Origin: Lepiota brunneoincarnata
Taxonomy: Eukaryota > Basidiomycota > Agaricomycetes > Agaricales > Agaricaceae
NCBI GenBank assembly: GCA_023014365.1
Contig: JAEBUN010000029.1
Coordinates: 186,001-250,000 of the forward strand
Direction: 5' to 3'
DNA: 64,000 nt
Below the pieces are notes generated by a model that was not told the DNA's origin, searched no databases, and saw only the letters and a list, made by a program, of their open reading frames with translations. Shown piece by piece: positions 1 to 64,000 of this stretch. The position numbers were made by a program, and so were the translations under genes. Numbering within the stretch: position 1 is the first letter of the stretch; each line of letters starts with the position of its first letter.

Positions 1-348
1 GGAGTATGAATCAATATATTAATTGATCTGCCGGACCGGCTAGGTGCCTCCGGGACCCCGTACAGGTAGGTAGGAAGGGGGGAGCTGGGCCTGGGGCATC
101 CCTCCCACTCGGACCCCTCATAGCATGGTTACCTGATGAGAGGCCGGCCCACTGCGTAGTCTTATACACTACGGCTTTTTCGTCTGTCTGTCTGTGTGTA
201 ATTCCTTAGCCAGATCCTTACTTAAGCGTCAGGCCGGCCGTCTCCGAAGATAGGGCAGCAAGCTGCGAAAGTGCGAGGTCTTGGAATCGAACCAAGAAAG
301 ATCCCAAAAGCCACAACAATAGCGCGCCTAACGACCTACGCTAAGACG
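1..348. other. Left-edge noncoding sequence upstream of NLR-A
   Basis: I see no credible gene here. A short TCTG microsatellite lies near 181-198. From about 298 onward the sequence matches the DNA just upstream of NLR-B (near 56617), while 1-297 has no counterpart there, so the left edge of the segmental duplication falls at about 297-298. The proximal promoter of NLR-A must lie largely here, and it therefore differs from the promoter of NLR-B. Confidence 0.6.
273..296 (-). other. tRNA T-arm / B-box relic at duplication edge
   Basis: Read on the minus strand, 280-296 forms a perfect tRNA T-arm: a 5-bp stem CTTGG/CCAAG around loop TTCGATT. It contains a consensus Pol III B box, GGTTCGATTCC, at 283-293. 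The next seven bases (273-279) could be a 3' acceptor strand. The 5' two thirds of a tRNA would lie at 297-350, but that DNA belongs to the duplicated NLR leader and shows no A box. I infer a truncated tRNA gene cut by the rearrangement. Chance similarity is possible. Confidence 0.3.
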
Positions 349-3300
349 ATGACCTCCACTCCACCCACCGGCTTACAAGCCTCAGCAGTCGCCATGGTTG
401 CTCATGGATTACCCACCACCCCTGGTCGTGTTACACCCCCGACAGGCGTTGTCAACCCACCTATAAAAAGCTCCTCCGCCGCCATTAACCTGGCTGAGAC
501 AGTGGCAAACATCGCAAAGGAGGCCAGCGAAGTGCTCACGAACGTGCCGTACGTCGGGGTTGTTGCAGGAGTTCTGCTCCATATCATCGAGATCAGAGAG
601 GTGCATAAAATTACTGGAAAACTAGAGATCAACCTGTCTACAATCTGACCGTCCAACAGGAAATTCAAATCGAAAAGGGTCAGTCTCGCGAACTCATCGA
701 TAAGATATTGCGCAGGTCGCGGGGCATCCTAAGCGGCCTACTCAAACTCGCCCGATCCCCGAACAGGGAGCGACTCAAGGACACAGAAAAGCAAATGGAA
801 GAGTACAATCTGTGCGTTATTTGATCTCCTTCGCCCTGCGTACGCATTTGCTTAGCTGCCGTGCAGTCTCCTTCAGCAAATTCTTAGCGCACTCAAGACA
901 AGAGTTCCCAAGGGAAAGCGCGCAAAATTAGGGGCCAAAATTGATCAATATATAAATCGGAAGTCAAGAATTGAAACTCTCGCAAAGTATGACCGTCTTA
1001 TCAATGAGTTCAACGCCGATTTCGTTGTATGTTCGGATGTCGCACTTCTACTGCGTGTTCTCATTCCAGCTCTATAGAACGTTCTTCTGATCGACCTCGT
1101 TAATCCTCTTCAACCCATTCCGGCGCCTTCAGGCCCTGCAAGGTACGACGTCCACCATTTTATCTATAACCAGAGCCCTGATAGTTGTTCCCCTTACTCA
1201 GTGTCTTCTACAAACCCATTCCATACCCTGACGAGATGATCGGGAGAGACGAAGAAAAGTCCAAGGTCATCGAAACACTCCTCAACCACGCCTTGCCACG
1301 GGTGGCCATCTTGGGGGCTGGCGGGATGGGGAAAACGACTCTCGCTCTGGCCACCTTGCATGATCCTGTAGTGATCGAACGATATCCATCACGATACTTT
1401 GTCTCCTGTGAGGCGGTTACATCCCTTTTTGGTTTGGTTTCGGAAATTGCCAATTCCCTGCATATCCCGCCGGCTGAACGCAATGAATCGTTGGCTGACA
1501 CCGTTCTCTCTCGACTTCACAAGGGCGGCATCCTGTACTTGGATAACTTTGAGACTATTTGGGAGGATGAAGCGATCCGATGGGATGTGGAGGGCTTATT
1601 GTCCCGCCTTGATCGCGTTCCCGGATGTGCCATCGTCATGACCATGCGAGGTACACAGCGCCCGTCTAGAGTTTCCTGGTCAAAGCCATTACTCCCGCCT
1701 TTGGAGCAACTGCGCGACGTCGACTCAAAGTTGATATTCGACAAGTCGGGTGTGCTCGCAGATGAGTTCACTGAAAAATTGCTCCACGCTGCCAATGGAA
1801 TACCCCTGGCTATTAAACTCGTCATCGCTCGATTGCAGGAGGGGAATGAACAGCCTAAATCATTGTGGGCCCGATGGCAACGGACACAGACAAATGCTAT
1901 AGGAACGGGTCGCATGCACCGCTTATCCAATCTCGATGTCTCTATACACCTGTCTGTACACAGTCCACGTATGCGAACAGATCCAAGTGCAATTCTGGTT
2001 TTTTGCATGCTATCAAGCCTTCCCGACGGGTTTCCATGTCGACAGGAGGCCATTGATGAATTGCAAACCCACATGCCAAGAACTATCCGTCTTCAGGAGA
2101 TATTGGTGACCCTACAACAGGTTTCGCTGGTCCACATTGACGGAGCCGAGGGGCAATCCAGATACCGAATGCTTGTGCCGATCCGGGAATTTGGGACGAA
2201 GCTGGAAATGGGCTACCCCCTCGATGACTGCTTAGTCGCCTTCTACGCCGATATGATGAGTTGTCATGCTGATTATGCGATTCCTGCCAGCCATGGGATA
2301 ATTCCGCCGGAACTTCTCAACATCCACTCAGTCTTAACCATGGCACTAAACAAAGACACAGTGGATGAGAAGATTGTCATTGCTTCTATCATTTTTACCT
2401 ACTGGTCCTCTTATATCGGCAATCACACTGAGGAGATTATAGACCTGGCGAAACGGAAAGCAGTTGGGAAACCAGGCTTACACGCACAATGTATTTCGGC
2501 GCTGGCAGACGTTTACGTGCGACAGGATAAGCTAGATGAAGCCGAGTCGTCTTTTACGAAAACCATCGAGCTTCATCGCCAGTCGCATGATGTGCTTGGT
2601 GAGGCCGATGATGTCCAGAAGCTGGGAGAGCTCTATTTGCGACAGGATAGGCTAGATGAAGCCGAGTCGTCTTTCACGAAAGCCATTGAACTTCATCGCC
2701 AGTCGCATACTGTGCTTGGCGAGGCCAATGATGTCCAATTGCTGGGACAAGTGTATTTGCGACGGGATAAGCTAGATGAAGCCGAGTCGTCTTTCACCAA
2801 AGCCATTGAGCTTCATCGCCAGTTGCATGCTGTGCTTAGCGAGGCCAACGATGTTCACGGGCTTGGAAAAGTGTATTTGCGACGGGATAAACTAAATGAA
2901 GCCGAGTCATCTTTCATGAAAGCCATCGAGCTTCATCGCCAATCGCATACCGTGTTTGGTGAGGCCAATGATGTCCAGATGCTAGGAGAGGTCTATGTGC
3001 GGCAGGATAAGCTAGAGGAAGCCGAGTCGTCTTTCACAAAAGCCATTGAGCTTCATCGCCAGTCGCATGTTGTGATTGGCGAGGCCGATGATGTCCAGAA
3101 GCTAGGAGATGTCTATTTACGGCAGAATAGGCTAGACGAAGCCGAGTCGTCTTTCATGAAAGCCATCAAGCTTCATCGCCAGTCACGTACTGTGCTTGGT
3201 GAGGCCAATGATGTCCAGAAGCTAGGAGAGCTCTATTGGCGACGGGACAAGCTAGATGAAGCCGAGTCGTCTTTCACGAAAGCCATCGAGCTTCATCGCC

Positions 3301-3989
3301 AGTCGCATGCTGTCATTAACGAGGCCAACGATGTTTACGGGCTGGGACAAGTGTATTTGCAGCAGGATAAACTAGACGAAGCCGAGTCGTCTTTCACGAA
3401 AGCCATCGAGCTTCATCGCCAGTCGCACGCTGTGTTTGGTGAGGCCAATGATGTCCAGATGCTAGGAGAGGTTTATTTGCGACGGGATAAGCTAGACGAA
3501 GCCGAGTCGTCTTTCACGAAAGCCATCGAGCTTCATCGCCAGTCGCATACTGTGCTTGGCGAGGCCAATGATGTCCAATTGCTCGGACAAGTGTATTTAC
3601 GACGGGATAAGCTGGACGAGGCCGAATCGTCTTTCACGAAAGCCATTGAGCTTCATCACCAGTTGCATGCTGTGCTTGGCGAGGCCAATGATACCCAGCT
3701 GCTAGGAGAGGTTTATTTGCGACAAGACAAGCTAGACAAAGCCGAGTCGTCTTTCATGAAAGCCATTGAGCTCTATTGCCAGTCACAGTCTGTGCTTGGG
3801 GAGGCAAATGGTGTTGGGAAGCTGGGGGAAGTGTATTTGCGGCGGGATAGGTTGGGTGACGCTGAGCAATATTTGACCCGGGCTCTTCTTCTTCACCACC
3901 AGTGCCAGTCACCACAAAATGAAGCTGTCGATCTGCATTTTCTTGAACGGGTTCGGAAAGACAGGGAGGTGTCCAAACCACTAGCATAA
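349..3989 (+). CDS. NLR-A: MLKL/HeLo-like - NB-ARC - TPR protein
   Basis: Predicted NLR-type signalling protein of 1138 residues. The five-exon model is join(349..600, 660..811, 867..1026, 1078..1142, 1202..3989); all introns are GT-AG, 51-59 bp, and the phases fit. Exons 1-3 encode an alpha-helical N-terminus resembling the four-helix MLKL/HeLo-like module of agaric NLRs. NB-ARC follows: the GRD motif, P-loop GAGGMGKT (about residues 247-255), a Walker B-like ILYLDNFETIW, a TMRG sensor block and a GIPLA motif. The C-terminus (about 647-1126) is twelve 40-residue TPRs. The acceptor at 1077 is preferred because the alternative AG at 1069 is lost in paralogue B. Start ATG 349 is the first in frame that both copies share. 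In this family, ligand sensing by the repeats is thought to trigger NB-ARC oligomerisation and N-terminal membrane attack or cell death; that role is inferred here. No stops or frameshifts are seen. Confidence 0.85.
2511..3950 (+). repeat. Twelve tandem 120-bp TPR units of NLR-A
   Basis: Twelve head-to-tail units of exactly 120 bp (40 codons) start with VYLRRDKLDEAESSF-like residues and contain KAIELHRQ and GEANDVQ blocks. Several units are nearly identical at the DNA level, while the last one (LGDAEQYLTRALLLHH) is divergent and shared with paralogue B. Unit-length periodicity with no partial units points to unequal crossing-over or replication slippage in frame. Confidence 0.95.
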
Positions 3990-5666
3990 GCGGTCGCCTG
4001 TATACTGTACACCTTATCATATATATCCCATCTCCAGATGTTCAGGTTTATAGTTGGTAACTAGGCATCACAATGTTGCAGCAAACAAAACTACCGGGTT
4101 GACCAGTAAGGGAAACATTAGTTCGTGGTGGGATTGAATCGGTGGACGTGTATGTAGATGCAGGGAAGGATGATGGGATTGGGAGCGTCACGCATACGGG
4201 TGAGGGTGGTGCACTGTCAGTGCAGTGCTACAAGGGACTGGAGACGCATGAACAGAGCCATACACGAGTGCTAATAGCACAAACGAGAAAACGAAGGAAC
4301 TCACAAGAGGCTACTCAGAAATCCTACCTCGAGTCTCTCCATCAATAGCCTACTGCCAGCCCCGAAGCTTGGCACTCTGGGACCCACCGACAGCCCGAAC
4401 CAAGAACGGGGCGAGGATCCCATGAACAGTTGCCTAGATCGAGTCTTCGTAATTTAGTCCTTCTGCACAGGGTATGAGTCCGGTACAACCAGAGAACGTG
4501 GTAATGTTCTTATGGCTGCAACAGGTCGCGGCTGGTTTGTTGTTGATGGGCGTATGGTGGGTTGCGCTAAACATTTTGTTGGAACGCAAATAAGTGGCAG
4601 GGTCGTGGACCCACAATCCCCTTGGACACACATTCAACAGCCTTGCCCTTTATTAAATACGTGCCTTGACCTTATACTTCTTCCCTTTGTAGCGCCTTTA
4701 TGGCTCCCCCATTATCCTTTTAGATATGTAGATATATATTACAGACAGTTCACGGACGCTCCCCTCAGTGCTCGCGCGTAAACGAGTGACTGAGATTAAC
4801 TGTTTCCTACACATTTGGTTGTATCTGACGTTGTAAAGCAGATGGTGGGGCAACTAGCTTAGGCTTCATGAGGAACAAGAATAGGAAAAGATCCAAAATT
4901 GAGGAAGAAACTGTTGGTGACTCCGTTGCTCTCATATGCCACCCTGGCCTTGCCCAGCTCCTCCGATATCCTATGCAGTGGGAGAGGTCTCCAACTGACC
5001 ACCAATTTTATATGGATGATGTGAACAGGGACAGTATGACGATGCTCATGTCCAGAAATCGGGGCGTGCTCGGTTGCAAATGGTGAGAGATAAATGTTTT
5101 GCGCGCTCGGTGGCAACTGCCTGCTGGCCTCCTCGCACAGGCACGGCAAGGTTAGTCATCAGCTCCGTCCTTGCCCATGCACATACACCGCAACTAATCT
5201 CGCTGTCCTTCAGACTTTTGGAATGTATTACACGTGGACTCTTCCAATAGCCGGCAGGGACGCTCAGAACCACCATCGTTGATGGACCGTAACATCCTTG
5301 CCCTCAGTAGGTACTCTCCTCATTGACTGTCACAACACCCAACAGATTCGCATGGCTCACCCCGCACCGCACTCTGTCGCACATTTGCAACCTATATCAT
5401 CCCAGGATAGCAACCCGCCGCAGTTGGGCCCCTCCTCCCCTCCTAACCAGCCTTGGCCTCCTCTCGAGTCTGCAGAGCGTCTGCAATGACCTCGAAAGTC
5501 GACGCCACCGCAAATGGCTGCCCCCTCCCCAGGCAACCAACTGACTCAGTCGGATGGGAGACATCCTTAGTGCTGGTACGTTCTACTACTTTGCACACCA
5601 CACTGGTCATTAAAAGCACGACAGTGTCCCTCGAGATCAGAGGCCTCGAAGCACTCGTTGCTCGAT
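3990..5666. other. Intergenic DNA downstream of NLR-A
   Basis: I find no ORF with recognisable motifs in this 1.7 kb; the short ORFs are not conserved as reading frames in copy B. The sequence matches 59471-61160 (copy B) with many substitutions and indels, as expected for noncoding DNA. It contains the solo LTR at 4577-4811. The 3' part (about 4850-5660) corresponds to DNA that in copy B lies between the NLR and the acyl-CoA synthetase promoter. Confidence 0.6.
4577..4811 (+). mobile_element. Solo LTR (copia-like), TSD CATTT
   Basis: A 235-bp insertion begins TGTTGG, ends CCTACA and is flanked by 5-bp direct repeats CATTT (4572-4576 and 4812-4816). Copy B (about 60305) holds a single CATTT and no insertion, so it is the empty site. 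Near its 3' end the LTR has a palindromic CTCAGT...ACTGAG hairpin like those in the Copia-1 and Copia-2 LTRs. It is therefore probably a copia LTR left by LTR-LTR recombination after the segmental duplication. Confidence 0.85.
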
Positions 5667-5671
5667 GTTGC

Positions 5672-5955
5672 TGTAGGAATTTTACAAGCCAGTGGACAGT
5701 CGACGCGACGTCGGCTGGACTCTCTCGTTAGTCTCTATTTGGACATGGACCCTACTTGCGCAAATCGCGATCTCGCGATTTATTTACTATTTTATTTCTA
5801 TTCCCATTCAGTAAAAACTTCGGTTACCTGGCATACGGACACGTAGCTAGGCTTTCCTCAGTACTTGTGCATATAATGAGTAACTGAGGTGAGCATCCAC
5901 ATTTACATCCACTATACTTATGTTAAGCTTATGATTGTAGTCTTATATTCTTACA
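5672..5955 (+). repeat. Copia-1 5' LTR (with 59-bp extension to 6014)
   Basis: The 284-bp LTR matches 26460-26743. It is followed by a 59-bp extension (5956-6014) absent after the 3' LTR. The extension repeats the LTR end TCTTATATTCTTACA and carries a second, diverged copy of the LTR hairpin strand (GTGCGTATAAC...GTGACTGAG). The primer site abuts the extension, so the extension may have been the functional U5 end. It could stem from recombination with a related LTR. Confidence 0.85.
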
Positions 5956-6014
5956 GGTTAGCTAATATAGAGTACTCGTGCGTATAACAAGTGACTGAGT
6001 CTTATATTCTTACA

Positions 6015-6027
6015 GGTTATGGGCCCC
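6015..6027 (+). promoter_or_regulatory. Copia-1 primer-binding site (half tRNA-iMet)
   Basis: GGTTATGGGCCCC directly follows the LTR-end sequence TTACA. GGTTATGGGCCC is the reverse complement of the anticodon stem-loop region GGGCCCATAACC of eukaryotic initiator tRNA-Met. Some copia-type elements, such as Ty5, use a half tRNA of this kind as primer for minus-strand DNA. Copia-2 has the same sequence in the same place. Confidence 0.7.
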
Positions 6028-6049
6028 GACCAGTTGCTAAATCCACACA

Positions 6050-6255
6050 ATGAGCTCTGCAACATCAGACATCCTCCCTTCCTCCATTCCGAAACTCGAC
6101 CCTGGCAGGATCAAACTGGGCTATCTTCATGCTCAGGTTCAAAGCAGCCATCCAGGGCAAGGGGCTCTGGGGCCATTTTGATGGTACCGAGATGTGCCCC
6201 CAGCTGACCAGACATGACAGCTGCTGCCATGACCACACAGGGACAGACACCCACC
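6050..6255 (+). pseudogene. Copia-1 gag, N-terminal fragment
   Basis: The start of a copia gag is visible: ATG at 6050, a leader ending near KLDP, then a frame change of one base into a stretch reading GSNWAIFMLRFKAAIQGKG and LWGHFDGTE. The same motif, GKGLWGHFDG, occurs in Copia-2 gag. Coding then stops at the Gypsy-2 insertion (target duplication ACAAC, 6256-6260) and resumes at 22339. The frameshift makes it nonfunctional. Confidence 0.75.
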
Positions 6256-6260
6256 ACAAC

Positions 6261-6646
6261 TGTTACCTGGGTTAGGGGTTCGCTCTTGAGTAGCACGGCG
6301 TTTGTGGCAAGATGTCTATACAGACTTGGTCTTGTCCTACTAGGTGTGACTTAGAGACGACTGAGCACTATAGTCCAGCCGGTTTAAGGGCAAAGAGATA
6401 TAGGAGGCAAGAACTGTATAACACTAAGATAAGGATACAAGGTATTGTACTGTATCCTTATATACTTCTAAGTGTGGCTGTACTCCTACTATAATAGTTT
6501 GGACCAGGGTAGCTATGAGTCAGAGATAAGAAAACATGAGGTGTATACTAAGAATAGTCCTTCTGATGTACACTACTGATGGTTTCATAGTGACATGGGA
6601 ATGTGAGCTAAAAGTAACTGTCCTTCTGATATGGCTTCTGGTAACA
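6261..6646 (-). repeat. Gypsy-2 3' LTR
   Basis: 386 bp, matching 21948-22333 with about ten or more differences, mostly CpG-type transitions. It contains the predicted TATA box and mRNA start (on the minus strand) whose complement forms the self-priming site next to the other LTR. Confidence 0.9.
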
Positions 6647-6927
6647 TTAGGTCTGTTTCTAGAGTTGTTTTCCATACAACTCATTAGTTTCCTTCTTCTG
6701 GGTACTCGGCTAGGTAGTTTGGTTCATAGTAATCGATCTGTGGTTGGTCAGTGGAGTCTGGTCTGGGGGGAATGACGGGGGAGAAGGTGGGAGTGGGAGT
6801 TCTGTGAAGATCGAGTATGGTGGCGGTTTCTGGGGATGGGGGTTGTCCTGGGTAAAAGATGTCGTATAGAAGGCGTCTGAAACGGGGACTTTCAATCCTT
6901 TCTTCTGGTGGGGTGATTGGGTTTGCT

Positions 6928-7666
6928 TCAGAAGGAACCGCATGGTTCTCCTGTAATGTTTGATTTGGCCACGTCATCATAGCATTCCTCATAGTAATCG
7001 TCATGGGTGAGGTCGATGTATTGATGGTGAGTTGTGGGAGTGGTCGAGGGACGGGTTGTAGGATTTCTGGAGTAGGGGGCGTGTCGAGTCTTTCGACTTG
7101 GGCATTTGGTCCGTTTATGGCGCAGTTGGAAGACAGCGCAGTGGGGGCATCTGTATTTGATGCAGTCGTATGAGTAGTGCCCTGGGGCATATTGCTTGCA
7201 TCCGAGGCAGGCAAATTGGGGGCAATCCATGGCCCAGTGTCCTGTGTGTCTGCATTGGATGCAGACTGATCTGTCGGTGGTTCGGGGGTTGTTTGTGAGT
7301 GAATGGGGTTGGGGGAGTTCCAAATCAGGACGTTGTTATTGGCGACAGTGTGGGTGGTGTCTTTGGTGGGGGTGAGAAGTCTGAAGGGATTTCTGATACT
7401 GGTGGGCTTTCTTCCCTTGTTGGGGACGGTGGTGATGATAGTGGCAGTGGTCGTCGTGGTAGTGGTGGGGATGGTTGTGGTGGGGGGCTGCGAGGTATGT
7501 ACCTCATTTTGTTTGGGTAGGTTCTTCGACACCTCAGACATGAGGCCCGATCTTGAGCGGAGAAGTCGCTCGAGTGATTCTGCCCAGGTGCGTTGCGTAT
7601 TGTATGCAGTAGCAAGAGCCTTAGTCTGTCGTACGTGGTGGGTATAGTCGTACCAGAGTTGTCGGT
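6928..7666 (-). pseudogene. Gypsy-2 ORF3, C-terminal part (double zinc knuckle)
   Basis: This is the C-terminal portion of a third ORF downstream of pol; its start is at 15933 beyond the Gypsy-1 insertion. A Thr/Pro-rich linker precedes two CCHC knuckles, CIQCRHTGHWAMDC (C-x2-C-x4-H-x4-C) and CLGCKQYAPGHYSYDC (C-x2-C-x6-H-x4-C), then a CPHC pair and an acidic tail ending SNITGEPCGSF. A one-base deletion before the knuckles shifts the frame relative to the N-terminal half. Gypsy-3 and Gypsy-4 carry homologues. Role unknown; nucleic-acid binding is inferred from the knuckles. Confidence 0.7.
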
Positions 7667-7671
7667 CGTAT

Positions 7672-8332
7672 TGTCATATCCACACCAAACCTAGAGCTTA
7701 ACCATTAGGCTTCGGCTTCTCGACTCCACGTGTGCTCCACACGACAACCCTATGCCCTCTGACTCGGCCCCGACTGGCTCCGACCGCAACCCTTCGCCCC
7801 GATCATGCGACCTACCTCTACACGTGCCACGATCACCTGACCCTCGGTGCTCCCATTGTCCAGTTCTCCATTCTCCGTCCGTAATCAGAATACGTTACCA
7901 GTCTCCATACCCGTACCAGTCTCCATTCCATTCGAAATTATTCGTAATCCGCTTGTAACCATATGGGTCTCCGCTTCACTCCGCACGTAGCCAGTACGAG
8001 TCATAATTCGTCGAGCTAGTAGTATATATACCGTAGGCACTTGGCTTGTACTCCTCAGTCTGATAATCGAATCGAGCAGTGGACCAGTCCCCTGTTCCCT
8101 ATCCTCCTCTCTCTCTGCCTCGCTCCGCTTCGGCCCCGACTTCCTGAAATACGGACTCGGACAGTAGGAGGGCACAGCACATAAGCTGAGGCCGCAAGTC
8201 CACTCTCCGCCCGAAGTACTCCGCCTCGGTCCCGCCGTCTACGTACTGACGTCGTCCCATCCCCCGGTTACCTTATACCAAGGATACCACCCCGACCCTC
8301 CGCTTCGGTTCCGACCCGCACCGGCTCTAACA
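7672..8332 (+). repeat. Gypsy-1 5' LTR
   Basis: 661 bp, TGTCAT...CTAACA, nearly identical to 14894-15554 and related to the solo LTR at 28158-28817. It carries a TATA box at 8023-8030 and, 34 bp downstream, the sequence AGTCTGATAAT (8057-8067) that I take as the mRNA 5' end. Confidence 0.95.
8023..8067 (+). promoter_or_regulatory. Gypsy-1 LTR core promoter and predicted mRNA start
   Basis: TATATATA at 8023-8030 is followed 34 bp later by AGTCTGATAAT at 8057-8067. This spacing suits Pol II initiation at or just before the A of AGTCTG. The same 11 bases are complementary to the sequence immediately after the LTR (8335-8345), which fixes the likely start of the genomic RNA. Confidence 0.6.
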
Positions 8333-8334
8333 GT

Positions 8335-8345
8335 ATTATCAGACT
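8335..8345 (+). promoter_or_regulatory. Gypsy-1 self-priming primer-binding site
   Basis: ATTATCAGACT lies two bases after the 5' LTR and is the exact reverse complement of AGTCTGATAAT at 8057-8067, the predicted 5' end of the element's own RNA. In Tf1 of fission yeast an 11-base match of this kind lets the folded mRNA 5' end prime reverse transcription in place of a tRNA. I saw no obvious tRNA match here. Confidence 0.65.
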
Positions 8346-8385
8346 CAAACTCCTCCTGTCCATTACACTCTAATCCTTTCTAACC

Positions 8386-9792
8386 ATGGTCTCTCGAACA
8401 GTCACCCGTCCCCGCACTCGGGTAACTCCAGCTGCTCGCCATAGCAAACGCATCATTCGACAATCTCCTTCCGAGGAATTACAACCCGACCCCCCAAGGG
8501 TTTCTCCCCCTTGCCAACAATCCATCGTGCCCTCAACTCCAGACCGGTTCAGTGAAGATATTCAACCTTCACTATTCCAGACTCCCGACGGCCCCGACGG
8601 TGGCCCCGACCCAAATCCCGATCCCAGCGACCCTGGTGATCCCAACGACTACCCTGACAATGGGGACGGACCCCCGGACGACGACGAACCGTCAGACAAC
8701 AACGACAACAATAACAACATTCCGCCTGGCAACACCCAAAATGACCATGACCAACTCCTGCTCCGAGTTTTCCAACGAATAGCCGATCAAATGGACGGCC
8801 GTGGGAACTCTCAACCCCCACAGCCTCCCCGAACCCCCCATACCAAGGCTCGTGAACCTGACATCTTTACAGGTTCCGACCCCACCAAACTCAAACCTTT
8901 CCTCTTCCAATGTCGACTCTACTTCCGTACTAACCCGGCCCAGTTCGCTATCCCCGCCACCAAGGTCAACTTCGCGTTGACGTACCTTACCGGCGTGGCC
9001 CAGCAACACTTCGAAATCGGCCTCGACGAGGCTGACAACCACGGAATAATGCACGATTGGATCGAGGACTGGGATCAGTTCACCCTGGAACTGCAGACCA
9101 ATTTCGGTCCCGCAGATCCGACTGGAGAAGCTGCTGAGCAGCTTGACTCCCTCCGAATGCGCTATGACAAAAAGATCGCCGTCTACAACGTCGACTTTCT
9201 CCATCTGGCCGGCCAACTCCGCTGGGGTGATGAGGTATTCTGTCACCGCTACTACAAAGGCCTCCCCGACCGCATCCAGGACATTCTGTCCAATCAGCCC
9301 GACGGCAAGCCCGACACCTTCATCGAAATGCGAGCAGCAGCGATGAAGATCGATGCTCGCTACTGGGAACGCCAACGTGAGAAGGCCCGCGCCAAAGCCG
9401 CTTTGGACCCGACCGCCTCTAGGAAACCTGGAGGCAACCCATCCCCTTCCACCGCGACAAACCATCAACCTGCTGCCAAGCCTGCCAACAGTAACAACAA
9501 AGGCAGCACCCCCAGTAATAACATCTTCAAGGGCAATCCGCCCAACCCGTCCGCCGGTCAGAAATCGGCCCCACCAAAGTCCGACCTTACTAGTAAACTT
9601 GGTAAGGACGGTAAATTAACCCCCGAGGAACGTCAACGACGTTTCGACAATAACCTCTGCCTTGTCTGCGCAGATCCCAATCACAGGGCTGCCAACTGCG
9701 ACAAGAAGAAATTCCCTGACGCCAAGGCTAAAGGCCGACAGGCTCAGATTTCCGAGACAGACGCGCCGGCTCTCCCGAGCTCGGAAAAATAG
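8386..9792 (+). CDS. Gypsy-1 Gag
   Basis: Open frame of 468 codons from ATG 8386. The N-terminal third is low-complexity (Pro, Asp, Asn rich). A capsid-like retrotransposon Gag domain follows (about residues 155-320), with the typical [20 protein letters not shown] opening. Near the C-terminus there is a zinc knuckle, [14 protein letters not shown] (C-x2-C-x4-H-x4-C). Gag should form the particle that packages the element RNA. The frame ends GAA AAA TAG, and pol continues without a start codon in the -1 frame, so a -1 shift on the AAA codon is the probable route to Pol. Unlike pol, gag has no indels. Confidence 0.88.
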
Positions 9793-12700
9793 TCGGCGGT
9801 CCTCAGGCCTCTGCACAGACTGAGGATCGCATTGAACTCTGCTGTGCTCCAGAGAGTTTCCGTCTCAATGCGTCCGCTCTTTCCGATCCAAACTCTCTTC
9901 ATATTACATTAACTTCTCCTTTAGTTACTTTGTTACCCTCTGTTTCCGCTCCTGTACTCTCCGCTTCGGACCCGCTTTCTACAACGGACAATGTAGTTAG
10001 TTCTGACTTTTCTTCTTCTTTTTCTCCTTTCAAAGCTCTTGTTGATAGTGGTTCTACTCACTGTTTTGTGGACTCTTCTTTCGTTCGTTCTCATAGTATT
10101 CCAACCTCGTCCATCCCGGCTATTGAACTTCGGTTATTTGATGGGACCTCAAATGCCTACATTACGGAGCTTGTGCAACTGCCTGTATCCTTCCCCTCCG
10201 GTGAATCTATCATTTTGGACACTTATGTCACCCAGCTCGACTCTTCCTGTTCTGTGGTCTTAGGACACAACTGGCTCACCCGCTACAATCCGTTGATTGA
10301 CTGGGCTTTGGGCAGTATTACTTTCCGGCCATCCCTACTTCGAGAATCCTGCTTCCGTCTCTACCTGCGTCGCACCCGCATCGGCTCCGCCTATGGCCGC
10401 CCCTTACTCTCCTGACCTAGGTTCACCACCCCTGTCCGGGACCTCATCCCAATCTGTCCCCCTTGCGAAACCGCACATCTCCTTGATAAACGCTCCTGCC
10501 TTTATCCGCGCTGCCAAGCTCCCTGGCTCCCAACAATTCCGAATCAATCTTTCCGCCGCCTCCGCATCGGCCGCGTCCTCTTCTGTCTCCGAGGAACCGC
10601 CTGACCTCTCGTCCATCCCCGAGGAATACCACGAGTTCGCTGACGTTTTCAGTAAATCGCGTGCTGACACACTTGCTCCACACCGCCCTTACGACCTCCA
10701 GATTAACCTAGAGGATGGCGGTCAGCCTCCGGTCGGTACCATTTACTCCCTTTCACAATCGGAGCTTGGAGCTCTACTGTGATTTTATTGACGAACATTT
10801 ATCTATTGGTTTCATCCGCCCCTCCACTTCCCCTCATGGAGCCCCGGTCCTCTTCGTCAAGAAAAAGGACGGCTCCCTCCGCTTATGCGTTGATTTTAGA
10901 GGTCTCAACCGTATTACCAAGAAGGACCGCTATCCCCTTCCGCTCATCTCCGACCTCTTAGACTCCCCTCGCAAAGCTCGCGTATATACCAAGATCGACC
11001 TCCGCCACGCCTACCATCTTGTCCGCGTTGCTGACGGCGACGAATGGAAGACCGCCTTTCGGACCCGCTACAGGCTCCTTCGAATGGATGGTTATGCCTT
11101 TCGGCCTCACCAATGCCCCCGCCACCTTCCAGCGGTTCATGAACGATATATTCAAGGACATGCTCGACGTCTGCGTTACTATCTACCTTGACGACATTCT
11201 GATATACTCCGACAACCATAGTATCCATCGTGACCAAGTCAAGGAGGTCCTCAAGCGGCTCCGCCAACACAGGTCTATACGCCCGCCCTGACAAATGCCA
11301 GTTCCACTCTGACACAGTGGAATATCTCGGCTACATTCTCTCCCCCGACGGCCTCCGAATGGACCAATCTAAGGTCAAGACCATCCAGGAGTGGCCTGAG
11401 CCTAAGAAAGTCAAGGACATCCAGTCCTTCTTAGGCTTCGCCAATTTCTACCGTCGCTTCATTCACGGATACTCCGACATCGTCGTTCCGCTCACTCGCC
11501 TCACCCGCAAAGACGTGAAGTGGAATTTTACTGATGATTGTCGCGAGGCCTTTAACTCCCTGAAGGAAGCATTTATCTCCGCCCCCAGTCCTCACTCCTT
11601 GGGTCCCCGACGCTCAGATCATTGTCGAGACCGACGCCTCCGACTACGCCCTTGCGGCAATCCTCTCTATCGTCACCGACGATGGGGAGGTCCATCCCGT
11701 TGCATTCCATTCCCGCACCTTTAACACGGCCGAACTCAACTATGACACTCACGACAAGGAACTCCTGGCGATATTCGAAGCCTTTCGCATCTGGCGGCAC
11801 TATCTCGAAGGTGCCCCCCTTGCTATTGATGTGGTCACTGACCACAAGAACCTCGAATACTTCTGCACCACCAAGATCCTGACTCGCCGCCAAGCTCGTT
11901 GGTCCGAGTTCCTATCCCAATTCCACCTCGTCATCCGTTTCCGACCCGGCCGCCTCGGCACCAAGCCTGACGCCCTAACTAGACGATGGGACGTCTACCC
12001 TAAAGGGGGGAATAGCGACTATGCATCAGTCAACCCGCACAACTTCCGGCCTGTGTTCACTCACGAACAGCTCGCGGCCTCCGTCCAGTGCCACCACTCT
12101 TTACGCCCCTTCCCTTCGCGCAGCTGTAGTCATGGACCTCGATCAGCTACACCGCGATATTCTCGCCGCCCTACCAGCGGATCCGACCGCTTCCGCCCAT
12201 CTTGCCAGCCCAGAAGGCCGTTGGTCAGTTAATGATAAAGGTTTCCTCCTCTTAGACGACAGAATCTACGTCCCTGACGCCGACAATCTCCGACTTCGGG
12301 TCCTCCAGTACAAGCATGATCACGTCCTAGCCGGCCACTTCGGTCAGAATAAAACGCTGGAACTCATCCGGCGCGAATACACCTGGCCTAGCGTCCGCAC
12401 CTTCGTCAAGGATTTCTGTAAGTCTTGCGTCACCTGTATGAGGTCTAAACCCCAGCGCCATCGCCCCTACGGTCTCCTTAAGCAACTCCCCATCCCCGAA
12501 CGCCCTTGGAATTCAATCTCCATGGACTTCATCGAAAAACTTCCCGCCTCCTCCGGCTATGATGCCATCCTGGTAATCGTTGACAGACTCACCAAACAAT
12601 CCCTCTTCATTCCGACTTATGATACCATCACTTCCTCCGACCTCGCCCGCCTATTCGTCCTCCACATCTTCTCTAAGCATGGCGTGCCCGAACATGTTAC

Positions 12701-13603
12701 CTCCGACCGCGGCTCCGAATTCGTCTCCCACTTCTTCCGCTCATTGGGACAAGCCCTTGACATGAAGCTACATTTCACCTCGGGCTACCATCCAGAAGGC
12801 GACGGACAAACGGAACGCACCAACCAGACCCTCGAACAATACCTTTGGGTCTATTGTAACTACCAACAGGACAATTGGTCCGAATTACTACCCCTAGCTG
12901 AGTTTGCTTACAACAACGCTCCTAGTGCCACCACCGGTATCTCCCCGTTCTTCGCTAATAAAGGATACCATCCGAACATCACAGTTCATCCTGAACGCGA
13001 TCTTGCCTCCGCCCGGGCCCGCCATTTTGCTGTTGATCTCGACGACCTACATACCACCCTGAAGTCCGAAATAGCGCTAGCCCAGCAACGTTATCAGACC
13101 TCCGCCGACGCCCGCCGACTCCCCGCCCCGGACTTCAAGGTTGGACAAAAGGTATTCGTGAAAGCCCAATTCTTCCGCACCACCCGTCCCTCCAAAAAAC
13201 TCTCCGAAAAGTACCTTGGGCCTTATGAGATCATTGCACAAGCAGGTACTCACTCCCTTACACTCCGACTTCCTGACTCCATGCGTGGAGTACACCCAGT
13301 CTTCCATGTTTCCATGCTCGAACCAGCCACACCTAACACCATACCCGCCCGATCGGATCCGCCGCCCGCGCCGGTTTCCATTGACGGTGAACCAGAATAC
13401 GAGATTGCCCGCATCGTCGACTCTAAGATCGATCGGCGCCGCGCGTGCAAGCTCCTCTATAAAGTCATCTGGTTAGGTTACGAAGACACTGAAGAAGAGT
13501 CCTCGTGGTTGCCAGCCACCGAAGCTTGAACATGCTATAGATCTCGTAGAGGCTTTTCATTCCTCTTACCCTGCAAAGCCTGGTCCTCTTCACTCACTTT
13601 GAG
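9793..13603 (+). pseudogene. Gypsy-1 Pol (PR-RT-RH-IN-chromodomain), frameshifted
   Basis: The full Pol is recognisable across eight frame segments: aspartic protease [10 protein letters not shown] (about 10050), RT with VDFRGLN, the [10 protein letters not shown] block and YLDDIL (about 11187), RNase H (VETDASDYAL), integrase zinc region and DD35E core, then a chromodomain (EYEIARIVDSK, YKVIWLGY) whose last helix lies beyond the TGA near 13527. The breaks are near 10335, 10775, 11070, 11270, 11585, 12095 and 13525. Each is explained by one extra base and the frame always moves the same way. No nonsense substitution is seen. Either these are consensus errors or the copy is dead. Confidence 0.85.
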
Positions 13604-13671
13604 TTACTGACCACACATCACACCAAGAAACAACCATGTATTAAACAAACCCAAAAAACAACCCCGTACAA

Positions 13672-14758
13672 CTACCTATCGGTGTCGTCTCCAGAGAGCC
13701 CGGGCGACCCATTCACTTCTTCCATCAAATCCTGCACCTCCTCCTCCGAAGCGGGCCCGACACTCCCCTCCGAACCCTCCGTCTCCGAAAAATTTCCACT
13801 CGACCAATTTCCGTCCACCTGAGCCTCCCAACGCCGTAGTTGCTCGTAGCGGCCAGCAAGCGACCCCATCTTGTCGACCTTTTCCCCCAACCGAGCGATG
13901 GACCGCTCAATTCGCACCTCCAGGATGTAGATTTTCTTGACGGTCTCCTGGTGCCTTTCTTCGATGAGCTGTTTCAACTCTACAAGGTCCATCAATTGGC
14001 ATCCATCATAATACAAGGATTCCTTACTCACCTTCGAATTGCTGGCCCAACAAACCACCGGCCCCGCTCGGCTCCGTCTCCTCTTGACCCCCGCACCGTT
14101 TTTTCATTTTGCTGCACCGACGGCAACTCCTGGTGTTACTAAGAAACTATCAGTATGTAGTCCGGAAATCCTCCAAAATGACTTACCCGCCGGCCACCTC
14201 ACATGGGACCCCGTCTCGCTGGCACCTCCAGCAGGGATTCTCGCCCCTGAATACGTGCGCATTGCCCCGTCGTGGGGCCGCCCTCGCCTTTGCCTTCCCC
14301 TTACCCTTACCCCCTGAATCCCCGGAGTCCTCCTCCCCCTCTTCCTCCTCATCCCTCGCCTCATCCCTATCTGTATATTCGGAATCCGACTCCTCCGTAT
14401 CTACTTGCATCGGGTCTTCCGACAGACGGCTCGACAAGGCCCCTGTGGTCGTCGCAACGAGTCGGGCCCAAATCGCCCGACGCTCTGCCTCAGCGGTTTC
14501 CTCTTGCTGCCTCCTGATCTCCTCCACATATCGCTCCTTCGCGTGCTCTTCCGCTTGTCGCTGGCGCAGCTCTATGAGCCGCCGTCGCTCCTCCTCTTGG
14601 CGCTCTATTGCCAGCCGCCGCTCCTCCTCCTCTCGCCGTTCCTCTTCTTCTAGCCTCTCAATTTCGAGCCGCTCTCGTTCCTCTCGCTCCGCCTTCTCTC
14701 TCAGTAATCGCGCCTTGCGCTCCGTAGCGGTCGGTTGACGGGATGGTTGTCTGCTCAT
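13672..14758 (-). CDS. Antisense Zn2Cys6-type coiled-coil protein inside Gypsy-1
   Basis: A spliced gene on the strand opposite to Gypsy-1, between pol and the 3' LTR: complement(join(13672..13979, 14032..14138, 14187..14758)), 328 residues. Intron 1 (48 bp, GTAAGT...TTAG) and intron 2 (52 bp, GTGAGT...GTAG) keep the frame. The N-terminus (about 1-110) is a highly charged Arg/Glu coiled coil, then an acidic stretch and a basic GKGKGKAKAR patch. The cysteines CWRCQRDGVPC and CRRCSKMKKRC, joined across intron 1, give C-x2-C-x6-C-x9-C-x2-C-x6-C, the spacing of the fungal binuclear zinc cluster. A second coiled coil (ELKQLIEERHQETVKKIYIL) and an acidic tail follow. DNA binding is inferred. Introns survive retrotransposition because the element's RNA carries them antisense. 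A regulator of the element or a captured host gene are both possible. Confidence 0.7.
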
Positions 14759-14880
14759 GGGGGTAGGAGGTCAAGTTGTGTCCTCTCAAATTCGAATCAG
14801 TTCACCTTTTTTTTTATACCCTCATGGAATTTTCCGGTGGGCCCCGGTCTAGACCGCCTTGGGCCTCAAGGCTTGGCCCT

Positions 14881-14893
14881 AAAGGGGGGGCAC
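14881..14893 (+). promoter_or_regulatory. Gypsy-1 polypurine tract
   Basis: AAAGGGGGGG followed by CAC directly precedes the 3' LTR at 14894. Purine runs in this position prime plus-strand DNA synthesis in LTR retrotransposons. Confidence 0.7.
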
Positions 14894-15554
14894 TGTCATA
14901 TCCACACCAAACCTAGAGCTTAACCATTAGGCTTCGGCTTCTCGACTCCACGTGTGCTCCACACGACAACCCTATGCCCTCTGACTCGGCCCCGACTGGC
15001 TCCGACCGCAACCCTTCGCCCCGATCACACGACCTACCTCTACATGTGCCACGATCACCTGACCCTCGGTGCTCCCATTGTCCAGTTCTCCATTCTCCGT
15101 CCGTAATCAGAATACGTTACCAGTCTCCATACCCGTACCGGTCTCCATTCCATTCGAAATTATTCGTAATCCGCTTGTAACCATATGGGTCTCCGCTTCA
15201 CTCCGCACGTAGCCAGTACGAGTCATAATTCGTCGAGCTAGTAGTATATATACCGTAGGCACTTGGCTTGTACTCCTCAGTCTGATAATCGAATCGAGCA
15301 GTGGACCAGTCCCCTGTTCCCTATCCTCCTCTCTCTCTGCCTCGCTCCGCTTCGGCCCCGACTTCCTGAAATACGGACTCGGACAGTAGGAGGGCACAGC
15401 ACATAAGCTGAGGCCGCAAGTCCACTCTCCGCCCGAAGTACTCCGCCTCGGTCCCGCCGTCTACGTACTGACGTCGTCCCATCCCCCGGTTACCTTATAC
15501 CAAGGATACCACCCCGACCCTCCGCTTCGGTTCCGACCCGCACCGGCTCTAACA
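14894..15554 (+). repeat. Gypsy-1 3' LTR
   Basis: 661 bp. It differs from the 5' LTR at about four positions, for example CACACG for CATGCG and CCGGTC for CCAGTC, all transitions. It is followed by target duplication CGTAT. Confidence 0.95.
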
Positions 15555-15559
15555 CGTAT

Positions 15560-15933
15560 TCTGAAATTGGAGTGTGTTCCAATTTAGTTGTAAAGGCTCC
15601 GTCGGTGGCAGCCTTGTGCAGATCTCTGTCAGAAGGGTGATCTGGTCCATATGATCGTACTCCAGCTGTATGGTATCTAAGGGAGGCGGCTGGGGCAGCT
15701 GTTGGTTCTGGGGTGTCGTTGGGGTCGGGGGTCTTGTCCCTGAGGGAGGTGTATGTTGTGGCGAAGGTGTGAGAGGGGGTGTAGGGAGACGGGGCTGGAA
15801 CGGGAGTTGTCTGAAGTGTAGTATGTTCGACGCTTGCATTGTTTATGATGACAACGGAGGATGATGAGGAGGTTGGTGAAGGTGTTGTTGAAAAAGGGGG
15901 AGTAGTTTGGGGGCAAGTGAGGTCGAGGTTCAT
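15560..15933 (-). pseudogene. Gypsy-2 ORF3, N-terminal part
   Basis: This is the N-terminal segment of the third ORF, starting MNLDLTCPQTTPPFS at 15933, nine bases after the pol stop (15942-15944). It continues through a Pro/Ser/Thr-rich region with the family motif LRDKTPDPN to LEHTPISEY, where Gypsy-1 inserted. In Gypsy-4 the same sequence continues YDRQLWYDYTHHV. The upstream ATG used in Gypsy-4 is ATA here. Confidence 0.7.
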
Positions 15934-15941
15934 GGGTATCT

Positions 15942-18900
15942 TTAAGTACGTTTGGTGTGGGAGTGAAGTTGTCTTTGGTTGGTTCTGGTAGGTTCCTGTT
16001 CTTTCTGGATAATTCCATGAGCTTCTTTATACTCGGTCAAGTATTCTTTGGCGTTTGCATGAAGTGTTTCATCGGTGATCCATTCGTTCTCCATGTGGGA
16101 GTATCCTTTCCATTTGACGTAGTATTGGAGTTTTCTGCGGTGTTGGCGGTGATTTAGAATGGCTTCTATTTCGTATTCTTCTTCTTCATTGATGATGTCC
16201 GGTGGTGGTGGAGTCGGATGAGATCCGTATGCTTCTGTTTTGGTATATGGGGTTAGAAGGTTTCTGTGGAATATCGGGTGTATTTTCCATTTGATCGGAA
16301 GTTTTAGCTTGTAGGTGAGTGGCGATAAGACTTCTGAGATAAGGAAGGGTCCTAGTCGTTTTGGGAATATTTTGTTGGAAATGAAGGGGAGTTTGAGGTT
16401 CTTGGCTTCTAGCCATACTTTTTGACATGTTTCAAGGGGTTTGACAGTTCTTCTGGTTCTTTGTTTCATAATATCGGCAGAGAGTTGATGTGCCACATGT
16501 GCTTCTTTTCTGGCATCATCAAGGAGTCTGATGCATTTGTCTACTGATGGAAAGTTTGATGTTTCCATTACTGTGGGTATCAGCGGAGGGTTGTATCCCA
16601 TGATTAGTTTGAATGGGGATTTCTGCCTTGAGGCATGTATCTTGGAGTTGTGTGCAAACTCGGCAATAGGGAGGGTTTCTGACCAATCAAGAGGGTTTCT
16701 GGTGCAGTATATGGCAAGATAGGTTTCAATTTCCTGATTGTATCGTTCGGTAGAACCATCTGTCTGGGGATGGTATGCAGTTGAGAATGCTTGTTGGATG
16801 TTTAGTCGTTTGGCTAGTTGTCGGAGGGAGTTGGCTGCGAATCTGGGGTCTCGATCTGATATGATTTTGTTGGGTAGTCTGAATCTGGTGAAGACTTTTT
16901 CTATTAATAGTCATCCGATGTCGTCGGCGTTTGATCGATCTGAGGTTGGGATGAAAATTACCCCCTCTGTAAGGCTGTGGTCTACCATGGACAATATCAC
17001 ATTGTGGCTGGCGCTAGGCGGTAGACCAGTGATAAGATCCCATGAGATCTGTGCAAATGGGCATTTGGAAGATGATGGTGGAATAGGTTGAGTTGGTGTG
17101 CGATCTGGTCTGCGTATGATTTTGTGTTGCTGGCACTCTGGACAGCCTTTGACGTAGTTCTTTATGAACGTCGACATTCCTGGCCAATATACTTCTTTCT
17201 TGGTGAGGCGGTATGTTTCCTGTTCTCCAGGGTGGCCACGTGTGGGGTAGTCGTGGTATCTTGCGATGACATTGTGTCTGAGTTGGAGGTCTTCTGGAAT
17301 AATGACACGTTCTTGGAATGTGAGGAGTGGACCATTTGAGGTCGGAACTGTTCCGAAGTCTTTATCAGCAGTGTTAGGATGGGTTTCTTTTAGGAGTTTG
17401 AATGCTTCGGTGGTTCTAGCGTCGTATTTGGGTGATTCCGTGATTCTTTCTTGGAGTTCCATATCGATGGTGGTGATAAAGAGGTGTTCTGGGAGTACTG
17501 TGATCAGGTTTTGATCTTCTATGTCAGTGGTGGCGACAAAGAGGTTGTTTGGAAGCATGGTGACATCTTCGTTATTATTATCCTCATCAGGGATGTGGTC
17601 TGGACGTCTTGATAGAGCGTCTGGTGCAGGGATCTTTGATCCTGGGACATGTTCTAATTTGAAGTTGTAGTCAGCAAGGGTCTGGACCCATCATGCTTGT
17701 CTGCGGTTGATTTTCTGGGGTTTGTGCCAGTATGTTAGGTTTTGGTGATCCATTCTGATACGGATGGTATGGGGGCTGCCAAGGAGGTAATGGTGCCATT
17801 CTTTGAGGGCTCGGATAATTGCGAGAAGTTCCCTGTCGTAGATATCGTAATTGCGTTCCGCTGGTCCGAACGTCTTTGAATAGAATGATACGGGTTTCCG
17901 TATTCTGTTGATGTCATGTTGGTAAAGGACAGCTCCTGATGCGAATTTGGAAGCATCAGCTTCTATTTCAAAGGGTTTTGTGGAGTTGGGCATGAGGAGT
18001 ACCGGTTCCTTGAGGAATTCGTTCTTGAGCGTTTCGAACACTTTCTGTTCTTCTTTCCATTCAAATTTGTTTGATTTGGAAAGGAGTTGGTTCAGGGGTT
18101 TGGTGTGGTGGGAGTAGTTGTGGATGAACTTCCGATAGAAGTTACAGAATCCGATAAATTTCCAAATGTGTCGGACTGTTTTTGGCACTGGCCAGTCTTC
18201 TATTCCCTTGAGTTTTCTGGGATCCATTTTGATCTCGTCTGGCGTGATAATCATGCCTAGATATTTGAGTCGTTGTTTGTTGAACTTGCATTTCTCTGTT
18301 TTGAGGTAAAGGTCGTTTTCTTGCAGGATTTGCAGTACTTTTTCCATAAGTCGGTCAGTTTCTTCCTGGGTTTTGCCGTAGATTAGGATATCATCCATGT
18401 AGATGATGATTCCTCCTTTCTCCATTATTTCAGAGAATAATGTGTCCATCATATGTTGGAACGTCGCGGGACTGTTGCAGAGTCCGAAAAACATAACAGT
18501 TGGTTCGAAAAGACCCATGGGAGTCTTGAACGCTGCTTTCCATTGATTGCCATCTTTGATTCTGACGTTATTGTATCCTAAGCGGACGTCAAGCTTAGTG
18601 AAATACTTAGCTCCTTTGAGTTTGTCCATGATAGAGGAAATCATGGGGATTGGGTAAGCGTTTTTGACAGTATGATTCGTTTAGATAACAATAGTCTTGG
18701 CAGGGTCGGAGGTCTCCTCCTTTCTTGGCAACGAAGAAGAAGGGTGATGCCATAGGGGATTTTGAGGGTGGATGTACCCTTTTCGGAGGTTTTCATCTAT
18801 GAATTCTTTTAGCGCCTTTTCTTCGGCAGGTGCCACTTGATAAGGTTTCATTGATTTTGCTTCGAATGTCGGTTTTAGTTCAATTTTGTGATCAAACATT

Positions 18901-19775
18901 CTTGATGGTGGGAATTGTTCGGAGGCTTTTTTGTTGAATATTCTAGCCCATCGGGCGAATCTCCGAGGGATCTCGGGTGGTTCCTTGTTTGATTCCGGTT
19001 GTTTTCCTTTTTGGTTTGTCGATTTTGTTGGGTTGTGTTGCTCATTGTGGAGTGTTGTGGTATGTGTCACTTTGGCGTTTACTTCTAATGGGGTTAGAAG
19101 CATTGGATTCATTTCTCTTTCTAAAGAGAAAGTGTCAAGGTCAACGTTTGATAGGTTGACATATTCTTCGGGGTTTTCCTCAGGTTGGGAGGTCTTTCCA
19201 GCCATTATGTCCATGGCAATGGAGTTGAGTTCGACAGGTCATCGTAGGGTTCTGAGGAGTTCGGAAAAGTCCTGGTGATCGATTTGTGGTTTCCAAGAAA
19301 ACGTCTTGGTCTTCCAGTTGATATCGGGATTGTATTGTTCCAACAGGGAAATCCGATGATGAGGTCTTTCTCACCAGTGTTTGTGATGTACACTTCTAGT
19401 GTGCAATCTCTTCCATCGATGATGGTTCTGATTTTGATGTATTCATGGATCTTGCCATGTTGATTATCAGTTCTGTCAACTGTTACTGAGTGGGATTGGT
19501 TGGTCCAGTTGTTTGGTTTGATAACCATGTCGTTCAACGACTTTGTGGGAGATGAAATTCCCTTGGGCTCCTGAGTCTATCAGGGCGGTGATGGCCACAG
19601 GTTTTGATGTCCGTTCACTCCAAATCTCGATGGGTAAGAAAAGGGATCGTTTATTCGGGGATAGTCGTAATTGTACAGAGTTTATCGAGAAAGTGTCCTT
19701 CTGGGAGTGAGAATATGAAATGTCCTTCTGAGTTCTGGAACGTGCAGGGGGCACATCGGTTGACAGCATTCCTTT
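15942..19775 (-). pseudogene. Gypsy-2 Pol (PR-RT-RH-IN-chromodomain)
   Basis: Minus-strand Pol in several fragments: protease ALIDSGAQGNFIS (about 19590), a long spacer, RT and RNase H (17691-18644, with [11 protein letters not shown] and [10 protein letters not shown]), integrase zinc region GHPGEQ...CPECQQHK and core (16911-17558), integrase C-terminus, and a chromodomain (EYEIEAILNH, YYVKWKGYSH; about 16050-16200). The breaks are mostly TGA where sister copies have CGA, for example next to RRQA near 17690 and before the LLIEKV block near 16912. RT motif Asp residues are intact, unlike Gypsy-4. Nonfunctional as it stands. Confidence 0.85.
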
Positions 19776-20967
19776 TTAAAAATCCTGGAATGGATGCATC
19801 TCCGGGTCCTTGGTTAGCGCGGAGTGGAGTTCTTGTTGGAGTTCAGGGTCAAGATCATTGACCATTTGGCGCATCTGAGATGTGACTTCTGCGACGGCAA
19901 GGGAATACTTGCGTTGTGGTGATTGTTGGGTGTTCCGGTTTGGAACTCCAGGGCGATTGTTTTGTTGTCCAATAAAGGGACAGTTGGGGTTTCTCGCAGG
20001 ACAAGGAGGGTTGGTACGCATTCCTGGGAAGCATCTAACTGGTGGTGGTTGAGGGCATTTGCTGACCCAATGATCCTTGGCTCCACATTGGAAGCATTCT
20101 TGGTTCTGGTATGATTTCATTTGTTGTCTGGTGACAACGGCATCTAACTCCAACGGTTCTTGTGTGGGGTCTTCTTCAGCGTATTCCGGTTGTGGAATTT
20201 TGGGATAAGGATCTGCAAATCCTTCTTCCATTGCGACATGGTCTATTTCCATGGTGTGTGGGTCTCGTGGGGTGAAACATGGAGCGTTGCTCCTTTGGTA
20301 GAACTGTGTGTAGGGCACATTGTTGTTTGGGCGGCTTGGTCCACGGTTGGGTTGGTATTGATTTCTTTGGGGGAACGTGTTTCTGGGGGTGCCGTAGAGG
20401 GCATTGATTCGGTGGAAATTGTCGTCGAGTTTATTGGCTCAGGTGTACCAAGCGGTGATAGTTGTCGGAGGGTTTTCCGATTTGTTGATTTTCATGGCAA
20501 TGCAGTGGTCGATTGCCTTGCAGTATAGATCGATCAAGGTACGATCTTTGTTTAGTCCAGATTGACGGACAAGTTCTTTGAACTGAGCGTTGAATTCAGT
20601 CATTGGTTTGCCTGCTTGGTGCAGGGTTTGAAGTCTGGTATGCGCATATGCGTGTTCATCTGCTGGGGTGAAGTCGGCTCTAAGCTGAGCAGTGAAGTTG
20701 TCCCATGACTCCATGGCTATGGGTTGCCCTTGTTGGGTTTGGGCATTTCTCTCATGGAGGTATTGTCTAGCCCAGGCTTGGGCATCTCCTGATTGCATTG
20801 TCGAAAGGACAAATAAAGTCCTAGCGAGGTTGGTGTTGTACGTTGTTGCGTTGGCGAGTACGTAAACTTCACATTGGAAGATCCAATCTTTGAACAATCT
20901 TCTGGTTCCATCGAAGGTGATGGGTTTGAGGAGTCCTAGCTCCTTTGGGGTAGGGTGCGGCGGCCAT
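19776..20967 (-). pseudogene. Gypsy-2 Gag
   Basis: From ATG at 20967 (MAAAPYPK) a one-base shift leads into the capsid-like region (20439-20897; FEDW/FKDWIFQCEVYVLAN) and a C-terminal part (19776-20318) with zinc knuckle CFQCGAKDHWVSKC. Gag ends GAT TTT TAA and Pol continues in the -1 frame (GGA TTT TTA AAA), so a -1 shift on the TTT codon is the likely expression mode. The glutamine codon in GDAQAWAR is CAA here but TGA in Gypsy-3 and Gypsy-4. Confidence 0.8.
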
Positions 20968-21947
20968 TATTTGTAATTGTCCGGGTGGTGGCAGCGGTGG
21001 TGGCGATGGTGGTTGTGTTGGTTGTAGAGGGGGAGCTGGTAGGGCTAAGGGTACGGTTGGCGCAGGTAGTGCGGGTGGTTGTGGATTGGGATCCGACTGG
21101 TTGTCGTCTGTTGTATAGACATTGGAGTTGTTATCTGCTGGGGGAGTTCTTCCCTGATTTACTGCATATTCGTGGTGTGTGAGTAAGTTTTATTCTGATG
21201 TGGAAAGTCCTCTTGGTTGTTTGAGGGCGTTTTTAAGTCTTTGAAGTTCGTAGTCGTTTAATGGATCTACTTTGGTATGGTATTCTTCGGTTTGTTTGCA
21301 TTTTCTTTCTTCTTCTTCGTAGTGTTCTTTCAATTCTCTTTCGTGTTGTAGTCTTTGTCGTTCTGCTAATTTGTCAGCAAAACTTGTTCTTGTATGGGTT
21401 GATGTACTTGGAGTGGGCAAGTCGAAAGGGGATGGAGGATAGAATGGGGATGGTGTCTGAGTGGGGATAGGATTTCTTCTGGGATCTGGGTTTTGGGTTC
21501 CTGATCCTGAGATTCTGTTTCTCGATTTGGGAGGAGGTGATGGAGCTTCTCGGGCTGAGAACTTCTTTGGAGGCGTGGTGGCAGTTGTCTAGCGATCAAT
21601 TATTGCTAGAAGGATGAAAAATTGGGTTGCAATGATGGATATCCCTGAATATAGGTTCCACGATCTGACGATGCAACAGTGACAGGGGCACGTGATACGT
21701 TCGAGCTCTAGGGTGATAATTCGGTAGGCGATGAGGGTGGTGGTGGAGGTGAAAACAAAAATGAGTAGGTAAGCCAGGTCTTCTGGTGGGGAGAGGTTGA
21801 GGGACGTAGCGATGGCTACACAGAGAGGTGGTTTTCTTTCGCACGTTGTTTTGAATGACCAGGGTACCTCGACATGTTCAGTACATTGGTAGAGCAGAGC
21901 AGAGTGGAGGGCGAGCAAGAGATAAGCAGCAGAGTATCTTAGTGTTT
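20968..21947 (-). other. Gypsy-2 leader with AUG-less ORFs and self-priming site
   Basis: Between the 5' LTR and gag lies about 1 kb. From the LTR side: a self-priming site (21935-21946), a frame of about 109 codons without ATG (21589-21918) encoding two hydrophobic segments and a cysteine-rich CPCHCC motif, then TAG, then a same-frame Pro-rich and Glu/Lys-rich coiled-coil region (FADKLAERQ, ELKEHYEEEERK; about 21190-21420). Gypsy-3 and Gypsy-4 hold the same layout with TAG at the same place. It may be a structured untranslated leader or an N-terminal Gag extension. Confidence 0.55.
21935..21946 (-). promoter_or_regulatory. Gypsy-2 self-priming primer-binding site
   Basis: On the minus strand AACACTAAGATA follows the 5' LTR after one base. 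It is the exact complement of TATCTTAGTGTT in the LTR, about 33 bp downstream of a TATATAA box, as in Tf1-like self-priming elements. Confidence 0.65.
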
Positions 21948-22333
21948 TGTTACCCAGGTTAGGGGTTCACTCTTGAGTAGCACAGCATTCGTGGCAAGAT
22001 GTCTATACAGACTTGGTCTTGTCCTACTAGGTGTGACTTAGAGACGACTGAGCACTATAGTCCAGCCGGTTTAAGGGCAAAGAGATATAGGAGGCAAGAA
22101 CTGTATAACACTAAGATAAGGATACAAGGTATTGTACTGTATCCTTATATACTTCTAAGTGTGGCTGTACTCCTCCTATAATAGTTCGGACCAGGGTAGC
22201 TATGAGTCAGAGATAAGAAAACATGAGGCGTATACTGAGAATAGTCCTTCTGATGTACACTACTGATGGTTTCATAGTGACATGGGAATGTGAGCTATAA
22301 GTAACTGTCCTTCTGATATGGCTTCTGATAACA
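21948..22333 (-). repeat. Gypsy-2 5' LTR
   Basis: 386 bp, partner of 6261-6646, followed by target duplication ACAAC (22334-22338) and the resumed Copia-1 gag. Confidence 0.92.
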
Positions 22334-22338
22334 ACAAC

Positions 22339-25300
22339 CCCATCTCCTATCACAGCCAAAATGGTTGAGAAGTGGGACTGTGACGAATGTGTCGCGCGTG
22401 CCCTACTCATCCAGCGGTTGCCCGACTCCACCCTCATGATAGTTGCCTGTGCAATCACTGTCAAAAACATGTGGGACCAGGTGAAACAGGAATACACCTA
22501 CAAGGGTGCCTTCTCACAGGCATGACTGCGATGTGAGTTCATGGCAGCACAGTGCCCTGAACGTGGAGATGTCCAAGCCTTCCTACATGATTTACATGCA
22601 AAACGCATCAAGCTGTCAACAGTCGGAGTCACCATCAGTGATGATGACTACAGAAGCACGGTCATAGGTTCCCTACCTTGCTGGTTGGCATCATATGCCT
22701 CAGCACAACTCTCCTTTGCTCACGTCCATGCTGCCCCTTCCTTCACAATAGACCCTGAAATCTTGATCATCCTGATCTGTGATGAATGGGACCAATGTTG
22801 AAGCAACAAACCAAAGGGTCCTACCAAGAATGATGGTGATGAAGCCATGAATGTCGAGGGAGGCAGCCAGAAGAGTTCAGGAAAGAGGAACTTCAAAAAG
22901 GGGAAGTGCCACAACTGTGGAATCCCAGGCCATTACACCTATGAGTGTCGCAAACCAAAGAAAGAAGGGGGAGCAGAAAAGTCAGCACCTGAAGCTTCAA
23001 AAAAGGAAGCACCCAAACCTAAACCAGCGAGCGTAAATGCAGTCATGGATAACTTTGAGGATGAAGCCCTGATGGTGGAAATGGATGATGAGATTGAGAT
23101 CATGGATGACGATGCCGACTGGGGCATCCTGATTGTTGCTACAATAGAAGTAAGCAAATTAGAAGAAGATCTCCCCGATTTTGAAGAGACAGACCTACTA
23201 GAAGAGGTCTACGCCACCTCCAAAGACAATGAAGTCTTCACAGGGCAGGTTCAAGAACAGAACCTCCATACGCACATCGAACTATTTGATTCAGGGACAT
23301 CCAGGCATATCTCACCATATTGAGATGCCTTCGTAAAACTGCAGAGCATCCCCCCTCGACCCCTAAAGGCTGCCAATAAACAGAGTTTCAGCGCGATTGG
23401 GATTGGCGATATAATCCTTGACTTACCAAATGGCAGTACCACCTCAAAACTGCATTTATCCAACGTCCTGTACTCACCTGAGGCTGGGTACACCCTCATA
23501 TCCATTGGACGACTTGATGAAGCTGGATATATGGTCACATTTACAACTGGCAGATGTATTATACATGAACCGGGTGGAAACAAAATAGCTGAGATCCCAT
23601 GAAACCAAGCAGTCCTATACAAACATGTCAGGGAAGGAGAAATTGAGGTGAATGCTGTCTGTGAGACACTCACTCTCGATGAGATGCATTGACGGCTTGG
23701 CCACATCACACCAGCAGCTGTGAAAAAACTTCTACGTGAAGGAATGGTGATTGGTTTATGACTAGACTCCAATGGAGACACAAACCTGTCCTGCAATTCA
23801 TGTATATTCGCAAAATCGACACAGCAGCCAATCGCAAAGGCTTGGCAAGGCACAGGGGCAACGAGCTTTGCCCAGGAAATACACTCCAATGTGTGGGGAC
23901 CTGCCAAAACAGAGTCACAAAGGGGACGTAAATACTATGTTACCTTTACTGATGATTATTCTCGATGGACACATGTGGATATCCTGTCAAATAAATCTGA
24001 CACCTTCGACGCATACAAACGGTTTGAGGCATGGTGCGAGACACAGTTCCAAGCTTGCGTGAAGGCCCTACATTTGGACAGAGGTGGAGAGTACACTGGG
24101 AATGATTTTCAGCAGTATCTCAGATCGCGAGGCACAGAGATCAAGCTCACCATGCATGATACTCCCCAGCACAACGGAATAGCTGAACGTTGCAATCACA
24201 CCATCATGGAACGATTCCGAGCCATGAACCACATTGCTCGTCTCCCAGAATACCTGTGGCCTGAAGGAGTTCATCATGTCATGTGGCTAATGAATAGAAC
24301 AGGGACAAAAGCGATTGCAGGGACAACACCCTATGAGGTCCTGTAAAGCAAGAAGCCAGATCTTCAAGCAGTACGCGAATGGGGAGAGGAATGCTGGGTG
24401 CACAAGCCAGGGGTAAATAAAATGGCTGATCGTGCTAAAAAGGGCCGGTGGCTGGGTTTCGACCTGGAAAGCAATGGCATACGAGTCTGGATACCTGCCA
24501 CAGGTGCCGTGAGGGTAGAACAAAACATCCGTTTCAGAAAGGAGGCAAATCTCGAGGGGGAGAATGTGCAAATCAGCGAGATTTGCAGTGAGCAACCACT
24601 CACCATGCACCAGACCACCATACAACCCTCAAGCCAGCCACAAACAAGTGCTGAAACCCCTAGCAAGCCACTAGAGGTCCCAACGAACCCCCCAGAGTCA
24701 GTGGTACAACTGCCAACAAAGACAGACAACCAGGACCTGCCCCAGAGTGACCGTCCACAACGTATCTGCATGCCAAGCCAAAAAGCTTGCGAAATCCTTG
24801 AGGGAACAGCCATAACAATGGCTGAGGAGCTAGATTGGGAGGACATGCATGCCCTAGCAGCCAAAATGGAGTCCATTGAGGCATTGGAACCAGGAAGCCT
24901 CAAAGAGGCTAGAGAACAAGTGGACTGGCCACTATGGGAGAGCGCAATAAAGGAGGAGTTAGCTACCCTCAAAGCTGCAGGGACATGGGAACTAGTGGAC
25001 GCACCACCTGGCGTAAATTGAGTGGGCTCGAAGTGGGTTTTTCGAGCCAAGAAGGATCCAGCTGGCAATGTTGTCAAGTATAAGGCCAGGCCCGTCGCGC
25101 AAGGATTTTTGCAGGTGCCTGGAGTAGATTACTTCAACACATTTGCTCCAGTAGCACATCTGGCATTGATTCGGGCAGTGCTGGCCATTGCAGCAGCAAG
25201 GGACATGGAGTTGCACCAGATAGACATAAAGGGTGCTTACCTAAATGGTCAGCTGAACGACAACAAAGTTGTCTACATGTCACAGCCTCCTGGTTACCGC

Positions 25301-26428
25301 GATCCCCTACATCCTCACAAGCTCTGCCACCTCCAAAAAACTCTCTACGGGCTCAAACAGTCTGGCCGACAATGGTATCAAAAATTATGCAAGATCCTGG
25401 TGGACAATCTTGGCTTCACAAGATGTGAAGTCAATCAGAGTGTGTTTTTTAAAGATACACCTCCTGATCTCACCATCATTCTAGTCCATGTCGATGACTG
25501 TACACTGGCAGCCACTAAAATCGCTCTAGTTGCCTGGAGAAAGTCTGGAATATCTGGCTTTGTTGAAATTTCGGACTTAGGAGAGCTGCACTGGCTCTTA
25601 GGCATCGAGATCAAACAAGACTGCACAAACCGAAAAGTTTTCATGTCCCAGTGATCCTACATTGACGCCTTGCTTTGTTGCTTTGGTTTGGAAGATGCCA
25701 AACCACTCAGTGTGCCTATGGACCCATCCACCCACATTACAGTTGACGCAGCACCGAAATCAACGGCTGAAATCGCTTGGATGGCCCAAGTTCTTTATCA
25801 GGAAGCTGTGGGCACCCTCATGTATGCTGCCCTAGGCACTCATCCCAACATCGCATACACCATCCAACACCTCTCCCGCTATCTGAAAAACCTGGGTGAG
25901 GCTCACTGGGATGCTGTCAGACGCGTTTTTCGTTACCTCAAAGGCACTCGAGAACTTTGGCTCACTTATGGAGGCCATGGCCAAGATCTTACAGGGTACA
26001 GTGATGCAGATGGCAACATAGCCAAGGACCGTCGTGCTACATCTAGTTATGCACTTATTATCAATGGAGGGGCTGTTTCCTGGAGTGTGAAACGGCAGGA
26101 GATAGTCACTCTATCAACAACGGAATCTGAGTACATAGCAGCAACCCATGCAGCCAAAGAGATTCTTTGGCTGTGCTCCCTTATTTCACAGGCTTTCGGC
26201 ACCCCCCTTCCCACCACCACTCTCTTCTCGGACAACCAGTCTGTGATCGCACTTGCAAAGGACCATCAATATCACGTGAGAACAAAACACATTGATATTC
26301 GGTATCATTTTATTCGATGGATCGTCGAGGAAGGAAAATTAAGGCTAATCTATTGCCCTACTGAAGGAATGGTTGCTGATGTTTTTACGAAAGCTCTCAT
26401 GTTGCCAAAGGTCAAGCATTTCACTTGA
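22339..26428 (+). pseudogene. Copia-1 Gag-Pol polyprotein (decayed)
   Basis: After the Gypsy-2 insertion gag resumes with the retrotransposon capsid-like region, then a zinc knuckle CHNCGIPGHYTYEC (about 22908). Protease follows (ELFDSGTSRHIS, about 23282), integrase zinc region and DD35E core (VTFTDDYSRWTH, HLDRGGEY, NGIAER), RT (GSKWVFRAKKD, QIDIKGAYLNG, LVHVDDCTL at about 25485) and RNase H (GYSDADGNIAKD, STTESEYIA), ending at 26428. About ten in-frame stops interrupt it. All but one (TAA near 24344) are TGA, and most sit where homologues have CGA or another Arg codon. Nonfunctional. Confidence 0.88.
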
Positions 26429-26459
26429 GAACTCAGCCTGTCCTTGGCTTGAAGGGGAG

Positions 26460-26743
26460 TGTAGGAATTTTACAAGCCAGTGGACAGTCGATGCGATGTT
26501 GGCTGGACTCTCTCATTAGTCTCTATTTGGACATGGACCCTACTTGTGCAAATCGCGATCTCGCGATTTATTTACTATTTTATTTCTATTCCCATTCAGT
26601 AAAAACTTCGGTTACCTGGCATACAGACACGTAGCTAGGCTTTCCTCAGTACTTGTGCATATAACGAGTGACTGAGGTGAGCATCCATATTTACATCCAC
26701 TATACTTATGTTAAGCTTATGTTTGTAGTCTTATATTCTTACA
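26460..26743 (+). repeat. Copia-1 3' LTR
   Basis: 284 bp, TGTAGG...TTACA, directly preceded by purine tract TTGAAGGGGAG and followed by target duplication GTTGC (26744-26748). It lacks the 59-bp extension seen at the 5' LTR. Confidence 0.93.
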
Positions 26744-26748
26744 GTTGC

Positions 26749-27840
26749 ACCTTGCCGAACATCTCACTGCACTTCAGGCGCACTTTTGGGCACTTTGCGT
26801 GTATATACATTTGGGAGCTTTGGTGTGACGATTGTGGACTGTTGCATTGCCTATGTACATGGCCCTCGTCTAGTCCGCACCATATCATGCTGAAATGCAA
26901 TGTCAAGCTGGCAACCTACAATTGCCCTTGCTCCACTTGCAACCTCACCCAGGATAAATGATAACCTATCCTAAGAGACTCAAATGAGGAACCATTGTGG
27001 ATAGTACTGGATGGCTTCATAACCCCTCTAATTCACACTACTCATTAATTTCCTTGTATTTTGCGGCTGTCCTAGCTGACAGGTTTGAGCTCAATAGCTA
27101 ATGTTGGCTTTGTTGAAGGTGTAGGACGAAGCTGGGGCCCTTGAGGGGCTAGGGCAAGGCCCGATTTCTGGGAAGCATAAAGAAGGGTTTGTGTGGGATC
27201 ATGACGCTTATGTCCTGACAAGCTTCTGAACCTAATCAACATATCGAGGTATGGATGCGACCGATGCTGTTGTGGTTATTAATGGAACGGGGCGAGGGCA
27301 TTCGGAAGGTTGTCCTTAAATAACTGGAATATTTCAAAGTAACAAGCTGAGCCAGCTTCACTCTTCTCCACCTGGTCCTCTTTATCGGCTCATCTTCTAA
27401 GCACAGGGAAGTTGGCAGCAGGAGTTTTAGGATATCAGCTCCCAAGGTGGCTGGTTGTGGTGTGAGAATTTGTTTATTGCCCCTGTTGACCATTATGTAT
27501 AAGAGGCCAAGTAGTCAATACATGCAGTGTGCCTGAAGGGGGCCACATGGGACTCAAGCTTGGACCTCAAAACTTGAGGCATCACGGCTGGCAGCATAGA
27601 AATGGTCAGGGTGCAAATTTGGTTTGGCAGGTATGTACTTCAGTAGTGGCAAGTCTCTAGGATTGCACATAATACTGGTTGCTGGGCCTTCCGCAGTAGC
27701 CTCGGTGGGTTGATATTCAGGCCAAATCCAGTGCGACGGCAGCTAGTCACATGATTAACAATTCATCACATTGTCAGTGCCGCTGTGCTTGCTCATTCCT
27801 TTCTCCTTGACCTTCATCCTCTCCAGCCACAATGCCACCC
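26749..27840 (+). repeat. Segmental duplication, copy A (right part, orphan promoter)
   Basis: Continuation of copy A after Copia-1, colinear with about 61166-62285 in copy B. In copy B this DNA is the upstream region of the acyl-CoA synthetase gene. Here similarity persists up to the start codon (ATG near 27832, then CCA CCC CCT) and ends within a few bases; the frame meets TGA at once. No gene is present, so this is a promoter copy without its gene. Confidence 0.75.
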
Positions 27841-28157
27841 CCTGCATGACCCTTTCAGAGTTGTCCGGGGTTGTAAATTAAGTCACGGGGTCCTGCGTGC
27901 TGTGCGTAGTTCTGTGGCTAGCCCCACTGGCAGATATGGCCGTATTTTGTGTTACATCCCCTCAATTGAGGATGTTAATGGTTGCCTGTATGACAAACAT
28001 GTAAGTAGTATGAGAGCTCCTTCCGTGTCCAGAGTTGAGGAATCTCAGTAGGTGTGTGGTGGTGATTCTGGCAGCTTGGTGATTAAAATCTGTATTCTTA
28101 GTTCAAATTTGTGGTGTGGTTCAAAGAAGGTGGGTGGATATTTGTAAGGATGGTCAC
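27841..28157. other. Unassigned sequence beyond duplication breakpoint
   Basis: This 317-bp stretch lies between the end of the duplicated acyl-CoA synthetase promoter and the solo Gypsy-1 LTR. It continues an open frame (about 27785-28051, without recognisable motifs) that could be transcribed from the orphan promoter, but I have no evidence that it is a gene. No match elsewhere in the window was noticed. Confidence 0.4.
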
Positions 28158-28817
28158 TGTCATATCCATGCCAACTCAGAGTCTAATCATTTAAACTTTG
28201 GCTTCTCGACTCCACATGTGTTCCACACAACAACCCTCTGCCCTCCGACTCAGCCCCGACCTGCTCCGACTGCAACCCCCTGCCCCGATCACGCGACCAC
28301 CTCCACACGTGCCATGGTCACCTGGCCCTCGGTGTCTCATACCCCCGTCTCCATTTCCCATCTGTAGTCAAGATACGTTATTAGTCTCCATACCTGTACC
28401 CGTTTCCATTCCATTCGTAATCCGTTCGTAATCCGTTTGTAACTAGATCGGTCTCCACTCCGCTCCGCACATAGTCAGTACGAGTCATAGTTTGTAAGGC
28501 CAGTAGTATATATACCATAGGTACTTGGCTTGTACTCCTCAGTCTGATAATCGAATCGAGCAGCGGACCAGCTCCCTGTTCTCTATCCTCTCCTCTTCTG
28601 CCTCGCTCCGCTTCGGCCCCAACTTCCTGAAATACGGACTAGGATAGTAGGAGGGCACAGCACATACACTGAGGCCGCAAGTCCAACCCCCCGCCCAACG
28701 TACTCCACCTCGGTCCCGAAGTCTACGTACTGACTTCGCCCTGTCCCCCCGGTTACCTTATATCAAGGTTACCACCCCGACCCTCCGCCTCGGTCCCAAC
28801 CCGCACCGGCTCTAACA
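28158..28817 (+). mobile_element. Solo LTR of the Gypsy-1 family, TSD GTCAC
   Basis: 660 bp related to the Gypsy-1 LTRs along its whole length, TGTCAT...CTAACA, flanked by GTCAC (28153-28157 and 28818-28822). It is clearly more diverged from both Gypsy-1 LTRs than they are from each other, so it marks an older insertion that lost its body by LTR recombination. The next 170 bp up to 28994 hold nothing recognisable. Confidence 0.93.
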
Positions 28818-28994
28818 GTCACACAGCCATGTAACCGTTACACCAAAAGGAACATAACAGAACACGTTAGGTGTTCTGTTACCAAGCTGTATATATGTAC
28901 AGTAGAGGGACTGTAGTAAGCCCAGGCTTACAATATTATGGGTATTGTTTGGCTGTGAGGAACTGGAATAACAATTCCAATGGCCTTGTGGTTA

Positions 28995-29020
28995 CAGTTG
29001 ACTCTGTCTTAACTCATAGC
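28995..29020 (+). repeat. Pogo-like left TIR
   Basis: 26 bp beginning CAGTTGACTCTGTCTTAAC; it matches the inverted right end at 55697-55722 with one mismatch. A TA dinucleotide precedes it. Confidence 0.9.
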
Positions 29021-29189
29021 CCTTGGTGGATGCTTCTAACTACTGTCATTGGTCAGTAGGTTGGATGGGTGGGAAGCTCAGATGGTCACATCAGTCACCA
29101 CATTCCCACCAGCAAATATTCCAACTCCAATGTTGATATGGTAAATAGATTGCATTCTGTGAGGGAGGCATGCTCTAAGTTGTCTAAAG

Positions 29190-29654
29190 TTATGTCCTAT
29201 CTATTGAATCAGCATCAAAATAATATGCCTGGGCTGGTTGATGAGCATAGTGATGTGAAGAACAGGGAAGTCTGAAATGATCCTGAGTGAATGGAGGGTA
29301 GTTGTAAGAGGAGAATGCTGGATTAAACTGATGTTCAACTGGATCTGCAGCTGGATAATGAGGAATCAGCATAGGTGGGCTAGGCTGGGTAAATGGTTGG
29401 TTAAATGATGCTGATACCATTCTGGGTGGTTGGCCTTGTTTGGATGGTGACAAAGTTTCCATATTGTGACTTGAAGCTGCCATTTTCTGGATGTGAGTCC
29501 CCTTGGGCAAAAAGAGGCTTCTGAACTGCTCATGTGTCTGAAGATCTGAGTGCAAATCAAGATGCTCCTGGATTGCCTGAGATATAGCCTCTTTGGTTCC
29601 AGTGTCAGAAACTCCAAGAGCACATGCAACAATGCAAAGCTCTGCATGAGATTT
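29190..29654 (-). pseudogene. Pogo-like transposase, C-terminal part (SAP-like)
   Basis: This is the continuation of the transposase frame after the Copia-2 insertion. Removing Copia-2 and one GATTT joins it in frame to the segment ending near 52764. It begins with a helix-turn-helix pattern resembling a SAP DNA-binding motif (AELCIVACALGVSDTGTKEA), then a Gln/Pro/Ser-rich tail with many His and Tyr residues to the stop at 29190. Assignment to SAP is by pattern only. Confidence 0.6.
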
Positions 29655-29923
29655 TGTAGAATAACTAAGTCTAACATAGGCATAAGTATCATAGTGGGAA
29701 AAACATGAGAAGACTCTACTCACCTCAGTAGCTCATAACGCAAGTACTGAGGTGTCTAACAGCAGGCTGGTAGGTATATACACTACTGATGAATATCCAT
29801 AAATGGGTGGAAACATGCCCAGTATCAACAAACAATGTACAAACAAAAGAATCCCTAAACAGGATATGTCGCGGAAAGCTTGACATGAGCTTTCTGGCTC
29901 GACATGAGCTTGCTAGCTCAACA
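29655..29923 (-). repeat. Copia-2 3' LTR
   Basis: On the minus strand it begins TGTTGAGCTAGC and ends TTCTACA. It has a 10-bp perfect hairpin stem CACCTCAGTA/TACTGAGGTG. The adjoining purine tract (minus strand TTGAGGGGGAG, about 29924-29934) identifies it as the 3' LTR. Confidence 0.92.
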
Positions 29924-29937
29924 CTCCCCCTCAAGCC

Positions 29938-32900
29938 ATGACAAGTCTGAGGGCCTGAGCAAAATGCTTGACTTTAGGTGAAGGTAATGCCTTTGTAAAC
30001 ACATCAGCAATCATTTCATGTGTGGGGCAGTATACAAGCCTCAGCTTGCCCCCCTCGATCACCCATTGAATGAAGTGGTATCGGACATCAATATGCTTCA
30101 TCTGAGCATGGTACTGGTAGTCCTTTGTGAGGGCGATGGCCAACTGGTTGTCAGAGTGAAGCATTGTGGGGGTGGGGTCTTCTACAAAGACCTGGGAGAT
30201 GAGGGAGCAAAGCCATAGGGCTTCCTTGGCTGCATGCATTGCTGCCACATATTCGGACTCTGTAGTGGACAGGGTAACTAGTTCTTGATGCTTTGCACTC
30301 CAGGAGATAGTGCCACCATTGATGAGAAATGCATATCCAGATGTGGCCCTCCTATCTTTGGCCATATTTCCATCTGCATCTGCGTATCCCTCTAAACTCC
30401 CCCTAGAACCACCATATATGAGTTTTAGCCCTCATGTGCCCTTGAGATAGCGAAAAATTTGCTTTACAGCCTCCCAGTGAGCAGGGCCTGGGTTCCTGGA
30501 GAATTTTGAGACAACCTGCACAGCATATGTGATATCTGGCCTTATGCCAATCGCTGCATACATTAGCATGCCCACAGCTTCCTGGTATGGGATTCTGGCC
30601 ATAAATGCGATCTTGGCAGTCATTTTTGGGCTATGTTCTGAGGTAAGTCATGTGGAGGGGTCCATGGGGATTGTCACTGGTTTTTGGTCTTCAAAACCAA
30701 AATGGCGGAGTGAGGACTCTATGTAGGAGTCCTGGGACATGCTGAGGGTATTCTGTTTGTGTACACAAGCTATCCAGATGCCTAGTAGCCAGTGGATTTT
30801 GCCCAAGTCAGTGATCTCCACATATTCGGAGATCCTTGTCTTCAGCCAGACAATGAGAGTGATATTGGTGGCTGCAAGAGTGCAGTCATTAACATGAATG
30901 GCAAGGATAGTGAGGTCTGGCTCATTGTGTTCGAAGAAGACATACTGGTCAACTTCACAGCATGTGAAATCAAGGTTGCTGACCAGGATCTCACATAATT
31001 GTTGATACCATCAATGACCTGACTGTTTTAGGCCATAAAGGGTCTTCCTCAACTTGCACACTTTCCCGGGGTGTGCAGGATCCTCAAATCCAGGTAGCTG
31101 GCACATATATATGGTCTCATCCTCGCTGAGGACACTGTTCAGGTATGCTCCCTTTATGTCAATCTGGTGGATCTCCATGTCTCAATCTACTGCAATTGCC
31201 AGGATTGTTCTGATTGATGGGAGCTTAGCAACAGGTGCAAATGTATCAAAATAGTCCACACCAGGGATTTGGGAGAAGCCTTGTATTTGACCATATTCCC
31301 ACTGGTGTCCTTCTTGGCCTTGAAGACCCACTTGGATCCAACCTTGTTTATGCCCTCTGGGGCATCCACTAGCTTCCAGGTTCCTGCTTTCTGGAGTGTG
31401 TTGAGCTCCTCACGAATTGCTTGCTCCCATAGGTGCTAGTCTGCTCGTTTTCAAGCTTCTTTTAGGTTTCGAGGCTCTAGTGCCTCAGCCTCTGCTATCT
31501 CTGCAGCAAAAACGTGGACTTCCTCCCACTCATTTGCCTCTACAGCTATGACTGCATGACCTTCTTGAAGGTCTTGAGCTTTCTGGCTTGGCATTCAAGT
31601 ATGTTGGGGATGGGGTGTATGGTAGGCATTTTCAGTAGTGTCTGGTTGCTCTATATGTTTTGTTGGGGAGTTCTCTGGGGCTGGGGCTTGGGATGTCGCT
31701 GTTGCATTCATTGTTGCAGCAGGTATGTTTGCCTCTGCAGTCTTGTTTGCTAGTGTTGATGTCACACTCTCCCCCTTGAGACTAGCAGTGGCAACATGGC
31801 CCTTTACAGTATATATTGAATATTTTGCTCAACAGACACTTTTTGAGTGTCAGGCCACCAAATTCGTACACCATTGCTGATCTTGTCAAAACCCAGCCAT
31901 CGTCCCTCCTTTGCCCTTGCTGACAGCTTGTTATAATCCTCTACTCGCACCCACACCTTCTCTCCAAACTTGTGGACCTCTGACATGTCAGGTTTATGAC
32001 TGTGAACCATTTCATATGGTGTCTTTCCATTGAGGGCCCTTGTACTGGTTTGGTTCCTGAGCCAGATTGCATGTTTGGCTGCCTCGCCCCATAGATACTG
32101 GGGAAGCTTGCTTGCATGGAGGAGTGCTCTGACATGCTCAAGGATGGTCCAATTTTGCCGTTCTGCTACACCAAAGTGTTGTGGAGTGTCATGGATGGTG
32201 AGCTTTTGCTTAGTTCCTTGCGATTTCAAATACTCTTTGAAATCCTTACTAGTGTACTCACCACCACAATCCAAATGAAGGCATTTGATCTGAGCTTTGT
32301 ATTGAACTTTGCACCAGACATCAAATGCTTGGTAGGTTGTAAACACATTGGATTTGTTTGCTAGCAGCTCGAGATGGGTATATCGTGACCAATTATCAGT
32401 GAAGGTGACATAGTAGCTCTTCTCCCTTTGTGTCTGTACTGGTGCTGGCCCCCACATATCACTGTGGATCTCTTGGCTGAATTCTGTTGCTTGATCACCT
32501 GTTTGCTCTTTTGAGATGGGCTTCCTGGTGAGTTTTGCATAAGTGCATGACTCGCACTCAATGGGAGTATTTGCTGATAGTCTTTTGAGATTTACACCAG
32601 TTATCATTTGTCCCTCAACAAGTTTTTGGGTGATCTGGGGTGAGATGTGTCCAAGGCGGCGGTGTAGCTGGTCTAGGGACATCAGTTCATCGATGGTATT
32701 TGCTTCTACACATCCTTCTGCTGTCTCAAATCTGTACAGCCCTCTCTCAGAACATGGTACCTCAGCAATCTTCTTCCCTTTTGAGTTGTGGATAGTGCAT
32801 CATCCCTTGGCAAATTTTGTGGTTATGCCTTGTTCATTTAGCTTTCCCCACTGATACGAGAGTGTATCCTACTTTGGGTGCATATAGGACATCCGATAGA

Positions 32901-33177
32901 CATATGCTTGTCATTTTGGCACCATTCAGTAGGTCCACTATCATGCTTCCCTTGCCTGTAGCACTGAATTGCTGCTTGTTTGCAGCTTGTAGTGGCTTTG
33001 ATTCAATTGTTTCAAAATCATGGAAGGCTTCACAGTATGGGGATATGTGCCTTGCAGCACTGGAGTCGATGATTATGATATGGGGTGGGTGTTCTTCTGA
33101 CTGAGCTGCAATTGGCATCTCATCACTTTCATCTGTGAGGGCACATTCATTGTTTTGTTCCCCACAGGTTGGGAATA
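29938..33177 (-). pseudogene. Copia-2 Pol (PR-IN-RT-RH)
   Basis: Reading down the minus strand: protease (33118-32834) with IDSSAARHIS, where the usual DSG is DSS; integrase (32682-31804) with zinc ligands LHRRLGH and CESCTYAK and core residues FTDNWSRY, HLDCGGEY, FGVAERQ; RT fragments (GSKWVFKAKKD at about 31330, later parts frameshifted); RNase H (30623-29931) with STTESEYVA and KHIDVRYH. The region 30630-31800 is broken by several shifts and stops. The N-terminus joins gag across the gypsy complex. Confidence 0.82.
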
Positions 33178-33536
33178 TGTTATCAGAAATCCCCTTAAAC
33201 TCCCCTTATCAGAAGCCTCACCGGAAGGAACTCTTATCAGAAGCACCCAGAGATATAATTAGATAGAAGACCTGTCATCCTGAAACAATCAGAAGTACCA
33301 TTAGAACAATCTATACTTAGATAGATAAGGATATGACTCACCTACCTGGGTCCAGATATATATAGTAGGAGCATAGCCACACATAGTAGTATATAAGGAT
33401 ACCGTACCATACCCTCGTATCCTTATCTTAGTGTTATACAGTTCTTGCCTCCTATACCTCTTTGCCCTTAAACCAGCTGGACTATAGTGCTCTGTTGTCT
33501 CTAAGTCATGCCTAGTAGGACAGGACCAAGTCTGTA
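33178..33536 (+). repeat. Truncated gypsy LTR, head-to-head with Gypsy-3 LTR
   Basis: Starts TGTTATCAG right after GAATA, the target duplication repeated at 51436-51440 beyond Gypsy-4. It is the inverted equivalent of 33537-33953 (subfamily with the long U3) and stops at CTGTA, where the Gypsy-3 LTR begins. It therefore looks like the 5' end of the first gypsy element to enter Copia-2, cut by Gypsy-3. Its missing remainder (expected to start TAGACATCC) is not found directly after Gypsy-3. Confidence 0.7.
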
Positions 33537-33953
33537 TGTTACCCAGGTTAGGGGTTTGCTCTTGAGTAGCACGGCGTTCGTGGCAGGATGTCTATACAGA
33601 CTTGGTCCTGTCCTACTAGGCGTGACTTGGAGACGATGGAGCACTATAGTCCAGCCAGTTTAAGGGCAAAGAGGTATAGGAGGCAAGAACTGTATAACAC
33701 TAAGATAAGGATACAAGGGTATGGTATGGTATCCTTATATACTACTATGTGTGGCTATGCTCCTACTATATATATCTGGACCCAGGTAGGTGAGTCATAT
33801 CCTTATCTATCTAAGTATAGATTGTTCTAATGGTACTTCTGATTGTTTCAGGATGACAGGTCTTCTATCTAATTATATCTCTGGGTGCTTCTGATAAGAG
33901 TTCCTTCCGGTGAGGCTTCTGATAAGGGGACTTTAAGGGGACTTCTGATAACA
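33537..33953 (-). repeat. Gypsy-3 3' LTR
   Basis: 417 bp, TGTTACCC...GATAACA on the plus strand. Compared with the Gypsy-2 LTR it has a different U3 with repeated TTCTGATAA motifs. The partner is 41037-41331. Confidence 0.85.
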
Positions 33954-34027
33954 TTACCCCGTTTCTAAGGTTATATTCCACTATAACCGTTTGCATCTTT
34001 TCCTTCTGTTGCATTTGAGTGGAGTCC

Positions 34028-35047
34028 TTAGAAATCTCCTACTGGTTCTCCGCATATGTTAGACATGGCAATATTATCGTATCCATCGTCGAAGTCATCT
34101 TCCTCAGGGTATTTGAGTCCCAAGTATTGGTAGTGGAGGGATGGGGTATTTTGGGGTCGAGTTGCCATAGGTCTGTTGTATGGTGTATGTCTTGTTCCTT
34201 TTGAAGGACATTCAGTTTGTTTGTGGCGGGGTTGGAATACTCCACAGTGTGGGCATCTGTATTTGATGCAATTGTATGAGTAATGCCCAGGGGCATATTG
34301 TTTGCAGCTGAGGCATGCAAATTGGGGGCAGTCCATGGCCCAGTGTCCGACTTGTTTGCATTGGATGCATCAGGATCTATCATTGGGTTTGGGGTTTGGG
34401 ATTTGTTGAATGGGAGCAGGTGAGTTCCGTAGTGGGATTGGTTTGGCAGTGTTTTTATGGAGGGGGTTGTTGGTTCCAACAGGGTTCTTTCTTCCTGATG
34501 TAGGGGTTGGAGTGTTTTTATTGGTGGGAGGTGTCACTTCAGGTTGTTTCTTTCTTGGCATTTGGGACATGAGTCCTTCGCATGTGAGGAGGAATGCCTC
34601 ATAGTTTTCAGTCCATTTTCGCTGGGTGTGGAAGGCGTCATGGAGGAGTTTTGTCTGTTTGACATGGTGGGTGTAGTTCGACCATACTTCTCGGTCATAG
34701 TCACTGATGGGAGCTTTGTTAACTTTGTCAGTGAGGAATTGGGTGGACGCGATGGTGCATAAGTCTTCTATGCTGGTTACAATTGGTTTTACGTTCTTTA
34801 CTCCCATTGTGTGGAAGTTGATGGGTAAGACGGCTACTGGTTCTGGTTTGGGTGTAGCGTTGGGGTCAGGAGTTTTGTCCCTGACATTGATGAAGGTATT
34901 GGAGGGTGTGAATGGGCATGGCCTTGGGATTGGGGTTGGGGAATTTCTTTCGACGTTGGGGTCGTCAATGATGACAACGGAGGAGGTGGTAGAGGAGGAG
35001 GAGAAGGGGGGAGTGGATTGGGGGCGGACAAGGTCGAGGTTGTTCAT
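34028..35047 (-). pseudogene. Gypsy-3 ORF3 (double zinc knuckle)
   Basis: A single frame of 340 codons from ATG 35047 to TGA 34028, with one internal TGA just before the first knuckle. The ATG overlaps the pol stop as ATGA. It shares with the Gypsy-4 protein the start LDLxRPQxTPPFS, the motif LRDKTPDPN (VRDKTPDPN here), ISxYDRxxWxxYTHHVxQTK, GLMS, two CCHC knuckles (CIQCKQVGHWAMDC, CLSCKQYAPGHYSYNC), CPHC and a C-terminus SNIxGEPxGxF. DNA between these motifs is strongly diverged, so the protein was probably under selection. No known family recognised beyond zinc knuckles. Confidence 0.75.
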
Positions 35048-38000
35048 GGACATTTTTGAATGTGTTTGGTGGTAGAGCAAAGTTGCTTCTGGTAGGTTCT
35101 GGGTAGTTCCTGGTCGTTGCTGTTAAGTTGATGATCTTCTTTATACTCTTCCAAGTATTCATCAGCATTGTTGCGGAGTTCTTCTTCGGATATCCATTGG
35201 TTCTCTGTGTGGGAGTATCCTTTCCAATGTACATAGTATTGGAGTCTTCCTTGGTATCGGTGGTGATTGAGAATAGCTTCTATTTCGTATTCTTCTTCTT
35301 TGTTGATGATGTTTGGTGGTGGTGGCATCGGATGAGGTCCATATGCTTCTGTTTTGTTGTATGGGGTTAAGAGGTTTCAGTGGAACACCGGATGTATCTT
35401 CCATTTGATCGGAAGTTTTAATTTGTATGTGAGTGGCAATAAGACTTCCAAAATAGGGAAAGGTCCTAGTTGTTTTGGGGATATTTTGTTGGAGATGAAG
35501 GGGAGTCTGAGGTTCTTGGCTTCTAGCCATACTTTCTGATGTGTTTCAAGGGTTTTGACAGTTCTTCTGGTTCTTTGTTTCATAATGTCAGCGGAGAGTT
35601 GATGTGCCACATGTGCTTCTTTTCTGGCATCATCAAGGAGTCTGATGCATTCATCTACTGATGGAAAGTTTGAAGTTTCCATTACCATGGGTATCAGTGG
35701 AGGGTTGTATCCCATGATGAGTTCGAATGGGGATTTCTGCCTTGAGGCATGTATTTTGGAGTTGTGTGCGAACTTGGCAATAGGAAGGGTTTCTGACCAG
35801 TCAAGTGGATTCCTGGTACAGTATATAGCAAGGTAGGTCTCAATTTCTTGATTATATCATTTTGTGGAACCATCTGTCTGGGGATGGTATGCGGTTGAGA
35901 ATGCCTGTTGGATGTTAAGGTGTTTGGCTAGCTCTCGGAGGGAGTTGGCGGTGAATCTGGGGTCTCAATCTGATATGATTTTGTCAGGTAGTCTGAATCT
36001 GGTGAAGACCTTTTCTATTAATAGTCGTCCGATGTTGTCGGCGTTTGATCAATCTGATGTTGGGATGAAAATTACCCCCTTTGTAAGGCCATGGTCCACC
36101 ACGGACAATATCACATTATGGCCGGTGCTAGGCGGTAGACCGGTGATAAGATCCCATGAGATCTGGGCAAATGGGCATTTAGAGGATGGTGGAGGGATCG
36201 ATTGAGTCGGTGCACGATCCGGTCTGTGTATGATTTTATGTTGCTGACACTCTGGACAGCCTTTGATGTAGTTCTTTATGAATGTTGACATTCCTGGCCA
36301 ATACACTTCTTTCTTGGCGAGGCGGTATGTTTCCTGTTCTCCAGGGTGGCCACGTGTAGGGTGGTCATGGTATCTTGTGATGATATCACATCTGAGTTGG
36401 AGGTCTTCTGGAATGATGACACGTTCTTGGAACGTGAGGAGTGAACCATTTGGGGTCGGAACTGTTCCAAAGTCTTTATCGGCGGCGTTAGGGTGGGCTT
36501 CTTTGAGGAGTTTAAACGCTTCGGTGGTTCTAGTATCATATTTGGGTGATTCCATAATTCTTTCTTGGAGTTCCATATCGATGGTGGCGATAAAGAGGTG
36601 TTCTGGGAGTACTGTGATCAGGTTTTGATCTTCTATGTCAGTGTTGGTGACAAAGAGATTGTTTGGAAGCATGGTGATGTCTTTGTTGTCATTATCTACA
36701 TCAGGAATGTGGTCTGGACATCTTGATAGAGTGTCTGGTGCAGGAATCTTTGATCCTGGGACATGTTCCAGTTTGAAGTTGTAGTCAGCAAGGGTCTGTA
36801 CCCATCGTGCTTGTCGGCGGTTGATTTTCTGGGGTTTTCGCCAGTATGTGAGGTTTTGGTGGTCCGTTCTGATATGGACGGTGTGGGGGCTGCCAAGGAG
36901 GTAATGGTGCCATTCTTCGAGGGCTCGGATAATAGTGAGGAGTTCCCTGTCATAGATATCATAATTGCGTTCCGCTGGTCCGAACATCTTTGAATAGAAT
37001 GATATGGGTTTCCATATTCCGTTGATGTCATGTTGGTAAAGGACAGCTCCTGATGCAAATTTGGAAGCATCGGCTTCTATTTCAAAGGGTTTTGTGGAGT
37101 TGGGCATGAGGAGTACCGGTTCCTTTAAGAATTCATTCTTGAGTGTTTCGAACCCTTTTTGTTGTTCTTCCTTCCATTCAAATTTGTTTGATTTGGATAG
37201 GAGTTGGTTCAGGGGTTTGGTGTGGTGGGAGTAGCTGCAGATGAACTTCCAGTAGAAGTTACAGAATCCGATGAATTTCCAAATGTGTTGGACTGTTTTT
37301 GGCACTGGCCAATCTTCTATTCCCTTGAGTTTTCTGGGATCCATTTTGATCTCATCTGGCATGATGATCATGCCAAGATATTCAAGTCGTTGTTTGTTGA
37401 ACTTGCATTTCTCCATTTTGAGGTAGAGGTCATTTTCCTGCAGGATCTGCAGTACTTTTTCCATGAGTCGATCGGTTTCTTCCTGAGTTTTACCGTAGAT
37501 TAGGATATCATCCATATAGATGATTCCTCCTTTCTCCATTATTTCGGAGAATAATGTGTCCATCATATGTATGTTGGAACGTTGCGGGACTGTTGCAAAG
37601 TCCGAAAAACATGACAGTTGGTTTGAAAAGACCCATGGGAGTCTTGAACGCTGCTTTCCATTGATCACCATCTTTGATTCTGATGTTATTGTATCCTAGG
37701 CAGACATCAAGCTTAGTGAAGTACTTAGCTCCTTTGAGTTTATCCATGATAGAAGAGATCATGGGGATTGGGTAGGCATTTTTGATGGTATGATCGTTTA
37801 GATAATGATAGTCTTGGCAGGGTCAGAGGTCTCCTCCTTTCTTGGCAACAAAGAAGAAAGGTGATGCCATAGGGGATTTTGAGGGGCGGATGTACCCTTT
37901 TCGGAGGTTTTTGTCTATGAATTCTTTGAGTGCTTTTTCTTCAGCAGGTACCACTTAATAGGGTTTCATTGATTTTGCTTCAAATGTCAGCTTTAGTTCG

Positions 38001-38860
38001 ATTTCGTGATTGAATGTTCTTGATGGTGGGAATTGTTTGGAGGCTTTCTTGTTGAATATTTTGGCCCATCGGGTGGATCTCCGAGGGATCTCGGGTGGTT
38101 CCTTGTTTGATTCTGGTTGTTTTCCTTTTTGGTTTGCCAATTTTGTCGGGTTGTGTTGCTCATTGTGGAGCATTGTAGCGTGTGTTGCTTTGGCATTTAC
38201 TTCTAATGGGGTTAGAAGCATTGGGTTCATTTCTCTTTCTAAAGAGAAGGTGTTGAGGTCAACGTTTGACAGGTTGATGTATTCTTCAGGGTTTTCCTCA
38301 GGTTGAGAGGTTTTTCCAGCCATTATGTCCATGGCGATGGAGTTGAGTTTGATGGGTTGTTGTAGGGTTCTGAGGAGTTTGGAAAAATCCTGGTGGTCGA
38401 TTTGGGGTTTCCAAGAAAATGTCTTGGTCTTCCAGTTGATGTTGGGATTGTATTGTTCCAACCAGGGAAATCCGATGATGAGGTCTTTCTCACCAGTGTT
38501 TGTGATGTACACTTCTAGCGTGCAATCTCTTCCATCGATGATGGTTCTGATTTTGATGTATTCATGGATCTTGCCATGTTGATTGTCAGTTCCGTCAACG
38601 TTGCTGAGAGGGATTGGTTGGTCCAGCCTTTTGGTTTGATAACCATGTCGTTCAACAACTTTGTAGGAGATAAAGTTCCCTTGGGCTCCTGAATCTATCA
38701 GGGCAGTGATGGCCACGGGTTTTGATGTCCGTTCACTCCAAATCTTGATGGGTAGGTAGAGAGATCATTTATTCGGGGAGAGTTGTAGTTGTACAGAGTT
38801 TATCGAGAAAGTGTCCTTCTGAGAGTGAGAATATATAGTGTCCTTCTGGGAACAAGCAGG
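35044..38860 (-). pseudogene. Gypsy-3 Pol (PR-RT-RH-IN-chromodomain)
   Basis: Protease (37955-38716, ALIDSGAQGNFIS), RT start (37508-37762, [11 protein letters not shown]), RT with YMDDILIYG through RNase H and integrase (36049-37671, open 540 codons), integrase C-terminus (35377-35715) and chromodomain (35044-35328, EYEIEAILNHHRY, YYVHWKGYSH). A small disturbance near 37568 duplicates ATGT before the YMDD region and one Ile codon is missing before YMDD. Several TGA codons stand where Gypsy-2 or -4 have Arg. Confidence 0.83.
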
Positions 38861-38883
38861 GGCACATTGGTCTGTGTTCCATT

Positions 38884-40071
38884 TCAAAAATCCTGGAAGG
38901 GGCGCATCTCTGGGTCTTTGGCTAGCGCAGAGTGGAGTTCCTGTTGGAGTTCAGGGTCGAGGTCATCAACCATTTGGTGCATCTGAGATGCAACTTCTGC
39001 GACCGCAAGGGAGTACTTGCGTTGTGGTAATTGTTGGGCGTTCCGGTTAGGGAATCCGGGATGAGTGTTTTGTTGTCCTGGGAAGGGACGGTTGGGGTTT
39101 CGTGCAGGGCGAGGGGGATTTGTGCGCATTCCAGGGAAGTGTCTTGCTTGAGAGGGTTGAGGGCATTTGCTAACCCAGTGGTCTTTAGCTCCACATCAGA
39201 AGTATTCTTGGTTCTGATATGCTTTAATTTGTTGTCTGTTGACAACAGCATCTATCTCCAAGGGGTCTTGAAGGTCTTCTTCGGCATAGTCTGATTGAGT
39301 TATTTCTGGGTAAGGATCTTCCAATCCTTCTTCCATTATGGCATGGTCTATTTCCATGGCATGTGGGTCTCGTGGGGTGAAATGTGGAGCATTGCTCCTT
39401 TGATAGAATTGTGCATATGGCACATTGTGGTTTGGATGGCTTGGTCCACGGTTGGGCTGGTATTGGTTCCTCTGAGGGAACATGTTCCTGGGGGTGCCGT
39501 AGAGGGCATTGATTTGATGGAAGTTATTGTCAAGTTTGTTGGCTCAGGTATACCAAGCAGTAATAGTTGTCGGAGGGTTCTCCGATCCGTCGATCTTCAT
39601 GGCAATATGGCAGTCAATCGCTTTGCGGTATAGATTGATCAGGGTTCAATCTTCTGTGAGTCCGGATTGACGGACAAGCTCCTTGAACTGAGAGTTGAAT
39701 TCAGTCATTGGTTTGCCTGCTTGGTGCAGGGTTTGGAGTTTGGTATGTGCATACGCATGTTTGTCTGCTGGGGTGAAGTCGGCTCTGAGTCGGGCAGTGA
39801 AGTTGTCCCATGACTCCATTGCTATGGGTTGTCCCTGTTGGGTTTGGGCGTTCCTCTCATGGAGGTATTGTCTGGCCCAGGCTCAGGCATCTCCTGATTG
39901 CATTGTCAAGAGGACAAAAAGAGTCCTGGCAAGGTTGGTGTTGTAGGTAGTCATGTTGGTGAGCACATATACTTCACATTGGAAAATCCAATCTTCAAAG
40001 AATCTTCTGGTTCCATCAAAGGCGATGGGTTTGAGGAGTCCTAACTCCTTTGGGGATTGTGCGGCGGCCAT
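38884..40071 (-). pseudogene. Gypsy-3 Gag
   Basis: ATG at 40071 (MAAAQSPKELGLLKPIAFDG), capsid-like region, then a C-terminal part ending QDF and TGA at 38884. TGA replaces the Arg/Gln codon after SGDA (near 39883), and another stop lies near 39545. The first Cys of the zinc knuckle region reads as a serine codon (TCT/TCA context near 39195), so the knuckle is damaged. Upstream, an open but AUG-less frame extends to 40803, the same leader region as in Gypsy-2 and Gypsy-4. Confidence 0.75.
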
Positions 40072-41394
40072 TATTTGTAATTGTCCAGGTGGCAGTGGCG
40101 GTGGTGGTGATGGGGGTTGTGTTGGTTGTAGGGGAGGAGCCAGTAGGGTTAAGGGTATGGTTGGTGCAGGTAATGCGGGTGGTTGTGGATCAGGGTCCAA
40201 TTGGTTGTTGTCTGTTATATAGATGTTGGAGTCATTATCTGCTGGGGAAGTTCTTTCCTGATTTACAGCATATTTGTGGTGTGTGAGTAGATTTTCTTCT
40301 GATCTGGAAAGTTCTCTTGGTTGCTTGAGGGCGTATTCAAGTCTTTGAAGTTTGTAGTTGTTTAATGGATCTACTTTAGCACAGTATTCTTCGGCTTGTT
40401 TGTGTTTTCTTTCTTCTTGTTTGTAATGTTCCTTTAATTCTTTTTCGTGTTGTATTCTTTGTCGTTCTGCTAGTTCGTCAGCAAAACTTGTTCGTGTACA
40501 TGTTGATGTACTTGGAGTGGGGGAGTCAAATGGGGATGGAGGATAGAATGGCGACGGTGTTTGAGTGGGTCGCGGTGTGGGATTTCTTCTGGGATCTGGG
40601 TTTGTATACCTGGTCCTGAAATTCTGTTCCTTGATTTGGGAGGAGGGGGTGATGGGGATTCTTGGGCTGAGAATTTCTTTGGTGGCGTGGTGGTAGTTGT
40701 CTAGCGATCGACTATCACTAGAAGTATGAAAATTTGAAGTGAGGCGATGGATATTCCTGAGTACAGGTTCCACGATCTGACGACACAGCAGTAGCAGGGG
40801 CATGTGATCTGTTTGAGTTCTAGGTTGATGATTCAGTAGGCAAGGAAGGTGGCAGTTGTCATGAAGACGAATATGAGGAGGTGAACCAGATCTGCTGGCA
40901 GGAGGGGGATGAAGAGGATCGTAGCAATGGCTACAGAGAACATCGCAAGTGGCAACACAGAGTACCTCGACGTGTTCAGTATGTCGGCAGAGCAGAGGGC
41001 AAGCAGAGGATAAGCAGCAAGAGTATCTTAATGTTTTGTTACCTGGGTTAGGGGTTTGCTCTTGAGTAGCATGGCGTTCGTGGCAGGATGTCTATACAGA
41101 CTTGGTCCTGTCCTACTAGGCATGACTTGGAGACGACGGAGCACTATAGTCCAGCTGGTTTAAGGGCAAAGAGGTATAGGAGGCAAGAACTGTATAACAC
41201 TAAGATAAGGATACAAGGGTATGGTACAGTATCCTTATATACTACTATGTGTGGCTATGCTCCTACTATATATATCTGGACCCAGGTAAGTGAGTCATAT
41301 CCTTATCTATCTAAGTATAGATTGTTCTGATTGTTATCAGAAGTCTTATCAGAAGGATGGTTATTTTTAGTTTACATTCCCATGTCACTATGAA

Positions 41395-42005
41395 TATTAT
41401 GATTCATCCTTACTTTGACTTACGACTTGGACTTATTACACCTAAAGCCTTTAGTTGTAATATACTAAAGCATTATGAATATCTTTTTCTCCTTTACTTT
41501 GTTTTATTCCTATATTATGTAACCGTTTTTACTTTGATCTGTTACATAATATTTTCTCGATTTGTCATCATTTCTTATACTCTTAACTATTATTAGATAG
41601 CTATGTATAGATAGCTATACTTAGGTAGTTAAACATAGTTCTTCCAAGCTTCTTACTTCTTCTGTAGCTTCTTCTCAACTTCTTGTGCTTCTTCCCTACT
41701 TCTTTGATCATTGAACTTCTTCTTTACTTCCTTGATCATGTATAAATAAATACTTTGAACAATATATAAGACCTCCGGTCAACCAAGAGAAACTCCTAAG
41801 TTTCTACTTGGTTATCCGGTGGAGATTTATCAACTTGCTTGATCTCTTAAGTCATCCTCTTTATAAGCTTTATTCTCTAAGTTAGTGAGGAATACCTTGA
41901 GAGCTCGCAAAGAGTCTCTTCGAGTGATTGTTGACTTGGGTGAAGTTAACGATACGCTCAACGCTAGTTGCGCTTTCGAGCATGAAGACCAGCATCACTA
42001 TAACA
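41395..42005 (+). mobile_element. Solo LTR of another family in Gypsy-4 5' LTR, TSD ATGAA
   Basis: A 611-bp insertion flanked by ATGAA (41390-41394, 42006-42010). Its ends TATTAT...ATAACA are inverted repeats with one mismatch (TGTTAT expected). It is AT-rich with a CTTCTTCT-rich stretch and a possible TATA box TATAAATAAATA near 41741. The interrupted host LTR reads on correctly on both sides. No coding region is present and no related LTR was seen in the window. Confidence 0.75.
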
Positions 42006-42294
42006 ATGAAACCATCAGTAGTGAACATCAGAAGGACTATACTTAGTTACGCCTCATGTTTCTTATCTCTGACTCATAATTACCTTGGTCCGGATAATTA
42101 TAGTAGGAGTACAGCCACACTTAGAAGTATATAAGGATACCATACCATACCTTGTATCCTTATCTTAGTGTTATACAGTTCTTGCCTCCTATACCTCTTT
42201 GCCCTTAAACTGGCTGGACTATAGTGCTCTGTTGTCTCCAAGTCACATCTAGTAGGACAGGACCAAGTCTGTATAGACATCCTGCCACGAACGC

Positions 42295-43595
42295 TGATAC
42301 GCCGATTTCACGCCTATACATGAATTCCATACTCCGGAACGATTCTCTACATAGAATCATTGGCTATATCATTAAAGAACTCTATAGAGGATTGGTACTA
42401 TGTCCCGTAGTAGCCAGTTTGACCGAATTGAGGATATTCGAGCCTTGGAAGTGTTCAAACCAGTTCATTATCACTAAGCTTAGTGAACCAAACTATCGGA
42501 ACGCTTTCCAGAGGGATTCAGGACTCTACATAGTCTATCGAGTATACTCCGGTCGCATCAAGGGACCTTACGAGCAGTTTTCTGATGAACCCGGATGCGT
42601 TTGAATATAAAGAATGTACCTAGCGGCTGTCGCAGGAGTATTACGTCGAAAGCGAGCCCAATAATGATGACCGGACCACGGAACGGAACGTTCAACGTTC
42701 GGGAGGCGACACCCGATGCCCAAAAACCCTAGAAATATCAAAGACTCCTAATTAACGAGTGCTTTGTGGGTCCCAGCACCTCGGCCTATTGCTTAACTGA
42801 GATTAATTACAACGGATCAAGGGACTGTCCATCCGCTATACGTTCCGATCATAATTGATCCGGAGTCTTAACACGCTCGCGTGGACGCAGAATAATGCAG
42901 ACGAGCACGGAACATGTCTGGCTGGATTGCCATTCGTTAATCAGAGAAAAACCCATAACCCAGGGCAAGGTAGAAATGCTGCCGAACCTTCCAAAATGTT
43001 CTACAGTGCCTGTAACAATTAAGCTTATTGTTTTCTATTTCATATTTACTATCTCTCGTATGTATCTAAACAATATAAATACGGTCGCACTTGTTCGTGG
43101 AGAAGCAAGAGGTCTCACCCCTGCTTCCACACGCAAGTCTGCGAGCCGTGATCAAGAACGGTTTCAGAGGGCTATTTAGTGTGCGTCGTTAAGTGTGATT
43201 TCTTCGGTCGTCGACCAACCCAGAGACAGAGACAGAGACCAGAGTTCAGAGTTTAGAGTTCCAGAGTGCTAGAGACAGAGACAGAGACAGAGACCAGAGT
43301 TCAGAAACCAGAGACCAGAGACCAGAGACCCCGCGCTTTGAATTGACAGGGATTGTCCTTTCATTGTTGCACCGTATGGCTAAGATAACTTCAACGGCTG
43401 TTTGTTAACCTCTAAAACACTACTCTCTTGAATTTCGCTGTCAGAACGCACCCCCAGAACACCCTAAAAGACGAAACTGTTCATTATCTATCTCGTTCCA
43501 CTTGTATTAGCTTAAGCTTATCGAACTTCGGCTAAGCTTAGTGAAAACAAGCCCACGATCGATATTTAAAACCTACAAACGTTGTTACCTTTTCA
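42295..43595. mobile_element. Unclassified 1.3-kb insertion in Gypsy-4 5' LTR
   Basis: The Gypsy-4 LTR is interrupted at AACGCTG, a 7-bp sequence present on both sides (42290-42296 and 43595-43601). With a 4-bp duplication ACGC the insert would start TG and end CA. No TIRs, poly-A tail or coding motif are evident; the longest frame (to about 42604) resembles nothing I know. It contains a CAGAGA/CCAGAG microsatellite (43219-43331) and repeated TAAGCTTAGTGAA motifs. It could be a large solo LTR or a noncoding element. Confidence 0.55.
43219..43331. repeat. Purine-rich tandem repeat (AGAGAC/CAGAGA)
   Basis: About 110 bp built from AGAGAC and CCAGAG units with interspersed GTTCAG, inside the unclassified insertion. 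It is a simple satellite-like tract with no coding sense. Confidence 0.85.
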
Positions 43596-43637
43596 ACGCT
43601 GTGCTACTCAAGAGCAAACCCCTAACCTGGGTAACAA

Positions 43638-43649
43638 AACACTAAGATA
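43638..43649 (+). promoter_or_regulatory. Gypsy-4 self-priming primer-binding site
   Basis: AACACTAAGATA lies one base after the 5' LTR end. It is the exact complement of TATCTTAGTGTT (51265-51276 in the 3' LTR), which begins 33 bp after TATATAA (51232-51238), so it pairs with the predicted 5' end of the element's own RNA. Confidence 0.7.
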
Positions 43650-44616
43650 CTCTGCTGCTTATCTCTTGCTTGTCCTCTACTCTGCTCTGCTCTGCCGACA
43701 AACTAAACACGTCGAGGTACCCTGGTCATTCAAAACAACGTATGAAAAGAAACCACCTCTTTGTGTAGCCATCGCTACGTCCCTCAACCTTTCCCCGCCA
43801 GAAAACCTGGCTTACCTACTTGTCCTCGTCTTCACCACCACCACCACCCTCCTCACTTATCGAATAATCACCCTAGAAATTGACCGCATCACGTGCCCTT
43901 GCCGTTGCTGTGTCATCAGATCCTGGAACTTATATTCAGGAATATCCATAATTGCAACCCAAATTTTCATACTTCTAGCGATAATCGATCGCTAGATAAT
44001 TGCCACCACACCTCCAAAGAAGTTCTCGGCCCGAGAAACTCCATCACCCCCTCCCAAATCAAGAAGTAGAATCTCAGGATCAGGAACCCAAAACCTGGAT
44101 CCCAGAAGAAACCCTATCCCCACACAAACACCATCCCCATTCTATCCTCCATCTCCATTCAACTCACCCACTCCAAGAACAACAACACATACACAAACCA
44201 GTTTTGCTAGTGAACTAGCAGAATGACAAAGAATACAACACAAAAAAGAATTAAAGGAACATTATGAACAAGAAGAAAGAAAACGCAAACAAGCCGAAGA
44301 ATACCGTGCTAAAGTAGATCCATTAAATGACTACAAACTTCAAAGACTTGAATATGCCCTCAAGCAACCAAGAGAACTTTCCGCATCGGAAGAGAACTTA
44401 CTCACACGCCACGAATATGCAGTAAATCAGGGAAGAACTCCCCCAGCAGATAACAACTCCGACATCTATATAACAGATGACAACCAATCGGACCCCAATC
44501 CACAACCACCCGCATTACCTGCGCCAACTGTACCCCTAGCCTTACAGGCTCCTCCCCTGCAACCAACACAACCCCCATCACCACCACCGCCGCAGCCACC
44601 CGGACAATTACAAATA
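43650..44616 (+). other. Gypsy-4 leader with AUG-less ORF, TAG and coiled-coil frame
   Basis: From the LTR to 43995 a frame without ATG encodes a cysteine-containing stretch with two hydrophobic segments (AYLLVLVFTTTTTLLTY; ISIIATQIFILLAII). It ends at TAG, and the same frame then runs to gag through a Pro-rich and a charged coiled-coil region (ELKEHYEQEERKRKQAEEY) with one TGA at 44223. There is no ATG in this frame before the gag ATG at 44617. It may be untranslated leader; alternatively non-AUG initiation and stop readthrough would give an N-extended Gag. Confidence 0.5.
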
Positions 44617-45807
44617 ATGGCTGCCACACAAACCCCAAAGGAGTTAGGACTCCTCAAACCCATCACCTTCGATGGAACCAGAAGACTCTTTGAAGATTGG
44701 ATCTTCCAATGCGAAGTTTACATGCTTGCCAATGTGACCACTTACAACACCGACCTCGCCTGGACCTTATTCGTCCTTTCGACAATGCAATCAGGAGATG
44801 CCTGAGCCTGGGCCAGACAATACCTCCATGAGAGAAACGCCCAAACTCAACAAGGGCAACCTATAGCAATGGAGTCATGGGATGACTTCACTGCCCGACT
44901 CAGAGCCGACTTCACCCCAGCAGATGAACATGCGTACGTGCATACCAGACTTCAAACCCTGCACCAAGCAGGTAAACCAATGACTGAGTTCAATGCTCAG
45001 TTCAAAGAACTAGTCCGCCAGTCCGGACTCACAGAAGATCGTACCCTAATTGATCTATATAGAAAAGCAATCGATCACCATATCGCCATGAAGATCGACA
45101 AATTAGAGAACCCTCTGACAACTATCACCACTTGGTATACCCAAGCCAACAAACTCGATGATAATTTCCATCGAATCAACGCCCTCTATGGTACCCCCAG
45201 AAACATGTTCCCTCAGAGGAACCAGTACCAACCCAACCGCAGACCAAGTCATTCGAACCACAACGTGCCCTACACACAATTCTACCAAAGAAGTAACGCT
45301 CCATGCTTCACTCCACGAGACCCACATGCCATGGAAATAGACCATGCCACAATGGAAGAAAGATTTGAAGATCCTTATCCCAAAATAACCCAACCGGAAT
45401 ATGCTGAAGAAGACTCCACTCAAGAATCATTGGAGCTAGATGCTGTTGTCACTGGACAACAAATGAAATCATACCAGAATCAAGAATGCTTCCAATGTGG
45501 AGCCAAAGATCATTGGGTCAGTAAATGCCCTCAACCACCGCCAGCCAGATGTTTCCCAGGAATGCGTACCAATCCTCCTCATCCTGCAAGAAATCCCAAT
45601 CGTCCCTTCTCTGGACAACAAAACACTCGTCCCGGATTTCCAAACCAGAACAACCAACAATCACCGCAATGCAAGTATTCCCTTGCTGTTGCAGAAGTCG
45701 CATCTCAGATGCACCAAATGGTTGATGACCTCGACCCTGAATTACAACAAGAACTTCACTCTGCACTAGCCGAGGATCTGGAGATGTGTCCATTCCAGGA
45801 TTTTTAA
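44617..45807 (+). pseudogene. Gypsy-4 Gag
   Basis: ATG 44617 (MAATQTPKELGLLKPITFDG), capsid-like region, zinc knuckle CFQCGAKDHWVSKC (about 45488), end at 45805-45807. One in-frame TGA (44803-44805) replaces a codon that is CAA in Gypsy-2, so the sequence as given makes a truncated protein of 62 residues. Gag ends GAT TTT TAA; Pol continues in the -1 frame through the overlapping GGA TTT TTA AAA. Confidence 0.82.
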
Positions 45808-48800
45808 AAAGGAATGCTGTTGACCGATGTGCCCCTGCACGTTCCAAAACTCAGAAGGACATTTCGTACTCTCACTCCCAGAAGGACATTTTCTTGATAA
45901 ATTCTGTACAATTACGACTATCCCCGAATAAACAATCTCTCTACCTACCCATTGAGATTTGGAGTGAACGGACATCAAAACCCGTGGCCATCACTGCCCT
46001 GATAGATTCAGGAGCCCAAGGGAACTTTATCTCCCACAAAGTTGTTGAACGATATGGTTATCAAACCAAAAGGCTGGACCAACCAATCCCTCTCAGCAAC
46101 GTTGAGGGAACTAACAATCAACATGGCAAGATCCATGAATACATCAAAATCAGAACCATCATCGATGGAAGAGATTGCACGCTAGAAGCATATGTCACAA
46201 ACACTGGTAAGAAAGATCTCATCATCAGATTCCCCTGGTTGGAACAATACAATCCCAACATCAACTGGAAAACCAAGACATTCTCTTGGAAACCCCAAAT
46301 CGATCACAAAGACTTCTCGAAACTCCTCAGAACCCTACGACAACCTGTCAAACTCAACTCCATCGCCATGGACATAATGGCTGGAAAAACCTCTCAACCC
46401 GAGGAAAACCCCAAAGAATACGTCAACCTGTCAAATGTTGACCTCGACACCTTCTCTCTAGAAAGAGAAATGAACCCGATGCTTCTAACTCCATTAGAAG
46501 TAAACGCCAAAGCAACACACACTACAACGCTCTACAATGAGCAACATAATCCGACAAAATTGGCAAACCAAAAAGGAAAACTACCAGAATCAAACAAGGA
46601 ACCACCCGAGATTCCTCGGAGATTTGCCTGATGGGCCAAAATATTCAACAAGAAAGCCTCCAAATGATTCCCACCATCAAGAACGTTTGATCATGAAATT
46701 GAACTAAAACCAACATTTGAAGCAAGGTAGATGAAACCCTATCAAGTAGCACCCGCTGAAGAAAAAGCACTAAAAGAATTTATAGATGAAAACCTCCGAA
46801 AAGGGTACATCCACCCCTCAAAATCCCCTATGGCATCGCCTTTCTTCTTCATTGCCAAGAAAGGAGGAGATCTCCAACCCTGCCAAGACTATTGTTATCT
46901 AAACGATCACACCATCAAAAACGCTTACCCAATCCCCATGATCTCCTCTATCATGGATAAACTCAAAGGAGCTAAGTACTTCACTAAGCTCAACGTCCGC
47001 CTAGGATACAATAACGTCAGAATCAAAGATGGCGATCAATGGAAAGCAGCATTCAAGACTCCCATGGGTCTTTTCGAACCAACTGTCATGTTTTTCGGAC
47101 TTTGCAACAGTCCCGCAACGTTCCAACATATGATGGACACATTATTCTCCGAAATAATGGAGAAAGGAGGAATCATCATCTATATGGATGATATCCTAAT
47201 CTATGGTAAAACTCAGGAAGAAACCAACCGACTGATGGAAAAAGTACTGCAGATCCTGCAGGAAAACAACCTCTACCTCAAAACGGAGAAATGCAAGTTC
47301 AACAAACAACGACTCGAATATCTCTGCATGATCATCATGCCAGACAAAATCAAGATGGATCCCGGAAAACTCAAGGGAATAGAAGACTGGCCAGTGCCGA
47401 AAACGGTCCAACACATTCGGAAATTCATCAGATTCTGCAACTTCTACCGGAAGTTCATCCGCAATTACTCCCACCACACCAAACCCCTGAACCAACTCCT
47501 TTCAAAATCGAACAAATTTGAATGGAAAGAAGAACAACAAAAAGCATTCAAAATGCTCAAAAACGAATTCTTAAAGGAACCGGTACTCCTCATGCCCAAC
47601 TCCACAAAACCCTTTGAAATAGAAGCCGATGCTTCCAAATTCGCATCAGGAGCTGTCCTGTACCAACACAACATCAATGGAATACGGAAACCCATATCAT
47701 TCTATTCAAAGACGTTCGGACCAGCAGAACGCAATTACGATATCTACGACAGGGAACTCCTCACTATTATCCAAGCTCTCGAAGAATGGCACCACTACCT
47801 CCTTGGCAGCCCCCACACCGTCCATATCAGAACGGACCACCAAAACCTCACATACTGGTGTAAACCTCAGAAAATCAACCGCCGACAAGCACAATGGGTC
47901 CAGACCCTTGCAGACTACAACTTCAAACTGGAACATGTCCCAGGATCAAAGATCCCTGCACCAGATGCTCTATCAAGACGTCCAGACCACATCCCTGAGG
48001 AGGATAATGATAACGAAGACATCACCATGCTTCCAAACAACCTTTTTGTCGCCACCACCGACATAGAAGATCAAAACCTGATCACAGTACTCCCAGAACA
48101 CCTCTTTATCGCCACTGTTGATATGGAACTCCAAGAAAGAATCACGGAATCACCTAAATACGACGCTAGAACCACCGAAGCATTCAAACTCCTGAAAGAA
48201 GCCCACCCTAACGCCGCCGATAAAGACTTCGGAACAGTTCCAACCCCAAACAGTTCACTCCTCACGTTTCAAGAACGTGTCATCATTCCAGAAGACCTCC
48301 AACTCAGACTCAATGTCATCGCAAGATACCACGACCACCCTACACGTGGCCACCCTGGAGAACAGAAAACATACCGCCTCACCAAGAAAGAAGTGTATTG
48401 GCCAGGGATGTCAACGTTCATAAAGAACTACGTCAGAGGCTGTCCCGAGTGTCAGCAACACAAAATCATATGCAGACCGGATCGCGCACCGACTCAACCA
48501 ATCCCTCCACCATCCTCTAAACGCCCATTTGCCCAGATCTCATGGGATCTCATCACCAGTCTACTGCCTAGCGCCGGCCATAATGCGATATTGTCCGTGG
48601 TGGACCACAGCCTTACGAAGGGGGTAATTTTCATCCCAACCTCAGATCGATCAAACACCAATGACATCAGACAACTATTAATAGAAAAGGTCTTCACCAG
48701 ATTCGGATTACCCAACAAAATCATATCAGATCGAGACCCCAGATTTGCCGCCAACTCCCTCCGAGAGCTAGCCAAATGCCTTAACATCCAACAGGCATTC

Positions 48801-49643
48801 TCAACCGCATACCATCCCCAGACAGATGGTTCCACAGAACGATACAATCAAGAAATCAAGACCTACCTTGCCATATACTGCACCAGGAATCCCCTCGATT
48901 GGTCAGAAACCCTCCCTATCGCTGAGTTCGCACACAACTCCAAAATACATGCCTTGAGGCAGAAATCCCCATTTGAACTAATCATGGGATACAACCCCCC
49001 ACCGATACCCACGGTAATGGAAACTTCGAACTTTCCATCAGTAGATGAATGCATCAGACTCCTTGATGACGCCAGAAAAGAAGCACATGCAGCACATCAA
49101 CTCTCCGCTGACATTATGAAACAAAGAACCAGAAGAACTGTCAAACCCCTTGAAACACATCAGAAAGTATGGCTAGAAGCCAAGAACCTCAAACTCCCAT
49201 TCATCTCCAACAAAATATCCCCAAAACAACTAGGACCTTTCCTTATCTCAGAAGTCTTATCACCACTCACATACAAACTAAAACTTCCGATCAAATGGAA
49301 GATACACCCAATATTCCACAGAAACCTCTTAACCCCATATACCGAAACAGAAGCATACGGATCTCATCCGACTCCGCCACCACCGGACATCATCAATGAA
49401 GAAGAAGAATACGAGATAGAAGCTATTCTAAATCACCACCGATACCACGGAAAACTCCAATACTATGTCAAATGGAAAGGATTCTCCCACACAGAGAACA
49501 AATGGATCGCCAATGAAACACTCTGCACAAATGCCGAAGAATACTTGAACGAGTATAAAGAAGCCCATGGAATTCTCCAGAAAAGACAGGAACCCACCAG
49601 AACCTACCAAAGACAACTCCGCTCCCATGCCAAAAACACTTAA
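45808..49643 (+). pseudogene. Gypsy-4 Pol (PR-RT-RH-IN-chromodomain)
   Basis: Protease ALIDSGAQGNFIS (about 46000) runs to a TGA at 46629; two further stops precede 46731. The remaining 970 codons (46731-49643) are open: RT with [10 protein letters not shown] (YMDD at 47181-47192), RNase H ([17 protein letters not shown]), integrase zinc region GHPGEQ...CPECQQHK, DD35E core (SDRDPRFAANS, DGSTERYNQEI), chromodomain EYEIEAILNHHRYHG / YYVKWKGFSH (about 49405-49520). RT motif A reads TKLNVRLGY where Gypsy-2 and -3 have TKLD, so the first catalytic Asp is lost (codon near 46992). Pol stops two bases before the ORF3 ATG. Confidence 0.88.
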
Positions 49644-49645
49644 AA

Positions 49646-50770
49646 ATGCCCATGAACCTCGACCTCACTCGCCCCCAAACTACTCCCCCTTTCTCAACAA
49701 CACCCTCACCAACCTCCTCATCATCTTCCATTGTCATCGTAAACAATGCAAGCGTCGAACATACTACACTTCAAACAACTCCTGTTCCGGCCCCGTCTCC
49801 CTACACCCCTTCCCACACCTTCGCCGCAGCATACGCCTCCCTCAGGGACAAAACCCCCGACCCCAACAATACCCCAGAACCAACAGCTGCCCCAGCCACC
49901 TCCCTTAGATACCATACAGCTGGAGTACGATCATATGGACCAGATCACCCTTCTGACGGAGATCTGCGCGAGGCTGCCACCTCCAGAGCCTTTACAACTA
50001 AATTGGAACACACTTCAATTTCAGAATACGACCGACAACTCTGGTATGACTACACCCACCACGTACAACAGACTAAGGCTCTCGCTACTGCATACAATAC
50101 GCAATGTGCCTGGGCAGAATCACTCAAGCGACTTCTCCGCTCAAGATTGGGCCTCATGTCCAAGGTGTCGAAGAACCTACCCAAATGAAATGAGGTACAT
50201 ACCTCGCAGCCCCCCACCACAGCCATCCCCACCACTACCACAACGACCACTGCCGCAATCATCACCACCATCCCCAACAAGGGAAGAAAGCCCACCAGTG
50301 TCAGAAATCCCTTCAGACTTCTCACCCCCACCAAAGACACCACCCACACCATCCCCACTAACAACGTCCCAGTTCAGAACTCCCCCAACCCCATTAACTC
50401 ACGAACCAACCCCCGAACCACCGACAGGTCAGTCTGCATCCAATGCAGACACACAGGATACTGGGCCATGGATTGCCCCCAATTTGCCTGCCTCAGGTAC
50501 AAGCAATATGCCCCAGGGCATTACTCATATGACTGCATCAAATATAGATGCCCCCATTGCGCCGTCTTCCAACTGTACCATAAATAGACCGAATGCCCAA
50601 GTCGAAAGACTCAACACACACCCTACTCCAGAAATCCTACAACCCGTTCCTCGAACACTCCCACAACTCACCATCGATACATCGACCTCACCCATGATGA
50701 TTACTATGAGGAATGCTACGACGATGTGGCCGAATCAAATATTACAGGAGAACCATGCAGTTCCTTCTGA
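49646..50770 (+). pseudogene. Gypsy-4 ORF3 (double zinc knuckle)
   Basis: 375-codon frame from ATG 49646, two bases after the pol TAA, to TGA 50770. It starts MPMNLDLTRPQTTPPFS, continues with LRDKTPDPN and ISEYDRQLWYDYTHHVQQTK, then TGA at 50186 where Gypsy-2 has CAA, a Thr-rich linker, knuckle 1 with His changed to Tyr (CIQCRHTGYWAMDC), a damaged knuckle 2 and CPHC, a TAG, then the family tail SNITGEPCSSF. The homologue in Gypsy-3 shows that the frame is ancestral. An overlapping 422-codon frame (49746-51014) is also open. Confidence 0.7.
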
Positions 50771-51052
50771 AGAAAACCCAACCACCCCACCAGAAGAAAG
50801 GATAGAAAGTCCCCACTTTAGACACCTTCTATATGACATCTTCTACCCAGGACAACCCCCATCCCCAGAAACCGCCGTCATACTCGACCTCCACAGAACC
50901 CCCACCCCCACCTTCTCTCCCGTCATTCCCCCCAGACCAGACTCTACCGACCAACCAACAATTGAATATTACGAACCAAATTATCTAGCCAAATATCCGG
51001 AAGAAGGAAACTAACAAGTTGTATGGAAAACAACTCTAAAAACGGACCTAAT

Positions 51053-51435
51053 GTTATCAGAAGTCTTATCAGAAGGACAGTTATTTTTAGTTTACATTCC
51101 CATGTCACTATGAAACCATCAGTAGTGAACATCAGAAGGACTATACTTAGTTATGCCTCATGTTTCTTATCTCTGACTCATAGTTACCTTGGTCTGGATA
51201 ATTATAGTAGGAGTACAGCCACACTTAGAAGTATATAAGGATACCGTACCATACCTTGTATCCTTATCTTAGTGTTATACAGTTCTTGCCTCCTATACCT
51301 CTTTGCCCTTAAACTGGCTGGACTATAGTGCTCCGTCATCTCCAAGTCACGTCTAGTAGGACAGGACCAAGTCTGTATAGACATCCTGCCACAAACGCTG
51401 TGCTACTCAAGAGCGAACCCCTAACCCGGGTAACA
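51053..51435 (+). repeat. Gypsy-4 3' LTR
   Basis: 383 bp, TGTTATCAG...GGGTAACA, with TATATAA at 51232-51238 and predicted mRNA start TATCTTAGTGTT at 51265-51276. It corresponds to the interrupted 5' LTR pieces 41332-41394, 42011-42294 and 43600-43636. It is followed by GAATA and the resumed Copia-2 gag. Confidence 0.9.
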
Positions 51436-51440
51436 GAATA

Positions 51441-52428
51441 TGTCTGGTGAGGTAAGGTTGTCCTCATCACCCAGGGTCTCTGTTTCCACAAAAAAGGCTT
51501 CATCATCCATCGCAACTGCATTGGCCTCCTGCCCCTTTGGGGCACTAGCTGGTTGTTTCTTTTTCTTTGGTGGTTTTGGACAGTCCAATCTCCAGTGGCC
51601 TTTCTCATTGTAGTTAAAGCATTTTCCAGGTGGTTCCTTTGTCTCCCATCTAGGCTTCTTGGGACCATGTTCTACTGCCATAATATCATCCCCCTCTGAA
51701 TTCTTCAGTTTAGCCTTGGAGCTGGAACTTGACCCATGTGACTTCCACAAGCATAGGCAATCCCATCCATCACACAACATGGTGACTAACATATCAGGGT
51801 GTACTGTGCCTCCTATGATCTTCACTGCAGATAGCTGTGATGATGCAAAGTTTGTGAGTTGGAAGGGAAGTGATCGAAGTATCATGCTTTGGTAGTCATC
51901 ATCATTGATTGTTATTCCCATCGCATACAGCTCTGCTCTCCTGGTCCTCAGGTCATTTAGGAACATCCCAACATCACCATCCCCAGGACATCTGGACTCC
52001 AAAAACTTGGCCCGCATCTCCATTTGGTTGAAAGCCCCTCGGTATGTGAATTCTTGTACTATGGCATCCCAGACTTCCTTGACATAGTCGAAACTCTCCA
52101 TCATTATCAGGATAGAGTCTGGTAAACATTGCAACAGCAGGGAACATACTATGTCCTCATTTCTGTCCCATTCTTGGATGTCTGCATCTGTTCCTACAGG
52201 GACTGTGGGGGTAGTGCTCTTTGCTTTGCCTTTGTCAATGGATGGGGTACCAGGAGGGGTAGTGGATGAAGTGGTAAGGGTGGGACGTGGCTTGCTTCCA
52301 TCAAAGTGACCCCATAGTCCTTTTCCACATATGACAGTACGGAAATGCATGGAGAATATTAGCCAGTTTGTGCCTTAGGGGTCAAGGAGTGGTACAGAGG
52401 TAGAGAGGTTGTCGTCTATGGTGTTCAT
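51441..52428 (-). pseudogene. Copia-2 Gag
   Basis: Starts at ATG 52428 (MNTIDDNLSTSVPLLDP), meets TAA after 17 codons, then is open for about 310 codons. It includes GKGLWGHFDG as in Copia-1, a capsid-like region (EWDRNEDIVCSLLLQCLP, AFNQMEMRAKF) and a zinc knuckle CFNYNEKGHWRLDC whose second Cys is Tyr. The frame is cut by the gypsy complex at 51440 (GAATA) and continues as protease at about 33177. Two lesions affect key elements, so it is inactive. Confidence 0.85.
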
Positions 52429-52472
52429 GTTGTGTATGATGTGTTGTAATGAGTGTTAGAAAAATCTTTTTG

Positions 52473-52490
52473 GGTCGGGGCCCATAACCT
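52473..52490 (-). promoter_or_regulatory. Copia-2 primer-binding site (half tRNA-iMet)
   Basis: On the minus strand GGTTATGGGCCCCGACCC directly follows the LTR end TTCTACA. The first 12 bases are complementary to the anticodon-arm sequence GGGCCCATAACC of initiator tRNA-Met, identical to the Copia-1 site. The LTR end plus the first G also forms a splice-acceptor-like CTACAG. Confidence 0.72.
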
Positions 52491-52758
52491 GTAGAATAAA
52501 TAAGTCTAACATAGGCATAAGTATCATAGTGGGAAAAACATGAGAAGACTCTACTCACCTCAGTAGCTCATAATGTGAGTACTGAGGTGTCTAACAGCAG
52601 GCTGGTAGGTATATACACTACCAACGAATATCCATAAATGGGTGGAAACATGCCCAGTGTTGACAAACAATGTACAAACAAAAGAATCCCTAAACAGGAT
52701 ATGTCGCAGAAAGCTTGACATGAACTTTCTGGCTCAACATGAGCTTGCTAGCTCAACA
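52491..52758 (-). repeat. Copia-2 5' LTR
   Basis: 268 bp, partner of 29655-29923 with few differences. It is followed on the plus strand by target duplication GATTT (52759-52763). It contains the CACCTCAGTA-type hairpin with a GAG|GTGAGT donor-like sequence directly after the 3' arm. Confidence 0.92.
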
Positions 52759-52763
52759 GATTT

Positions 52764-54873
52764 GTTATAGACAGCAAGTGGGCAGTTGACAATATGAGAA
52801 ACAGCTTGCTCACAGACATTCTTCTCCTGTTCCTGTATCTCAAGTGCTTTCTGAGCTTCTTTTGCTGCTTCTTCTTCCTGCTTCTTCTTCCTCTCTCTAT
52901 CCTCCCTGTCAAAGGCCTCCCTCATTCCAGGCATTGTCAACACTCAAGCTTTGACCTTCGTAGACTTTTTCTTCTTCTTCTTCACAGCAGTCACAAGTTG
53001 TTGTCACACTGCTGAGAGTGCATATTTGATGATCATGCAGTGAGCATTGGCTGCTTGGATTTATGCTGCCCTCATATGTATGGCATCACAAAGCTGGCAA
53101 ACATTGGATCAAAGTTCATGAACTTCTTCCAGAAGTTCATTGTATGATTTATGTAGCTTGGTCAATTTGAAGTGGAACATTTCCCACCTTAGTCAAGATG
53201 TCATGGAAGTCAAGACACCTTGATAAGATAGAAGCCTGAGCTCTGATAGCATGATCACCATTGGGTTCCTCATCATCTTCATCAATCTCCTCCTCCCACT
53301 CAAGGTCCTAATCAAGTTCAGAATTGGACTCATCCACCCAGTCATCATCATTGTCACTATCTCCATCATTGGTAGGGAGGGTATTAATTGTAAGGAGTGT
53401 CTGTGGATCTGTTGATATGTCATCCTTGTCCTCACCTTCAATATCTGACAAAATGCCAATTGGTGATGAGGGAATCTTGTTTGGAAAGGAATCTGGGACA
53501 TGGGCACATGATGAAGAAGACATGCTTGGAGCAAAGTCATCATCAGAGAAAACATTTTGGTTAATGGGAAAAAGCCCAGTTGTCCAGAAAGCACTTTGAA
53601 TCAAGGAGAGCTTCATGTGCTTCTTCCTTGTCTGCACATACTCCTGAATGATGTTGTACCAATTGATGGTTTGATGCTTGATGTGCAAATCATCGCAGTG
53701 ACTCCACCACACTTGACCAATTGGGGAAAAAATAATAATATCTAGGGGCTGCAAGTGGTGTGTGCATTTGGAAGGAAAGCAGAAGATGATTATATCACAG
53801 TCTGGTGTATTATAAATTTCAAGTTGAAGATTGGCTGATTTGTGTGATTCATGACCATCTAGAATAAGGATAATGGACTGGGAGTTGTCAACTTGCTTTG
53901 CCTTTGCATAAGGAATAAACACTTTCTTGATCCAGCTAACAGCTTGTTCATTATTGGTCCACCCTGTGGAAGTTTGTCTAACTCTGCAATGTATTGATGA
54001 GAAATACACAAAGAAACAAAACACAAAGAACTCACAGAGAGACTTGATCATCACTAAGCTCTCAGAGGTCAAGTATTGAACCCTCACTAATGATAAAGGC
54101 AGGTGGAATGGCATCTCCAGTGGCAGAGACACATTTGACAATGGTGACAAGCTCAAGATTGTCACTGCTGACCCAGTAGCAGTTCTTCATGCTATGAAGA
54201 TAGATGTATTTTCTTCCACTTTCTTTTCTGCCCCCACCTATCTGAATGCCTTTCTCATCCATATTCCATATATGTTCTGGTGGGATCCCACCATAGGTTC
54301 AATGTAAATTCTTGTAGGCATCAAAGTAGTCACTTATAACAGTTTTATTGAAATTGTCACATCATTTCAGGTCCAGCTTCATGTCTTTTGCTGCAACAAG
54401 CTCCAAATGTTGTTTAAAAAAAGCTTTAACCCATCCTGCTCCTACCTTGGTACTAGATGTGTCCTGCACATGACAATGGAGTCCACAGTAATCTACCAGA
54501 GTGGCAGAATGGGCTTGAAGGGCAACCCAGTCAGCTATAACCTGCTCCTATGCAGGTGTAAGGGCCTGCTTTGATGCTACAAAGTCCCCAAGTCCCTTGT
54601 GTTTTCCATCAATGCAGTCTGAGAGCATAGATTTCTTGACCTAGATAAAAGAAGTAAGCAGGGCTGAAGGAAGTAAATGAATGGTATCTTGCCAAGGGTC
54701 TTGACATGTCCACTTACATTGTGTGCATCTGCTGCTGCTTTATATGAGCCATACACACCATCTCTATACTCCTGGATGGCTGCCAGCAGATGTTTCTTGT
54801 GGTTTGGGTTGCAGTAAGCATGGCTCTTGCAACAACTTGTTGAGCCTCCTTGAGTACAAGCTATGAGCAAGGA
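52764..54873 (-). pseudogene. Pogo-like transposase, N-terminal and DDE part
   Basis: Minus-strand transposase. It opens with a Psq-type helix-turn-helix region (AAIQEYRDGVYGSYKAAADA), then a probable intron (GTAAGT near 54723 to ATCTAG near 54646). A CENP-B-like segment follows with stops near 54549, 54365 and 54300. The DDE_1 core has the first Asp in NMDEKGIQIGG (about 54255), the second in ILILDGHESH (about 53855) and the third in HHLQPLD (about 53750). A highly acidic region and an Arg/Glu/Gln coiled coil (about 52800-52920) come before the Copia-2 insertion. Stops and the insertion abolish function. The start codon is uncertain. Confidence 0.78.
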
Positions 54874-55696
54874 AGAGATAGGGGCTCAATACAATATGTC
54901 AAGCACAAATGATGTGAAGTTTCTATAAGTAGATTCAAGCTCCAACACAACACTCCTCTTGGCTGGGGTGATAGCAAGTGACATTTGTCCACTTTGCTGT
55001 TCTCCATAATCCCTCTATCTATTTGCTTCAAAATACCTGGAAAATACATAGAACAAGTAAGAGAAGGTATCTACCAAGAATTATAACAATTGAGCCAGTA
55101 TCAAGTGAGATAGAAGTGTTCATCTGAGCTTCCTGCCCATCCAACCTACCAACCAACAACAGTATGGGTTAGGACAGAGTAGGCTTCTCACAGCTCTTAC
55201 ATAATATGTTTATATTAAGTGAAAAATCAAAATAATGAAATGTAAAATTTTGATCACAAATGAATCAGCAGAAGCCACAATTTCCCTGACAGAGCAGTCA
55301 GTAATGTTGAGAAATGAGGAAATGCAGCAATCCAGTCACCTTGATGCTCCTCATTATGGGTCCAAAACCCCTGCCAATTGAAAATCTCACCCTCCCAGAT
55401 TGGACAATAGCTATGTAAATTACTGGTGATGAGTTGATGGATGCAGAATTGTGCAAATTATGGGCTATTATAACTATGGGAAAGACAGTATTGTCCACAT
55501 TTCTGATACCTGCGACCAGGTAGAGGCTGTTTGACACCTATTTAGGAGGTAATTACTATATTTGGCTGTGGGCGCTATGGGTTTTTCGCTCCAAATGCTA
55601 TGGGTTACCGGTTACCAGTTATGGGCCCTAATTCCCTGCGAACCAACTCGGTGGATGAAAATTTCTATGGGTTAGTATAGAGTATGGTTTATGACA
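54874..55696. other. Noncoding right arm of the pogo-like element
   Basis: No coding motif seen. It contains an imperfect inverted copy of left-arm sequence (55125-55153) and, at about 55165-55183, an internal TIR-like sequence (ATGGGTTAGGACAGAGT) resembling the true end. Several CTATGGGTT repeats lie at 55570-55710. The segment 55184-55722 might itself be a small related element. Confidence 0.5.
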
Positions 55697-55722
55697 GCTA
55701 TGGGTTAAGACAGAGTCAACTG
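55697..55722 (-). repeat. Pogo-like right TIR
   Basis: 26 bp, inverted match to 28995-29020 with one mismatch, followed by TA (55723-55724). Confidence 0.9.
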
Positions 55723-55724
55723 TA

Positions 55725-56616
55725 TTCATTCCCCCGCCATCGTGGCCACTTTTAATGAATCAATTAATGTATGCCCCCCGCAGCCTTGGTTCGGTTGGAT
55801 TTACCTTTCTGGAGAGACGAACTGGCAGTGCTCTGACAAATAGCCGGGAGGCAGTCGATCAGCATAGCTTCCAAAATCATTCAGACGCTTTGGAAAAACG
55901 TAAATACGGGGTTACAGCCAACAACGTTGAGTACATTGAGTAACCCGGTAATATCCCCCGTAGAAATGTATGCCGTCGTGAGAAAGAGGAGCTCTTCACC
56001 TGATTCTTATCACGAGCAGACGCTGGGGAAGAGGAATTCGAGTGATCCACAATATATTTGGGTGGGAGATGAATTGTTCTCAAGAATGGTAGCGGTCGAA
56101 AAAGATGCTTGGAACGCTCGCATGTGTCGTGGTGACTTGGTCTAATCGAACCCTGGATTAGGGGCAGGAGTTCTGCCCGACTGGTCTCAGCGTGTCCCGT
56201 GGTGGAGGTCCGAGTCAGTGGAGGGCAATCGAGAGATCGTTTTCTTGATACTAGAAGCGAGCCGCATTGTTCTGAGGAAGTAGAACAATCATAGAAAACT
56301 CCGCTGTCCGGCGAATTATCGTTATTGATCGGATGACAGCGCGTGTACGGACTTTCCAGCGTCGATGAGGGCCGGAAGGGCATTCAATACGGTGGAGGTC
56401 GTCGAACGTGACAGAAGACAACCTGCAAGTTTCTCATAGTCATGCCCTTTCCTCGTCATCTCGTACGTTGCGAAGGAGCGAGAGTAGGCGGCCTGTGTTG
56501 ATATAAGGTGCGGCATTTCGTTATGTGCATAACTTGTTGTAATCCTGTAATGGCACCTCTCAGGCCAATCAACCCACCGACCAATCTTCGTCGAGCGCCG
56601 GCGTCGAAGCACCATG
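55725..56616. other. Sequence between the pogo-like element and duplication copy B
   Basis: No convincing gene. A plus-strand frame (about 55965-56145, MYAVVRKRSSSPDSYHEQ) continues past a TAA for some 45 further codons and could be a decayed short gene, but nothing in it is recognisable. The region provides the upstream DNA of NLR-B, with no counterpart upstream of NLR-A. Confidence 0.45.
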
Positions 56617-56669
56617 GGAAGATCCCAAAAGCCACAGCAATAGCGCGCCTAACGACTAGCACTGAGACG

Positions 56670-59470
56670 ATGACCTCCACTCCACCCACCGGCTTACAAG
56701 CCTCAGAAATCGCAATGGTTGCTCATGGATTACCCACTACCCCCGGCCGTGTTACACCCTCGACAGGCGCTGTCAACCTACCTATAACAAGCTCCTCCAC
56801 CGCCATTAACCTGGCTGAGACAGTAGCAAACATCGCAAAGGAGGCCAGCGAAGTGCTCAAGAACGTGCCGTATGTCAAGGCTGTTGCAGGAGTTCTGCTC
56901 CATATCATCGAGATCAGAGAGGTGCATAAAATTACTGGAAAACTAGAGATCAACCTGTCTATAATCTGACCGTCTAACAGGAAATTCAAACCGAAAAGGA
57001 TCAGTCTCGCGAACTCATCGATAAGATATTGCGCAGGTCGCGGGGCATCCTAAGCGGCCTACTCAAACTCGCCCGATCCCCGAACAGGGAGCGACTCAAG
57101 GACACAGAAAAGCAAATGGAAGAGTACAATCTGTGCGTTATTTGATCTCCTTCGCCCTGCATACGCATTTGCTTAGCTGCCGTGCAGTCTCCTTCAGCAA
57201 ATTCTTAGCGCACTCAACACAAGAGTTCCCAAGGGAAAGCACGCAAAATTAGGGGCCAAAATTGATCAATATATAAACCGGAAGTCAAGAATTGAAACTC
57301 TCGCAAAGTATGACCGTCTTATCAATGAGTTCAACGCCGATTTCGTTGTATGTTCGGATGTCGCATTTCTACTACCTGTTCTCATTCCGGCTCTATAGAA
57401 CGTTCTTCTGATCGACCTCGTTAATCCTCTTCAACCCATTTCGGCGCCTTCAGGCCCTGCAAGGTACGACGTCCACCATTTTATCTATAACCAGAGCCCT
57501 GATAGTTGTTCCCCTTACTCAGTGTCTTCTACAAACCCATTCCATACCCTGACGAAATGATCGGGAGAGACGAAGAAAAGTCCAAGGTCATCGAAACACT
57601 CCTCAACCACGCCTTGCCACGGGTGGCCATCTTGGGGGCTGGCGGGATGGGGAAAACGACTCTCGCTTTGGCCACCTTACATGATCCTGTAGTAATCGAA
57701 CGATATCCATCACGGTATTTTGTCTCCTGCGAGGCGGTTACGTCCCTTTTCGGTTTGGTTTCGGAAATCGCCAATTCCCTGCATATCCCACCGGCTGAAC
57801 GCAATGAATCATTGGCTGACACCATTCTCTCTCGACTTCACGAGGGCGGCATCTTGTACTTGGATAACTTTGAGACTATATGGGAGGATGAAGCGATCCG
57901 ATGGGATGTGGAGGGCTTATTGTCCCGCCTCGATCACGTTCCCGGATATGCCATCGTCGTAACCATGCGGGGTACACAGCGTCCGTCTAGAGTTTCCTGG
58001 TCAAAGCCATTACTCCCGCCTTTGGAGCAACTGCGCGACGTTGACTCAAAGTTGATATTCGACAAGTCGGGTGTGCTCGCAGATGAGTTCACTGAAAAAA
58101 TGCTCCACGCTGCCAATGGAATACCCCTGGCTATTAAACTCGTCATCGCTCAATTGCAGGAGGGGAATGAACAGCCTAAATCATTGTGGGCCCGATGGCA
58201 GCGGACACAGACGAGTGCTATAGGAACGGGTAGCATGCACCGCTTATCCAATCTCGATGTCTCTATACACCTGTCTGTGCACAGTCCACGTATACGAACA
58301 GATCCAAGTGCAATTCTGGTTTTTTGCATGTTATCAAGCCTTCCCGACGGGTTTCCATGTCGACAGGAGGCCATTGATGAATTGCAAACCCATATGCCAA
58401 GAACTATCCGTCTTCAGGAGATATTGGTGACCCTACAGCGGGTTTCATTGGTCCACGTTGACGGGACCGAGGGGCAATCCAGATACCGAATGCTTGTGCC
58501 GATCCGGGAATTTGGGACGAAGCTGGATATGGGCTACCCCTTCGATGACTGCTTAGCCGCCTTCTACGCCGATATGATGAATTGTCATGCTGATTATGCG
58601 GTTCCTGCCAACCATGGGATAATTCCGCCGGAACTTCTCAACATCCACTCAGTCTTCACCATAGCACTAAACAAAGACACAGTGGATGAGAAGATTGTCA
58701 TTGCTTCTATCATTTTTACCTACTGGTCTTCTTATATCGGCAATCACACTGAGGAGATTATAGACCTGGCGAAACGGAAAGCAGTTGGGAAACCAGGCTT
58801 ACACGCACGATGTATTTCGGCGCTGGCAGACGTTTACGTGCGACAGGATAAGCTAGATGAAGCCGAGTCGTCTTTTACGAAAGCCATCAAGCTTCATTGC
58901 CAGTCGCATGACGTGCTCGGTGAGGCCGATGATGTCCAAAAGCTGGGAGAGCTCTATTTGCGACAGGATAGGCTAGATGAAGCCGAGTCGTCTTTCACGA
59001 AAGCCATTGAACTTCATCGCCAGTCGCATACTGTGCTTGGCGAGGCCAATGATGTCCAATTACTGGGACAAGTATATTTGCGACGGAACAAGCTAGATGA
59101 AGCCGAGTCGTCTTTCACGAAAGCCATTGAGCTTCATCGCCAGTCGCATGCTGTCATTAACGAGGCCAATGATGTTCACGGGCTGGGACAAGTGTATTTG
59201 CAGCAGGATAAACTAGACGAAGCCGAGTCGTCTTTCACGAAAGCCATCGAGCTTCATCGCCAGTCGCATTCTGTGGTTGGGGAGGCAAATGGTATTGGGA
59301 AGCTGGGGGAAGTGTATTTGCGGCGGGATAGGTTGGGTGACGCTGAGCAATATTTGACCCGGGCTCTTCTTCTTCACCACCAGTGCCAGTCACCACAAAA
59401 TGAAGCTGTCGATCTACATTTGCTTGAACTGGTTCGGAAAGACAGGGAGGTGTCCAAACCACTAGCATAA
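56670..59470 (+). CDS. NLR-B: MLKL/HeLo-like - NB-ARC - TPR protein
   Basis: Paralogue of NLR-A, 858 residues. Model: join(56670..56921, 56981..57132, 57188..57347, 57399..57463, 57523..59470), intron positions and lengths identical to NLR-A. The N-terminal helical module, GRDEE motif, P-loop GAGGMGKT, ILYLDNFETIW, TMRG and GIPLA blocks are all conserved. The C-terminus has only five TPR units, so the 280-residue difference from NLR-A is exactly seven units. The ATTCCGG at 57385-57391 lacks the alternative AG acceptor, which supports the shared splice model. Substitutions are spread over the gene without stops. The upstream region differs from that of NLR-A, so regulation may differ. Confidence 0.85.
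58832..59431 (+). repeat. Five tandem 120-bp TPR units of NLR-B
   Basis: Units 1, 2 and the last correspond to units 1, 2 and 12 of NLR-A. Unit 3 has the AVINEANDVHGLG signature of NLR-A unit 7, followed by VYLQQDKLDEAE as in NLR-A unit 8. This supports in-frame loss or gain of whole units between copies. Confidence 0.95.
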
Positions 59471-62280
59471 GCGGTCGCCTGTATACTGTACACCTTATCA
59501 TATATATCCCATCTCCAGATGTTCAGGCTTATAGCTGGTAACTAGGCATCGCAATGTTACAGACAATTTTACTGTTTGTTGCACTCTTTACAACCTAATC
59601 TCCAAATTTTTGAATAAATGCATGCTTTTCCAACAAATGATGTACTACTAGGAGAAAACCATGAACAAGGAAACTATGCACTACGTGCTCTCTGGTGAAC
59701 GTATGGTGGACTGACGATGTTGCTGTATGCGTCAGAGCATGGCCACCGCTGTGCGAGTGTGTACTCTGCCATATCCAGCAACGAAATTCCTTTCACATTC
59801 AAACAAAACTACTGGGTTGACCAGTGAGGGAAACTTTAGTTCGTGGTGGGATTGAATCGGTGGACCTGTATATAGATGCAGGGAACGATGATGGGATTGG
59901 GAGCGTCACGCATATAGGTGAGGGTGGTGTACTGTCGGTGCAGTGCGGAGACGTAGATGCAAGATTACAAGGGGCTGGAGATGCATAAAGAGCCATCCAC
60001 GAGTGCTAATAGCAAAAGCGAGAAAACAAAGGAACTCACAAGAGGCTACTCAGAAATCCTACCTCGAGTTTCTCCATCAATAGCTTACTGCCAGCCCCGA
60101 AACCTGGCACTCTGAGACCCACCGGCAGCCCGAACCAAGAATGGGGCGAGGATCCCATGAACCGTTGCCTAGATCGAGTCTTCGTAGCTTAGTCCTGCGC
60201 AGGACATGGGTCCGGTACAACCAGAGAACGTGGTAATGTTCTTACGGCTGCAACGGGTCGCGGCTGGTATGTTGTTGTTGATGGGCGTATGGGTTGCGCT
60301 AAACATTTGGTTGTACCTGACGTTGTAAAGCAGATGGTGGAGCAACTAGCTTAGGTTTCACGAGGAACAAGAATTGGAAAAGATCCAAATTGAGGAAGAT
60401 ACTGTTGGTGACTCCGTTGCTCTCATATGCCACCCTGGCCTTGCCCAGCTCCTCCGATATCCTATGCAGTGGGAGAGTCTCCAACTGACCACTAATTTTA
60501 CATGGGTGACGTGGGCAAGGACAGTACGACGATGCTCATGTCCAGAAATCGGGGTGCGCTCGGTTGCAAATGGTGAGAGAGAAATGTCTTGCGAGCTCGG
60601 TGGCAACTGCCTGCTGGCCTCCTGGCACAGGTACGGCAAGGTTAGTCATCTGCTCCATCCTTGCCCATGCACATACACTGCAACTAATCTCGCTGTCCTT
60701 CAAACTTTTAGAGTGTATTACACGTGGACTCTTCCAATAGCCGGCAGGGACGCTCAGAACCACCTTCGTTGATGAACCGTAACATCCTGCCCTCAGTAGA
60801 TACCCTCCTCATCGACTGTCACAACACCCAACAGATTCGCATGGCTCACCCTCGCACCACACCCTGTCGCACATTTGCAGCCTATATCATCCCAGGACAG
60901 CAACCCGCCGCAGTTGGGCCCCTCCTCCCCTCCTAACCAGCCTTGGCCTCCTCTCGAGTCTGCAGAGCGTGTGCAATGACCTCGAAGGTCGACGCCACCG
61001 CCAAGTGGCTGCCCCCTCCCCAGGCAACCAACTGACTCAGTCGGATGGGAGACACCCTTAGTGGCGGTGATCCACGTACGTTCTACTATCTTGCACACTA
61101 CGCTGGCGACGACAACGTCCCTCGAGATCAGAAGGCCTCGAAGCACTCGTTGCTCGATGTTACACCTCGCCGAACATCTCACCTCACTTCAGGCGCACTT
61201 TTGGGCACTTTGCATGTATATACATTCGGGAGCTTTGGTGTGACGTTTGTGGACTGTTACATTGCCTATGTACACGACCCTCGTCTAGTCCGCACCATAT
61301 CATGCTGAAGCGCAATGTCAAGCGGGCAACCTACAATTGCCCTTGCTCCGCTCGCAACCTCACCCAGGACAAATAATAACCTATCCTAAGACACTCAAAT
61401 GAGGAACCATCGTGGATAGTACTGGATGGTTTCATAACCCCTCTAATTCACACTACTCATTAATTTCCTTGTATTTTGCGGCTGTCCTAGCTGACAAATT
61501 TGAGCTCAATAGCTAATGTTGGCTTTGTTGAAGGTGTAGGACGAAGCTGGGGCTCTTGAGGAGCTAGGGCGAGGCCCGATTTCTGGGAAGCATAAAGAAG
61601 GGTTTGTGTGGGATCATGACGCTTATGTCCTGACGAGCTTCTGAACCTAATCAGCATACCCCGAGGCACGGATGCGACCGGTGCTGTTGTGGTTATTAAT
61701 GGAACGGGGCGAGGGCATTCGGAAGGTTATCCTTAAATAACTGGAATATTTCAAAGTAACAAGCTGAGCCGTCCTCACTTTTCTCCACCTGGTCCTCTTT
61801 ATCGGCTCATCTTCTAAGCACAAGGAAGTTGGCAGCAGGGGTTTCAGGATACCAGCTCCCAAGGTGGCTGGTTGTGGTGCGAGATTTGTTTATCGCCCCC
61901 GTTGACCATTATGTATAAGAGGCCAAGTCGATACGTGCGGTGTTTCAATATCTGCCAAGGACAAACCGCTGTGCCTGAAGGGGGCCGCATGGGACTCGGG
62001 CTCGGACCTCAACACTTGAGGCATCGCGGCTGGCAGCAAAGAATTTGTCAGGGCGCAAATTTAGTATTGGCAGGTATATACCCCAATAGTGGCGAGTCTC
62101 TAAAATTGCACATAGTACTGGTTGTTGGGCCTTCTGTAGTAGCCTCAGTGGTTGATATTCAGGCCGAATCCGGTGTGACGGCAGCTAGTCACATGACTAG
62201 CAATTCATCACATTGCCAGTGCCGCCGTGCTTGTTCATTCCTTTCTCCCTGACCCCCATCCTCTCTAGCCACGACAACAT
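59471..62280. other. Intergenic DNA between NLR-B and the acyl-CoA synthetase
   Basis: 2.8 kb without a recognisable gene; the frames here are not conserved in copy A. The part 59566-59785 has no counterpart in copy A. The last few hundred bases before 62281 are the synthetase promoter region; pyrimidine-rich CTTTCTCC...CATCCTCTC sequence lies just upstream of the start codon, a common feature of basidiomycete promoters. Confidence 0.55.
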
Positions 62281-64000
62281 GCCCCCTGTCCACACCAACA
62301 AACCGGGCTACTACGGTGAGGGCTCTGTTGAAATTGAGCCTGCCACCGCCGGCCAGAGCGGCATCCGAAGATGCAGTCTTTCCAAAGACAAACTCGTGAC
62401 GCAGCCGCTTGAGGGTATCAACACCGTTTACGATATCGTCGAGTATGCGGCTCGGACTCACGGCTCGCGCAACGCGCTTGGCTGGAGAGATGTCGTTGCC
62501 ACTCACGAGGAGGAGAAGGAAGTCACCAAGGTTGTTGACGGCAAAGAGGTGTCCGAGAAGAAGATATGGAAGTACTTCGAGCTCAGCGACTACAAGTACC
62601 ATAGCTTCGTTGACCTCAAGGACATTATCTCCGAGCTTGGTCGTGGTTTCCTTGAGCTCGGCATCGCCGCTGGTGACGTGTTCAACGTTTACGCCCAAAC
62701 CAGGTTAGTATGTCAGTTATGTCTCACAACCCTTGCAATGACCGGTATCTTGCAGTCCCAATTGGCAACTTATTGCTCATGCTTGTGCCTCTGTATCCAT
62801 AACCATTGCGACTGCCTACGATACACTTGGGGAAGATGGTCTGACCCATTCGTTAAATGAACCCAACTCTGTCGGTATCTTCACCAACGCCGAGCTCCTT
62901 CCGGTCCTTTCACGTGTCCTGTCCAAAACCCCTACCGTCAAATACGTAATTTATGATGGTGAACCTGCTGCATCGGTCTTGGAAACCATTTCGGGGACTC
63001 GGAGCGTCAAAGTATACAGCGTTGACGAAGTACGCGAGCTTGGCAAGGGCAAGCCTACTGAACCTCTTCGATGGCAGACGTCCCAAGCCTGAAGCTATTG
63101 CTTGCATTATGTATACCAGTGGTAGCACCGGCGCTCCTAAAGGTGTTATTATCAGCCACTCCAACCTTATTGCCTCAGTCGGCGCCGTTTATGTCCTCCT
63201 TGGCCACCACCTAACAGCCGACGATAGCTTCTTGGCGTATTTGCCTCTGGCACACGTCTTGGAATACATTGTTGAGCTCTGCATGGTCTTTGTCGGTGTA
63301 CCTTCGGGTTACGGACGTGTTAAGACTCTCACCGATGCATCAGTGCGGAAATGCAAGGGGGATATTGCCACCTTCAGGCCTTCCATCATGGTTGGTGTCC
63401 CTGCCGTCTGGGAAACTATCAGGAAGGGTATTTTGGCGAAGGTCAATACTGGCGGCGCGATTCGCAAGGCTATCTTCAACTTTGCTATCGGAGCCAAGAG
63501 GAGGAATATTCCTATACTAGCTTCACTTGCAGACCTCATCCTTGGCAGTGTTCGTGCCGCAACCGGTGGACGCCTGCGTATTGCACTCAGCGGTGGTGCT
63601 GCCATCAGTCGCGAGACCCAAGAGTTCTTGACGGTTGCTCTTGTCACTGTCCTCCAGGGTGGGTTAGACTTACTCGTAGCTGTGTTTCTGGGTCTCACGT
63701 TACTCCAGGTTACGGGATGACTGAATCTTGCGGCATGTGTGCTATCCTTCCCCCCGAGCTCATGCGCTTCGATAGCGTCGGACTTCCTGTACCTTCCTGC
63801 GAAGTCAAGCTCCTCGACGTTCCCGAGGCTGGGTATCTCTCTACCAATAACCCGCCTCAAGGAGAGGTTTGTATCCGTGGTCCTTCGGTTACCAAGGGGT
63901 ACTATCAACGCCCTGACCTGAACGACGACGAGAATATCTTCACGAAAGATGGTTGGATGAGGACTGGCGATGTTGGCCAGTGGAACTCAGATGGCACGCT
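62281..64000 (+). CDS. Long-chain acyl-CoA synthetase (AMP-binding), 3' truncated
   Basis: ATP-dependent activation of fatty acids to acyl-CoA for lipid synthesis or beta-oxidation, the FAA/ACSL family. Exons: 62281-62703, 62756-63658 and 63709 to the window edge; introns of 52 and 50 bp (GTTAGT...GCAG, GTGGGT...CCAG) fit the frame. Motifs: FVDLKDIISELGRGFLELGI near residue 115, AMP-binding loop YTSGSTGAPKGV, LPLAHVLEYIVE, SGGAAISRETQEF, YGMTESCG and TGDVGQWNSDGT at the edge. Inside exon 2, near 63055-63065, one extra base shifts the frame between GKPTEP and RRPKPEAIACIMYTS. Either a sequence error or a disabling mutation. The C-terminal domain lies outside the window. Confidence 0.82.

Follow-up and report, generated by a model that had tools for sequence, protein, structure and literature searches.

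What is a gene with two introns doing inside an LTR retrotransposon, on the strand opposite to gag-pol? A locus of Lepiota brunneoincarnata raises this question (assembly GCA_023014365.1, contig JAEBUN010000029.1, forward positions 186,001-250,000). This whole stretch of 64,000 nt was analysed and is called the window, and all positions are given within it. The plus strand of the window carries a Ty3/Gypsy element at 7672-15554, whose LTRs are identical at 662 of 667 aligned positions, the alignment extending a few bases beyond the LTR ends. A 5-bp target duplication, CGTAT, was read directly from the sequence at 7667-7671 and 15555-15559. The gene occupies the minus strand of the segment that separates pol from the 3' LTR and has three exons, with a 987-nt coding sequence for 328 aa. 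The features of the element and of the gene are as follows.

7672..8332, plus strand: 5' LTR, 661 bp (LTR alignment; ends read from the sequence)
8386..9792, plus strand: gag ORF, 468 aa, Retrotrans_gag (ORF list and Pfam; a CCHC knuckle near the gag end seen by eye)
9930..13529, plus strand: pol (Pfam: integrase, SH3 and a chromodomain below threshold; by eye: protease, RT and RNase H)
13979-13672, minus strand: exon 3 including the stop codon; second helix and acidic tail
14031-13980, minus strand: intron 2, 52 bp, GTGAGT..TAG (splice-site reading)
14138-14032, minus strand: exon 2; second half of the cysteine cluster, with C196, C199 and C206 at 14125-14093
14186-14139, minus strand: intron 1, 48 bp, GTAAGT..TAG, with a CTGAT branch-like site
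14758-14187, minus strand: exon 1; charged helix, acidic stretch, basic GKGKGKAKAR stretch and first half of the cysteine cluster
14233-14201, minus strand: exon 1 cysteine codons C176, C179 and C186 (from the translation)
14812..14818, minus strand: TATAAAA, 60 nt 5' of the antisense ATG in the window copy
14845..14856, minus strand: CGG-N6-CCG palindrome, 5' of the TATA box; possible binding site, kept as a lead
14881..14890, plus strand: polypurine tract AAAGGGGGGG, immediately 5' of the 3' LTR (read from the sequence)
14894..15554, plus strand: 3' LTR, 661 bp (LTR alignment; ends read from the sequence)

In Pfam, the window element matches gag, integrase zinc-binding, integrase core and Tf2-type SH3 models, and the ORF at 12021-13526 scores 20.6 bits against the Chromo cut-off of 25.1; PF00385 is present in several integrase relatives from the protein collection. 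The pol of the window copy is split over several frames, and many other copies have one open frame of 1286-1287 aa at the same place. The whole element is inserted into another, minus-strand element with RT, RNase H, integrase and chromodomain matches. This recipient, with a chromodomain pol, occupies 6684-7541 and 15490-18644, and its downstream sense ORF is rich in CCHC-like knuckles by eye, with no Pfam match; similar knuckle text also flanks one further locus of the family (L069).

An earlier note on this DNA had proposed the gene from the letters alone. Re-derivation returned its coordinates and its 328 residues exactly, with splice phases (2 and 1) that agree. The spacing C-x2-C-x6-C-x9-C-x2-C-x6-C is obtained by the spliced form only, as had been claimed; translation bears this out, and intron 1 contains in-frame stops. 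A 209-aa ORF on the sense strand across the same stretch was rejected as a candidate, the longest sense frame over exon 1 shifting frame among ten copies and sometimes being short.

We then searched the genome itself (55.6 Mb, 95 contigs). With the antisense gene as query, the DNA search gave at least 40 scored matches from 213 candidates and the protein search at least 252 matches. From these searches 68 loci were collected, the window copy included; they were picked by their match to the antisense gene and are hence a non-random sample. A script seeking GT..AG introns near the expected places recovered a spliced frame in 40 of them. When an ATG, GT..AG introns, the exact cysteine spacing and at least 300 aa were demanded, a filter that favours intact copies, 33 of the 68 passed, among them the window copy, and the intron phases were 2 and 1 in all 33. 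Frame and phases are thus kept in other family copies, which the earlier note had wanted inspected. Relative to the window copy, nine other copies showed 65-100% identity in intron 1 and 60-100% in intron 2, where the 100% cases include recombinants; intron lengths across the nine differ by one to three bases, and the splice sites are retained. Within 60 nt, a poly(A) signal of the form AATACA was seen in 23 of the 33 intact copies and AATAAA in 2, with neither in 8, which does not establish a conserved signal. CpG to TpG/CpA-like decay is common in the older copies among the 68 loci (TGA stops, R to W/Q/C); it was judged by eye and counted for the arms of the palindrome only.

The earlier note had placed the gene between pol and the 3' LTR on the opposite strand, which holds for the window copy, and an integrase lies nearby on the opposite strand in 67 of the 68 loci, with none in the fetched stretch of the remaining one (L046). 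Conversely, at least 124 of 150 listed integrase C-terminus hits have an antisense-gene match on the other strand no more than 3.5 kb downstream; of the 26 listed hits with no listed match, 4 share a deletion junction described below and 22 are others. Two integrase C-termini, at C15:751275-751838 and C11:142302-142865 of this genome (G000), are 99-100% identical and have neither a listed antisense-gene match nor the deletion junction. Being antisense to gag-pol, located between pol and the 3' LTR, carried by most copies and conserved like the element proteins, the gene has the positional and conservation properties of an antisense additional ORF of LTR retrotransposons (aORF-3R).

Judged from the sequences of these copies, the gene is under purifying selection. 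In ten representative intact copies (45 pairs), the median dN/dS was 0.21 in the gene frame, compared with 1.13, 1.38, 1.30, 0.35 and 1.56 when the same spliced letters were read in the five other frames; this calculation, which the earlier note had suggested, came out in favour of the gene. The frame at 0.35 is on the opposite strand, and we take it as the frame with third positions opposite the gene's own. The compared part of integrase had a median of 0.085 in the same ten copies. Exon by exon, differences at codon positions 1/2/3, summed over non-independent pairs, numbered 904/942/2315, 97/71/334 and 849/606/1176, with a third-position excess in each. Close copies showed weaker constraint: dN/dS was 0.37-0.68 for 12 copies against the window copy, and these 13 copies carry 36 N : 23 S private and 14 N : 5 S shared changes (sites: 758 N, 226 S). 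Codon differences fixed between subfamilies were poorer in N, at N:S ratios of 10:21, 36:45, 48:57, 46:46 and 43:39 (sites 758:226). Since close copies are less constrained and fixed differences poorer in N, the pattern is on the whole what selection on mobile elements, followed by drift of the inserted copies, would produce, even if the contrast between private and fixed changes is not uniform (6 N : 11 S private changes in one other six-copy subfamily) and the intact filter lowers apparent dN within families.

Upstream of the gene, 65 of the 68 loci share a TATA box, 56-61 nt ahead of the ATG position. It lies within the element, between the polypurine tract and the gene and about 75 bp from the LTR border, so transcription need not begin in the LTR. 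One locus with an intact frame (L058) lacks the TATA stretch, and two others (L014 and L051) have altered TATA boxes. The CGG-N6-CCG palindrome is intact in 39 of the 68 loci; its first arm reads CGG in 48, TGG in 13, CAG in 4, CGA in 2 and GGG in 1, its second CCG in 51, CCA in 9 and CTG in 8, and the failures are mostly CpG-type changes. In mononucleotide shuffles, 251 of 5000 sequences contained the N6 motif and 2338 of 5000 had the arms at one spacing or another from 0 to 15; conservation is also good along the entire stretch from the polypurine tract to the TATA box. Because shuffling produces the motif and the entire stretch is conserved anyway, we rejected the palindrome as a proven target and keep it as a lead.

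The encoded protein was examined with single-sequence AlphaFold2 models in which exons 1 and 3 were modelled separately. Exon 1 was modelled with a helix at residues 11-112 (pLDDT mostly 95-98) and low confidence up to residue 190, and exon 3 with a helix at residues 2-60 (about 59 residues) and a short second helix. The predicted order is a charged helix, an acidic stretch, a basic stretch, the zinc-cluster-like segment, a helix and an acidic tail. The earlier note had described the cluster as embedded in charged coiled coils; in the models it instead follows about 60 low-confidence residues and sits between helices of about 100 and about 59 residues.

Zn2Cys6 clusters have the spacing pattern C-x2-C-x6-C-x5-12-C-x2-C-x6-8-C. 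It is found in the window copy and in the 33 filtered copies, where the filter demanded it. The Pfam profile of this domain (Zn_clus, PF00172) scores the full protein at 13.9 bits, below its cut-off of 21, and matches two of five family members at E up to 1. A natural fragment of 45 aa reached 21.6 bits over two stretches, the better of which pairs the cluster's first half with the profile's second, and the same fragment rewritten with its second half first gave one continuous match of 21.1 bits. The term 'Zn2Cys6-like' used in the earlier note therefore describes the six cysteines, their allowed spacing and the two-stretch profile match well, but fits less well with a full-protein score below the cut-off and with halves that align to the profile in exchanged order. 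A resemblance to a Zn2Cys6 cluster whose halves have changed places is a suggestive reading only, because the two halves of such clusters resemble each other. Among solved structures, the 45-aa fragment found four chance-level matches (E 2.6 to 9.8), two of them fungal regulators (6e33 at 6.8 and LEU3 at 9.8), which we do not count as evidence.

Some copies are composites. In L038 and L050, identity to the window copy jumps from ~64-86% to 99-100% in the region of the end of exon 1 and exon 2, and for L050 dS is 0.018 in integrase and 0.307 in the antisense gene. Relative to L001, the recombinant elements L011, L018, L038 and L050 are nearly identical in exon 3 and 10-24% different in exon 1. 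Given the identity breakpoints within the gene and the dS contrast of L050, the gene has been shuffled between element lineages, with template switching as the probable mechanism.

Other copies have lost most of the gene. One exact deletion junction occurs at four places (L069, C52:12060-14260; L070, C69:468400-470600; C25:79751; C52:28972), where the neighbouring pol frames are open for 1286, 1286, 1286 and 1181 aa. L069 and L070, which were read, keep the promoter, the start and the acidic tail in an in-frame 71-aa frame, lack the cysteine cluster and most of both helices, and have flanks unrelated to each other. The junction, compared with the nearest copies L038 (left) and L016 (right), from which the true parents may differ, has a 2-base overlap and no GT..AG edges, and an origin by sense splicing was rejected. 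A 7-base inverted repeat lies at the junction, and in about the first 640 bases of L070 in the minus reading, Ty1/copia-like RNase H text is seen by eye beside the insertion. Because one junction recurs at four places beside long pol frames, the antisense protein is not required in cis for every transposition and is dispensable in cis at least at times. It is possible that the deletion forms were helped in trans, which is a candidate reading.

We hold with moderate confidence that this is an antisense spliced gene of a chromovirus-type Ty3/Gypsy element with its own internal promoter, whose product is a nuclear DNA-binding regulator. The gene would be transcribed opposite gag-pol from the TATA promoter between it and the 3' LTR, and its two introns would be removed in vivo. 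In the genomic RNA these introns would be read in the non-spliceable sense and so persist; this was the earlier note's account of their survival through reverse transcription. In Gal4-type factors a zinc cluster, a dimerising helix and an acidic tail have a generally similar layout. The product, with such a cluster followed by a presumably dimerising helix and an acidic tail, would most likely enter the nucleus, bind zinc and DNA, and tune transcription of the element and perhaps its own promoter as well.

Possible, though doubtful by comparison, is that the protein is a selected accessory factor of retrotransposition itself, acting in nuclear entry of the integration complex, in chromatin targeting or as a nucleic-acid chaperone. 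Its charged, basic and zinc-binding-like segments would suit such tasks, and its position and possible nuclear role fit proposals that PMC7264820, in the text available, records for plant antisense genes; the arrangement of cluster and helix, and a TATA box that looks like a promoter independent of the genomic RNA, speak rather for a regulator. We regard as unlikely in its entirety a chromovirus-encoded, spliced antisense transcription factor with an order-swapped Zn2Cys6 domain that would bind CGG-N6-CCG between the TATA box and the polypurine tract and couple antisense with sense expression, the deletion derivatives being trans parasites. It is improbable that the antisense RNA is what matters, as dsRNA limiting copy number, and that the protein is incidental: the conserved antisense TATA box would serve this function too, and the accessible part of PMC7264820 considers control by antisense RNA as one possibility, but a dN/dS of 0.21 in the protein frame and the kept splice sites are unexpected from RNA function alone. 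We give equally little weight, or slightly less, to a captured host gene carried as a passenger with no function for the element. Such capture by LTR elements is known, as far as the same source was available (PMC7264820), and the introns and fungal-type cluster would suit it; yet the gene sits at the same place with the same promoter region under purifying selection across several subfamilies, and no stand-alone gene can be recognised among the 68 fetched loci, of which L046 is the one with no integrase in its fetched stretch. Open frames and splice-like sites arising by chance in GC-rich DNA, a notion that the long mirror frames seen in several copies on the sense strand opposite exon 1 might encourage, are very improbable given the conservation, the kept splice sites and phases and the dN/dS; the copies compared argue for a real, selected gene with two conserved introns, beyond chance.

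A recognisable domain layout, two introns, a conserved TATA box and many variants and deletion forms occur in one genome, and together these features make the function of antisense LTR-element genes directly testable; splicing of the two introns would in itself report antisense transcription. Such genes are reviewed as conserved and of unknown function in the consulted text of PMC7264820, hence the value of a testable case.

Relatives were sought more widely. With whole-protein and cysteine-region queries, no homologue was found in the protein collection, where the integrase control had 4103; the whole-protein search scored the 7993 candidates sharing most words, and since words from the charged helix probably filled this list, its null is weak evidence of absence. 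An intron-split gene may also be missing from gene predictions. The integrase relatives include named Trametes, Pisolithus, Paxillus, Scleroderma and Armillaria proteins. Viral contigs matched neither the antisense protein nor the integrase control, and this null is therefore uninformative.

Among fungi, the nearest parallel is Boty. Boty-like retrotransposons with an antisense gene, brtn, were reportedly described in Botrytis cinerea by Zhao et al. in 2011 (Virology 417:248). In citing descriptions, through which alone we compare it, Boty of Botrytis cinerea carries antisense brtn (PMC8365987, PMC7264820) and its gag-pol has a CHROMO domain (PMC4227169); like the Lepiota gene, brtn is an antisense gene in a fungal LTR element. 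The earlier note's statement that no fungal chromovirus with such a gene had been described was thus too strong. Our search of listings, covering open-licence papers and few subscription ones, turned up no antisense gene with a zinc cluster in any fungal element, whether from a basidiomycete or not.

In plants, the antisense ORFs of Grande (gene23), RIRE2, Retand (TRP28) and PvRetro13 likewise lie between pol and the 3' LTR and are kept in most copies, with regulatory or dsRNA roles proposed, and gene23 of Grande is driven by a promoter of its own and gives a nuclear product (PMC7264820, in the text available). For the TRP28 genes of Retand, DNA binding is predicted (PMC11963269). Unlike the Lepiota gene, these ORFs come with no mention of a zinc cluster in the available portions of PMC7264820 and PMC11963269; Retand is, moreover, a non-chromovirus, and the words 'zinc' and 'intron' are absent from PMC11963269.

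HBZ of HTLV-1 offers a model for an antisense spliced regulator with a similar genome position: according to the accessible text of PMC3185765, it is a spliced nuclear factor that contains a zipper helix and is produced in antisense from the proviral 3' end, and it inhibits the activation of sense transcription. HBZ transcripts start in the 3' LTR and the protein is of the bZIP type, whereas the conserved TATA box of the Lepiota gene is internal to the element and the domain predicted for its product is a zinc cluster. On the sources available, LTR elements with antisense genes are already known, Boty with brtn being a fungal case, and the zinc-cluster, two-intron form in Lepiota is a new variant of such genes.
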